39,868 bases of DNA from a virus. The position numbers were made by a program, and so were the translations under genes. Shown here piece after piece: positions 1 to 39,868 of the stretch. The stretch lies in the IMG/VR virus record IMGVR_UViG_3300028802_000467, positions 1 through 39,868 of that record. The stretch is one strand, 5' to 3'. Within the stretch, counting starts at the first letter, position 1, and every line of letters starts with the position of its first letter. The notes under the pieces were generated by a model. The model was not told the DNA's origin. It was given only the letters and a program-made list of their open reading frames with translations, and did no database searches.

Positions 1-24
1 ATGCAGAGCTTCAACAACCAACTC

Positions 25-96
25 GCGCCCATAGCTCAGCGGAAGAGCACCCGCGTCCTAAGCGGGGGGTCGGTGGTTCGAATCCACCTGGGCGCT
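25..96 (+). tRNA. tRNA-Arg (anticodon CCT)
   Basis: A full cloverleaf can be folded by eye. The acceptor stem is GCGCCCA (25-31) with TGGGCGC (89-95), and the discriminator base is T96. The D stem is GCTC (34-37) with GAGC (45-48). The anticodon stem is CCCGC (50-54) with GCGGG (62-66), around the loop GTCCTAA, giving anticodon CCT, which reads AGG. The T arm is GGTGG, TTCGAAT, CCACC (72-88). CCA is not encoded. Because a tyrosine integrase lies at the other end of the window, this is probably the host tRNA gene used as attachment site rather than a phage cargo tRNA; that last point is inference. Confidence 0.96.
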
Positions 97-255
97 CTGA
101 GGTCCGACGAGGTGTCGGTAGGCGATCAACAAATGAGCACGCCGGACCGGAAGACAATCCCATAACCGCCGGGATAGCTAGGCGACCTGGCAGGCCGGAG
201 ACGCAGGGTGACAAATCGGAAGTCCCTGCCGTTGGTCCTCAACAACCGCTCGTCG

Positions 256-301
256 GAAGCAGCGCTGGGTCTTCGGGAGGGGCCGTGCTCAGCGCTGCTT
301 C
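256..301. repeat. 12-bp perfect inverted repeat in the leader between tRNA and first gene
   Basis: The arms GAAGCAGCGCTG (256-267) and CAGCGCTGCTTC (290-301) are perfect reverse complements with a 22-base loop. Just downstream are a second hairpin, GAGGC/GCCTC (306-310/317-321), and a possible long-range pairing of GGGGCC (279-284) with GGCCCC (341-346). There is no T-run, so this is not an obvious intrinsic terminator. It sits in the 97-382 stretch, where I see no convincing gene. It could be a structured 5' leader, an attachment-site arm or a regulatory RNA. Confidence 0.6.
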
Positions 302-382
302 GGGCGAGGCCTTTCCGCCTCACTCCTCGACGACAGGGGAGGCCCCGCCCGACCAAGTCAACCCTCCCGAAAGGAGCACCCA

Positions 383-1306
383 GTGAGTCCCACCGCAACC
401 CCGATCCCCGAGCGCCTCGATGCGGCGAAGTCCGACGATTTCCGTCTGCTTTATGGCCAGCACGACGCCCCCAAGGATCCGACGAAGCCGCCGGAGGCGT
501 GTCTGCTCGAGGCCGAGGGCTGGATCTACGGCGAGAAGTGGACGGACTGCCCGCCCTGCGTCAGCCCCGTCCTCTGGCGATTCGGTCAGCGCCTGAATGA
601 TCGCCTCGACACCGAGCGCCGCCAGGAGCTCAAGCGCTTCCTCGGTCGCCTTGGCGGAACCGGCGACGATGGCCAAGACGATGCTCGCCGCGCGCTGGCC
701 GCGAGCTGGGTGATCAACACCGGGATGCCGCAGTGGCTGGAGATGGCCGGCCTCACGGCCCGCGCCGACGAACTGCGCTCCATGGAGGTCTCCGAGTGGA
801 CGCCGGCGCTGAGCGACCTGATCTCCAAGGCGCGCGACGAGATCTGGAAGAAGCACCCGCAGCCGCGGCGACGTCTTCGGGAAGCGATCGAAAAGGAGAT
901 GCGGAAGAAGCTGAAAGAGGAAGGCAAGCCTCTGACCGCCGCCGTCGTCGCCGCCGCCGCCGCCGCCGACGTCGCCGACGTCGCCGACGTCGCCGTCGTC
1001 GCCGCCGCCGTCGTCGCCGCCGCCGCCGCCGCCGACGTCGGCGGCGTCGCCGTCGCCGCCGCCGCCGCCGCCGTCGCCGCCGCCGCCGTCGCCGTCGCCG
1101 CCGTCGCCGACGTCGCCGTCGCCGCCGTCGCCGCCGCCGGCGCCGACGCCGGCGACTCGAGCTCCGTCTACACGGCGGTGAAGAACAGCCCGGAGGTTCG
1201 GGACGCGATCGAGAAAGCAGTCCCCGCGATCAAAACCCACCGCGAGGAAGCACTGGTGCTGTTTGACCAGCTGATCGACCCGTCGAAGGTCGAGGGCGCC
1301 GCGTGA
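383..1306 (+). CDS. Conserved hypothetical protein with Ala/Val/Asp/Gly low-complexity tract
   Basis: Starts at GTG 383 behind a good ribosome site, AAGGAG at 371-376. The N-terminal part (about residues 35-150) has the look of a family common in actinobacterial islands and phages: a CLLEAEGWIYGE segment, then WTDCPPCVSPVL and a WINTGMPQWLEMAGL-like segment. I know of no established function for it. Residues 186-258 consist only of Ala, Val, Asp and Gly encoded by an uninterrupted run of GNC codons (see the repeat entry). A short normal segment, KTHREEALVLFDQLIDP, closes the protein. Relatives, as I recall them, also carry Ala-rich tracts before a similar ending. The stop overlaps the next start (GTGA). 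No signal peptide or catalytic motif is visible. Confidence 0.85.
   Translation: MSPTATPIPERLDAAKSDDFRLLYGQHDAPKDPTKPPEACLLEAEGWIYGEKWTDCPPCVSPVLWRFGQRLNDRLDTERRQELKRFLGRLGGTGDDGQDDARRALAASWVINTGMPQWLEMAGLTARADELRSMEVSEWTPALSDLISKARDEIWKKHPQPRRRLREAIEKEMRKKLKEEGKPLTAAVVAAAAAADVADVADVAVVAAAVVAAAAAADVGGVAVAAAAAAVAAAAVAVAAVADVAVAAVAAAGADAGDSSSVYTAVKNSPEVRDAIEKAVPAIKTHREEALVLFDQLIDPSKVEGAA
938..1156 (+). repeat. GNC trinucleotide tract (73 consecutive GNC codons)
   Basis: Every codon from 938 to 1156 in the frame of the surrounding gene is GCC, GTC, GAC or GGC. The tract is an imperfect triplet repeat of almost pure G+C. Because the reverse complement of GNC is again GNC, the opposite strand also reads as Ala/Val/Asp/Gly, which creates a long false antisense frame; the other forward frame reads as poly-Arg. 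It probably expands and contracts by slippage and is a likely trouble spot for sequencing and assembly. Confidence 0.93.
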
Positions 1307-1503
1307 GCGGATCGACCCTCATTACCTCCGAAAGGGCGCGGCGCTGGCATCGACCAGTGACCGCGCCCCAGCGGAGCACACTCACATACCTCGCCAGCGA
1401 GGCGGGGATCGAGATGCCCGTCGTGCATGACGGGCGCAAGGCCTCCCGGGCGATCACCCGCCTGGAAAAGATCGTCCGCGAGCCGACCTTGGGGCCGATG
1501 TAG
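1303..1503 (+). CDS. Small protein resembling DUF3072
   Basis: A 66-aa protein starting at GTG 1303, overlapping the upstream stop by four bases. The pattern TAPQRSTLTYLASEAGIEMP followed by a Lys/Arg-rich ASRAITRLEKI helix resembles the short DUF3072-type module, in which a helix with Q-x-x-Y-L is followed by a P-rich turn and an A-S-x-x-I-D/T-R-L helix. That module occurs alone or at the ends of DNA-binding and helicase proteins; its function is not known. The assignment rests on pattern memory only. Its position in an overlapped cassette argues that it is truly translated. Confidence 0.7.
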   Translation: MSGSTLITSERARRWHRPVTAPQRSTLTYLASEAGIEMPVVHDGRKASRAITRLEKIVREPTLGPM

Positions 1504-1983
1504 ATGCACTACGTTCGCGACGAGATCACCGAGGTCCTCTCCCGTGTCCCTGAGGTCAAGTGGGACCGTCTAGTCGACCTCGGGGAGAGGATCTGCGTCT
1601 ATGGCTGGCTCCCCAAGCACCCGACTGCCGAGGAGATTGTCGCAGCGCAGTCGCCGGCGGGCGGCTGGCCGCGGGACCAGCTCGCCGAGTGGAACGTGCC
1701 GTGGCCGCCACCGAAGGGCTGGCGCCAGCGTCTAGAGGCGGAGGCCGGTCGCGCCGACTTCGTCCTCATCGACTTCTGGCTCGGAAAGCAGGGGCGCCTC
1801 TGTTGGGAAGTGGTCACGAGCGCGACCGATGAGCCCCCTGACTTCTGGGACCGCCTCGAGGTCCCGGCCGACGTGCGCACCACCTGCCAGCGGGTTGAGC
1901 ACGTTTTCCCCCACGCTCCCTCGGCAATCCGCCTGGACCCGGCCGTAGAGCAACCGCTAGCCGCGCCGTCGGGGGTCGAGTGA
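1504..1983 (+). CDS. Hypothetical protein
   Basis: A 159-aa protein starting at ATG 1504, directly after the TAG of the preceding gene. I do not recognise a family. It is rich in Trp and Pro (WPRDQLAEWNVPWPPPKGW around residues 55-73) and has a hydrophobic strand-like FVLIDFWLG segment near 86-94. No metal-binding, HTH or membrane features are evident. Its 3' end overlaps the start of the cytosine methyltransferase, and its TGA (1981-1983) lies between the two alternative starts of the dual-frame locus. It belongs to the same cotranscribed cassette. Confidence 0.7.
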   Translation: MHYVRDEITEVLSRVPEVKWDRLVDLGERICVYGWLPKHPTAEEIVAAQSPAGGWPRDQLAEWNVPWPPPKGWRQRLEAEAGRADFVLIDFWLGKQGRLCWEVVTSATDEPPDFWDRLEVPADVRTTCQRVEHVFPHAPSAIRLDPAVEQPLAAPSGVE

Positions 1984-3065
1984 ATGCCCAGATCAACCTC
2001 AGCGTCGGCGGCGAGTTCGACGGAATTGGACTTCTCGCCCTCGGCCTCCACCTCGCCGGCCTCAAACACGCCTGGCTCTGCGAGGTCGACCCCTGGCGCC
2101 GTTCGATCCTCGAACAGCGCTTCCCCGGCATCCCCGTCTTCGACGATGTCCGAGCCGTCGGAGCAGCTTCTGCTCGACGAGTCGATGTCATCGCCGGCGG
2201 CTTCCCCTGCAAGGGAGTCTCTGCGGCCGGAAAGCGAGAGGGCTTCGGCCACCCCGAAACCGTTTTGTGGCGAGAGATGTTCCGAACCGTTTGCGAGCTT
2301 CGACCCCGATACGTGCTCGTGGAGAACGTCGCGGATCTCCTTAATCTCCGACCCCCTGGAGGGCACTCCGGAGACCTTGCCGGAGAGGTATATGCAGACC
2401 TGGCCTCGGTCGGTTTCGATCTTGTCGGGGATGTGCTTCCAGCAGCAGCCGTCGGTGCCCCTCACCTCCGTCAGAGGTTCCTCGCCGTTGCTGCCCACCC
2501 CGACGGCGTCGGATGGGGAGAGGGAGTCGGAGACGTTCGGGCGGGGCAACTCGACGCTGAAGGGAGCGCTGAAGCTCCTACCAACGCCGAAGGCCGAGCC
2601 GCGTGGGCCGGCGAGCAAACGGGGTCGGAACGCGCAGGGCGGTCCGGGTCTAAACGAGGCGATCAGGCTCCTCCCGACTCCGCGAGCGGACTGCCGGGAT
2701 CAGGCGCCCCGGTCTCCGCGAAAGGGCTGGCGACCGAGCCTGATGGAGGCGACGGTCAAGCTGCTTCCGACCCCCCACGGGATGCCCAAGGAGGGCCAGA
2801 ACCGCCGGCCGGGACCGAGTGGGAACGAGCTCGGATTCGCCGTGGGGTCGCTGTTGACTGGGGAGAGTTCGGACCCGCTATCGAGCGTTGGGAGCGGGTC
2901 CACGGACGCGCACCTGAGCCCCTGGTTCGTCGAGTGGATGATGGGAGCACCCGAAGGTTGGAGCGATCCCGCCTGTCCGCTCTCGGCGACGGAGTTTGCG
3001 TGCAGGTTGGGTTTCTCGTCGGCCGCTACATCGTCGAACGCGAGCGGGAGCGAGTAGCGGCGTGA
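1980..3065 (+). CDS. DNA (cytosine-5) methyltransferase, Dcm-like
   Basis: C5-MTase motifs appear in order. Motif I region FDGIG is at 13-17, CEVDP at 34-38 and FDDVR at 54-58. Motif IV is GGFPCKG with catalytic Cys77. Motif VI is VENV with E115, N116, V117. Motif VIII is RQRF at 164-167. At the C-terminus are a WGEFGPAIERWE segment and a motif X-like LSALGDGVCVQV. The protein would methylate C5 of cytosine in double-stranded DNA. No restriction enzyme is adjacent, so it is probably an orphan methylase protecting phage DNA. Residues about 170-290, where target recognition would sit, are low-complexity Gly/Ala/Asp/Glu/Pro; there the +1 frame carries the conserved pattern. The start is GTG 1980; see the overlapping gene for the alternative. 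Confidence 0.92.
   Translation: MNAQINLSVGGEFDGIGLLALGLHLAGLKHAWLCEVDPWRRSILEQRFPGIPVFDDVRAVGAASARRVDVIAGGFPCKGVSAAGKREGFGHPETVLWREMFRTVCELRPRYVLVENVADLLNLRPPGGHSGDLAGEVYADLASVGFDLVGDVLPAAAVGAPHLRQRFLAVAAHPDGVGWGEGVGDVRAGQLDAEGSAEAPTNAEGRAAWAGEQTGSERAGRSGSKRGDQAPPDSASGLPGSGAPVSAKGLATEPDGGDGQAASDPPRDAQGGPEPPAGTEWERARIRRGVAVDWGEFGPAIERWERVHGRAPEPLVRRVDDGSTRRLERSRLSALGDGVCVQVGFLVGRYIVERERERVAA
1984..3057 (+). CDS. Overlapping +1-frame gene within the cytosine methyltransferase gene (LLPTP-repeat protein)
   Basis: A 357-codon frame opens at ATG 1984, four bases after the methyltransferase GTG, and stays open to TAG 3055-3057, almost the whole length of the partner gene. It carries FASFDPDTCSW (about residue 102), TWPRS (139-143), four copies of LLPTP (169-173, 198-202, 229-233, 260-264) and FVEWMMGAPEGWSD near the C-terminus. 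I recall similar sequences, with LPTP repeats and an FVEWMMG-like ending, as widespread unnamed phage proteins. The four LLPTP copies use different synonymous codons at every position, while the methyltransferase frame varies there. This argues for selection on this protein. Biochemical role unknown. Confidence 0.65.
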   Translation: MPRSTSASAASSTELDFSPSASTSPASNTPGSARSTPGAVRSSNSASPASPSSTMSEPSEQLLLDESMSSPAASPARESLRPESERASATPKPFCGERCSEPFASFDPDTCSWRTSRISLISDPLEGTPETLPERYMQTWPRSVSILSGMCFQQQPSVPLTSVRGSSPLLPTPTASDGERESETFGRGNSTLKGALKLLPTPKAEPRGPASKRGRNAQGGPGLNEAIRLLPTPRADCRDQAPRSPRKGWRPSLMEATVKLLPTPHGMPKEGQNRRPGPSGNELGFAVGSLLTGESSDPLSSVGSGSTDAHLSPWFVEWMMGAPEGWSDPACPLSATEFACRLGFSSAATSSNASGSE

Positions 3066-3475
3066 AGATCTACGTTGGAGCCACCTTCTCGCGCTACCTC
3101 GAGGCGCGCTCGGTCATCGATGCGTTGGTCGCTGCAGGCCACGACGTGACCCACGACTGGACCCGAACTGCCGCTTTCGGCGCTGACGGACACCCCCTGC
3201 CCGATTCCGGAGACGGGTACGAGCTTCCCGCTGAGGAGCAGGCTGCCCACGCTCTGGACGATCTCGCTGCAGTCAAAGGCGCCGATCTCCTGCTGATCCT
3301 CGCTGAGCAGGCGTCGTGTGGTTGGCCTGTCGAGGTCGGCGCTGCACTCGCCTGGGGGAAGGCGGAAGTCTGGCTGGTCGCTCCATTCAGGCCGACCGTC
3401 TTCTGGTGCTTGCCCCAGGTTTCGGTCTTCGAGTCGGTCGCTCAGCCGCTTCGCGAGCTTGGGGCGACGCCGTGA
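3062..3475 (+). CDS. Nucleoside 2-deoxyribosyltransferase-like protein
   Basis: A 137-aa protein starting at GTG 3062, overlapping the methyltransferase stop (GTGA); earlier in-frame codons lie inside that gene and are not needed. It opens with KIYVGATFSR, continues with ALVAAGHDVTHDWT, and has a DLAAVKGADLLLIL segment followed by GWPVEVGAALAWGK. This layout fits the nucleoside 2-deoxyribosyltransferase-like Rossmann fold: an N-terminal strand with Ser/Arg, a D-x-x-x-x-x-A-D strand, and a Glu in the G-x-x-x-E-x-G-x-A motif. True family enzymes swap or hydrolyse the base of deoxynucleosides. In phages such proteins may act in nucleotide salvage or modified-base metabolism; position between two DNA methyltransferases makes a DNA-modification link plausible but unproven. 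Confidence 0.78.
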   Translation: MKIYVGATFSRYLEARSVIDALVAAGHDVTHDWTRTAAFGADGHPLPDSGDGYELPAEEQAAHALDDLAAVKGADLLLILAEQASCGWPVEVGAALAWGKAEVWLVAPFRPTVFWCLPQVSVFESVAQPLRELGATP

Positions 3476-4431
3476 CCTGGGAGATCCGCCAAGGCGACGC
3501 GCTCCAGCGACTTCGAGAGATGCCGGACGAGTCGGTGCAGTGCTGCGTTACCTCGCCGCCCTACTTCGGCCTGCGCGATTACGGTCTGCCGCCGACGCAC
3601 TGGCCGTCGCTCACCTACGGGCTCCCCGGTGGCGCGGTGGAGGTGCCTGCGATGCGCTGCTGCCTTGGTCTCGAGGAGACCCCAGAGCAGTTCATCGGCC
3701 ATGTGGTGCTCATCTTCCGTGAGGTTCTGCGGGCACTGCGCAAGGACGGCACGGCTTGGATCAACTTCGGCGATTCCTTCAACACCCGCCAGCGAGGGAG
3801 CGACAACGGCTGGGACAAAAGCCGCTTGTCCAACCCGGCGCGGGTGCAGAAGGCGCAGCGAGCAGCCCTGCGGCCGCGGCCGGCGGTGACGTCGTCGAAG
3901 GCGAAGGATCTGCTGGGTATCCCGTGGCTGGTTGCCTTTGCCTTGCGCACCGACGGCTGGTACCTGCGTCGTGACGTGATCGAGGAGGTTGAGCTCTACT
4001 GCCCTTGCGGGTGCGGGCACGTCATGGAGGAGCGGATCTGGCGGCACTCGCCCGACCAGGACATCATCTGGTCGAAGACGAATCCGATGCCAGAGTCGGT
4101 GCAGGACCGTCCAACGACGTCGCATGAGTACGTCTTCCTTCTCTCGAAATCGCCGCGCTACTACTACGACGCCGAGGCAATCCGGGAGCCCGATAAAGGC
4201 GGTGATCACCCGCGGCGCGTCCTCGACAAGCCGGACCCTTCCGGCGGCCTTCTGCCGCCCCACAAGGGCATTCGCACTAATGGCGGGCGCAATGGGCAAG
4301 GCCGCAACAAACGATCCGTCTGGACGATCGCCACCCGGCCCTACCCGGGCGCACACTTCGCCACCTTCCCACCCGACCTAGTTGAACCATGCATCCTCGC
4401 TGGCGCACCGGGGGGGGGCATTGGTGCTTGA
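3472..4431 (+). CDS. Beta-class N4-cytosine/N6-adenine DNA methyltransferase, N-terminal part (frameshifted)
   Basis: Starts at GTG 3472, overlapping the upstream stop. The catalytic motif TSPPY is at residues 27-31, followed by FGLRDYG. The middle holds IWSKTNPMPESVQDRPTTSHEYVFLLSKS, the usual core of site-specific amino-methyltransferases (quoted here in pieces: IWSKTNPMPESVQ, then TSHEYVFLLSK). A CPCGCGH cluster may bind metal. The frame runs into TGA at 4429-4431 just after a G9 tract (4410-4418). The motif I sequence DPFAGAATTG lies downstream in another frame. Motif IV before motif I marks the beta class. With eight Gs instead of nine the two parts would join in frame. SPPY slightly favours N4-cytosine, but the target base cannot be decided. 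Confidence 0.85.
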   Translation: MTWEIRQGDALQRLREMPDESVQCCVTSPPYFGLRDYGLPPTHWPSLTYGLPGGAVEVPAMRCCLGLEETPEQFIGHVVLIFREVLRALRKDGTAWINFGDSFNTRQRGSDNGWDKSRLSNPARVQKAQRAALRPRPAVTSSKAKDLLGIPWLVAFALRTDGWYLRRDVIEEVELYCPCGCGHVMEERIWRHSPDQDIIWSKTNPMPESVQDRPTTSHEYVFLLSKSPRYYYDAEAIREPDKGGDHPRRVLDKPDPSGGLLPPHKGIRTNGGRNGQGRNKRSVWTIATRPYPGAHFATFPPDLVEPCILAGAPGGGIGA

Positions 4432-4624
4432 CCCCTTCGCCGGCGCCGCGACGACCGGCCTGGTCGCCACCCAACTAGGCCGCGACTTCGTCGGCATCGA
4501 GCTGAACCCTGAGTACGTCGGGCTCGGCGAAGACCGCATCCGTCGCTGGGAAGCGAACCCCGCGGGCCGCCTCACTGGAGATCCGAAGCCGGCTGAGGGG
4601 CAGCTGGGGCTGGAGGTTACATGA
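4382..4624 (+). pseudogene. C-terminal part of the N4/N6 DNA methyltransferase (separated by frameshift at G9)
   Basis: This frame encodes LVLDPFAGAATTGLVATQLG, the SAM-binding motif I (DPF-x-G-x-x-T), followed by DFVGIELNPEYV, the acidic-loop strand that normally follows it. On its own it has no plausible start or catalytic motif. It is the missing end of the preceding open frame, reached by removing one G (or shifting by one base) in the run at 4410-4418. Whether the break is a sequencing error, a phase-variable switch or a true mutation cannot be told here. Its stop overlaps the next ATG (ATGA), so coupling to the next gene is kept only if ribosomes reach this frame. Confidence 0.85.
4410..4418 (+). 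repeat. G9 homopolymer at the methyltransferase frameshift
   Basis: Nine consecutive Gs lie exactly where the methyltransferase changes frame. Eight would give the continuous reading A-P-G-G-A-L-V-L-D-P-F. Long G runs are classic slipped-strand phase-variation sites and also classic basecalling errors. Confidence 0.9.
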
Positions 4625-5277
4625 ACTTCCTGCTGGCGATCGACGACCCCGAGCTTCGCGAGGAGATCCGCAAGGTCCTCCGCGAGATGCAGCTGCTCAG
4701 CGAGAGCCGCGCGAGTGCCGTCGGTCGGTCCTCGCCGTCAAGCGAGGAGCCGGATGGCCCGCCGGGGTTCCAGGAACTCTCCGCCGCCGTCTGCCCGCCG
4801 GAGAACCGCTCCCTGTTCGAGCACTTCAGTTGGCGCTTCGAGGACGCCGTGCAACGGGAGGTGAAGCGGAAGCGGCTCTGGTTCCTGCTGTGGGATGCCG
4901 AGTTCGCGCTGAAGACCAGGGCTATACCGCCGTCGGCCAGCGAACGGGAAGAGCGAGTCGCGATGGTTCTGAGTCGCCCCGACGAGAAGGCGCTGATCAA
5001 GTTCGTCGTCGACAACTTCGAGAGTGAGCACGCCTATCGTGTTCACCTCCAGCTCAAGCTGCCGCAGGGTTGGATCGAGAAGATCCGCGAGGACTCGGGT
5101 CGAGATCCGGACTTTGGCTACCAGCGGCCACGCTGGACCGAGCTCACCGACGGCGAGAAGGCTGAGCACGTTCGCCAGCTAGAGGCGACTGGCCTCACCC
5201 AGAAGGAAGTGGGACGTCGCCTCGGCGTCAGCACCCGCACGATCAAGCGGCATTGGCCGCGGAGCGAGGCCGCGTGA
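4621..5277 (+). CDS. HTH-containing hypothetical protein
   Basis: A 218-aa protein starting at ATG 4621, four-base overlap with the methyltransferase end. The last 30 residues form a clear helix-turn-helix, TGLTQKEVGRRLGVSTRTIK (about 191-210), of the kind found in resolvase and terminase-small-subunit-like proteins. The preceding part is charged and mostly helical, including an LFEHFSWRFEDAVQREVKRK segment. It lies immediately before the only gap in the left half and the HNH/terminase genes, so it could act as a DNA-binding packaging or late-transcription factor. That role is inferred from position alone; I do not recognise the N-terminal family. Confidence 0.75.
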   Translation: MNFLLAIDDPELREEIRKVLREMQLLSESRASAVGRSSPSSEEPDGPPGFQELSAAVCPPENRSLFEHFSWRFEDAVQREVKRKRLWFLLWDAEFALKTRAIPPSASEREERVAMVLSRPDEKALIKFVVDNFESEHAYRVHLQLKLPQGWIEKIREDSGRDPDFGYQRPRWTELTDGEKAEHVRQLEATGLTQKEVGRRLGVSTRTIKRHWPRSEAA

Positions 5278-5282
5278 TTCTT

Positions 5283-5293
5283 CCGTCCGACGG
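5283..5293. repeat. 11-bp palindrome in the gap upstream of the packaging genes
   Basis: CCGTC-C-GACGG lies a few bases after the end of the HTH gene, in the 109-base gap (5278-5386). The gap is less G+C-rich than its surroundings and also holds AAAACCAATTGG-like sequence near 5343. It could be an operator, a weak terminator stem (no T-run) or part of a packaging or cos site; none can be shown. Confidence 0.4.
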
Positions 5294-5386
5294 CCTTGAG
5301 AAGGTGACATTGCACCCTGTTGCCAGTGGTATCGCTATGGCGAAAACCAATTGGCGGCGGTGTTGCTGCGTTGAGGGACGCTGTTG

Positions 5387-5830
5387 ATGCCAATCGAATT
5401 CTCGTGTCTCGACTGCGGGCGGATCAGTACCCAGAAGCGCTGCCCGACCCATCGCCGTAAGCGTCGCCGGCAGCGCAAGGTCGAAGGCTTGACCGGCGAA
5501 CGCGGCTCGACGCGGGCCGGGCGCGAGGCCAGACGCCGGGTCCTTAAAGCTGCCGAGGATCCGGGTGGAACTCCCCGCTGCTTCTACTGCCCAGGCGAGG
5601 CGACGGTGGCCGATCACTACGTCCCCCTCGCCAAGGGCGGGACCGACACGGAGGACAACCTCGTCGCAGCCTGCACGCGCTGCAACAGCGAGAAGGGCGA
5701 CCAGCTGCCCGAGCTGTTCATGGCGCAGCGGCGCCGCCCCTCTGGGGGGGGAGGGTCGATCTCAAGCCGAGAGGACCGGACACCGCCAGGGGCCTCGCCG
5801 CGAAAAAAAGCCAAATCAGGCAAGGGGTAG
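5387..5830 (+). CDS. HNH endonuclease
   Basis: I place the start at ATG 5387, with GAGGGA at 5373-5378 as ribosome site; an adjacent TTG at 5384 is possible. The N-terminus has a Cys/His cluster (CLDCGRIS...CPTHRRKRR). The HNH core is CFYCPGEATVADHYVPLAKG with a second TRCNSEKGDQLP segment: two CxxC pairs for zinc, the DHY catalytic region and the final Asn. HNH proteins next to terminase genes in phages act with the terminase in cutting DNA at packaging ends. The basic C-terminal tail contains a G8 run (5744-5751) and a run of seven As, both possible frameshift sites outside the catalytic part. Confidence 0.93.
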   Translation: MPIEFSCLDCGRISTQKRCPTHRRKRRRQRKVEGLTGERGSTRAGREARRRVLKAAEDPGGTPRCFYCPGEATVADHYVPLAKGGTDTEDNLVAACTRCNSEKGDQLPELFMAQRRRPSGGGGSISSREDRTPPGASPRKKAKSGKG

Positions 5831-5836
5831 GTCCCG

Positions 5837-6253
5837 GTGGCCACCTCCAAGTTCAACCCTGACACCTGTCAGACCTTCGCCGAAGGGATCTTCGACGGGC
5901 TGACGATTGCCGAGGCCGCGAAGGCTGCCGGCATCGCGGCGAAGACCGCCAAGAACTGGTTGTCGCGCGGGCGCAAAGAGCTTCGAGACGGCGGCGGTCC
6001 GTACGCGGATTTCGTCCTCTCGATCGAGGAGGTGCGCCGCCAGGTCGAGGACCGCAAGGAGCCGATGAGCAAGGACGAGCTGAAGCTGGTCGTCTCCGAG
6101 ACGGCGAAGGCCGGTTCGGTCCAGGCGCAAAAGCTGTACTTCGAAATGTTGAAAGCGGAGAAGGGCAACGGAAACACCGGCGATCCGGACGATCCGTTCG
6201 CCGACCTCGATGGCGATGAGGTGGCCGCGGCCAGGGCCAAGCGTGCCGCTTAA
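5837..6253 (+). CDS. terS: Terminase small subunit
   Basis: A 138-aa protein starting at GTG 5837, with AAGGGG (5822-5827) upstream. The N-terminus holds a helix-turn-helix, LTIAEAAKAAGIAAKTAKNW (about 22-41), followed by a helical region and an acidic linker (DPDDPFADLDGDE). This is the standard build of phage terminase small subunits: DNA recognition by the HTH, oligomerisation by the central helices, and a C-terminal tail that contacts the large subunit. It lies between HNH endonuclease and large terminase and overlaps the latter. The DNA site it recognises cannot be read from the sequence. Confidence 0.85.
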   Translation: MATSKFNPDTCQTFAEGIFDGLTIAEAAKAAGIAAKTAKNWLSRGRKELRDGGGPYADFVLSIEEVRRQVEDRKEPMSKDELKLVVSETAKAGSVQAQKLYFEMLKAEKGNGNTGDPDDPFADLDGDEVAAARAKRAA

Positions 6254-7697
6254 GCCGTTCACCGTCGACCACTTCCGCGCCTACGCCCGGAACTGCGTGC
6301 TCGACAACGGCGACTACTGCGAGCCGCAGGAGTTCCAACTTCTCGCCGCCGAGGACCTCTTCGCCGGCCAGACGGAGGTCTGGCTGATCATCCCGGAGGG
6401 CAACGGCAAGACGACCTTCATGGGGCTCTTCGCCCTGTACCACGCGGCCTACACCCCGAACGCGATGTGCGTGATGGGCGCAGCGTCTCGCGATCAGTGC
6501 GGAGTGCTCCTCGGCCAGGCGGCCGGCTTCGTCCGCCGGACGCCCGGGCTCAACAAGCGCTTCCGGGTTTTCGAGGGATACCGCCGGATCAAATGCCTGC
6601 AGACCGACGGGGTCATCCAGGTCTTCGCCGCCGACGATCGAACGGGCGACGGGATCATCCCGAGCCTGGCGCTGCTCGACGAGCTTCACCGCCAGCGAGG
6701 GCTCCGTCTCTACCGCACCTGGCAGGGCAAGCTCGACAAGCGAAACGGCCAGCTGGCGGCCATCTCGACCGCCGGCGAACCGGGCTCGGAGTTCGAGGAG
6801 ATCCGCTCGAAGATGCGGACCGAGGCGGTCGAGGTGACTCGCTCGCCGGATGGCTGCTATGTGCGCGCCGCGAGCGCCGGCATGGTCCTGCACGATTACT
6901 CGGTCCCGGTCGAGGCCGACGTCGAGGACATGGAGGTCGTCAAGGCCGCCAACCCTCTCGAGCAGATCACGACCGCGAAGCTTCGGCGCAAGCGGGACAC
7001 GCCTTCGATGTCGGTGCAGCACTGGCGCCGCTTCGTCTGCAACCAGGCGGTGCGCGGCACCGACGCCGCCCACACCGAGGCCGAGTGGGATGCCGCCGGC
7101 ACCGACGATGTCATCCCGGAGGGCGAGCCGATCTGGGCGGGCCTCGACCTCGGTTGGAAGTACGACACGACGGCGATCGCCCCGCTCTGGATGCCCTCCT
7201 ACACCGAGCGGCTCTTCGGTCCTCCCAAGATCCTGGTGCCGCCCCGCGACGGCACGATGCTTCACCCGCACAAGATCCACAAGGCCTTCGAAGAGATCCA
7301 TGAACGCAACCCGATCGAGGTCGTGGTCATGGACACCAACCGCGGCGAGGAGATGGCGACCTGGCTGATGGAGGAGCTCGGCGTTCGAGTCTCGGAGCAT
7401 TCGAGCAAACCGGGTCCGATGGCGCTGGCCTATGAGCGCTGGATGGAGGCCTTGCGCGAGGGCTGGCTGAGGCACCCTCGCGACCCCGACTTCACTCGCC
7501 ACGTCCTCAACGCCGTCTCGCGGCTGTTGCCCGACGGCCGCTCCCGCTTCGATCGTTCCTCCAGCGCGAGGACGCCGGACATGCAGGACCGGCGCGTCTG
7601 GGACGCGCTCGACGCCGCCCACCGCGTCAACTCATCCGCCGCCGCCGAGCACCGCGCCGCGGTCGACCCCGACGCCTACCGAATCGACTTCCTATGA
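6243..7697 (+). CDS. terL: Terminase large subunit
   Basis: The packaging motor ATPase and nuclease. I prefer GTG 6243, where the conserved-looking sequence begins (VPLKPFTVDHFRAYAR); an upstream ATG at 6210 is also in frame. Walker A is PEGNGKTT (about 51-58), a deviant form with G-N-G-K-T. Walker B with catalytic Glu is LALLDELH. The nuclease half begins at WAGLDLGWKYDTTAI, with the first acidic residue, and continues with VVVMDTNRGEE. The AADDRTGDG segment precedes Walker B, as in actinophage and related terminases. It acts with the small subunit and docks on the portal encoded downstream. Its stop overlaps the next ATG. Confidence 0.96.
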   Translation: MPLKPFTVDHFRAYARNCVLDNGDYCEPQEFQLLAAEDLFAGQTEVWLIIPEGNGKTTFMGLFALYHAAYTPNAMCVMGAASRDQCGVLLGQAAGFVRRTPGLNKRFRVFEGYRRIKCLQTDGVIQVFAADDRTGDGIIPSLALLDELHRQRGLRLYRTWQGKLDKRNGQLAAISTAGEPGSEFEEIRSKMRTEAVEVTRSPDGCYVRAASAGMVLHDYSVPVEADVEDMEVVKAANPLEQITTAKLRRKRDTPSMSVQHWRRFVCNQAVRGTDAAHTEAEWDAAGTDDVIPEGEPIWAGLDLGWKYDTTAIAPLWMPSYTERLFGPPKILVPPRDGTMLHPHKIHKAFEEIHERNPIEVVVMDTNRGEEMATWLMEELGVRVSEHSSKPGPMALAYERWMEALREGWLRHPRDPDFTRHVLNAVSRLLPDGRSRFDRSSSARTPDMQDRRVWDALDAAHRVNSSAAAEHRAAVDPDAYRIDFL

Positions 7698-7996
7698 CCT
7701 ACGCCTTTCTCGCACTGACCATCCTCGTGATCGCCGCCAGCGCGGCGGTCGTCATCACCCTCGAGCGCCGCCGAGGAATCCGCCGGCATCTTCGCCGTTC
7801 GATCGTGATCCATACGGTCGATTCCCGGTCGCTGAAAGGCGTGCTGATCGGTGAATTCGCGGACACCATCGAGCTCGCCCACACCGAGTATCTGCACGGC
7901 GGCGAGGAGTCTCTGCTGGCCGGGACGATCCTGATCCCCCGTGATCAGATCGCCTTCGTCCAGGTGGTGCCGGCGGCGACCGGGGCCGTCGCTTGA
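7694..7996 (+). CDS. Small membrane-anchored protein between terminase and portal
   Basis: A 100-aa protein starting at ATG 7694, in ATGA overlap with the terminase stop. It begins with one hydrophobic helix, FLALTILVIAASAAVVITL (about 5-23), then a basic stretch, then a compact domain, SLKGVLIGEFADTIELAHTEY, ending in IPRDQIAFVQVV. Similar small proteins with an SLKGVL-x-x-x-AD motif sit between terminase and portal genes in several actinobacterial phages, as I recall; no function is established. The soluble part resembles a small beta-barrel (Sm-like or PRC-like). It could help dock packaging at the membrane, but that is speculation. Confidence 0.8.
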   Translation: MTYAFLALTILVIAASAAVVITLERRRGIRRHLRRSIVIHTVDSRSLKGVLIGEFADTIELAHTEYLHGGEESLLAGTILIPRDQIAFVQVVPAATGAVA

Positions 7997-9345
7997 GCCC
8001 CCTCACCCTGTACACCGCTGACGGCCAGGTCATCGTGGCCGAGGACGGCCCGCCGTGGCAGCACACCGACGAGGGGTTTAACACCTACCTATCGACGAAC
8101 TCGGTCCCGCTCGACCAGTGGGGCGCCGGCGTCAGCTTCGGCAAGCTCTACGAGACGCAGCCGTGGCTGGCGATCGTCATCAACAAACTGACCCGGCAGA
8201 TCTCGCGGCTGCCCCTGAAGGCCTACGAGCGGAACTCGCAGGGCGAACGGGCACGGCTGACTGAGGGGCCCCTGATCGACTCGATCTCCTCGCCGGAACC
8301 GCGCAAGGGCCCAATCGACTTCAAGCAGTGGGCGTCGTTCCCGACGATGCTGCACGGCAACAGTCTGATCGGCAAGCGCCGGCGTTCTGTCGGCGCCCCG
8401 CCCAGCGGCTACGAGTATTTCGACTGGCGGCAGGTCACGCCGCCGACCAAGGAGAAGCCCTTCTGGACGGTCGGGTTCGGGCGCGACCGGCGAATCCTCG
8501 AACTCGATGAGGTCGTGCATTTCGCCTGGCTCTCGACGAAGCTCGGTGGCTTGGGGATCTCCCCGCTGCAGCAGTTGGGGGTCACGATCCGAATCGAGAG
8601 TGCCGCCCAGCGCTACCAGGAGTGGAACTTCAAAAACTCGGTTCGGCCGTCCGGTGGGGTGAAAATGCCCGAGGGCGTGGTGCTCGACAAAGAGCTACGC
8701 GCCGAGATGCGCGCTGACCTGAACCGCGTCTACGCCGGGCCCGAGAACGCCGGGCGCCCCATCCTCTTGCCGGCCGGGATCGAGTGGCAGCCGATGGCCC
8801 AGACGACCGTCGAGGCCGAGCTGATCGAACAGCGCAAGCTCAACCGCGAGGAGTGCGCGGCGCTGTACGACCTCCAGCCGCCGATGATCGGCATCCTGGA
8901 GAAGGCGACGTTCAACAACGTCACCGAGTTGCACAAGATGCTCTACACCGACACGCTCGGTCCCTGGCTGGTCCTGGTCGAGGAGCAGTTCAAAGCGCAA
9001 GCGATCGACACCGAGCCCACGCTCAAGGACCAGTGGGTCGAGTTCGATCTTCGCGAGGTTCTCCGCGGCGACCCCGTGAAGGAGGCGGCCGCGATGAAGA
9101 CCGAACTGCAGGACGGCGTGCTGACGATCAACGAAGGTCGCGAGATCCTCAACCGCCCGCGGATCAAACACCCAAACGCCGACCGCCCGATGGTGCAGAC
9201 GAACAACATCAGCTTCCTCGGCGACGAGCCCCTCGAGCAGGAAGACGCGGACGCGCTCGAGACGAACATCGCCAAGGCGGTCAACCGCCTGGCCGCCGTC
9301 TCCCCGACCTTCGCAGCTGCGTTAAACGACGACCCAGAGGAGTAG
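7993..9345 (+). CDS. HK97-type portal protein
   Basis: A 450-aa portal protein starting at TTG 7993 (TTGA overlap with the previous stop). Recognisable segments are the QPWLAIVINKLTRQISRLPL N-terminal region, LHGNSLIGKRR, HFAWLSTKLGGLGISPL with its Gly/Ser-Pro-Leu motif, and a late PPMIGILEKATFNNV segment, all typical of the HK97 portal family. Twelve copies form the ring at the capsid vertex through which DNA enters and leaves. Length and position between terminase and protease are as expected. Confidence 0.95.
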   Translation: MSPLTLYTADGQVIVAEDGPPWQHTDEGFNTYLSTNSVPLDQWGAGVSFGKLYETQPWLAIVINKLTRQISRLPLKAYERNSQGERARLTEGPLIDSISSPEPRKGPIDFKQWASFPTMLHGNSLIGKRRRSVGAPPSGYEYFDWRQVTPPTKEKPFWTVGFGRDRRILELDEVVHFAWLSTKLGGLGISPLQQLGVTIRIESAAQRYQEWNFKNSVRPSGGVKMPEGVVLDKELRAEMRADLNRVYAGPENAGRPILLPAGIEWQPMAQTTVEAELIEQRKLNREECAALYDLQPPMIGILEKATFNNVTELHKMLYTDTLGPWLVLVEEQFKAQAIDTEPTLKDQWVEFDLREVLRGDPVKEAAAMKTELQDGVLTINEGREILNRPRIKHPNADRPMVQTNNISFLGDEPLEQEDADALETNIAKAVNRLAAVSPTFAAALNDDPEE

Positions 9346-9349
9346 AGCC

Positions 9350-9997
9350 TTGGAGACCAAGAGCTTCGCCGTGACCAACCTGAAGGCTCTCGGCGACTCT
9401 GAGCCCGACGGCACCTTCGAGGCGATCGTCGCCGTCTTCGGCAATGTCGACCGCTATGGCGACCGCGTCGAGTCCGGCGCCTTCGCCGAGTCGCTGAAGA
9501 AGGGCTTCCCGCCGATCGTCTGGTCGCACGACTGGCTGGAGCCGCCGATCGGCGTCTCGGTCGAAGCCAAGGAGGTGACCGAGGGCCTCTACATCAAGGG
9601 CCGCCTCTTCATTGAGGAGAACGATCTTGCCCGCAAGACCTACGCCGCGATGAAGAATGTCGGTGGCGACGGGCAGCCCCCGCTCAAGGAGTTCTCCTTC
9701 TCCTACGACATCGTCAACGGCGGCTGGGTGGTCGAGGACGAGGAGGAAATCTTCAGCCTTAAGGAGCTCGCCGTGATCGAGGTGGGCCCCTGCCTGAAGG
9801 GCGTCAACGAGGAGACCCGCCTGATCGGCGTGAAGTCCGAGGCCGATCAGCGCGAGCGCCCGCCGCGGCTACGGGAGAAGTCCGACCCGGAGCCCGACGA
9901 CGACAAAAAGACTGACGACGAGCTCGAGGCCGAGAAGGCCGAGGCTCGTTCCAAGGCGGTGGACCTGCTGACGGTCCCGCCGCCGCCTCTGGCCTAA
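9350..9997 (+). CDS. HK97-type prohead protease
   Basis: Starts at TTG 9350 behind GAGGAG (9337-9342). The fold signature of the U35 serine protease is present: a beta strand with GTFEAIVAVFGNVDRYGDRV, the catalytic His in WSHDW (His60), and a Ser in EFSFSYDI (Ser116 or Ser118), then LKELAVIEVGPC. It cleaves the capsid precursor, and probably itself, during head maturation. The C-terminal 50 residues are highly charged and probably disordered. It directly precedes the capsid gene, as usual. Confidence 0.93.
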   Translation: METKSFAVTNLKALGDSEPDGTFEAIVAVFGNVDRYGDRVESGAFAESLKKGFPPIVWSHDWLEPPIGVSVEAKEVTEGLYIKGRLFIEENDLARKTYAAMKNVGGDGQPPLKEFSFSYDIVNGGWVVEDEEEIFSLKELAVIEVGPCLKGVNEETRLIGVKSEADQRERPPRLREKSDPEPDDDKKTDDELEAEKAEARSKAVDLLTVPPPPLA

Positions 9998-10016
9998 CGG
10001 CCTCCAACACACACGT

Positions 10017-10031
10017 GCCCGCTTCGCGGGC
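10017..10031 (+). other. Short hairpin between protease and capsid genes
   Basis: GCCCGC-TTC-GCGGGC forms a six-base-pair stem with a three-base loop. No T-run follows, so it is more likely an mRNA-processing or stability element in front of the highly expressed capsid gene than a terminator. Confidence 0.5.
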
Positions 10032-10061
10032 GAATCGAACCCGCAGAAGGGAGCCGTACCC

Positions 10062-11399
10062 ATGCTCGAGGACAAACTGAAGGATCTGAAGAAGGCCATC
10101 GAGGTCAAAACCGAAGAGGTGCAGACCGCCTACAAGGCCTTCGACGAAAAGCGCAAGGAGCTGCAGAAGTCCGACGCCGACATCACCGATCCCAACAGCG
10201 AGGCGGTGAAAGCGGCCGACGAAGCGATGAAGCCCTACTCCGAGAAGTCGGAAGAGCTGGCGCGGCTGAAGGGCCAGTTCGAGCGGATCGCGATGATCGC
10301 CGCTGACGGCGGTGACCAGACGTTCGAAATCCGCCAGAAGAACGAATTGGACCGCCACCCGCAGGAGGCTCGCGAGACCCTCGGCCAGAAGGCGGCCCAG
10401 CACGAGCGCTACAAAGAGCTCGTCAAGTCCGGCGCCTTGGCAGCGGGGTCCGAACAAAAGTTCGGCCAGGTGCCGATCACCGAGCCGCTGGACCGCGAGC
10501 AGACGAAGTCGCTGCTGACCGGCCAGTCCGGGCCGGCCGGCGGGGTGCTCAACGTCCCGGAGCGGTTCCCGGGGGTGTACGACCTGCCGCAGCTGCCGCT
10601 GAGCGTGCTCGACCTGGTCACGCAGGGCGGGACCGATGAGAACGCGGTCGAATTCATCCGGATCCTCGCGCGGACCATCAACGCGAAAGAGGTCGCGGAG
10701 GCGGCGACGTCGGCCGACGTCGGCGGTGAAGTCACCACGGCGCTCGCGGGCGTGAAGCCGGAGTCCGGACTGACCTTCGACGAGCTGCTCGAGGGGGTGC
10801 GGACGATCGCCCACTGGATTCCGGCCACCCGGAACTCGTTGGCCGACGCGCCGTTCCTGCAGACGCTGGTCGACGCTGAGATGCAGGACGGAGTCCGGCG
10901 CCGCGCCGAGAGCCAGATCATCAAAGGCAACGGCACCGCACCCAACATCCGCGGCATCGAAAACACGGCGGGCATCGCGAGCCACGACCAGGAAGACATC
11001 GTGGCCGACACCCGGGCGGACGCGGTCCACCGCATCCTCACCCTGCTGGCGCTCGCCGGGTACAGCCCGACGGGCGTAGGGTTCAATCCTCTCGACTGGC
11101 AGGAGATCCGCCTGTCGAAGGACAAAAACGAAAACTACATCTGGGGCCCTCCGTCGATGGCGGGGCTGATGCAGATTTGGGGCGTGCCGGTCGTCTCCTC
11201 GGTCGCGTTCGCCGAGGACACGGCGATCGCCGGCGAGTGGGCACGCGCGCTGTTCCTGATCCGCGAGGGCATCAAGGTCCTGATCTCGGACTCCCACAAG
11301 GACTGGTTCACCCGCAACATCGTCGCGATCCTCGCGGAGATGCGGGCCGTCCTGATCGTCCCCCGCCCGCAGGCCTTCGGCGAGGTCAACTTCAAATAG
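10062..11399 (+). CDS. HK97-fold major capsid protein with N-terminal coiled-coil delta domain
   Basis: A 445-aa protein starting at ATG 10062 with GAAGGGAG upstream. Residues 1-75 are a charged coiled coil (DKLKDLKKAIEVKTEEVQ and so on), the delta or scaffold domain removed by the prohead protease. The rest has HK97 capsid features: VPERFPGVYDLPQ, a long central alpha/beta domain, FNPLDWQEIRLSKDKN, a WGVPVVSSVAFAED segment and the final FTRNIVAILAEMRAVLIV. A cleavage site near residue 120-145 is probable but cannot be fixed by eye. Its length and flanking genes are standard. Confidence 0.95.
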   Translation: MLEDKLKDLKKAIEVKTEEVQTAYKAFDEKRKELQKSDADITDPNSEAVKAADEAMKPYSEKSEELARLKGQFERIAMIAADGGDQTFEIRQKNELDRHPQEARETLGQKAAQHERYKELVKSGALAAGSEQKFGQVPITEPLDREQTKSLLTGQSGPAGGVLNVPERFPGVYDLPQLPLSVLDLVTQGGTDENAVEFIRILARTINAKEVAEAATSADVGGEVTTALAGVKPESGLTFDELLEGVRTIAHWIPATRNSLADAPFLQTLVDAEMQDGVRRRAESQIIKGNGTAPNIRGIENTAGIASHDQEDIVADTRADAVHRILTLLALAGYSPTGVGFNPLDWQEIRLSKDKNENYIWGPPSMAGLMQIWGVPVVSSVAFAEDTAIAGEWARALFLIREGIKVLISDSHKDWFTRNIVAILAEMRAVLIVPRPQAFGEVNFK

Positions 11400-11433
11400 G
11401 GCCTCTGAGGCCTCTGGAAAGGAGTTGATCTGA

Positions 11434-12075
11434 ATGAAGGTCAAGGACGGAAAAGTGGCGATCGCCAAGCGCGATCTCTTTGCCGAGATCCCCAACGGTT
11501 TCGGCCAGGAGATCAAGCAACTCGTCGCCCGCGAGGGACAGGAGGTGCCGCCGTCACTCGCCGAGTACGTCGATGAGGACGACGTCACCACTGAGTTGGC
11601 GAAAACCAGGTCACTGATCGGTAGCCGCAGCGGCGCCGAGCGACGGGCCGGGGTTGAGGCGGAGGTCGAGGAGCCGGCGCACGCCGACGTCCGCGCTGCC
11701 GCCGGCGTCACCGAGCCGGTCGAGTCAACCGAGTCGACGGCACCCGCCGGCGACGAGGAGCTCGCCGCGGAGAACGAGCAGCTGCGGGAGCAGCTGGCGG
11801 AGAAGGCTTCGAGCGAGGAGGCGGCCGAGAAGGCCGCGTCAACCGCTCAGGCCGAACTCGACGCCGAGAAGGAGCGATCCGCCGAGGCGATCAAAGAGGC
11901 CGAGGAAAAGGTCACCGCTGCCGAGCAGCGGGCCGACGACGCCGAGAAGGCCCGAGAGGGGGAGAACGTGAAGCCCAGCGACGCCGGGGCGTCAAAGGCC
12001 CAGACGGCTCCCGCCAAAGACAAGACCCGCAAATCCGCGCCGACGAAAGCGCGGAAAAGCGCCAAAAAGAAATAG
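11434..12075 (+). CDS. Hypothetical head-associated protein with coiled coil and basic tail
   Basis: A 213-aa protein starting at ATG 11434 with AAAGGAG at 11418-11424. The first 60 residues form a small folded segment. Residues about 105-175 are a strong Ala/Glu coiled coil (EELAAENEQLREQLAEKAS and onward), and the last 40 residues are Lys/Ala-rich (KSAPTKARKSAKKK), like a histone tail. The position just after the capsid gene is that of head decoration or head-tail joining proteins. A basic tail could bind packaged DNA. No specific family is recognised. Confidence 0.75.
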   Translation: MKVKDGKVAIAKRDLFAEIPNGFGQEIKQLVAREGQEVPPSLAEYVDEDDVTTELAKTRSLIGSRSGAERRAGVEAEVEEPAHADVRAAAGVTEPVESTESTAPAGDEELAAENEQLREQLAEKASSEEAAEKAASTAQAELDAEKERSAEAIKEAEEKVTAAEQRADDAEKAREGENVKPSDAGASKAQTAPAKDKTRKSAPTKARKSAKKK

Positions 12076-12149
12076 GGACGCTGCCGCGCCGGGCCTTAGC
12101 GGGCTCGGCGCCGGCGTGTGTTCTCGCGACCTCCTGAAGGAGCCACGTC

Positions 12150-12602
12150 GTGCCAGACGATCCTGTGCCCTCGTGGCGCCCCAGCGTTGAGGAAGTCGCC
12201 CGGGCGATCCGCTCGCGCACCTACACCGACGACGGACCCGGCGAGACCGAGGATCCGCTCGACGACGTCGTAGGCGGCGCGGTCGCCGGCACCTTCAACG
12301 AGGACACCCAGCCGACGGAGGACGTCGTCGAAGGGCATATCGACGACGCCTGTACCGACGTGCTCACTCACTTCGCCAGCGGCGTCGTTCCGGAGGACTC
12401 CGAGGCTGCCGCCCGCCGGGCCGCGACCCTCAAGGCCGCACTCGCCGTAGAGCTTGCCGCCTTCGACGGTACCGCGGCCAGCGACTCGCCCTACCTGCAG
12501 CTGCGCATCGACGCTGGCGAGGCAGTCAAGCGGCTGATCAACACCGCCCAGACCCGCGATCTCTTTGGTGAGCAGCGGGCCGAGCCGGAGGAGGAGGAAT
12601 GA
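12150..12602 (+). CDS. Putative head-tail connector/adaptor protein
   Basis: A 150-aa protein starting at GTG 12150 with AAGGAG just upstream. It starts WRPSVEEVARAIRSRT, contains helical segments with DDACTDVLTHFASGVVPEDS and ends with a Pro/Glu-rich acidic tail. Small helical proteins at this place in HK97-like genomes are connectors that extend the portal (gp6-like). The SVEEVARAIRSRT opening recalls actinophage adaptors. Family assignment rests on position and helical character rather than a diagnostic motif. The stop overlaps the next ATG. Confidence 0.65.
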   Translation: MPDDPVPSWRPSVEEVARAIRSRTYTDDGPGETEDPLDDVVGGAVAGTFNEDTQPTEDVVEGHIDDACTDVLTHFASGVVPEDSEAAARRAATLKAALAVELAAFDGTAASDSPYLQLRIDAGEAVKRLINTAQTRDLFGEQRAEPEEEE

Positions 12603-13105
12603 CGCCGACCGGCTTCGCCTTCCGATCCGGTCCCTACACCGAGCTCGACGTTGCTGGCATTGCGGCGGCGCGCGGCGACCTCGCCGGGATCTCACGCAGG
12701 GCGGAGGACATGCGTCCGGCGATGGTCGTCGTCCGCGAGATGCTCAAACAGGGGAACGAGGATGTCTTCGAGTCGAAGGGCGCGGCAATAGGCGAGCCGT
12801 GGCCGGAGTTGAACCCCAGCACGATCAAACGGAAGTCCCGAGAAGGGATCCCCTCTCTGTCCGACATTCTGGTCGCAGGCGGCGATCTCGAGGCCGCGGC
12901 CCACGGGGGCGCCGGTTCACGCGGAAGTGCTCGCCGTGCGAGCGCCAGCGCCGGGATCGGCAAGCCTGCCTGGTACGCCCGCTTCCATCTCTCCGGTGCC
13001 AGAGGCGGGCAGATGCCGCCCCGCCCACCCGTCGGTATCCCGGCCGACACCGAGGCCAGCTCGGTCATCGCGATCGAGCGCTACCTGATTCACGGAGGCT
13101 TCTAG
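12599..13105 (+). CDS. Phage virion morphogenesis / HK97 gp10-like protein
   Basis: A 168-aa protein starting at ATG 12599 (ATGA overlap). The layout fits the gpS/gp10-like tail-completion family: an N-terminal helix with RRAEDMRPAMVVVREMLKQG, the GEPWPELNPSTIKRK segment matching the usual W-x-x-L-x-x-x-T-x-x-x-K motif, then LSDILVAGGDLEAA, and the C-terminal HLSGARGGQMPPRPPVGIP with its proline-rich R-P-x-x-G ending. Such proteins finish the head-tail interface. The next gene starts on the last base of this stop. Confidence 0.82.
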   Translation: MTPTGFAFRSGPYTELDVAGIAAARGDLAGISRRAEDMRPAMVVVREMLKQGNEDVFESKGAAIGEPWPELNPSTIKRKSREGIPSLSDILVAGGDLEAAAHGGAGSRGSARRASASAGIGKPAWYARFHLSGARGGQMPPRPPVGIPADTEASSVIAIERYLIHGGF

Positions 13106-13716
13106 TGTCGATCATCGGGCGCCTCACGAGCGGCCTCGACGTCGAGCGCGCCACCCTGGTTGCGCTGCGCGATCGCCTCCCGAAATACCTGAAAGAGGCA
13201 GCCAAGCAGGCCTCGGTCAAACCGGAGGAAATCGCCGAGATCGAGGAGGTCAAGTCCTGGGCGGTGATCAGCGAGTACGACCGCTGGCCAGAGACCAACT
13301 TGCCGGCGATCATCATCGCCGCTCCCGGGCTTCGTGGCGAGCCGGTGAAGGGTGGCGACGGGTCCTATCGCGTCAAGTGGACCTTGGGGGTGAGCATCGT
13401 CGTCTCCGCTGCCACCGCCCCCAAGGCTCGTAAGTACGCCCAGATCTACGCCGCGGCGGTTCGTGGGGCGATCTTGCAAGCCCGGTCGATGGGGAAAGAC
13501 CTCCGAGTCTCGGACTGGATCGACGAGGTCTATGAGACCACCAAGCGCGAGGGGCGAAAGACCACCGTCGCCGCGACCGTCGTCTTCGTCGTCGACCAGA
13601 GCGATGTCGTCAACTGGCGCGGCGGTCCCGCCACCGACGAAGAGCTACCCGAAGTGATCCCTGAGGACTTCCCTGAAGTGACCGAAATCGACGTCGAGAG
13701 CGAGATCAAACCATGA
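13105..13716 (+). CDS. Putative tail terminator/completion protein
   Basis: A 203-aa protein. I start it at GTG 13105, six bases after a GGAGG ribosome site (13094-13098); the in-frame extension upstream only duplicates the previous gene and is Arg-rich nonsense. The strands WTLGVSIVVSAATAP and TTVAATVVFVVDQS alternate with helices, like tail terminator proteins, and the position between gp10-like protein and sheath matches. The C-terminus is acidic. There is no diagnostic motif, so the call is mainly positional. Confidence 0.65.
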   Translation: MSIIGRLTSGLDVERATLVALRDRLPKYLKEAAKQASVKPEEIAEIEEVKSWAVISEYDRWPETNLPAIIIAAPGLRGEPVKGGDGSYRVKWTLGVSIVVSAATAPKARKYAQIYAAAVRGAILQARSMGKDLRVSDWIDEVYETTKREGRKTTVAATVVFVVDQSDVVNWRGGPATDEELPEVIPEDFPEVTEIDVESEIKP

Positions 13717-13910
13717 CTTACCTCGTCACCAGCGACCACGTCGAGAGCCTCCGGGGCGGCCGCATGGTCGGACCCGGCGAGGTCGTCTCCGACGCCGTTG
13801 CAAAGGAAAACCAGCGACTGATCGACAGGGGGCGGCTCGTGAAGCAGGCCTCTACCCGCAAGTCGAGCGACAAGGGCGAGAGTTCCTCCGCCGCCGGCGA
13901 TACGAACTAA
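13713..13910 (+). CDS. Small hypothetical protein
   Basis: A 65-aa protein starting at ATG 13713 (ATGA overlap). The first 45 residues (YLVTSDHVESLRGGRMVGPGEVVSD) look like a small beta domain, followed by a Ser/Lys-rich tail. Short proteins of this kind often precede tail sheath genes. I recognise no function. The coupled start and its place inside the structural operon support expression. Confidence 0.7.
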   Translation: MTYLVTSDHVESLRGGRMVGPGEVVSDAVAKENQRLIDRGRLVKQASTRKSSDKGESSSAAGDTN

Positions 13911-13943
13911 ACCGCGGCAGCGCCGCAGAAGGAGGGGTCCACA

Positions 13944-15368
13944 GTGCCCAAAGTCAAAGTAACCATCGGAAACGATCGCCCGCCGCGTCCGGCGCTAGGC
14001 AGCACCACCACCGCATTCATCGTCGGGTTGGCAGAGCGCGGCCCGGTAGGCGAGGTGATCGAGATCAAATCGACTGGGCAGCTGGTCACGCTCTGCGGAG
14101 CGCGGGTGGCATACAGCCCCGTCTACGACGTTCTCGACGTTGCCTTCAGGCGCGGGTTGAGCCGCGCTCTGTTCTCCCGCCGCGTCGGCCCGGCGGCGGC
14201 GAGTGCGACCAAAAAACTCAAAGCCGGTGCCACCGACGTCCTCGAAGCGATCGCTTCGTCCCCGGGCGAATGGGCGAACGATGCCGAAATCGATACCGAA
14301 GACGGCGTCACGCCCGAAACGTTCCACGTCAAGGTGACTCTCGACGGGGATCTCCTCGAGACCTCACCCGAGCTCGCCGACAACGACGCCGCAGTCGCCT
14401 GGGCCTCGAAATTCTCGGCCTTCATCACCCTCAAAAAACTCGCTGCGGGGATCCCTGACGAGCAGTCGGTCAAACTCGCCGGCGGCGCCGACGACCGCAA
14501 CAACGTCGACGACGTGGTGATCGCGAAAGGCCTCGAACTGTTCGGTGCCGACCTCGGCACTGGGCAGGTCGCGGCGCCGGGCTTCACCGACGAAGCGACG
14601 CAGGCCGCGGTGATGGCTCACTGCGAGGCCATGCAGCGGGTGCCGGTCCTCGACGGGGAAGACACCGACGACGCCGACGAGCTGATCGAACAGGTCGGCA
14701 AACTGCGCTCCCTCCCGGGCGCGCGGCAGACGGCGGTCTTCGCTCCCTGGGACATCGTCCCCGGCCTGGCGCTCGGAACCACGCGCACCGTACCGCCGTG
14801 CGGTCGCCAGCTCGGCGCGATTGCCGCCGTCGACGCGAAGTCGGGCACGGCCAATGTCCCCGCCGCGGGAGACGAGGGCAAGGACACCTACCCGATCGGC
14901 CTCTCGCAGACCTACAGCGACGAGGACCGGGAACGGCTGAACGAAGCCGGGGTCAACATCTCGATCGTCGAGGAAAACGTCGTGACGACCTTCGGCTGGC
15001 GCACGCTGGCGGATCCGGTCACCGAGGCAGGGACCTGGCTCTCGCTCGCAAGCGCGCGTCAGGTCATCGCGATGGCCGCCGAGGTGAGGAGCGTCCTCAA
15101 GCGCTACCTCTTCAAGCCGCTCGACGCGAAGGGCATCAGGCGGGCCGCGGCCGAAGGCGCCTGTCAGAACGAGGTGATCAAGCCCGCCTATCAGGCGAAC
15201 GGCGTCTTCGGGGATACCGAAGCCGAAGCCGCCCAGGTCGTCGTCGAGCAGGACGTGTCGCCGACCGACGGCTCGATCGGCAAGTTGACCGGCAACCTGA
15301 CGGCGCGCCCGACGCCCTTCAGCGAGGAGATCGACTTCCAGGTCTCCGCCACCAGCGAAGCGCTCTAG
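13944..15368 (+). CDS. Contractile tail sheath protein
   Basis: A 474-aa protein starting at GTG 13944 behind AGAAGGAGGGG. The N-terminal TTTAFIVGLAERGPVGEVIEI segment (given in two parts: TTTAFIVGLAERGP and VGEVIEI) is typical of myovirus sheath proteins, as is the C-terminal VSIVEENVVTTFGWRTL region followed by a helical domain with SARQVIAMAAEVRSVLKRYLF and a final EIDFQVSATSEAL strand. The polymer wraps the tail tube and contracts at infection. Its presence makes the phage a myovirus type. Confidence 0.95.
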   Translation: MPKVKVTIGNDRPPRPALGSTTTAFIVGLAERGPVGEVIEIKSTGQLVTLCGARVAYSPVYDVLDVAFRRGLSRALFSRRVGPAAASATKKLKAGATDVLEAIASSPGEWANDAEIDTEDGVTPETFHVKVTLDGDLLETSPELADNDAAVAWASKFSAFITLKKLAAGIPDEQSVKLAGGADDRNNVDDVVIAKGLELFGADLGTGQVAAPGFTDEATQAAVMAHCEAMQRVPVLDGEDTDDADELIEQVGKLRSLPGARQTAVFAPWDIVPGLALGTTRTVPPCGRQLGAIAAVDAKSGTANVPAAGDEGKDTYPIGLSQTYSDEDRERLNEAGVNISIVEENVVTTFGWRTLADPVTEAGTWLSLASARQVIAMAAEVRSVLKRYLFKPLDAKGIRRAAAEGACQNEVIKPAYQANGVFGDTEAEAAQVVVEQDVSPTDGSIGKLTGNLTARPTPFSEEIDFQVSATSEAL

Positions 15369-15405
15369 CAGCGCGACTAACACTCAAGCGCTCTAGGAGG
15401 CGTAC

Positions 15406-15819
15406 ATGGACACTCAGAGGCAAGACCAGGCGGAGATCCACGTGGTCGTAGACGGCAAACCGACGCCCTTCGTCTTCAAGAAAAAGGACGGCGGAAAGTT
15501 CGGCTCGGAAGGCTCCAAGACCTTCCCCGGCGGAATGCGGCCGCAGAAGGCACACGGCGGCCCAGCGGTGGTCGAGGACGTCTCGTTCGAGGCGGAGTTC
15601 GTGCCGGCGCGCGACCACGCCGAAATCCAGCGGATGAAGCAGCGCCGCGGCAAGGGCAAGGCCAAGGCGAACGAAATCATCCTCGACGAGGACGGCAACG
15701 CCTGGGGCCAGGGCGACGACTGGAGCGGGATCCTGAGCGGCATCGACACCGGCTCCTACGACTCGAGCTCCTCGGAGCCGAAGTCGTTCACCATCGAAAT
15801 CGAAACGGACGGCGAATAG
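15406..15819 (+). CDS. Tail tube protein
   Basis: A 137-aa protein starting at ATG 15406 with AGGAGG upstream. It lies directly after the sheath gene, the usual place of the tube protein. The sequence is beta-rich with FKKKDGGKFGSEGSKTFPGGM and a GGPAVVEDVSFEAEFVP strand pair, fitting the tube fold in which conserved strands form the inner barrel. It would form the inner conduit for DNA. The final GTG overlap starts the chaperone gene. Confidence 0.82.
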   Translation: MDTQRQDQAEIHVVVDGKPTPFVFKKKDGGKFGSEGSKTFPGGMRPQKAHGGPAVVEDVSFEAEFVPARDHAEIQRMKQRRGKGKAKANEIILDEDGNAWGQGDDWSGILSGIDTGSYDSSSSEPKSFTIEIETDGE

Positions 15820-16370
15820 TGAGCGAGATCAACCAACCGCCGAGCGACTCGACCGATCCCGCCGAGGAGCGCGTCGGCAGCGCCATCGCGGCGATTCGCA
15901 AGCGACGCGATGAGATCCGCGGTAAGGGGTTCCTCGACCTGCTCGTGCCCGGCTACAAGGGCAACCTGAAGGTCCGCTACAAGGACCTCAACGACAAAGA
16001 GCACGACCAGCTCGCCAAGCGCTACCAGCGCGCCAACGAGCGAGACGACGTCGAGGGAGAACGCGAGGCGATCTCCAACATCCTCATCGCCCACTGCGAA
16101 CGAATCTTCGTTCGCGAGTCCGGCGTCGAGGAGTGGCTGTTGCTGGAGAAAGGCAACGGGCCGCTGCGCTTCGACCGCCAGCTGGCCGAGGTCCTTGAGC
16201 TCGCCGCCGAGACCGCCGTCGAGACGGTCCTCGAGGTCTTCTCGCCGAAGAAAGAGGGCGAGGAGAACAAGCGCTGCCAGCCAGACGCGATCGCGCCGCA
16301 CATGGAAGCGATCTTCGCCTGGCGCCAGGGCCAGGAGGACCGCATTAGCGACGCCCTGCTGGGGGAATAA
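15819..16370 (+). CDS. Tail assembly chaperone, short form
   Basis: A 183-aa protein starting at GTG 15819, overlapping the tube stop. It is charged and helical, with DLLVPGYKGNLKVRYKDLND, a later ISNILIAHCERIFVR segment, and EVLELAAETAVETVLEVFS near the end. The position between tube and tape measure is that of the G/GT-type chaperones that coat the tape measure protein. The gene ends at TAA 16368-16370 immediately after GGGGG, the site where a -1 slip would give the longer form (next entry). Confidence 0.88.
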   Translation: MSEINQPPSDSTDPAEERVGSAIAAIRKRRDEIRGKGFLDLLVPGYKGNLKVRYKDLNDKEHDQLAKRYQRANERDDVEGEREAISNILIAHCERIFVRESGVEEWLLLEKGNGPLRFDRQLAEVLELAAETAVETVLEVFSPKKEGEENKRCQPDAIAPHMEAIFAWRQGQEDRISDALLGE

Positions 16371-16582
16371 AGCGCCTAGGAAACGGGCGAGTCGCCCGCG
16401 ACCTCGAGTGGGCGGCAACCCTGCTCGCGCTCCGTCTCGACGGGTGGCGGTATCTCACCGCCGCTGATTCCACCGAGCGCGCCCTGATGCAGGCCCTCGC
16501 TCCCCTGGTGGCGGAGCGAAGGAGAGAAGAATTCCAGGCCCAGGCCCTCGCAAATGCGGAGGCCTTCTTCGGGTCTGGCTAA
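16364..16582 (+). CDS. Tail assembly chaperone, -1 frameshift extension (long form C-terminus)
   Basis: The -1 frame opens after TAG 16346-16348 and continues to TAA 16580-16582. It encodes a protein-like sequence, DLEWAATLLALRLDGWRYLT, then an AADSTERALMQALAPLVAE helix and NAEAFFGSG. It has no ATG, GTG or TTG in its first 40 codons, so independent initiation is unlikely. The frameshift must happen between 16349 and 16370; the only obvious slippery run there is GGGGGAA (16361-16367). A slip there would fuse about 182 residues of the chaperone to 72 more, about 254 aa. This reproduces the conserved tail-chaperone frameshift of long-tailed phages. The exact slip position is inferred. Confidence 0.8.
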   Translation, partial: GIKRLGNGRVARDLEWAATLLALRLDGWRYLTAADSTERALMQALAPLVAERRREEFQAQALANAEAFFGSG

Positions 16583-16603
16583 GCCCGTGAGGGGAGGTCG
16601 GCC

Positions 16604-19249
16604 GTGTCGAGTAAATCGAGCTCGGTCGACGTCTTCCTACGGCTGCGCGAACAGCGCAAATTCAGCAAGGAATTGGCCGCTGGCGGGGCATCGCTCGAAC
16701 GCTTCGGCGTTCGCGGCGCCAAGTCGATGGCCTCCTTTGCCGCCTCGGCGGACAAATGGAAGTCGTTCGGCCGCAAATGGACGCGCAACGTCTCGCTGCC
16801 CCTCGGTCTCGCAGCTGGCCTCTCGGCAAAACTCGCGATCGACCAGGAATCGTCCTTCGCCGGCGTTCGCAAGACGGTCGATGGGACCGAACGGCAGTAC
16901 AAACGGCTCGAACTGGGCCTGCGCGGAATGTCGCTGAAGATCCCGGTCTCGGCGAACGAGCTCAATGAAATCGCCGAGGCCGCCGGCCAGCTGGGGGTCA
17001 AGCGCAAGGCGATCCTCGGCTTCACCCGCGTCGTCGCCGACCTGGGCGTTGCGACCAACCTCAAAGGCGACGAAGGGGCGACGACGCTCGCCCGCTTCGC
17101 GAACATCACTCAGATGCCCCAGTCGAAGTTCGATCGGCTGGGATCGACGATCGTCGCCCTCGGTAACGCCGGCGCTTCGACCGAGAGCGATATCGCCGCG
17201 ATGGGCCTTCGCATCGCCGCCGCCGGCAACTACGTCGGCATGTCGGAGCCCCAGATCCTCGGCTACGCGAACGCCCTTTCCTCGCTCGGGATCGAGGCGG
17301 AGGCTGGCGGCACGGCGATCTCGACGGCCTTCAAGGAGATCAACTCCGCCGTCGCCGGCGGCGGCCCGAAGCTCGAACGGTTCGCGGCGGTCGCCGGCAT
17401 GTCGTCCGGGCAGTTCAAGAAAGCCTGGGAAGCCGACGCCGCCGACGCTTCCGTCGCCTGGATCGAAGGTCTGGCGCGACTCAAAAAGGAGGGCAAGGAC
17501 GTCCCTGCCGCCCTCAAGGCTCTCGACCCCCAGCTCGGCGGTTCGCGGATCCAGGACACCTTGATCCGCGCTTCGGGTGCCGGCGAGCTTCTACGCGAAA
17601 GCCTCGACCTGGGCGCCCGGTCCTGGCGCGAAAACAACGCGCTGGTGCAAGAGGCCAACAAGCGCTACGAAACCACGAAATCACAGCTTGAGCTCCTCAA
17701 AAACCAGGCGGTCGACCTCGGCGTCACCTTCGGCCAGGAGCTGCTTCCTGCCGTCCTCGGATTCGCCGAATTCGCCGGGCCCATGCTCCAGGACGCGGCT
17801 CAGTTCTTCGGTGCTCTGCCCCCCGAGATGCAGGCCGCTGCAGTTGGCGCCACGGCTCTGTTGGTCGCAATCGGCCCGCTCGCCTCGGCGGTCGGCTACT
17901 TCGCCGGCGGCGTCGGCCGCTCGGTGGTCGCGATGGCCCGGTTCCAGCAGGGCGCCTCCAGCTTCCTTTCGGTCTACAACGCCGCGATGGCGGCCGGTCA
18001 GGGGCGCCGGACCAGCCTCGGCATGGCTTTCGAGGGCGGCGGCACGGCCGGCGCCCTGCGCACCGCGAAAGGCTTCGCCCTGAGCCTCGGCCCCGCCGTC
18101 GCTGCCTATGGGATCGGCAACATCGTCACCTCCGCGGTCGAAGGCGATATGGACGACGCGGGCTTCGAGCTCGGCGGCGCTCTCGCTGGCGGCATCGCTG
18201 GGTTCATGATCGGCGGTCCCTTCGGTGCCATGCTCGGAGTCGGCCTCGGCTCGCTGGGCGGCGAGCTGATCTCCGGCCTCTTCGGCGGCAACGCCGAGCA
18301 GACGATTCAGGAAGAGATCCAAGACCGCCTGAAGGGCGTCGCCAAGGCGATGGATAGCCAGCGCGCTTCTTCGAAGGCGCTGGCCCACGCGAGCGGCCTC
18401 GTTGTCAGGTGGCACCACCGGCAGCGCTCCGCTGCGCAGGAAGTTCGCACGGCCGAAGGGGCACTCTCGGTTGCCCGGAAGGGCTATCCGCAGAACTCGC
18501 AGCCGGTCATCCGCTCCGAAATTCACCTGGCGAAGGCGACCGAACGTCTGACGGCCGCCAAACGCAAAGCGAAAGCGGCCGAGCGGCTGAAAGGCGTGAA
18601 CCGCGAGATCGCCAAGGAAGACTTCCGCTTCACGACCCTGCAGCTGCGGACCCTGCAGAGCAGGCTAAGAGACGAACGCTACGGCCTGATGAAGAACCGG
18701 GATGCGCTCAAGAAGCAAGGTGCTGCCTGGAAGGAGATCCGGCCAGTCAACGAAGCACTCACCAAGAACTTCGACCGGCTCTCGACCGCCGGCAAACGCC
18801 TGCGAGACACCTCTCGGGAAGCCTCTGCGCAGATCGGCCCGAAATTCGCCGGGTTCCTTCGCAATGCCAGCGACGAAGCGCTGAGGCTGGGATCGAATCT
18901 GCGGGTCGCCGCCAAGTTCCAGCGCCAGTTCAACGAACAGGCCGAAGCGTACATGCGGGCGCGCGCCGAAGGTAAGGACTTCATCTACGAAGACGAAGGC
19001 CCAACCGCATCGGCAGGGCCCGGGGTGCGATTCGGTACGGCGCCCTCGCAGGGCGGCAGCGGACCGCCGAGTGCTGGCGGCGGCAGGAAACCGCCGCGAA
19101 GGGGCGGCTCGCCACGGCCGGGAACTGGCCGCGGCTCACTCATGGCCACCGCCGGCGACACCGTGATCGAGGTGCCGGTGATCCTCGATGGCAAGGAGAT
19201 CCACCGGGTCGTCGCGCGGCACGATAAGCGGAAGAAAAACCGCGAATGA
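16604..19249 (+). CDS. Tail tape measure protein
   Basis: An 881-aa protein starting at GTG 16604 with GGGGAGG upstream. Residues about 60-330 match the TP901-type tape measure core: FAGVRKTVDGTERQ, IPVSANELNEIAEAAGQLGV, then FANITQMPQ and ESDIAAMGLRIAAAGNYVGM. Hydrophobic segments around 410-440 and a Gly/Ala-rich GGALAGGIAGFMIGG stretch (about 523-540) could cross the host membrane on DNA ejection. The C-terminal third is a basic coiled coil. Tape measure length sets tail length. It is flanked by the chaperone and the LysM baseplate protein, as usual. Confidence 0.95.
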   Translation: MSSKSSSVDVFLRLREQRKFSKELAAGGASLERFGVRGAKSMASFAASADKWKSFGRKWTRNVSLPLGLAAGLSAKLAIDQESSFAGVRKTVDGTERQYKRLELGLRGMSLKIPVSANELNEIAEAAGQLGVKRKAILGFTRVVADLGVATNLKGDEGATTLARFANITQMPQSKFDRLGSTIVALGNAGASTESDIAAMGLRIAAAGNYVGMSEPQILGYANALSSLGIEAEAGGTAISTAFKEINSAVAGGGPKLERFAAVAGMSSGQFKKAWEADAADASVAWIEGLARLKKEGKDVPAALKALDPQLGGSRIQDTLIRASGAGELLRESLDLGARSWRENNALVQEANKRYETTKSQLELLKNQAVDLGVTFGQELLPAVLGFAEFAGPMLQDAAQFFGALPPEMQAAAVGATALLVAIGPLASAVGYFAGGVGRSVVAMARFQQGASSFLSVYNAAMAAGQGRRTSLGMAFEGGGTAGALRTAKGFALSLGPAVAAYGIGNIVTSAVEGDMDDAGFELGGALAGGIAGFMIGGPFGAMLGVGLGSLGGELISGLFGGNAEQTIQEEIQDRLKGVAKAMDSQRASSKALAHASGLVVRWHHRQRSAAQEVRTAEGALSVARKGYPQNSQPVIRSEIHLAKATERLTAAKRKAKAAERLKGVNREIAKEDFRFTTLQLRTLQSRLRDERYGLMKNRDALKKQGAAWKEIRPVNEALTKNFDRLSTAGKRLRDTSREASAQIGPKFAGFLRNASDEALRLGSNLRVAAKFQRQFNEQAEAYMRARAEGKDFIYEDEGPTASAGPGVRFGTAPSQGGSGPPSAGGGRKPPRRGGSPRPGTGRGSLMATAGDTVIEVPVILDGKEIHRVVARHDKRKKNRE

Positions 19250-19857
19250 ACCACCGCCAGCTGCGGTTGATCTGCAAGAACCCGAAGGTCGACGTGACGG
19301 TGAATATGGGCGACGGCCCGTCGACGCCGACCGCCGGCTTCTCCGGCTGGGAGGTCGTCGATCGGGTGCGTCGCAAGGGGATGACCTCGAGGACCGGCGT
19401 CGAGCCCTTCCAGCAGGACGTGCCGATCTTCCTCGACGGGTTCTCCGAGAATCGCTCGGTCGAGCGCCCCCTCGAACAGATTCTCAGCCTGGGCGAGGAG
19501 TCGGCGATCTTCCACGCCTACGGGCCCATCGATCGCGACGGCGAGCTCTTCATCTTCGGCGCCGACCCCGAGTTCTCCGAACGACGGAAAGCCAACGACG
19601 GCACCACGGTGCGAGCGCGGCTGACGTTGAAGCTCATGGAGTACGTCCCTGGCAACGTCGCCGGGCGGTCGCGGCGGGGCAAGGAAGCGATCGGCGAGGC
19701 CGTCGCCCTCACCTACACGACCGTCGCCGGCGACACCTTGACGAAAATCGCCCACGCCCTGTACCACGACTGGACTCGCTGGCGGGAGATCGGGCGCAAG
19801 AACGGCATCACCGACCCCCACCGCCTGCTGCCGCCGGGCCGGGAGCTGAAGCTCTAG
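19246..19857 (+). CDS. LysM-domain baseplate protein (XkdP-like)
   Basis: A 203-aa protein starting at ATG 19246, overlapping the tape measure stop. The N-terminal 150 residues form a beta-rich domain with GWEVVDRVRRKGMTSR and VPIFLDGFSENRSVE. The last 45 residues are a LysM motif, YTTVAGDTLTKIAHALYHDW, ending with NGITDPHRLLPPGRELKL. In PBSX-like and other contractile tails this LysM protein links tape measure, tube end and hub; LysM may bind peptidoglycan or act as an assembly module. Gene order supports the XkdP-like role. Confidence 0.88.
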   Translation: MNHRQLRLICKNPKVDVTVNMGDGPSTPTAGFSGWEVVDRVRRKGMTSRTGVEPFQQDVPIFLDGFSENRSVERPLEQILSLGEESAIFHAYGPIDRDGELFIFGADPEFSERRKANDGTTVRARLTLKLMEYVPGNVAGRSRRGKEAIGEAVALTYTTVAGDTLTKIAHALYHDWTRWREIGRKNGITDPHRLLPPGRELKL

Positions 19858-21789
19858 ATGGCGGCGAAGGCCGACGTCGGCGAGGCACACGCTCTCACTC
19901 GCCTGCAAGGCGTTCACTCCGACATCGAGGACCTGGTCCTGCGGGGAGGAAAGGGACTCGACCTCGAGGTCGGCGTGGCGATCACCCCGACTCCCTCGAT
20001 CACCCGGACGATCGGCGGCGCCAGTTCCATCGATCTATCCGTCTTCGACCCCGAGCGGCGTCTTCTGAAGCGTTCGCTGCTCGCCGAAGCCTGGAACGCG
20101 GAGATCGACGGTCTGCACTTCCGCTACCCGGGCGCTCTCTCCAAGCAGGGCGACACCCTCACCCTCACCCTCGAAGACCGCTGGATCGCGAAGCTGCGCG
20201 AATTCAAGGGCCCGGTGAAGGCCCGGCGCGAAGAGATGACCCGCGCCGAGTTCATCTTGATGCTGGTCGAAGAAGCCTGCCCGGGCCTTCGCTTTATCTG
20301 CCCCCAGCTGCACAAGATCCAGCCGATCGCCTCCGGGCGCCAGGCGAAGAAGGCCAAGGACGACGCTCAGGCAAACCGCGGCAAAGGCCTCGGTGCCGCC
20401 GCCGGCCTGACTGTAAAGGGCGAGAAAGCGACCTCCGACCAGGTCGACGTCGGCGACAGGGCGCTGCGTACCGCCGCCTCGCATGACGCCTCCGCGGTGG
20501 CGACGCTGGCGCTGATCGAGGCACTGGCGGTCGAGTCGGTCTTCGGCGAGGAGGCGGCCAACCTGCTCGGCATGACGCCGGAAACCAAAGCCGCAAGCCA
20601 GTACAGCGCCACCTCCGTCGAGGAGGCCTGCACGGGGTTCCTGCTCGGCTACGTCGCCGGCCACGAAGGGGCGATCGACTACGTCAAGAACCACCCCGAC
20701 GCGAGGCCCTACGAAGTCGCGCAGGGGGTGCAGAGGTCCGGCGCCGGCGCGGCGACCAACGGTGCGGGCAACTACGGCGAGTGGGAATCGGAGGCCCGGC
20801 GCTGGCTGGAGGCCTTCGACGGCGGCGAATACGCGGGTGCGGACTTCGACGCGAGCGAGCCCTATCTCTTCGAAGTCGGCAAAAAGGAGGACTACTGGGA
20901 GGCGATCAAGCGCCTGGCCAAACAGGTGAACTGGCGCTGCTTCCTCTTGGCCGACCGGATGATCTACATGCCGGAGACCGAACTGCTGCAGTCGAAGGTC
21001 CGGCTGGCGATCGACGACGAGCTGCTGGACGACCCCGATGGCGGAGTCGAAAACGTCGACTTCGACTTCGACGGGAACGACCCGGTGACCGAGGTCACGG
21101 TCACGGCGCTGATCAAGCAGTGGAAGCCGCCGCCGGGCTCGGTCGTGACCCTGGCCGATCACGGCCCCGCCAGCATCGGCTTCGGAAGCGCTCCCGCCAG
21201 GGTCAACTCCAAGGGCCAGAAGATGGGGATCTCCGGCAACCGAAACGCGGTGACCGGCGAAGGGAAAGCCCGGTATCTCGTCTCGACGATCGAAGTGCCG
21301 CTGATCGGCGATCCCGCGCAGCGCTTGGCGACGATCACCCTCCGCAAACCGACGGCGCCGCTACCCGAGCCCCGGAACCAAGACTCCAGCGGAGGCGCTG
21401 CACCAGCCGCCTCCGGCAGCAGCCAGAAGGCGCAGGAACTGCACGACTGGTGCGAAGCGCAGATCGGCAAGCCCTATGACTGGGGCGCGGTCGGTCCTGG
21501 CAGCTACGACTGCTCTGGGTTCGTCTCGGCGGGGCTGATCGAGGTAGACCTGTTGGGCGCGCGCTTGACCACCTCAGGATTCACGACCTGGGGCGAGGCC
21601 GGCGAGGGCGAGTTCATCACCGTCCACGGAAAGGCCGGGACCGGCAACCCCCGGACCGAACACGTCGTCATCGAGGTCCTCGGCGATCTCTTCGAGTGCG
21701 GAGGAATCAGCGGCGGCGTCGGCAAGCCCAACTACTCCGCCGAGGACCTCGCCGCCTTCTCGACCAAGCGCCACCCGAAAGGGCTCTGA
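19858..21789 (+). CDS. Baseplate hub protein fused to NlpC/P60 peptidoglycan hydrolase
   Basis: A 643-aa protein starting at ATG 19858 directly after the LysM gene. Residues 1-490 are hub-like (XkdQ/gp27-type), with strands such as ITPTPSITRTIGGASSIDLS, a helical insertion at about 160-330, and an ending with TVTALIKQWKPPPGS. After a Ser/Ala/Pro linker (about 500-525) comes an NlpC/P60 domain: YDCSGFVSAGLI with catalytic Cys552 and a TEHVVIEV strand with His602. This domain would cut peptide cross-links locally so the tube can cross the cell wall. In related phages hub and hydrolase are often separate; here they are one chain. Confidence 0.9.
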   Translation: MAAKADVGEAHALTRLQGVHSDIEDLVLRGGKGLDLEVGVAITPTPSITRTIGGASSIDLSVFDPERRLLKRSLLAEAWNAEIDGLHFRYPGALSKQGDTLTLTLEDRWIAKLREFKGPVKARREEMTRAEFILMLVEEACPGLRFICPQLHKIQPIASGRQAKKAKDDAQANRGKGLGAAAGLTVKGEKATSDQVDVGDRALRTAASHDASAVATLALIEALAVESVFGEEAANLLGMTPETKAASQYSATSVEEACTGFLLGYVAGHEGAIDYVKNHPDARPYEVAQGVQRSGAGAATNGAGNYGEWESEARRWLEAFDGGEYAGADFDASEPYLFEVGKKEDYWEAIKRLAKQVNWRCFLLADRMIYMPETELLQSKVRLAIDDELLDDPDGGVENVDFDFDGNDPVTEVTVTALIKQWKPPPGSVVTLADHGPASIGFGSAPARVNSKGQKMGISGNRNAVTGEGKARYLVSTIEVPLIGDPAQRLATITLRKPTAPLPEPRNQDSSGGAAPAASGSSQKAQELHDWCEAQIGKPYDWGAVGPGSYDCSGFVSAGLIEVDLLGARLTTSGFTTWGEAGEGEFITVHGKAGTGNPRTEHVVIEVLGDLFECGGISGGVGKPNYSAEDLAAFSTKRHPKGL

Positions 21790-22058
21790 TGGCGATCGAC
21801 GAGGGTCGCCCCCAGGACTTCGAGGCGAGGGTCCTCGACGACGCTCTCGCGCCCGGAGAAGCCGTCCGGTGCGTCCTGCCCGCATTGGCCGAGCACCTCG
21901 CCAGCGACCCGCTCGCCTGGATGCCTTACACGACTCCGGCGGGGATCTTCTATCCGAAGCACGGCGACCGCGCATTGGTGACCGAGCCAGACGGCGGCCC
22001 GCCGGCGATTGTCGCCTGGTGGCCCAGCGCGACCGAACCCGACCACGAATTCTCCTGA
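21789..22058 (+). CDS. Small baseplate protein (XkdR/spike-like position)
   Basis: An 89-aa protein starting at ATG 21789 on the last base of the hub stop (TGATG). It has an OB-fold-like stretch, FYPKHGDRALVTEPDGGPP followed by AIVAWWP. Its size and position between hub and gp25 match the small XkdR-like protein of PBSX-type tails, thought to shape the spike or hub tip. I recall similar YPKHGDRALV sequences from actinobacterial prophages. Function is by position. Confidence 0.72.
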   Translation: MAIDEGRPQDFEARVLDDALAPGEAVRCVLPALAEHLASDPLAWMPYTTPAGIFYPKHGDRALVTEPDGGPPAIVAWWPSATEPDHEFS

Positions 22059-22074
22059 GAGGAGGACCCATCCG

Positions 22075-22401
22075 GTGTCTGTCAGAACCCCGCACTTCCG
22101 CACGCCGTTTTCGGTCGAGGGCTCCTCGGTGGCCGTGGTCGACGAGGGCACCGAGGTAGAGGTCCGCCAGTGCGTCGTCGCCGCACTGAACACCAAGCTC
22201 GGATCGCTCATCGACTTGCCGGAGTTCGGGATCCCCTTCGACGTCTTCAAACAGCAGTCGCCGAACCCCTCGGCCGACCGCTACGTGGCGGCAGTCGAGC
22301 GCTGCGAGCCTCGAGCGAACCTGCTCGGCTCAGCGACGGTCGAAGACCTGGCGATGCGGATCGCGATCGCCCCCGAGCGGGAGGAGGCCTCCAATGGATG
22401 A
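22075..22401 (+). CDS. Baseplate wedge protein, gpW/gp25 family
   Basis: A 108-aa protein. GTG 22075 follows AGAGGAGG (22058-22065) at good distance, better than the upstream in-frame ATG inside the previous gene. It has the gp25/GPW pattern: FRTPFSVEGSSVAVVDEG, VRQCVVAALNTKLGSLIDLP and EFGIPFDVF. In T4 and P2 this small protein is the conserved wedge element that starts sheath polymerisation and shares fold features with lysozyme-like baseplate parts. The next gene overlaps by eight bases. Confidence 0.88.
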   Translation: MSVRTPHFRTPFSVEGSSVAVVDEGTEVEVRQCVVAALNTKLGSLIDLPEFGIPFDVFKQQSPNPSADRYVAAVERCEPRANLLGSATVEDLAMRIAIAPEREEASNG

Positions 22402-23572
22402 GCTCGCGAGCATCGGAGCCCCTCGCGACGCGACCTCGATCAAGCAGGAGATCGTCGCCGGGATCCAGACCCACTACCCCGACTGGCAGCCGATCGAAGG
22501 CGAGCTCGACAACCTGGTCTCTCAGGCGATCTCCAGGCTCGGTGCGCAGCTCTTCGACCAGCAGGGCGAGATGAGCACCGCAGCGCTGCGGGGGCTCGGG
22601 CAGAAAATCATCGCGATCCCGCCGATCTTCGCCGCCCCGGCCATAGTCGCCAGCACCTGGACCCTCTCCGACGATGACGGCCACACCATCCCGGCCGGGA
22701 CGCAGGTTTCGATCGCCGCGACCGCTGAGCTCGCGGTCGGCTTCCGTGTAGTCGAGGACGTTGTTGTCGATCCCGGCGCCAGCGCCACGGCCGCCGGCGA
22801 GGTGATCCTGCGAGCGATCGAACCGGGAGCGATCGGCAACGGGCTGAGCGCCGACGCCGAACTCTCGGACTCGCTCAGCTTCGTCGACCTGATCGAGCTT
22901 GTGGGGGTGAGCGCCAACGGGGTCGACGAAGAGGAGGAAACCGCCTACCTCGTGCGCCTGGTCAAGAAGCTGCGAACGCTCTCGCTCTCGCTGATCGTGC
23001 CGCGGGACTTCGAGATCGACGCGCTCGACACTCCCGGTGTCGCACGGGCCTTGTGCATCCGGGGCTATGACGCCGACGCCGAAACCAAAGACGTGCCGCT
23101 CTGCCAGACCATCGTCCCCGTCGACCTGGATGGGGCCCCTTTGTCGGCGCCGGGCAAAGCGGCGCTCCTCGAGCGCCAGGAAGCAAAGCTGATCAGCGGC
23201 GTCAACCACTTCGTCGCCGACCCGACCTACACCGAGATCGACGTTGCGATCTCCTTCACCGTCCTGGCCGGCAACGACCCCGGCGACGTGGAAGCGGCAG
23301 TGAGCGCGCGGCTGCAGGAGTACCTCTCTCCGGCGAACGCAGGGCTGCCCACCGGCTTCGGCGACGCCGGCAACATCGGCGGCTGGGTGAACCTGACGGC
23401 CGTCTACCGCAACGAGCTGATCGCCGTCGTCGACCTGGTCCCCGGCGTCGACCGGGTCGTAACCCTCGAACACGTCAAAGGCGGCGGCGCGATGAAAACG
23501 CAGGAGAGCGTCGCGCTGACCGGCATCGCCCCGCTGACCGAACCTGGCGACATCGAAGCGAGCGCCATATGA
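22394..23572 (+). CDS. Baseplate J-like protein (gpJ/gp47)
   Basis: A 392-aa protein starting at ATG 22394. Typical gpJ segments are present: a helical N-terminus with TSIKQEIVAGIQTHYPDWQP and LRGLGQKIIAIPP, the HTIPAGTQVSIAA strand, AIEPGAIGNGLSADAELSD, and the C-terminal ISFTVLAGNDPGDVEAAVSA domain. It forms baseplate wedges joining gp25 to the gpI-like protein and fibres. Its place in the cluster is canonical. Confidence 0.93.
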   Translation: MDELASIGAPRDATSIKQEIVAGIQTHYPDWQPIEGELDNLVSQAISRLGAQLFDQQGEMSTAALRGLGQKIIAIPPIFAAPAIVASTWTLSDDDGHTIPAGTQVSIAATAELAVGFRVVEDVVVDPGASATAAGEVILRAIEPGAIGNGLSADAELSDSLSFVDLIELVGVSANGVDEEEETAYLVRLVKKLRTLSLSLIVPRDFEIDALDTPGVARALCIRGYDADAETKDVPLCQTIVPVDLDGAPLSAPGKAALLERQEAKLISGVNHFVADPTYTEIDVAISFTVLAGNDPGDVEAAVSARLQEYLSPANAGLPTGFGDAGNIGGWVNLTAVYRNELIAVVDLVPGVDRVVTLEHVKGGGAMKTQESVALTGIAPLTEPGDIEASAI

Positions 23573-25932
23573 GGTACCCGCTGACCGAAACCTTCTGGCA
23601 GCGGATCAAAGACTCCGACCTGGTCGCGTTCGCCAAGAACTACGACGTCTTCGTCTACAAACCGGGCACCAAAGAAGAGGAGCTGCCCCTGTGGTCGGCC
23701 GAGGAAGGCGGGGTCGCCGTCGAGCAGCCGCTGGCCACCGACGACGGCGGGCGCGCTCGAGGCGAGGATGCAGTGCTCGCTTGGGTCACGACGCCCTTCT
23801 ATGACATCGAGGTGAACGGTGTCCGGATTCCCGTAAGGCTTGGTGGCGCCGGGGAAGGCGGTGGCGGCGGGGTCGAATCGGTCAACGGAGATAGCGGTCC
23901 CGCGGTGGTTCTAGACGCGGCCGATGTCGGCGCTGCGACGGCGGCCGACGTCGATGCCGAGGAGGCTGCTCGAATCGCCGCTGACGCGGCGCACACTGCC
24001 GACACGACCGCGGTCCACGGCATCGCCGACACCTCTGCCCTGGCGCTGAAATCCGAAGTCGCAACGGACGCCGAGTTGGCCGCCCACGACGCCGACACGA
24101 CGGCCGTTCACGGGATTGCCGACACGTCGAAACTCGCGACGAAGGCCGAAGTCGAACCGAAGCAGGATGCCGCGACGGCGGCTACCGATGCGGAGCTCAA
24201 CGCTCACATCAACGACACCAGCGATGCCCACGATGCCTCGGCCATCAGCTACGCCGGCGGCACCGGAATGTCGGCCACGGACGTCGAGGCCGCGATCGAC
24301 GAGTTGGCGACCGAGAAGGCCAACGCTTCAGACGTAGCGACGGATGCGGAGCTCGCCGCCGCGGCAGGGCGCCTGGTTCGCGAAGAGCTCCCGCTGGCGA
24401 TGTTCCCCGACGAACACGGCTGGACCGGCAACGGCACCGGTGCTTTCTCCGACGCCGGCGGGGAACTCATCCTCAACACGGACCGCTCGTTCAAGATCGA
24501 AACGAACGGCACCGGGGGAACTTCGATCGCGACGTCGCCGGCGCTGACGGCGATCGACCTGAGGGACAAGCACGTCGTCTTCCACTCCCAGCTCAGCTTC
24601 GCAACGCGGCTGAAAACGGTGAAGCTCCGCCTGGCCTCCGGCAACATCGCCACCGACTACGCCGAGGTGACGATCTGGAACGAAGAAAGCGACTCGGTCC
24701 CGCTCCAGAGCACCTGGGAGCGACAGAGCTTCCCCATCAAAGCCTTCGCGGTGACCGGTGCCGTCGACTGGTCGGCGATCGACTCAGCGCAGATCCTGGT
24801 CACCGACAAGAACACCGGCAAATTCACCCTCTACGTGGCGGGGATCTACGCGGTGCCGACTAGGCCCAAGGCCGTCATCAGCTTCTGCTTCGACGACAAC
24901 TACGCGAGCGTCTTCTCGACGGCCCTGCACAAACTCTCGGCCCACCGCTACCCAGCCTCCGCTTACGCGATCGTCGACACCGTCGGCAGCGCAGAACGGC
25001 TGACGCTGGCGCAGCTGAAGATTCTCCGCGACCAGCATGGCTGGGAGGTCGCCGGCCACGCTTACACGGTCACCAACCACAACCTCTCGAGCGGCCTCGA
25101 CTCGATTGCGGCGGCGGCCGACCTGGAAGCCGAGCTCAATGGGCTTCGCGACTGGCTCGACGAAAACGGGTTCCGCCGCGCCACCTTCGCCTACCCGAAG
25201 GGCTCGGCCAAGATGGAAAAAGCGCGGCCCTCGGTGATCAAGGACTACGGCGCCGGCCGGTCGACGGCGCAGGGCCCGGAGACGATCCCGCCGCGCGACG
25301 ACTACACGCTCCGTGGCTGGTCGGTCGACGGGACCGTCGACACCGCCGCGACGATCAAAGCCGCGATCGACAAAGCCATCGAACAGGGCTCGTGGCTGAT
25401 CCTCACCTTCCACGACATCGTCGCGGGGTCGCCGACGAAAGCGACCGAGTTCAAATCCAGCGACTTCTCCAGCGTCGTCGACTACATCAGGGCCAAGCAG
25501 GTCGAAGGCAAAGAGGTCGAGGTCCGCACCGTCGCAGACGCGATGAGCGCCACCCCTCCGGGGACCTCCGTGGGCGCCCGCGTCTGGTACGAAACCAAGA
25601 TCTTCACGATCCCCGACGAAATCAAAGTCGCGTCGGGGGACATTGACTACATCGTGCCTTTCGTGATCGCCCTCCGCACCGGCCAGACCGCCAAAGTGGT
25701 CAAGGCGTTCCACCGACTCAACTCCGGGACCAACGCGAAAGTGAAGCTCCAGAAGAACGGGGCGGACCTGACCGGCTTCACGGCCATCGAAGTCAAAGCC
25801 GAACAGAAAACGACCGACCCGGCCGACCAGGCGATCGTCGACGGCGACCGCCTGGCCCTCGTCGTCGAATCGGTCAGCGGCTCCCCGAAGAACCTCACCT
25901 TCGCCGTCGTCATCGAGCACTCGGAGCTCTAG
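23569..25932 (+). CDS. Tail fibre/receptor-binding protein with NodB-type polysaccharide deacetylase domain
   Basis: A 787-aa protein starting at ATG 23569 (ATGA overlap). Residues 1-100 look like the baseplate attachment part. About 125-265 holds fibre repeats, including two HxADTTAVHGIADTS-type copies (TADTTAVHGIADTS and DADTTAVHGIADTS). About 270-430 is a beta-sandwich. About 435-665 is NodB-like: SFCFDDNY (metal and catalytic Asp pair), GHAYTVTNHNL (metal His), FAYPKGS and LTFHDI (final His). The last 120 residues form another beta domain. Such enzymes remove acetyl groups from surface polysaccharides or peptidoglycan. The H-to-H spacing is wider than the usual H-x-x-x-H, so activity should be tested. 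Confidence 0.85.
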   Translation: MRYPLTETFWQRIKDSDLVAFAKNYDVFVYKPGTKEEELPLWSAEEGGVAVEQPLATDDGGRARGEDAVLAWVTTPFYDIEVNGVRIPVRLGGAGEGGGGGVESVNGDSGPAVVLDAADVGAATAADVDAEEAARIAADAAHTADTTAVHGIADTSALALKSEVATDAELAAHDADTTAVHGIADTSKLATKAEVEPKQDAATAATDAELNAHINDTSDAHDASAISYAGGTGMSATDVEAAIDELATEKANASDVATDAELAAAAGRLVREELPLAMFPDEHGWTGNGTGAFSDAGGELILNTDRSFKIETNGTGGTSIATSPALTAIDLRDKHVVFHSQLSFATRLKTVKLRLASGNIATDYAEVTIWNEESDSVPLQSTWERQSFPIKAFAVTGAVDWSAIDSAQILVTDKNTGKFTLYVAGIYAVPTRPKAVISFCFDDNYASVFSTALHKLSAHRYPASAYAIVDTVGSAERLTLAQLKILRDQHGWEVAGHAYTVTNHNLSSGLDSIAAAADLEAELNGLRDWLDENGFRRATFAYPKGSAKMEKARPSVIKDYGAGRSTAQGPETIPPRDDYTLRGWSVDGTVDTAATIKAAIDKAIEQGSWLILTFHDIVAGSPTKATEFKSSDFSSVVDYIRAKQVEGKEVEVRTVADAMSATPPGTSVGARVWYETKIFTIPDEIKVASGDIDYIVPFVIALRTGQTAKVVKAFHRLNSGTNAKVKLQKNGADLTGFTAIEVKAEQKTTDPADQAIVDGDRLALVVESVSGSPKNLTFAVVIEHSEL

Positions 25933-26595
25933 ATGGCGCAGCCGAAATACAGGACGAAAACGATGCTCGTTGGAGCCACCGGCACCACCCGGAAATACAC
26001 CGTGCCCGGGACCGCGGTCAAAGGCGACACGCTGGTGATCTGGCACTACATCGAGACCACCGGGATCGTCTTCTCCGTCGCCGGCGGCGGCTGGGAAAAG
26101 CGCGCCCAAACCAAACAGACGAGCGAAGGCTGGGAAGCCGTCTGTTTGGTGCTGCCGAACTGGAACGGCACGACCACCGAATACACCCTCGAATGGGGCG
26201 GCGGCAGCAAATACAACGCCGGTTCGATCGTGGTCGCCGAAGGCGCCGACACCGCTTCTCCCGTCAACGCTCAGAGCGGGGCGAACTTCAAAGAAAACGC
26301 CTCGTCGAAAAACGCGGTAGTCGACGGGCCGACGACGACCAGCGACGAAAACCTTTTGATCTCCGGCGCCTTCAACGACAACGGTTCCTCCGCGACCCCC
26401 GGATCCGGCTGGACCGAGGACGGCGACCAGGCGGACTCGCCGCACGTTGCCCACAAAAACGAAGCGGTGAACAAAGGGGCGCAGAGCAGCGTCACCCACT
26501 CGCTCGGAACCGCCTCGATCAGCCTCACGCTGATGCTGGCCCTCCAGCCGCCGCAGAGCGCTGCCAAACGCCGACGCATCGGCTCCGTGGGGTGA
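25933..26595 (+). CDS. Putative tail fibre accessory / structural protein
   Basis: A 220-aa protein starting at ATG 25933 directly after the fibre gene stop. The sequence is beta-rich with many Gly, Thr and Asn residues (TLEWGGGSKYNAGSIVVAEG, later SGAFNDNGSSATPGSGWTED), resembling jelly-roll fibre tips or carbohydrate-binding domains, and ends in a short basic tail (AAKRRRIGSVG). No specific family is recognised; its place among fibre genes suggests a virion surface protein. Confidence 0.7.
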   Translation: MAQPKYRTKTMLVGATGTTRKYTVPGTAVKGDTLVIWHYIETTGIVFSVAGGGWEKRAQTKQTSEGWEAVCLVLPNWNGTTTEYTLEWGGGSKYNAGSIVVAEGADTASPVNAQSGANFKENASSKNAVVDGPTTTSDENLLISGAFNDNGSSATPGSGWTEDGDQADSPHVAHKNEAVNKGAQSSVTHSLGTASISLTLMLALQPPQSAAKRRRIGSVG

Positions 26596-26599
26596 TCTG

Positions 26600-27271
26600 A
26601 TGCCGATCGTCATCGACCCACCCGAAGCACCGCCCCTCGAGCCGCCCCTAGACGACGGGTCGATGCTCTGGGAGGAGCTCTACAACTCCCTCGGCTATCA
26701 CCGCGCCACCGATCCCGCGACCGGCTACGCGCTGCGGAAATTCTGCGAAGCCTGGTGCGCGCCGCTGCAGCCGATCCACGACCTCGTTCGCGAACGGCCG
26801 GGGGTCCCGGCCTGGGGGATCCTCTTCGACCCCGACCTCTGCCCGGCCGAGTCGTTGCCCTACCCGGCCCAGTGGGTCGGCGTCGCCGTCACCCCGGAGA
26901 TGTCCGAGGAGCAGTTGCGCGACGAGATCCGGGAGCCGACCGGCTGGAAACGCGGCCAGCCCCAGGCCCTGCGAATCGCCACCCGCAGGACGCTGATCGG
27001 CGAAGACCCGCTGGCGATCATTCGCCCGCGGACCCCCGAACCCGGGCGCCACTACATCCGAACCCTGCTCTCCCAGACGCCGGATCCGGCCCGCACCGAA
27101 GCGGTGCTTCTCGAAGAGCTGCCCGCCTGGGAGATCCTCGACTACGAAGCGATCGAGGGCGTCAAATTCGCTGACATCGCTGCTGGCTGGGACGTGTTCG
27201 GGGACCTCGCCGCTGCCCACCCGACCTTCAAAGACCTAGCCGAAGTCCTTCCGACTGAGCTGCCGAAATGA
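26600..27271 (+). CDS. Tail protein I-like baseplate protein (gpI/XkdU)
   Basis: A 223-aa protein starting at ATG 26600. The segment LPYPAQWVGVAVTPEMSEEQ followed by a WKRGQPQALRIATRRTL motif is the usual gpI pattern: an L-P-x-L-A-x-x-x-G-V core, then R-x-G-T/Q-P-x-A-L. The C-terminus contains two similar copies of a short helix, FADIAAGWDVFGDLAAAHPT then FKDLAEVLPTEL. It links the gpJ wedge to fibres. Two fibre-type genes are inserted between gpJ and this gene. Confidence 0.83.
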   Translation: MPIVIDPPEAPPLEPPLDDGSMLWEELYNSLGYHRATDPATGYALRKFCEAWCAPLQPIHDLVRERPGVPAWGILFDPDLCPAESLPYPAQWVGVAVTPEMSEEQLRDEIREPTGWKRGQPQALRIATRRTLIGEDPLAIIRPRTPEPGRHYIRTLLSQTPDPARTEAVLLEELPAWEILDYEAIEGVKFADIAAGWDVFGDLAAAHPTFKDLAEVLPTELPK

Positions 27272-27289
27272 CCCGAGAGGAGACCTGCC

Positions 27290-28177
27290 GTGTCTGAACC
27301 CTACGGAACGCTTGGCGCCACGGTGCCCGAGAGTGACGACTATGTATCTGGCGGGGCCGATGTGCCGAAGGCCTTCCGGGAGTACTCGGACAGCTTGGGG
27401 GCGGGCCAGGGAGCGGGCAAGCTTCTGGTTGTCCAAAGTACGGGCGCCGCCGCATGGAAAGCGATGAGCGGGGATGCAACGGTCGACAAAGACGGGGTAT
27501 TCCAGCTCGGCCCCAAAGTGGTTGGCACGACGGAGCTCGGCGACGACTCCGTCACGACGGCGAAGATTGGTGCCGATCAGGTTGGGTCGAGCGAGATCGC
27601 GGCGGGCGCGGTTGGGGAATCCGAGTTGGGAACCGACGCTGTGACCGCGGCAAAAATCAAAGAAAACGCCGTCGGCTCATCCGAGATCGCCGCCGGTGCC
27701 GTTGGCACCAGCGAGCTTGCCGACGCAGGGGCGACCTCTCCGAAACTGAAACCGACGATCTTGGCCGCGAACAGCTCGGCGGGGATCACCACCACGAACG
27801 ACCCGACCTGGGCAGCGGCGGGGAGCAAGATTCCCGGCACCAAAAAAACTCTCACTCTCGCCACCGCGAGCGTCGTCCTGATCGACGTCGCCATGGAGGT
27901 GTGGATCTCCTGCGTCTCGACCGACACCGTGAAATTCAAGGGCTCCGTGTTGGTCAACGGCGTCGCTCGCGAAGACCGGCTCGTCAAGGCGGGTATGAAC
28001 CTGCCCGGCGGAGCCTTCACCATCACCCGTAGGGACACCCACTCCCAGACCTACGCCGTCGAACTCGCCGCCGGCGAACACACGCTGGAGTTGATCGGCG
28101 TCTCTGAGAGCACTCCAGCCGGCTTCTTCCCGAAAGTCGAAGCGGCGCACTACACCGCGACCGTTTTCTCTCAGTAG
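27290..28177 (+). CDS. Tail fibre protein with short repeats
   Basis: A 295-aa protein starting at GTG 27290 with GAGAGGAG upstream. Residues about 85-150 contain repeated units of the kind DDSVTTAKIGADQVGSSEIA and AGAVGESELGTDAVTAAKI, which is the usual S-x-x-I-A-x-G-A-V-x-x-x-E-L fibre repeat (trimeric beta-helix or collagen-like shaft). The C-terminal 120 residues are a beta-sandwich (ATASVVLIDVAMEVWISC and AVELAAGEHTLELIGVSES), probably the receptor-binding head. The end overlaps by seven bases the convergent metalloprotease gene. Confidence 0.82.
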   Translation: MSEPYGTLGATVPESDDYVSGGADVPKAFREYSDSLGAGQGAGKLLVVQSTGAAAWKAMSGDATVDKDGVFQLGPKVVGTTELGDDSVTTAKIGADQVGSSEIAAGAVGESELGTDAVTAAKIKENAVGSSEIAAGAVGTSELADAGATSPKLKPTILAANSSAGITTTNDPTWAAAGSKIPGTKKTLTLATASVVLIDVAMEVWISCVSTDTVKFKGSVLVNGVAREDRLVKAGMNLPGGAFTITRRDTHSQTYAVELAAGEHTLELIGVSESTPAGFFPKVEAAHYTATVFSQ

Positions 28178-28746
28178 AGCGCAACCAGTCGCGCGCGCTC
28201 TCTGCGTAGCTGCCGCCAGCACTTGGCGCGGAATGGACCGCGCGCTTCCCGGCACCAACTCCGGGTTTCCCTCCACTCCTGCCACGCCTGTCGGCGCGCT
28301 ATCGCACTGTCATCGAAAGGCGGCGGCGGCGGAGCAACGCAGGGGGGCAGGTTCGCCAACTCGGGATCGTCGTGCCCGTAGCCCAGGAGGTGTCCGTACT
28401 CGTGGCGCACGACGAAACAGAGGCTCAGCGGGTCAAGGCCTTCAACGATTCGAATGACGCAGTCTTCCTTGAAGGGCGCGCCCCGGGTCGTCTGCGTGGC
28501 TCTACCGCTGATTCCGACTTGGCCGGCCTCGATCCAATCTAAGGATCCCGGTGGGACCGTTTCTCGATCAATGGTCGCGCAGCCAGTAGGCGCTCGCAGC
28601 CAGTAGGTCTCAGCTTCGAGCCACGCAGTTTCCTCCGCCGGCCCAAACGGCGCAGCTTGAGCGTTCGCAGTTGCTGCGATTACGGCCATGAGCGACAAGG
28701 CGAGCACACGCCGCCAGCGCCCAGGTGAGTCTCTCTGGGTGCCCAT
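28171..28746 (-). CDS. Secreted zinc metalloprotease (HExxHxxGxxH), probable moron
   Basis: The only minus-strand gene among the late genes. I start it at the ATG at 28746, giving MGTQRDSPGRWRR then a hydrophobic core LALSLMAVIAATANAQA, a classical signal peptide with an AQA-like cleavage site; a longer start at 28824 is possible. The zinc motif HEYGHLLGYGHDDP is at about residues 115-128: HExxH plus a third His, as in metzincin/matrixin-like proteases. Four or more Cys residues could form disulfides after export. The downstream Met-turn is not evident. Orientation, secretion and its place between fibre and lysis genes suggest expression from the prophage, modifying the lysogen or its surroundings. 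Substrate unknown. Confidence 0.85.
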   Translation of the reverse strand: MGTQRDSPGRWRRVLALSLMAVIAATANAQAAPFGPAEETAWLEAETYWLRAPTGCATIDRETVPPGSLDWIEAGQVGISGRATQTTRGAPFKEDCVIRIVEGLDPLSLCFVVRHEYGHLLGYGHDDPELANLPPCVAPPPPPFDDSAIARRQAWQEWRETRSWCREARGPFRAKCWRQLRRERARLVALY

Positions 28747-28808
28747 AGAAGACCGCGACCGTACCAGAACTCCCGACACTGCCCCCGATCTCTGAGAGGA
28801 CCAGTTGA

Positions 28809-29003
28809 TTGACGAGCGAGTCAAATCCCGAACGGAAATCCCGACCTTGGCTGGCGGTCCTGATCACGGTGGTGCTCTTGGCGCTAGCGGTACAGGACCA
28901 GCTCAAGTCGGGCTCGATCGACACCGGTCTTCTCGGCGCGATCGTCGTCCTCGCTCTCTTCTGGGCCGGCCAGGCCGTCGACAACTTCTTGCCCTTCCGA
29001 TGA
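28809..29003 (+). CDS. Holin-like small membrane protein
   Basis: A 64-aa protein starting at TTG 28809, eight bases after GAGAGGA. It has a short polar N-terminus, then a first hydrophobic helix, WLAVLITVVLLALAVQ (about 14-29), and a second, GLLGAIVVLALFWAGQAV (about 40-57). Two helices, small size and its place in front of the endolysin region fit a class II holin. The stop overlaps the ATG of a 27-codon gene. Confidence 0.72.
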   Translation: MTSESNPERKSRPWLAVLITVVLLALAVQDQLKSGSIDTGLLGAIVVLALFWAGQAVDNFLPFR

Positions 29004-29083
29004 GTCCCCTTGACCGGCAGCCAGCGACCTGGGCATTCACGTTGGTGGGCCTGTTGATAGCGGCTACGAGGTTCTGGTCGTGA
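29000..29083 (+). CDS. 27-aa membrane peptide in the lysis module
   Basis: A very short gene, ATG 29000 to TGA 29081-29083. The start overlaps the holin stop (ATGA) and its stop overlaps the next start (GTGA), so translation of three genes is chained. The peptide is MSPLDRQPATWAFTLVGLLI followed by AATRFWS, with one hydrophobic helix from about residue 11 to 22. It could be a holin regulator or simply a coupling peptide. The perfect four-base overlaps on both sides are the main evidence. Confidence 0.55.
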   Translation: MSPLDRQPATWAFTLVGLLIAATRFWS

Positions 29084-29769
29084 GGCGGCTTGTAAACGGC
29101 GGCTACGCCTGGCTCGAGGCCAACCCGGTCACGGTGATGTTGGTGGCGCTGGGTCTAGGTGCCTTTGCGACGGCTGCAGTTGTTGGGGTTGCGCTCCGCG
29201 GGGAGTCGACCCGACGCATCGTCGAGCACTCGCCCTGCTTTGAGTATCCGGCTGGCGAGGCGTGCCAGCAAGTCAAGCGCGAAACCGACCAGGCCCGGTC
29301 GGTCCGCGACACCTGCATCGCGTTCTGGAAGGTCGACTACCCCTGCCCGAAGCCAGGGTCCCGCGCCTCCCGAGAGGTGGCAAGCGCAGGGTCGACGTTC
29401 GAGGGGACTGCAGCCGATGCCGCCGGCGGCGGATCTAGGCCAGCGCCGGCCGGCTCTCCGTCAACTGGGACCGATCCGCCCCGGGGGCAAAAGGACCACG
29501 GCAGCGCGTCACCTTCGCCGGTCGGTCCAGCACCGCCGTCGCCGACCAACAGCGGGGCGCCAGCCGGTTCGTCTCCCAGTGCCGACACCTCGCCGGCCGC
29601 TGGCCCGGCCGTCCCCGAAGCTGGGCCCGAGCCCTCTGGCCAGAACGGTGTGATTCCTTCGACGGTCGAAGCGGCCGGGAACGCCGTTGAGCAGGCGGGT
29701 AACGCCGCCAGTCAGGTCCTCTGCACCGCGCCGTCCGTCCTGCACCCCTGCCCACCGGGAGGTCCCTGA
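29080..29769 (+). CDS. Membrane-anchored protein with Cys-rich segment and Pro/Ala/Ser-rich stalk
   Basis: A 229-aa protein starting at GTG 29080. A hydrophobic helix, VTVMLVALGLGAFATAAVVG (about 17-36), is followed by a segment with four Cys (SPCFEYPAGEACQQVKRE, then DTCIAF and YPCPKPGS), and then about 120 residues very rich in Pro, Ala, Ser and Gly, probably unfolded or a wall-spanning stalk. The position between holin and endolysin suggests a role in lysis or envelope attachment, perhaps spanin-like. I recognise no family. Confidence 0.72.
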   Translation: MRRLVNGGYAWLEANPVTVMLVALGLGAFATAAVVGVALRGESTRRIVEHSPCFEYPAGEACQQVKRETDQARSVRDTCIAFWKVDYPCPKPGSRASREVASAGSTFEGTAADAAGGGSRPAPAGSPSTGTDPPRGQKDHGSASPSPVGPAPPSPTNSGAPAGSSPSADTSPAAGPAVPEAGPEPSGQNGVIPSTVEAAGNAVEQAGNAASQVLCTAPSVLHPCPPGGP

Positions 29770-29770
29770 C

Positions 29771-29836
29771 ATGTGGACTCGTCTCTGCCTCAAGCTGCGT
29801 GACATCTGGAGGCTCTTCACCGGCCAGTACCGATGA
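29771..29836 (+). CDS. Possible 21-aa peptide
   Basis: ATG 29771, one base after the preceding stop, to TGA 29834-29836, encoding MWTRLCLKLRDIWRLFTGQY plus Arg. It is basic and amphipathic, with no clear ribosome site. It may be translated by reinitiation, or may be chance. Confidence 0.3.
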   Translation: MWTRLCLKLRDIWRLFTGQYR

Positions 29837-29880
29837 CGCCGCCTCCCGCCTGATCCCTCGCCGGCGCCGCCGGCACCTAT

Positions 29881-29893
29881 ACCCAACGAAAGG
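29881..29893 (+). promoter_or_regulatory. Shared 13-bp translation-initiation element, copy 1
   Basis: ACCCAACGAAAGG precedes the endolysin start by nine bases. The identical sequence occurs at 30745-30757 before the second small membrane protein. It contains the ribosome-binding core GAAAGG. Confidence 0.55.
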
Positions 29894-29902
29894 ACCGCCA
29901 CC

Positions 29903-30745
29903 GTGGCGAAGATCAAAGCTGCCCTCGACCGACTCGCCCATGCGCTCGGGTTGAGCCGGGTTCTCCTGGCTCGAGCTCGCCGCCGCTACAAGGCCAACCG
30001 CAAGCGCGCGTTCGTCGCCAACAACAAGAAGCTCGCGGCCCGCAAACGCGCCGACGAATGCCGTGACCCGTCGAAATTCCCGAGCCCGACGATGGCCGCG
30101 CACTTCGACAAACGGGCTGCCCGCCAGGGTCACATCGCCTTCAAGAACCACCAGCGGGCGCAGTTCTGGCTCGGCCGGATCAAGGTTCTGGTTCAGCGCA
30201 TCGAGGGCCTGGAGACGAAGCAGAAGGACTTCGAAGCCGAGCTGCGCAAGCTCACCACCGTCCAGATCGATCGCAACCGCGCCACTGGCGGGACCGCGCG
30301 CGAGCGCTTGCAGGCAGTCGCTCTGGCTTCCGCAGCTGCGTGTGCGGGGGAGTTCACGGATTCGACCGGCGAGCGGATCAACCGCTCCAACTTCTACTCC
30401 CAGCCGGGTTCCTTCGATGCCGACCACTGCATCACCGGGCCGGCTCACGATCACCGCGACGACTGCTCGAGCTGGTTCGCCTCGGCCTACAAGACCGCCG
30501 GGCTCTCCGATCCCAGCGACGAGAACTACACGGCCGGCTACACCGGCACGCTCGTCGCCAACGCCCGCCAGGTCAGCCACCCTCAGCCCGGTGACGCCGT
30601 GATCTACGGCCCCGGCCCCGGCCACCACGTCGAGATGTACGTCGGGCCCGGCAACAAGACCATCGGCCACGGCTCTGCGCCGGTCGACGCCGGCGTCATC
30701 GACCTCTTCGGCGACGGCGACTACCGCTTCTTCGAGTACGTCTAA
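29903..30745 (+). CDS. Endolysin, CHAP/NlpC-like cysteine peptidoglycan hydrolase
   Basis: A 280-aa protein starting at GTG 29903. The N-terminal 140 residues are strongly basic and helical (ARARRRYKANRKRAFVANNK, a coiled coil to about 120), possibly a wall-binding or multimerising part. The C-terminal domain has the cysteine-peptidase pattern: HRDDCSSWFASAYKTAG with Cys188, QPGDAVIYGPGPGHHVEMYV with His241 or His242, and NKTIGHGSAP. It would degrade host peptidoglycan at lysis after holin action. It is separate from the NlpC domain of the baseplate hub. No signal peptide is evident, so it depends on a holin. Confidence 0.85.
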   Translation: MAKIKAALDRLAHALGLSRVLLARARRRYKANRKRAFVANNKKLAARKRADECRDPSKFPSPTMAAHFDKRAARQGHIAFKNHQRAQFWLGRIKVLVQRIEGLETKQKDFEAELRKLTTVQIDRNRATGGTARERLQAVALASAAACAGEFTDSTGERINRSNFYSQPGSFDADHCITGPAHDHRDDCSSWFASAYKTAGLSDPSDENYTAGYTGTLVANARQVSHPQPGDAVIYGPGPGHHVEMYVGPGNKTIGHGSAPVDAGVIDLFGDGDYRFFEYV

Positions 30746-30757
30746 CCCAACGAAAGG
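30745..30757 (+). promoter_or_regulatory. Shared 13-bp translation-initiation element, copy 2
   Basis: ACCCAACGAAAGG is identical to 29881-29893. It ends six bases before the ATG at 30764 and overlaps the last base of the endolysin stop. Confidence 0.55.
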
Positions 30758-30763
30758 CAACGA

Positions 30764-30925
30764 ATGAACCCGAAGGTCAAGGTCCCCGCCATCGTCGGCA
30801 CGATCGCCTCGCTCACCTTGGCGGTCCTCGCCGGCGCCGGCACCATCCCGGAGCTGGCCCCGGTCTGCACCGCGGCGGCGACCGCCATCACCACCACGCT
30901 CGGCTACCTCACCCCCGCCGACTGA
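30764..30925 (+). CDS. Small membrane protein, possible second holin
   Basis: A 53-aa protein from ATG 30764 to TGA 30923-30925, with GAAAGG upstream. It starts MNPKVKVPAIVGTIASLTLA and has a hydrophobic helix to about residue 25 and a second, Ala/Thr-rich one (about 34-50) ending YLTPAD. Similar short PKVKVPAIVG-x-x-x-x-L proteins follow endolysins in actinobacterial phages, as I recall. Last gene before the main terminator, so likely a holin or holin partner. Confidence 0.72.
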   Translation: MNPKVKVPAIVGTIASLTLAVLAGAGTIPELAPVCTAAATAITTTLGYLTPAD

Positions 30926-30956
30926 GTCGCCTGCAACATCGTCCGGCGGTCGCCCA

Positions 30957-30995
30957 GCCCGTCGTCTCCCTCATCGGGGAGGCGACGGGCTTTTC
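30957..30995 (+). terminator. Strong intrinsic terminator ending the late operon
   Basis: A 14-bp stem pairs 30957-30970 (starting GCCCGTCG) with 30977-30990 (ending CGACGGGC), with a single G-U pair and a six-base loop, followed directly by TTTT. It lies 31 bases after the last lysis gene. No gene is seen from 30926 to 31145. Confidence 0.9.
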
Positions 30996-31107
30996 GTCGT
31001 TCTGGCCGGGGAAGCTCTACTGCGCGGCGGGGCGCTGTATGAGGGGAGGCGAGGCTGCACCCTCGGCCGGAAGGTTCCCCCGCCTCCCCCGGTTGAAGCG
31101 ATCTGAG

Positions 31108-31124
31108 TATAGAGTTGAAGTCAA
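31108..31124. promoter_or_regulatory. TGAAGTCA box 1 (TATAGAGTTGAAGTCAA)
   Basis: A 17-base element matching box 2 (31462-31478) at 16 positions. It contains the near-palindrome TTGA-AG-TCAA and a TATAGA that could be a -10. Flanking GGTTGAAG (31091) and GTCAACC/GGTTGAC arms (31120-31140) suggest extra half-sites. Likely an operator for the neighbouring XRE repressor. Confidence 0.6.
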
Positions 31125-31145
31125 CCCCAAGGTGGTTGACTCCCG

Positions 31146-31427
31146 CTAGCCCCCCGGTGGTCCACCCCGCCGGGGGGCCTTTTCTTTGGTCCCCTCCACG
31201 GCTTCCGCCCGATTGGCCACCTCGGCGACGGAGACGCCGAGCGCCGCGGCGACGCGCTTTATGCTCCCCCAGGTTGGGTTGGTGCGTCCGTTCTCCAGGC
31301 GGTTGATTCCAGTCAGGTGCATCCCGGTGCGCCGGGCGACCGCTTCCTGGCTGAGCCCCTTACCCTCGCGCAGCTCTCGTAGCGCTCGGCCCAGGGCAGG
31401 CTGCGGTTCTTTGCGGCGGGTGGACAT
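31146..31427 (-). CDS. XRE-family transcriptional regulator, probable phage repressor
   Basis: A 93-aa minus-strand protein with ATG at 31425-31427. The HTH is clear: LGRALRELREGKGLSQEAVA, then RRTGMHLTGINRLENGRTNP, a typical five-helix XRE domain over residues 13-70, followed by a short basic C-terminal tail whose codons overlap a terminator stem. It is too short to carry an autocleavage domain. TGAAGTCA boxes lie at both ends of the gene, and a partial one (GAAGTCAA, 31433-31440) lies just upstream of the start, consistent with autoregulation. It could hold lysogeny or act as a local regulator. Confidence 0.85.
   Translation of the reverse strand: MSTRRKEPQPALGRALRELREGKGLSQEAVARRTGMHLTGINRLENGRTNPTWGSIKRVAAALGVSVAEVANRAEAVEGTKEKAPRRGGPPGG
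31149..31187 (+). terminator. Intrinsic terminator, plus-strand orientation
   Basis: Nine-bp stem GCCCCCCGG (31149-31157) with CCGGGGGGC (31170-31178), then CTTTTCTTT. It overlaps the 3' end of the minus-strand XRE gene but has its T-run on the plus strand, so it stops rightward transcripts before they run antisense into the repressor. Confidence 0.8.
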
Positions 31428-31461
31428 CCGGCGAAGTCAATGCGCCTCCCGCATCGAGGTC

Positions 31462-31478
31462 TATAGCGTTGAAGTCAA
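31462..31478. promoter_or_regulatory. TGAAGTCA box 2 (TATAGCGTTGAAGTCAA)
   Basis: Matches box 1 at 16 of 17 positions. It lies between the XRE gene and the zinc-ribbon gene, upstream of the XRE start. On the minus strand a TATAGA (31465 to 31460) next to the box is a plausible -10 for the XRE gene. Confidence 0.65.
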
Positions 31479-31494
31479 GATACCGCGCGTCAGA

Positions 31495-31776
31495 TCAGTC
31501 ATCCCGCGGCCGGCCAGCCGCGGGATCGTCGCCGTTGGAGTCGCTCGTGAGCAACTGGGCGAGCAGCGACTTCGAGAGATCACTGGGGAGGTTCGGCCCC
31601 GGGATCGGTTTCGGACCCCGTTTGCGTGTGGGTGGTACGCCCCTCGGCGGTGCTGTAGTTCGGACCGGCTTTGTTTCGCAATAAGGCACGTGCAGACTCC
31701 TGGCAAAGTGCCAGGGCGGGAAGTTGAAGCGACTGCACCGGCCGCACCTGGGGCAGACGTACCAGACATCCGCCAT
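31495..31776 (-). CDS. Small zinc-ribbon protein
   Basis: A 93-aa minus-strand protein with ATG at 31774-31776. The N-terminus has a Cys cluster, MADVWYVCPRCGRCSRFNFP then a later HVPYCETK, suitable for one zinc ion; the rest is Pro/Arg-rich and probably disordered. I recognise no family. No ribosome site is visible, but a sigma70-like promoter (GTGACT, 17 bases, TACAGT) places transcription start at or next to the ATG, suggesting a leaderless mRNA. TGAAGTCA box 3 overlaps the -35. The gene probably belongs to the same regulon as the XRE repressor. Confidence 0.65.
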   Translation of the reverse strand: MADVWYVCPRCGRCSRFNFPPWHFARSLHVPYCETKPVRTTAPPRGVPPTRKRGPKPIPGPNLPSDLSKSLLAQLLTSDSNGDDPAAGRPRDD

Positions 31777-31782
31777 CGCTCG

Positions 31783-31811
31783 ACTGTAGCCAGAGGAAAG
31801 AGTGAAGTCAC
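31783..31811 (-). promoter_or_regulatory. Minus-strand promoter with overlapping TGAAGTCA box 3
   Basis: Read on the minus strand: -35 GTGACT (31811-31806), a 17-base spacer, -10 TACAGT (31788-31783), and six bases to the ATG at 31776. The palindrome GTGAAGTCAC (31802-31811, plus strand) covers the -35, so binding there should repress. Confidence 0.55.
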
Positions 31812-31993
31812 GGGCCGGGGTGGCACACCTGAGCCCCCAAAGATGGCCCCCGCCTCCTGGCCCAAATGTCCTTTGGTACGAGGGGGTCTAGCGGTATCGG
31901 CAATACGTCGATTTCAACCATCCCCGGCCTGGTAAGACGGGGGTGCAGGCCTTGCGAGGAGAGGCGTCTTCGTGCCAACGATGGTCGAGACCG

Positions 31994-32185
31994 ATGCCTC
32001 CCGAGAATCCCTTGCCCCGCCTGCGTGAAATCAGAGACCTCCAGAGATTGGCTCAGGAGCTGACTCCGGAGCGCGATCGGCTGATCCGCTTGGCCGCGGA
32101 CCTCGGTCATACACAGGGCGAGATCGCCGTCGCCACCGGCCTCGACCAGACTCGAATCGGCCAAATTGTCAGGAGCGGCTCCTGA
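31994..32185 (+). CDS. Small HTH protein
   Basis: A 63-aa protein. I choose ATG 31994 because the sequence upstream of it in frame is not protein-like; GTG 31943 is an alternative. The second half is a helix-turn-helix, LIRLAADLGHTQGEIAVATG then LDQTRIGQIVRSG, as in sigma-region-4-like or resolvase-like HTH proteins. The first half is a Leu/Arg-rich helix. Rightward orientation opposite to the two XRE genes suggests a role in regulation. RBS is weak. The 31777-31993 stretch upstream contains the divergent promoter region and no other gene. Confidence 0.65.
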   Translation: MPPENPLPRLREIRDLQRLAQELTPERDRLIRLAADLGHTQGEIAVATGLDQTRIGQIVRSGS

Positions 32186-32308
32186 CGGTTTCCAGGGGTT
32201 TCGCGGACACCCCGGTTAGGGTCAGCGACCTCCAATACACAAAGACCGTCCGAGCAATTGGCAGGGGCCGACCTCGGAGAAGTTACGAAGACAGGGGGGC
32301 CAGGGAAA

Positions 32309-32512
32309 TTGGCGGAGATCAAAGCACCGCTGGACGCTGCCGAGATCGAGCGGCGAGTGCGAGAAGGGATCGACGACCTGGCCTCGACGGCGCGGCGTCA
32401 TGCAGCCCGCCTGCCCGAGTCCTCAGAGTGGCACGGCTCGTTCTCCTACCTCGCTACTCGGCTGGAGGTGGGGGCAGTTCGTCCGCGATCTGACGCAGCT
32501 CCTCCGGGCTGA
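32309..32512 (+). CDS. Possible small hypothetical protein
   Basis: A TTG at 32309 begins LAEIKAPLDAAEIERRVREG followed by IDDLASTARRHAARLPES, a plausible helical protein of about 67 aa. An upstream TTG at 32258 is also in frame. Its 3' end overlaps the convergent XRE gene by about 59 bases. The stretch upstream (32186-32308) holds an imperfect inverted repeat around GGGGT/ACCCC and no clear gene. Low confidence. Confidence 0.4.
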   Translation: MAEIKAPLDAAEIERRVREGIDDLASTARRHAARLPESSEWHGSFSYLATRLEVGAVRPRSDAAPPG

Positions 32513-32735
32513 CCTCTTTGCTCCAGCCCTGCCAGCCATGCTCGAGGAACCACATCGGGACCCCGCAGGCCTCGGCGATCACTAGGAGTTCACCGCGCTT
32601 GATCGAGCGGTCACCCCGCTCAAGTCGGACCAAGGTGGCTTCGCTCATCTCAATCGCATCCGCAAAGTCTTTCCGGCCTTGAAAGCCAGCGTAGGAGCGC
32701 GCTGCTCGAATGCGCCGACCGATCTCCGCGAATTC
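32454..32735 (-). CDS. XRE-family regulator (second repressor-like protein)
   Basis: A minus-strand gene. I start it at GTG 32733-32735 (VEFAEIGRRIRAARSYAGFQ); an ATG at 32816 adds 27 codons that coincide with the operator and look non-conserved. The HTH follows: GRKDFADAIEMSEATLVRLE, then RGDRSIKRGELLVIAEACGV, a standard XRE domain. The C-terminus is Pro/Glu-rich. Divergent from the two small HTH genes at 32822 and 33091, it fits a CI-like partner in a lysis-lysogeny switch, although it lacks a peptidase domain. Confidence 0.82.
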   Translation of the reverse strand, partial: EFAEIGRRIRAARSYAGFQGRKDFADAIEMSEATLVRLERGDRSIKRGELLVIAEACGVPMWFLEHGWQGWSKEVSPEELRQIADELPPPPAE

Positions 32736-32765
32736 CACCGGAGGGAGCCTAGGCGCGATTCGTGG

Positions 32766-32816
32766 ATGAGATTCATCGAGGTTGACAGAACTACAATCAA
32801 TATGATTGAATCTCAT
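32766..32816. promoter_or_regulatory. Divergent operator/promoter of the early region
   Basis: Outer arms ATGAGATTCA (32766-32775) and TGAATCTCAT (32807-32816) are perfect inverse copies. Inside is a second palindrome, CAATCA-ATA-TGATTG (32794-32808), and a perfect -35 hexamer TTGACA (32782-32787) facing right. TATGAT at 32801 is the best -10-like hexamer, but only 13 bases away. The segment is AT-rich compared with its surroundings. Confidence 0.7.
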
Positions 32817-32821
32817 GCAGA

Positions 32822-33091
32822 GTGACAGGGACTCAACGAAAGACTCCGCGCAACATCCCCCTTCGTGCTCCGAATCTCCGCCTCAAACGGCGACGGTTTG
32901 AAGCAGGTCTTAGCCAGCGTCACCTCGCAGCGCTGGCTGGTCTGAATCCGGGAGTCGTTCAGCTGGCTGAGAAGGGGTGGATTCCGCACCCAGGGCATGC
33001 GCGGGCGATTCTTGACGTACTCGAGGCGAAGCTCGAGGAGGACGTCCGCTACATCGACCTTTGGCCCCTGCCAGGGGAAGCGCGGCGCTGA
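32822..33091 (+). CDS. Small XRE-like HTH protein (Cro-like position)
   Basis: An 89-aa protein starting at GTG 32822, six bases after the outer operator arm. HTH: LRLKRRRFEAGLSQRHLAAL, then AGLNPGVVQLAEKGWIPHPG. The N-terminus is basic. First rightward gene after the divergent operator, the place of Cro in lambdoid phages. No clear Shine-Dalgarno is visible. Its stop overlaps the next ATG (TGATG). Confidence 0.8.
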   Translation: MTGTQRKTPRNIPLRAPNLRLKRRRFEAGLSQRHLAALAGLNPGVVQLAEKGWIPHPGHARAILDVLEAKLEEDVRYIDLWPLPGEARR

Positions 33092-33300
33092 TGGTGCTCA
33101 TTTTCAACCTCAAGGTTGAGCGTCTCGAACGCGGCTTGACCCAAGGAGAAGCCGCGGATAAGGCAAAGGTCAACCAGAGCACCTGGTCCAGGGCCGAGCG
33201 AGGGTTTGCAATCTCTCCCGGAGAAGCGCGGAAGATCGCACGCTTTCTCAACAAGAAGCTGATCGAGATCTGGGACTTCGACGAGGCGGCCGCGGCCTGA
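33091..33300 (+). CDS. Small XRE-like HTH protein
   Basis: A 69-aa protein starting at ATG 33091 inside TGATG. It consists almost entirely of one HTH domain: LKVERLERGLTQGEAADKAK, then VNQSTWSRAERGFAISPGEA, ending ARFLNKKLIEIWDFDEAAAA. It is a sequence-diverged neighbour of the preceding HTH protein with the same domain order, perhaps an old duplication or a CII-like activator. It opens the gapless early gene block. Confidence 0.8.
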   Translation: MVLIFNLKVERLERGLTQGEAADKAKVNQSTWSRAERGFAISPGEARKIARFLNKKLIEIWDFDEAAAA

Positions 33301-33485
33301 TGCTCCTCTTGGCAGTCATCGGCCTAACCGCCATCGCCCACCTCTTCGCCGGCGTCTACCTCAACCACCGGCAGACCTGCCGGCGCCGCCTCCGCGCACG
33401 TCGGACCGCAGTCGCCGTAACCCTCCGTCGCCTCCAGTTCGCGGAGAACGTGAAGGCCATCGGCGGCTCAGGGGGTCGGTCGTGA
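33300..33485 (+). CDS. Small single-helix membrane protein
   Basis: A 61-aa protein starting at ATG 33300 (TGATG). The N-terminus is hydrophobic, LLLAVIGLTAIAHLFAGVYL (2-21), followed by an Arg-rich cytoplasmic-type tail (RRRLRARRTAVAVTLRR). The layout is an N-out/C-in membrane anchor. Function is unknown; superinfection exclusion is one possibility for such early-region membrane proteins but there is no specific evidence. Confidence 0.65.
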   Translation: MLLLAVIGLTAIAHLFAGVYLNHRQTCRRRLRARRTAVAVTLRRLQFAENVKAIGGSGGRS

Positions 33486-33757
33486 GCGCCCGTCGGTTCC
33501 GCAAGCGTCCCGTGGACGGCGACCTGGTCGACGCCATGCTCTACGACGGAGGCTTCGAGCTCGAGTTCCTGCTCCTCGACGAGCAAGTGCGGTTCGCCGG
33601 CGAAGGCACCGCCGCGATCTTAATCGAGACCCACAACGGGACCCGGAAGGCAACCGCCGATGTCGGCGACTGGATCCTTCGCCACCACGACGGCGGGGTC
33701 AGCGCGTGTAAGCCCGACGTCTTCGAGGACACCTACGAACAGGTGGGTGACGGATGA
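33482..33757 (+). CDS. Conserved phage hypothetical (RKKPV...CKPDxFExTYE family)
   Basis: A 91-aa protein starting at GTG 33482. It shows the well-known but uncharacterised phage pattern: N-terminal FRKRPVDGDLVDAML, a middle ILIETHNGTRKATADVGDWI, and the C-terminal CKPDVFEDTYEQV. Proteins of this type are spread through many temperate phages. No enzymatic motif is known to me. Overlaps its neighbours by four bases on both sides. Confidence 0.75.
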   Translation: MSARRFRKRPVDGDLVDAMLYDGGFELEFLLLDEQVRFAGEGTAAILIETHNGTRKATADVGDWILRHHDGGVSACKPDVFEDTYEQVGDG

Positions 33758-33981
33758 CCAAGGTCACGCTGATCGACGGGCCCTACGAGGGGCTCGAGCT
33801 GGAGATGGAACGTTCCGGCGCCGGACTCTACGTTGTCGGCGATCTCCCCGATGGCACCCCGATCGAGGGACGCGAGGCTTATTACCGGCCGACCCGCAAG
33901 CGGACTGAGTACCGGTTCAAGGGCTGGATTGGGGACGAGGAAATCATCCGGGTTCCGGTCCCAGGGAAGGCGGCAGCATGA
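33754..33981 (+). CDS. Small hypothetical protein
   Basis: A 75-aa protein starting at ATG 33754. The VTLIDGPYEGLELEMERSGA opening (a D-G-P-Y-x-G strand) and YYRPTRKRTEYRFKGW ending suggest a small beta domain similar to other short actinophage proteins that begin with a DGPLAG-like motif. No function can be given. Confidence 0.68.
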   Translation: MTKVTLIDGPYEGLELEMERSGAGLYVVGDLPDGTPIEGREAYYRPTRKRTEYRFKGWIGDEEIIRVPVPGKAAA

Positions 33982-34331
33982 CCACGGCCGCCGCGGAGAT
34001 CGCGTCTCTCGCCATCGGCGTCAGTCCCGCCGGCGCCGCCGAGATAACTGCCCCTCCAGCTAGGGACGCAGTCACCGACGACGAGCTCGCCTTCCTCCGC
34101 GCCGTCGAGCGGATCGCCGAGAAGGGACTACCGCCCCGCATCGCCGGCGACCTCCCCCGCTACTCCTGCAAGGGCAACCGCGTCGGCGTCCGCGACTCCC
34201 TCAACAACCGCTTCCTGATCCGCACCAACCGCCGGCACCTCAACGCCTTCGCCATCGAAGGCCCCTGGGAATTCCGGCTGACGGTCAAGGGCCGCGAGGT
34301 CCTGGCCGCCGCGAAGGAGGCGGGGCGCTGA
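33978..34331 (+). CDS. Hypothetical protein
   Basis: A 117-aa protein starting at ATG 33978 (ATGA overlap). It has an Ala/Pro-rich N-terminus, then VTDDELAFLRAVERIAEKGL, a basic middle with LNNRFLIRTNRRHLNAFAIE, and ends FRLTVKGREVLAAAKEAGR, which looks like the wing and last helix of a winged-helix protein. Possible DNA-binding protein, not assigned to a family. Confidence 0.68.
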   Translation: MTTAAAEIASLAIGVSPAGAAEITAPPARDAVTDDELAFLRAVERIAEKGLPPRIAGDLPRYSCKGNRVGVRDSLNNRFLIRTNRRHLNAFAIEGPWEFRLTVKGREVLAAAKEAGR

Positions 34332-34837
34332 TGTTCGAGCAGCTGCCGCCGCCCGAGTCGATGTACATGGTCCGCCGGGTCGACGCCGATCCCAAGGACG
34401 CCTGGATCCCGCTGAGCACTCCGCAGGTCGAGCAGTTCCAGCGCAACCCCCGGCACGTCGTCGTCGAGTACAAGCCGGCCGGCGACGAGGACGGCGCAGC
34501 GCTGATTGCGGCGGAGCGCAGGAGGCAGTCGAGCTGCGAGGGGTACGACACCAAGCATGACGACGAGCACTTGGAAGCCGACCTTGCAGCGGCCGCAATC
34601 GCCTACGCGATTCACGGATACCGCCGCGGTGCTGGGGACGACTGCGGGTGGGACGAGCGCGCTCTCGAATCGGCCTCGCTGGAGGACTGGTGGCCCTGGT
34701 GCGCCACGGAGTTCAAGCCGACCGGCGATCCGATCCGCGATCTGACTAAGGCCGGCGCACTCATCGCAGCGGAGATCGACCGCCTTCTTCGCCTTCCTAC
34801 CCAGCCCCACGGTTCGCAGGGAACGGAGGAGTCGTGA
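34331..34837 (+). CDS. Conserved phage hypothetical (IAAERxRQ...GALIAAEIDR family)
   Basis: A 168-aa protein starting at ATG 34331 (TGATG). The C-terminal two thirds show a common phage pattern: LIAAERRRQSSCEGYDTKHD, then LEADLAAAAIAYAIHGY, WWPWCATEFKPTGDPIRDL and KAGALIAAEIDRLLRL. Several phage and plasmid proteins share this helical, His/Asp-containing domain. I know no demonstrated role. The N-terminal 55 residues are specific to this protein. Confidence 0.72.
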   Translation: MFEQLPPPESMYMVRRVDADPKDAWIPLSTPQVEQFQRNPRHVVVEYKPAGDEDGAALIAAERRRQSSCEGYDTKHDDEHLEADLAAAAIAYAIHGYRRGAGDDCGWDERALESASLEDWWPWCATEFKPTGDPIRDLTKAGALIAAEIDRLLRLPTQPHGSQGTEES

Positions 34838-34992
34838 TCTCCGGGCTCGTGGGATTCGCGGCGCTGATCGCCGTACTGGCCATCGTCGTCAGCCCGTGGG
34901 TTGCCTTGGCACTCGGAGGCGGCGCCGTCTTGATCGCCCTGCTCGTCTGGCTCGAAGGTCGAGCCGAAAGGAAGGCGGCGGATCGTGCCTAA
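34834..34992 (+). CDS. 52-aa membrane protein
   Basis: GTG 34834 (GTGA overlap with the previous stop) to TAA 34990-34992. Two hydrophobic helices, GLVGFAALIAVLAIVVSPW and ALALGGGAVLIALLVWL, are followed by a short basic tail, EGRAERKAADRA. It overlaps the next start by eight bases. The chain of overlaps and the clean two-helix layout support a real gene. Function unknown; possibly an envelope-acting early protein. Confidence 0.62.
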   Translation: MISGLVGFAALIAVLAIVVSPWVALALGGGAVLIALLVWLEGRAERKAADRA

Positions 34993-35206
34993 GCCCGCCT
35001 CCGAATACGCGCTGCCCAAAGCCGGCATCAACCCCGTCGACTACCTGCGGTCCCAGGGGGCAATCGACGACTTCTGCGTTGGCTCCTTCGGCACCACGAC
35101 TTCGGATCCGGCTGAGCGGGAGCGGGTCGGAGCCGGGCTGCAGCTCATTGCCAACAACTTCCGGGTCGGCCAAGGGGACCTCATGAGCACCAGGAGGCGG
35201 CGCTAG
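34985..35206 (+). CDS. Small hypothetical protein
   Basis: A 73-aa protein starting at GTG 34985. No known motif. It begins PKPASEYALPKAGINPVDYL and ends in a short Arg cluster (STRRRR). An AGGAGG (35192-35197) inside its 3' end is the ribosome site of the next gene. Confidence 0.62.
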   Translation: MPKPASEYALPKAGINPVDYLRSQGAIDDFCVGSFGTTTSDPAERERVGAGLQLIANNFRVGQGDLMSTRRRR

Positions 35207-35791
35207 ATGCCGGTCACCGAAGCCGAGATGATCGACATCGTCTGCTCCCAGGTCGAGCCGCCGATAGCCGACCGGATCCGGGAGGTCGCCAAGACCCGGT
35301 CCAGCATGCACCCGAACTACTGGGCCAACGTCATGCTCCGCGAGTCCTGGTTCGTCGCCAACGGCAGCTACGACGAGTGGGACTGCATGTGCCGCGATAC
35401 CGGCAAGGACCCCGCCACCTTCGGCCCCGCCGATCCCGGCCACTTCAGTGCCGAACTCACTTTCCCCCCGGAGTGGACTAGGAGTCCGGTCTTCGAGAAG
35501 CCGCCGCGGGAGTCCGCCGTTGAGGAGCTCCGCGATGAGGACGGCAAATGCCGCGGGGCGATATTTGGCCTGCGCTTCGACGGCTGCCGTCTCTTCCTCG
35601 TCTCCTGGGGGCCGCAGGGCGGCGCCCGGTTCGCGCGGATCACCCGCGACACCGACTGGGCGCTCGAGGAGCGATTCGAAGGCGACCCGAGCGATGAGCT
35701 GAAGGAGACGGTCGACCGCGCGTGGCGCGATGGCCTCGCTCTACTGGCTGCGGCTGCGCAGGCTGCCCGCCGTGCCGGGGGACGGCGCTAG
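35207..35791 (+). CDS. Hypothetical protein
   Basis: A 194-aa protein starting at ATG 35207, directly after the previous stop and ten bases after AGGAGG, one of the few strong ribosome sites in this block. It contains several Cys and Trp (DEWDCMCRDTGKDP, GLRFDGCRLFLVSWGPQGGA) and an Ala-rich C-terminus. It may be a small two-domain alpha/beta protein. Not recognised. Confidence 0.68.
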   Translation: MPVTEAEMIDIVCSQVEPPIADRIREVAKTRSSMHPNYWANVMLRESWFVANGSYDEWDCMCRDTGKDPATFGPADPGHFSAELTFPPEWTRSPVFEKPPRESAVEELRDEDGKCRGAIFGLRFDGCRLFLVSWGPQGGARFARITRDTDWALEERFEGDPSDELKETVDRAWRDGLALLAAAAQAARRAGGRR

Positions 35792-36160
35792 ATGCCCGAA
35801 CGCCGGGACATCGCTGCGCTTGCTGCGGAGGTCGCCCCGACCGAGCGCGAGAGCTGGATCGAAGCCAACCTCTACCTCTCTGAGCAGCTGATCGCGACCG
35901 TACAGGCGGCGGGGGGCACGATTGATCTGCCGGGCGATTGGCAGGACCAGATCCAAGGCAAGGTTGTCTTCAGCGATCCGATGCCCGGTGGTGGTTGGCG
36001 ACTCACTGTGGTCGACAGGATCGAGGAGCTGAGCGAACGAGAGATTGGCAAGCTCGACCGCGCACTGGGAGTACACCGGGCGCGTGCCGCAAAGGTTCCG
36101 CCACCGCCGCCAAGGCGTAAAAGCAAGCGCCGGCGCGGACGTGGGAGGCGGAGTCGATGA
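35792..36160 (+). CDS. Hypothetical protein with basic tail
   Basis: A 122-aa protein starting at ATG 35792 with no gap to the preceding stop. Helical N-terminus (SWIEANLYLSEQLIATVQAA), a short beta part (GGWRLTVVDRI), then a Pro and Arg/Lys-rich tail (PPPPPRRKSKRRRGRGRRSR) that could bind nucleic acid. Family unknown. Confidence 0.65.
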   Translation: MPERRDIAALAAEVAPTERESWIEANLYLSEQLIATVQAAGGTIDLPGDWQDQIQGKVVFSDPMPGGGWRLTVVDRIEELSEREIGKLDRALGVHRARAAKVPPPPPRRKSKRRRGRGRRSR

Positions 36161-36507
36161 TCCGCCGGATCTGCGGGTATCGCCACTGCGCCGTCGACCT
36201 TGACGAGATCGGCAAGCGCCCCCAGGCGAAGTACTGCCACGACCAGCACCGGAGCCGCGAGCAGAAGCTGCGCGAACGAGATGCGGAGGAAGCAGCGCGC
36301 AAAGCGGCAAAACCGAACCGTACGGTTTCTGGCCGCACTAGGCGGCCGAATCGAAGGCGGTCCGGGACTACGCTTTCGGTGCAACCTGACGAGGTCCGCT
36401 TCGTTCGGTCGCTGCTACGCGGCGGGACTCCGGCCAAGCTGCCCGCTGAGCGCCGGCGGGCCCTCCGCTCGAAGCTCGACCACGCCGCCGAGAGGTTGGC
36501 CGCATGA
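36157..36507 (+). CDS. Zinc-finger-like hypothetical protein
   Basis: A 116-aa protein starting at ATG 36157. The N-terminus has the phage zinc-finger pattern ICGYRHCAVDLDEIGKRPQA followed by KYCHDQHRSR, i.e. C-x4-C ... Y-C-x-x-x-H. Then comes a very basic middle and a C-terminal helix pair, DEVRFVRSLLRGGTPAKLPA and ERRRALRSKLDHAAERL. It probably binds DNA or RNA. A perfect 12-bp palindrome AACCGTACGGTT lies inside its gene at 36316-36327. Confidence 0.68.
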   Translation: MIRRICGYRHCAVDLDEIGKRPQAKYCHDQHRSREQKLRERDAEEAARKAAKPNRTVSGRTRRPNRRRSGTTLSVQPDEVRFVRSLLRGGTPAKLPAERRRALRSKLDHAAERLAA

Positions 36508-36758
36508 CCGTGGTCGACGACAAAGGTCTCCGCTTCGCCCGCGAGCTCCGCAAGGCGATCAAGGCCCGCGAAGAGGATGCCGACCTCCTGGCGGCGCTCG
36601 ACGTCTACGACCGGGCGGTGACCCCGGCTGAGCGAATGGCGGCTGCCGAGTACGTCGTGCGCCACGGGATCGAAGCCGACAACCGCTACCTCGAAGCGAG
36701 GGGCAAGGCCTTCGTCCGCATGGCTCGGCCCGACCTCCTGCCGGAGTCCGAGCAATGA
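36504..36758 (+). CDS. Small helical hypothetical protein
   Basis: An 84-aa protein starting at ATG 36504 (ATGA). It is nearly all helical and charged: FARELRKAIKAREEDADLLA, then VTPAERMAAAEYVVRHGIEA. It directly precedes the replication initiator and may be its partner. Not recognised. Confidence 0.65.
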   Translation: MTVVDDKGLRFARELRKAIKAREEDADLLAALDVYDRAVTPAERMAAAEYVVRHGIEADNRYLEARGKAFVRMARPDLLPESEQ

Positions 36759-37816
36759 GCGTCCGCGCTACCACCTGGGCCTGGGAGTTCGGCCACGCCG
36801 GGCTGGTGAAGGGCGGTCAGCTCCTCACTCTCGTTCGGGTCGCCGACCACGCCGACAACAACGGCGTCTGCTGGCCGGGCACGGAAAGCATCGCCGACTA
36901 CACCGGCAACGAGGAGAAGACGGTTCGGCGGCATCTGAAAGACCTCGAAGACCGCAGCATCCTCCACCGAGAGCGCGAAGCAGCAGAGAAAGGTCGCGGT
37001 CGCGGCAAAGACAGAATTTGCCTCCATCTCGATCAACCGGACATTTTGTCCGGTAATAACTCTGGGCTTCAACCGGACATTCCGGGGGCTTCAACCGGAC
37101 ATTCCGGGCCCGTTCAACCGGACATTTCAGACCCCGGTCTATATAGGGAACCGTCAAAGGAACCCAAGGAACCAAATATATGTCCTGACGATCAGGTCCA
37201 GGAGCTCTTCGAGTTCTGGAAGGAGATGACCGGTCGCAACGGCTCGACGATCCTGACCTCGAAACGCCGGCGGCTCCTCAAAGCTCGGCTCGACGATCCC
37301 GGACGGACCCTCGAGGAAATCAAGCTCGCGGTCGCCAACGTCGCCGCCTCCGACTGGCACATGAAGCGCGGCAAGCACAAGAGCCGCGACGGCCAGGTCC
37401 AGAGCGACCTCACCTTGATCTGCCGGGATCCCGAACACCTCGAGGGCTACCGCGACATGGGCTCGAAGGACAGCGTCGCTGTCGCGCTGCGAGCGTCGCT
37501 GGATCGGGTGGAAACGGAACCCATCGAACCCTCCGAGCGAGCCGCGGAGGCTTGGGCGGCGACGTCGAAGCGCATTGCTGCCTCGGTTCCGGGCACGACC
37601 TACCGAATCTGGATCGAGCCGTTCGGAGTCCTGGGGGAGCGCCGCGGACGCCTGGTCCTGGCAGACCTGTCCGGCGACGACAACCCGCGCGCTGAGTGGT
37701 TCCGCCGTCGGTACACGACCCTGGTTGCGGAAGCCCTCGCTGGGGAGGGAAGCGTGTTCACCGACATCGAGGTTCTCGACGAGCCACCTCCGGGGCTGGA
37801 GCGCGAGGAAGGGTGA
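36755..37816 (+). CDS. Replication initiator: winged-helix domain, O-like domain and DnaA-N-like C-terminus
   Basis: A 353-aa protein starting at ATG 36755. Residues about 15-90 form a HTH_36-type winged helix: LLTLVRVADHADNNGVCWPG, then ESIADYTGNEEKTVRRHLKD. A flexible segment with repeated QPDI follows (the iterons). About 145-235 resembles the C-terminal part of phage replisome organisers: ELFEFWKEMTGRNGSTILT and a later DWHMKRGKHKSRDGQVQSDL ending with ICRDPEHLEGY. About 252-330 looks like the DnaA N-terminal protein-interaction domain: AWAATSKRIAASVPGTTYRI, WIEPFGVL and WFRRRYTTLVAEAL. It would bind the origin inside its own gene and recruit host helicase machinery. Confidence 0.82.
   Translation: MSVRATTWAWEFGHAGLVKGGQLLTLVRVADHADNNGVCWPGTESIADYTGNEEKTVRRHLKDLEDRSILHREREAAEKGRGRGKDRICLHLDQPDILSGNNSGLQPDIPGASTGHSGPVQPDISDPGLYREPSKEPKEPNICPDDQVQELFEFWKEMTGRNGSTILTSKRRRLLKARLDDPGRTLEEIKLAVANVAASDWHMKRGKHKSRDGQVQSDLTLICRDPEHLEGYRDMGSKDSVAVALRASLDRVETEPIEPSERAAEAWAATSKRIAASVPGTTYRIWIEPFGVLGERRGRLVLADLSGDDNPRAEWFRRRYTTLVAEALAGEGSVFTDIEVLDEPPPGLEREEG
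37033..37186. other. Candidate replication origin: four iterons plus AT-rich stretch
   Basis: TCAACCGGACATT occurs four times, at 37033, 37069, 37091 and 37114; copies 2 and 3 are part of a longer tandem repeat. Copy 1 is also an inverted repeat, CCGGACA-TTT-TGTCCGG (37037-37053). Copy 3 is read in a different protein frame from copies 1, 2 and 4, so the conservation is at DNA level. An AT-rich stretch with TATATAGGG (about 37140-37147) and CAAATATATG (37173-37182) follows. The layout is that of lambda ori inside gene O. Confidence 0.82.
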
Positions 37817-38019
37817 CCGTGGCCGAGCTCACCGTCCCGACCAAGGGCCCGTCGATCACCGCCAAGCGGGACGGGAACTGTCCGATGTGCCGGCAGCCGA
37901 TCCACGCGAACGTCGACTTCATCTGCGAGGTCCCTCGCCTCAAGGCCTACCTCCACACCCACTGCGCCGACGGCTACATCCGCACCCTGGCCGAACACCT
38001 CGAGGAGGACGCCGCGTGA
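37813..38019 (+). CDS. Small zinc-binding hypothetical protein
   Basis: A 68-aa protein. GTG 37813 overlaps the initiator stop (GTGA); GTG 37819 is also possible. It has a CPMCRQPIHANVDFICEVPR segment and a later YLHTHCADGYI, giving a C-x2-C ... H-x-H-C-like zinc site. Similar short Cys/His proteins occur in actinophage early regions. Function unknown. Confidence 0.68.
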   Translation: MTVAELTVPTKGPSITAKRDGNCPMCRQPIHANVDFICEVPRLKAYLHTHCADGYIRTLAEHLEEDAA

Positions 38020-38210
38020 GCAAGACCTTCCTCAGGAATAGCTTCATCGACGTCGCTGGCGCCACGGCGAATCGGCGGATGCTGAAGGAGATGCGGATCC
38101 GCGAGGCGACCGAGCTCTCGCCGTCCGCGGTGCGCAAGCGGAAGTTGCGGGCCGAGCAGAAGAAGGCGGCACTGCGGCAGATGCTCGAAGCGGGGGAGGG
38201 GCGCTCGTGA
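38016..38210 (+). CDS. Small basic hypothetical protein
   Basis: A 64-aa protein starting at GTG 38016 (GTGA overlap). Strongly basic and helical: ATANRRMLKEMRIREATELS, then VRKRKLRAEQKKAALRQMLE. It may bind DNA or RNA. No family recognised. Its stop overlaps the next start. Confidence 0.65.
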   Translation: MSKTFLRNSFIDVAGATANRRMLKEMRIREATELSPSAVRKRKLRAEQKKAALRQMLEAGEGRS

Positions 38211-38419
38211 GCGAGGCGTGGATGACCAAGGCTGAGCTCGCTGCAGTGCTGAAAATTTCGACGCGCTCCGTTGAGCGGCACAAATTCCCGCACACCAAGG
38301 TCGGCGGCCAGAACCGCTATCGCCTCGGCGAGTGCGAAGCCGCCCTTCGAGGGGTTCCCCCAGAGGGCGGGAACGTGGTTCGATTGCCTCTCGACCGAAC
38401 GAGAGGAGCCGCAGCATGA
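38207..38419 (+). CDS. xis: Excisionase-like / MerR-type HTH protein
   Basis: A 70-aa protein starting at GTG 38207. It is a compact winged-helix of the excisionase (HTH_17) type: WMTKAELAAVLKISTRSVER, then HKFPHTKVGGQNRYRLGECE. Such proteins bend att-site DNA and turn the integrase towards excision. It lies about 0.35 kb before the integrase in the same transcription unit, which supports a Xis role. The alternative is a small transcriptional regulator. Confidence 0.75.
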   Translation: MSEAWMTKAELAAVLKISTRSVERHKFPHTKVGGQNRYRLGECEAALRGVPPEGGNVVRLPLDRTRGAAA

Positions 38420-38595
38420 ACCGGACCAAAGAACGGCTACGTGATTCGCAGATCCTGAAAGCTGTACCTGAGTGCCCGACTTGCACTGAGCCGCTGGTCT
38501 TTCGGCCAGCCGAGCGGCGTGTCCCAGAGGACAACCGATACGTCGAGTGCATCAACGGGCACGTCTGGAAATTGGCGGGGGTCGATGTTGTATGA
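38416..38595 (+). CDS. Small zinc-ribbon-like protein
   Basis: A 59-aa protein starting at ATG 38416 (ATGA overlap); an upstream in-frame extension lies inside the previous gene. It has CPTCTEPLVFRPAERR and, after about 20 residues, VECINGHVWKLAG, giving C-x2-C ... C-x3-H as a possible zinc site. Function unknown. Confidence 0.65.
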   Translation: MNRTKERLRDSQILKAVPECPTCTEPLVFRPAERRVPEDNRYVECINGHVWKLAGVDVV

Positions 38596-38777
38596 GGCCC
38601 GGAGACGTCCAACCGACTCGTAGGTTCGGGGTTCTGCGCAGGTTCCGCCGAGCAGCAAGGGCCAGTGCGGACTTCGACCGCTCGATGAAGAAGATCAAGC
38701 GGGACGTTGGGGCATCCCCTGAGGAAATCGACCGCCTGGCCGATCAGGTCAAGCGGCTCGGGGAGGGACACCAGTGA
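38592..38777 (+). CDS. Small helical hypothetical protein
   Basis: A 61-aa protein starting at ATG 38592 (ATGA overlap). Basic N-terminus (RRFGVLRRFRRAARASADF) followed by an acidic/basic helix, SPEEIDRLADQVKRLGEG. It is translationally coupled to the integrase. No family recognised. Confidence 0.62.
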   Translation: MRPGDVQPTRRFGVLRRFRRAARASADFDRSMKKIKRDVGASPEEIDRLADQVKRLGEGHQ

Positions 38778-39868
38778 GCGTCTTCGAAAGCCCCAAGGGC
38801 AGCGGCAAGTGGGTCTCCAAGTTCCAGTACAAAGGCGTCCTCCGCTGGGTCCCCGGCTCCCCCTTCACGAGTAAGGAGGCAGGCGAATCCGCGGAAGAAA
38901 TCCACCGCGGCCGCCTGAAGCGCCAGCGCACCGACGAAACGTGCGCCAGCTTCGCCGACCGCTGGCTCGAGGAGTGGCCGCGAAAGGCACCGTCGACCCG
39001 GGTCCTCTATGGGGAAGCGGCGAGGCGCTTCAAAGACGACTTTGGCGACATGCCCCTCGGCGAGCCGGACGTGCTGATGGCGCGGACCTGGGCGCTCGGC
39101 GTGCCACGCAACATCTCCAAGATCGTCGGAACGATGTACGAGGACGCCCGTCAGGTGGGCCTCGTCCCCGCCGACTTCAATCCCTTCCACGGGTTGAAGC
39201 TGCCGGCAACCGAGAAGACGGCCGAAGTCGCGCCGCCGACCGACGAGGAGCTACAGAAGCTAATGGCGGCGACGATGACTTTCGGTGCCGAGTACGCCCG
39301 CGAGTTCCGCGAGCTGATCAACTTCCTGGCGGTCGAGGGGCTGCGGTCGGGCGAGCTGCAGGCGCTGCGCCACGACTACCTCGACGACGACCTGGTCCAC
39401 GTCCTTCGGCAGCGCCGCGATGATGGCACCTACGCGCTGCCCAAGGGAGGCAAGGACCGAGACATCCCCTTCCTGAAACCGGCCCGCAGCGTGCTCGAGG
39501 TCGACCGTCGCAAGGGGTCGCCCTTCGTCTTCCACACGCCGCGAGGGGAGTGCCTGAAGAAGGGCAACCTCTACTACCTGTGGCTGAAGGTCAGGGACCT
39601 CTCGGGCACCTCGCCCGACCGCGTCGCCGCGGGGCTGCGGCCGATCAGGGTCCACGACCTCCGCCACTACTCGGCGACCAGGCTGCTCGAACTCGGCGCC
39701 AGCCACTTCGACGTCTCCGTGCACCTCGGTCACGAAGACGGGGGCGCCCTGGTGATGTCCCGCTACGGCCACCCGTCCAAGGACGCTGCTCGATCCCGAC
39801 TACTATTTCTGGATCAGGGAACCGACGCGCAGACTGGTCGTCCAGCTACCAGTGCGGGGGTCGGCTAG
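38774..39868 (+). CDS. int: Tyrosine-family site-specific integrase
   Basis: A 364-aa protein starting at GTG 38774 (GTGA overlap). The N-terminal arm-binding domain begins GKWVSKFQYKGVLRWVPGSP, followed by a core-binding SAM-like domain (about 55-125). Catalytic residues of the tyrosine recombinase are visible: Arg191 in GLRSGELQAL, a Lys in KGGKDRDIPF, His294 and Arg297 in HDLRHYSATR, His320 in HLGHED, and nucleophile Tyr331 in MSRYGH. It catalyses integration and excision between attP and attB. Its stop codon is the last base of the window, so the attachment site expected just downstream is not visible. Confidence 0.96.
   Translation: MSVFESPKGSGKWVSKFQYKGVLRWVPGSPFTSKEAGESAEEIHRGRLKRQRTDETCASFADRWLEEWPRKAPSTRVLYGEAARRFKDDFGDMPLGEPDVLMARTWALGVPRNISKIVGTMYEDARQVGLVPADFNPFHGLKLPATEKTAEVAPPTDEELQKLMAATMTFGAEYAREFRELINFLAVEGLRSGELQALRHDYLDDDLVHVLRQRRDDGTYALPKGGKDRDIPFLKPARSVLEVDRRKGSPFVFHTPRGECLKKGNLYYLWLKVRDLSGTSPDRVAAGLRPIRVHDLRHYSATRLLELGASHFDVSVHLGHEDGGALVMSRYGHPSKDAARSRLLFLDQGTDAQTGRPATSAGVG

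Follow-up and report, generated by a model that had tools for sequence, protein, structure and literature searches.

In-gene iterons suggest a replication origin within the HTH_36-type initiator gene of a tailed phage

We analysed a stretch of viral DNA of 39,868 nucleotides (the window; positions 1 to 39,868 of IMG/VR record IMGVR_UViG_3300028802_000467). The segment at about 37030-37200 is best explained as a phage replication origin contained in the gene for its own initiator, a reading to which we assign a probability of roughly 0.87. The features of the DNA on which this reading draws are a set of repeats, their conservation at the DNA level, their position in the gene, an AT-rich neighbour and, in pooled data, co-variation between the repeats and a helix of the initiator.

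The putative replication initiator gene (36755..37816, + strand, as are all features below unless stated otherwise) encodes a protein of 353 aa. It matched HTH_36 (37.3 bits against a curated cut-off of 25) as well as the replication initiation families phrog_270 ('replication initiation protein', 7.1e-18) and phrog_1032 (2.4e-17), and by profile it is an HTH_36-type phage replication initiator. The protein is arranged as a winged HTH (wHTH) domain, a disordered linker, a helical domain and a C terminus resembling DnaA domain I. The AF2 model had low overall confidence, its best part being the HTH_36 wHTH core (residues 22-70, 36818..36964; Pfam PF13730, E 2.4e-9). Within this core lies the predicted recognition helix (AF2 helix H54-66, residues 54-66, including K55 T56 V57 R58 R59; 36914..36952), where the co-variation with the iterons described below peaks. 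Structure comparison of the wHTH model returned, among others, the RepA_N-type initiators 4pql, 5kbj and 4pt7 (probability 1.00, E only about 0.02-0.05). An earlier note on this DNA had proposed that the linker encoded by the repeats could be unstructured, and the corresponding segment (residues 94-143, 37034..37183) was indeed predicted to be disordered, with pLDDT below 50 in the AF2 model. The middle domain (residues 145-233, 37187..37453), modelled as helices with moderate to low confidence, matched phrog_18020 and phrog_16167. For the C-terminal domain (residues 256-343, 37520..37783), the Pfam DnaA_N profile gave 17.3 bits (E 0.004) in the window protein, below the cut-off of 24.6, and 27.5 bits (E 2.5e-6), above the cut-off, in L015, the only close relative found, which is the initiator of IMGVR_UViG_3300012915_000031 and is 41% identical. 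Foldseek analysis of the low-confidence model of this domain returned weak, unrelated matches, with no DnaA among the matches listed.

Four exact copies of TCAACCGGACATT were located inside this ORF, at 37033-37045, 37069-37081, 37091-37103 and 37114-37126 (copies 1 to 4), with the start-to-start spacing of 36, 22 and 23 that had been claimed for them. Translation agreed with the frames given earlier, copies 1, 2 and 4 being read as QPDI and copy 3, in another frame, as TGH. An exact inverted half-site, TGTCCGGT (37047-37054, - strand), was absent from the earlier note and was found in the follow-up; it lies 11 bp after copy 1, and together they form the dyad ACCGGACATTTTGTCCGGT (37036-37054). 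Thus, the array runs from a head-to-head pair through three direct copies into AT-rich DNA. No further TCAACCGGACATT site was present elsewhere in the window at up to 2 mismatches. A chance origin of the repeats was dismissed, since an exact 9-mer recurring four times within 120 nt was obtained in 1/2000 codon shuffles of the initiator gene and TRF placed 37064-37126 among only four tandem arrays of the window. An in-frame EPSKEPKEP repeat, made of GGAACC-like units every 9-12 nt, is also present at 37149-37175, between the iterons and the middle domain.

The AT-rich stretch reported to follow the repeats was found at 37138-37197. It is 56.7% AT, as compared to an average of 36% for the initiator gene, and is the second AT-richest 60-mer of the 39.9-kb window; being AT-rich and lying where AT content peaks across the family, it is a candidate DNA unwinding element. 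The minimum of the cumulative GC skew fell in the bin holding the iterons, on a curve too shallow to decide.

We surveyed HTH_36 initiators in viral contigs and in genomes spanning four phyla. They were retrieved with an N-terminal-domain profile (alignment A4) and hence independently of motif; loci picked by motif were excluded from the survey counts and from the correlation tests quoted below. Linkers of at least 300 nt were counted, and significance was taken as p<=0.05 against 40 dinucleotide shuffles each. Significant DNA repeats were present in 72/98 linkers, as against 5/111 regions before the linker, 3/49 further on in the gene and 6/109 downstream of the gene (4-6%). In the first sample, 58/78 genes carried significant repeats, and 50 of these 58 arrays had copies in more than one reading frame. 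Of about 190 short spacings, 102 fell at 21-24 bp and minor groups at 11 and 33; 22 and 23, the values seen most often in the family, are not divisible by three. AT content was 15 points higher at 20-40 nt 3' of the last repeat and near the gene average upstream, the excess in the 80-nt stretch downstream of the last repeat being highly significant (p=5e-12, n=81). The repeat sequence varied from clade to clade. A universal CCGGACA iteron was considered and dropped, as each clade had its own repeat in the motif-independent sample. The frequency of repeats in linkers and the AT peak downstream of them therefore mark in-gene iterons with an AT-rich flank as the usual state of the family, and, in a comparison covering about 150 related genes, a self-contained origin-in-initiator layout appears to be usual for HTH_36 initiators.

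The wHTH domains of initiators often act as repressors too, and arrays of sites can block RNA polymerase. The repeats could accordingly be autoregulatory operators, through which the initiator would repress transcription of its own gene or act as a roadblock to it, with the origin elsewhere. We consider this improbable, though it fares better than the two other alternatives below. The sites are found about 280 nt into the gene rather than at a promoter, and the systematic AT-rich peak directly 3' of the arrays fits an unwinding element. Moreover, in-gene arrays of the same layout that were studied experimentally are origins (PMC7466680, PMC5703833).

Binding of the iterons by the wHTH would lead one to expect that the recognition helix and the iterons vary together. 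Among all windows of the domain, iteron similarity best tracked the helix window EKTVRRHL (n=59, rho 0.153, permutation p=0.0005), and this correlation persisted after correction for the rest of the domain. A second small sample taken alone (n=22) gave no helix-iteron correlation (rho 0.045, p=0.30). On pooling (n=81) the correlation remained (p=0.0005), with the residue equivalent to R58 as the best single column, and with all sets (n=102) rho was 0.220 (p=0.0005, partial 0.194). The third sample showed a strong helix-iteron correlation with a rest-of-domain rho of 0.67; since this set is mostly one clade, shared ancestry contributes to its signal. In that clade, Q, R and H at the R58 position pair with ACCCCCGCA, ACCCCGGCA and ACCACCGCA, respectively. 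By a post hoc rule, covering all non-selected genes, basic-x-[VIL]-R helices were paired with CCGG iterons in 9/16 and other helices in 5/86 (p=7e-6). Among clusters selected by DNA motif, leaving out the window and L015, xVRR occurred in 4/5 as compared to 14/113 in the background (p=0.002). A simpler rule, equating VRR with CCGG, did not hold for the second sample (L314, L338, L339, L392); in L338 an RTVRRHL helix is paired with a different, weak repeat. These comparisons are good but not final evidence that the reading helix and the iterons change together, most sharply near R58, because the control for shared ancestry is partial.

Linked features are inherited together and the binding partner of the array is putative, so that the array could bind another factor, be it for packaging or partition, a host protein or a repressor, and co-vary with the initiator by linkage only. 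This is less probable still than the operator reading: the co-variation is concentrated on the reading helix of the initiator and survives the rest-of-domain correction, and in most members of the family, from several phyla, the array immediately follows the part that codes for the wHTH.

The claim that the repeat is kept as DNA rather than as protein was upheld in relatives. L015 has four iterons with identical cores and the 36/22/23 spacing kept, and its codons are the same as those of the window in 13/13 shared iteron residues as compared to 71/125 elsewhere (p=0.0017). A pattern scan yielded 55 viral contigs with three spaced copies of AACCGGACA, and in the unrelated initiators found by the scan all three reading frames of this core are used, giving QPD, NRT or TGH/TGQ. 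Because identical codons occur in a relative of only 41% identity and the core occurs in all three frames, we take the repeats to be kept as DNA. Many pattern-scan matches in genome contigs were tandem satellites or in-frame protein repeats and were not counted; a single-protein search of the viral contigs with P0001 gave no matches. The inverted half-site at +11 is also kept, being exact in L044 and L002 and having 1 mismatch in L007, L020 and L131, of which the first four belong to a family from Neorhizobium and related viral contigs and the last is from Kocuria. A conserved protein without the DNA repeats, the case named earlier as one that would speak against an origin, was not seen in L015, the sole close relative; about a quarter of the distant homologues had no detectable repeats. 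Both L015 and the L044 family also have EP repeats resembling EPSKEPKEP 3' of their iterons. Copies 1, 2 and 4 share a frame and EPSKEPKEP just 3' is an in-frame, protein-like repeat, yet a repetitive flexible QPD linker whose DNA similarity stems from recent duplication is the least probable of the alternatives, and as sole explanation is refuted by the mixed frames, given that copy 3 and the inverted site lie in other frames, that relatives use all three, that the codons are frozen and that spacings of 22 and 23 are not multiples of three.

For the preferred reading, an origin inside the initiator gene, we infer binding, melting, helicase recruitment and use as an origin along the following lines. 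The N-terminal winged helix, through its reading helix K55-T-V-R58-R59, very probably binds the AACCGGACA sites, that is, the head-to-head pair 11 bp apart and the three direct copies spaced by two helical turns. The nucleoprotein complex so formed would strain the duplex, and the adjoining AT-rich stretch would open. The C-terminal part, comprising the helical and DnaA-domain-I-like domains, would then recruit the replicative helicase of the host. Domain I of DnaA is known to contact this helicase, and it is the likeness of the C terminus to this domain that suggests a helicase-recruiting role. As the iterons encode only a disordered linker, their DNA would be free to follow the specificity of the helix, whose coding sequence lies about 100-200 bp upstream.

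An initiator from an Actinomycetota sample (L202:1501-2559) has a different helix and a different iteron, CGCAGAATC, together with a C-terminal half that resembles that of the window protein, which suggests that helix and iterons are exchanged as a unit. It is about an even chance, in our estimate, that the HTH_36 initiators found in phages and related elements make up a self-reading module, in which helix and iterons sit a few hundred bases or less apart in one gene, co-diverge and can be swapped as a unit with different helicase-recruiting C termini. If so, the family would record a natural, decodable code of protein-DNA recognition, with basic-x-[VIL]-R read with CCGG and Q at the R58 position with CCCCG/GGGTG as examples, and the AACCGGACA iteron would be common to initiators in several phyla because the helix is common. 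An origin that can be read off the initiator gene would make origins testable across a very large set of temperate phages and plasmids, most of which are unstudied. Should the co-variation hold, thousands of sequenced initiators would become a training set for DNA recognition by winged helices, and it would allow incompatibility, or the ability to share an origin, to be predicted among phages and plasmids.

The phage context was checked as well. A contractile tail, as had been stated, was borne out by a tail sheath match (phrog_23, 2.9e-31). The actinobacterial origin is likely, the terminase matches being mostly in actinophages, and is not proven. Elsewhere in the window, two full-length + strand ORFs in different frames (1980-3065 and 1984-3057) make about 1.07 kb apparently dual-coding. 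One encodes a C5 cytosine methyltransferase (PF00145, 3e-30). The other, a nested ORF of 357 aa containing LLPTP repeats, matched phrog_1008 'DNA methyltransferase' (8e-27), and its tblastn matches fell in 31 phage records, most of them from actinophages, of which several carry two annotated methylase genes in the matched segment. At 936-1151, 72 copies of a CCG triplet unit encode an Ala/Val-rich low-complexity stretch in ORF 383-1306. The last 12 bases of a tRNA-Arg gene (86-97 / 39086-39097) recur once, inside the integrase gene, where 0.02 chance matches were expected; this match is possibly att-related, or chance.

The earlier note had likened the segment to the architecture of lambda ori, in which four iterons and an AT-rich tract lie in the middle of gene O (PMC7466680). 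As a working analogy this stands, the window likewise having its four iterons and AT-rich stretch midway along an initiator gene, but membership does not: the window protein had no Phage_rep_O Pfam match up to E=1 and carried only 'O-like' PHROG labels. The window iterons also differ from those of lambda ori in being 13-bp, non-palindromic and spaced at 22/23, with an extra inverted half-site. Directly downstream of the initiator no P-type loader gene was recognisable; the next ORF (37820-38020, 66 aa) had no Pfam match.

The rep gene of plasmid pSK41 has four Rep boxes at its centre, which encode a linker and are bound by the N-terminal winged HTH of a RepA_N initiator, whose C-terminal domain contacts the replication machinery (PMC5703833). 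The window protein shares the wHTH N terminus and the placement of boxes in the linker-coding part, and RepA_N-type structures matched its model; it differs in having no RepA_N Pfam match up to E=1, in box sequence and C-terminal domain, and in belonging to a phage and not to a plasmid. The closest precedent is the chimeric HTH_36-type Rep of staphylococcal plasmid pPR9, whose N-terminal domain (pfam13730) is related to a phage replication protein and whose mini-replicon works autonomously (PMC5703833). There, as in the window protein, an HTH_36 DNA-binding domain is joined to a separate C-terminal domain, which in pPR9 is of pSK41 type and not DnaA-domain-I-like. The initiator L015 has the same wHTH helix, four iterons at the same spacing and a DnaA_N-like C terminus, whereas its middle domain is divergent and its inverted half-site degenerate (CGACCGGT). 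In the open literature, with most subscription journals outside it, we found no paper on family-wide in-gene iterons or on a helix-iteron code. In-gene iteron origins are already known, and what the present analysis adds is the generality of the arrangement across HTH_36 initiators together with an emerging recognition code. By comparison with these systems, the best reading of the window is an in-gene iteron origin that probably works like lambda ori/O and the pSK41 RepA_N ori and is a member of neither.
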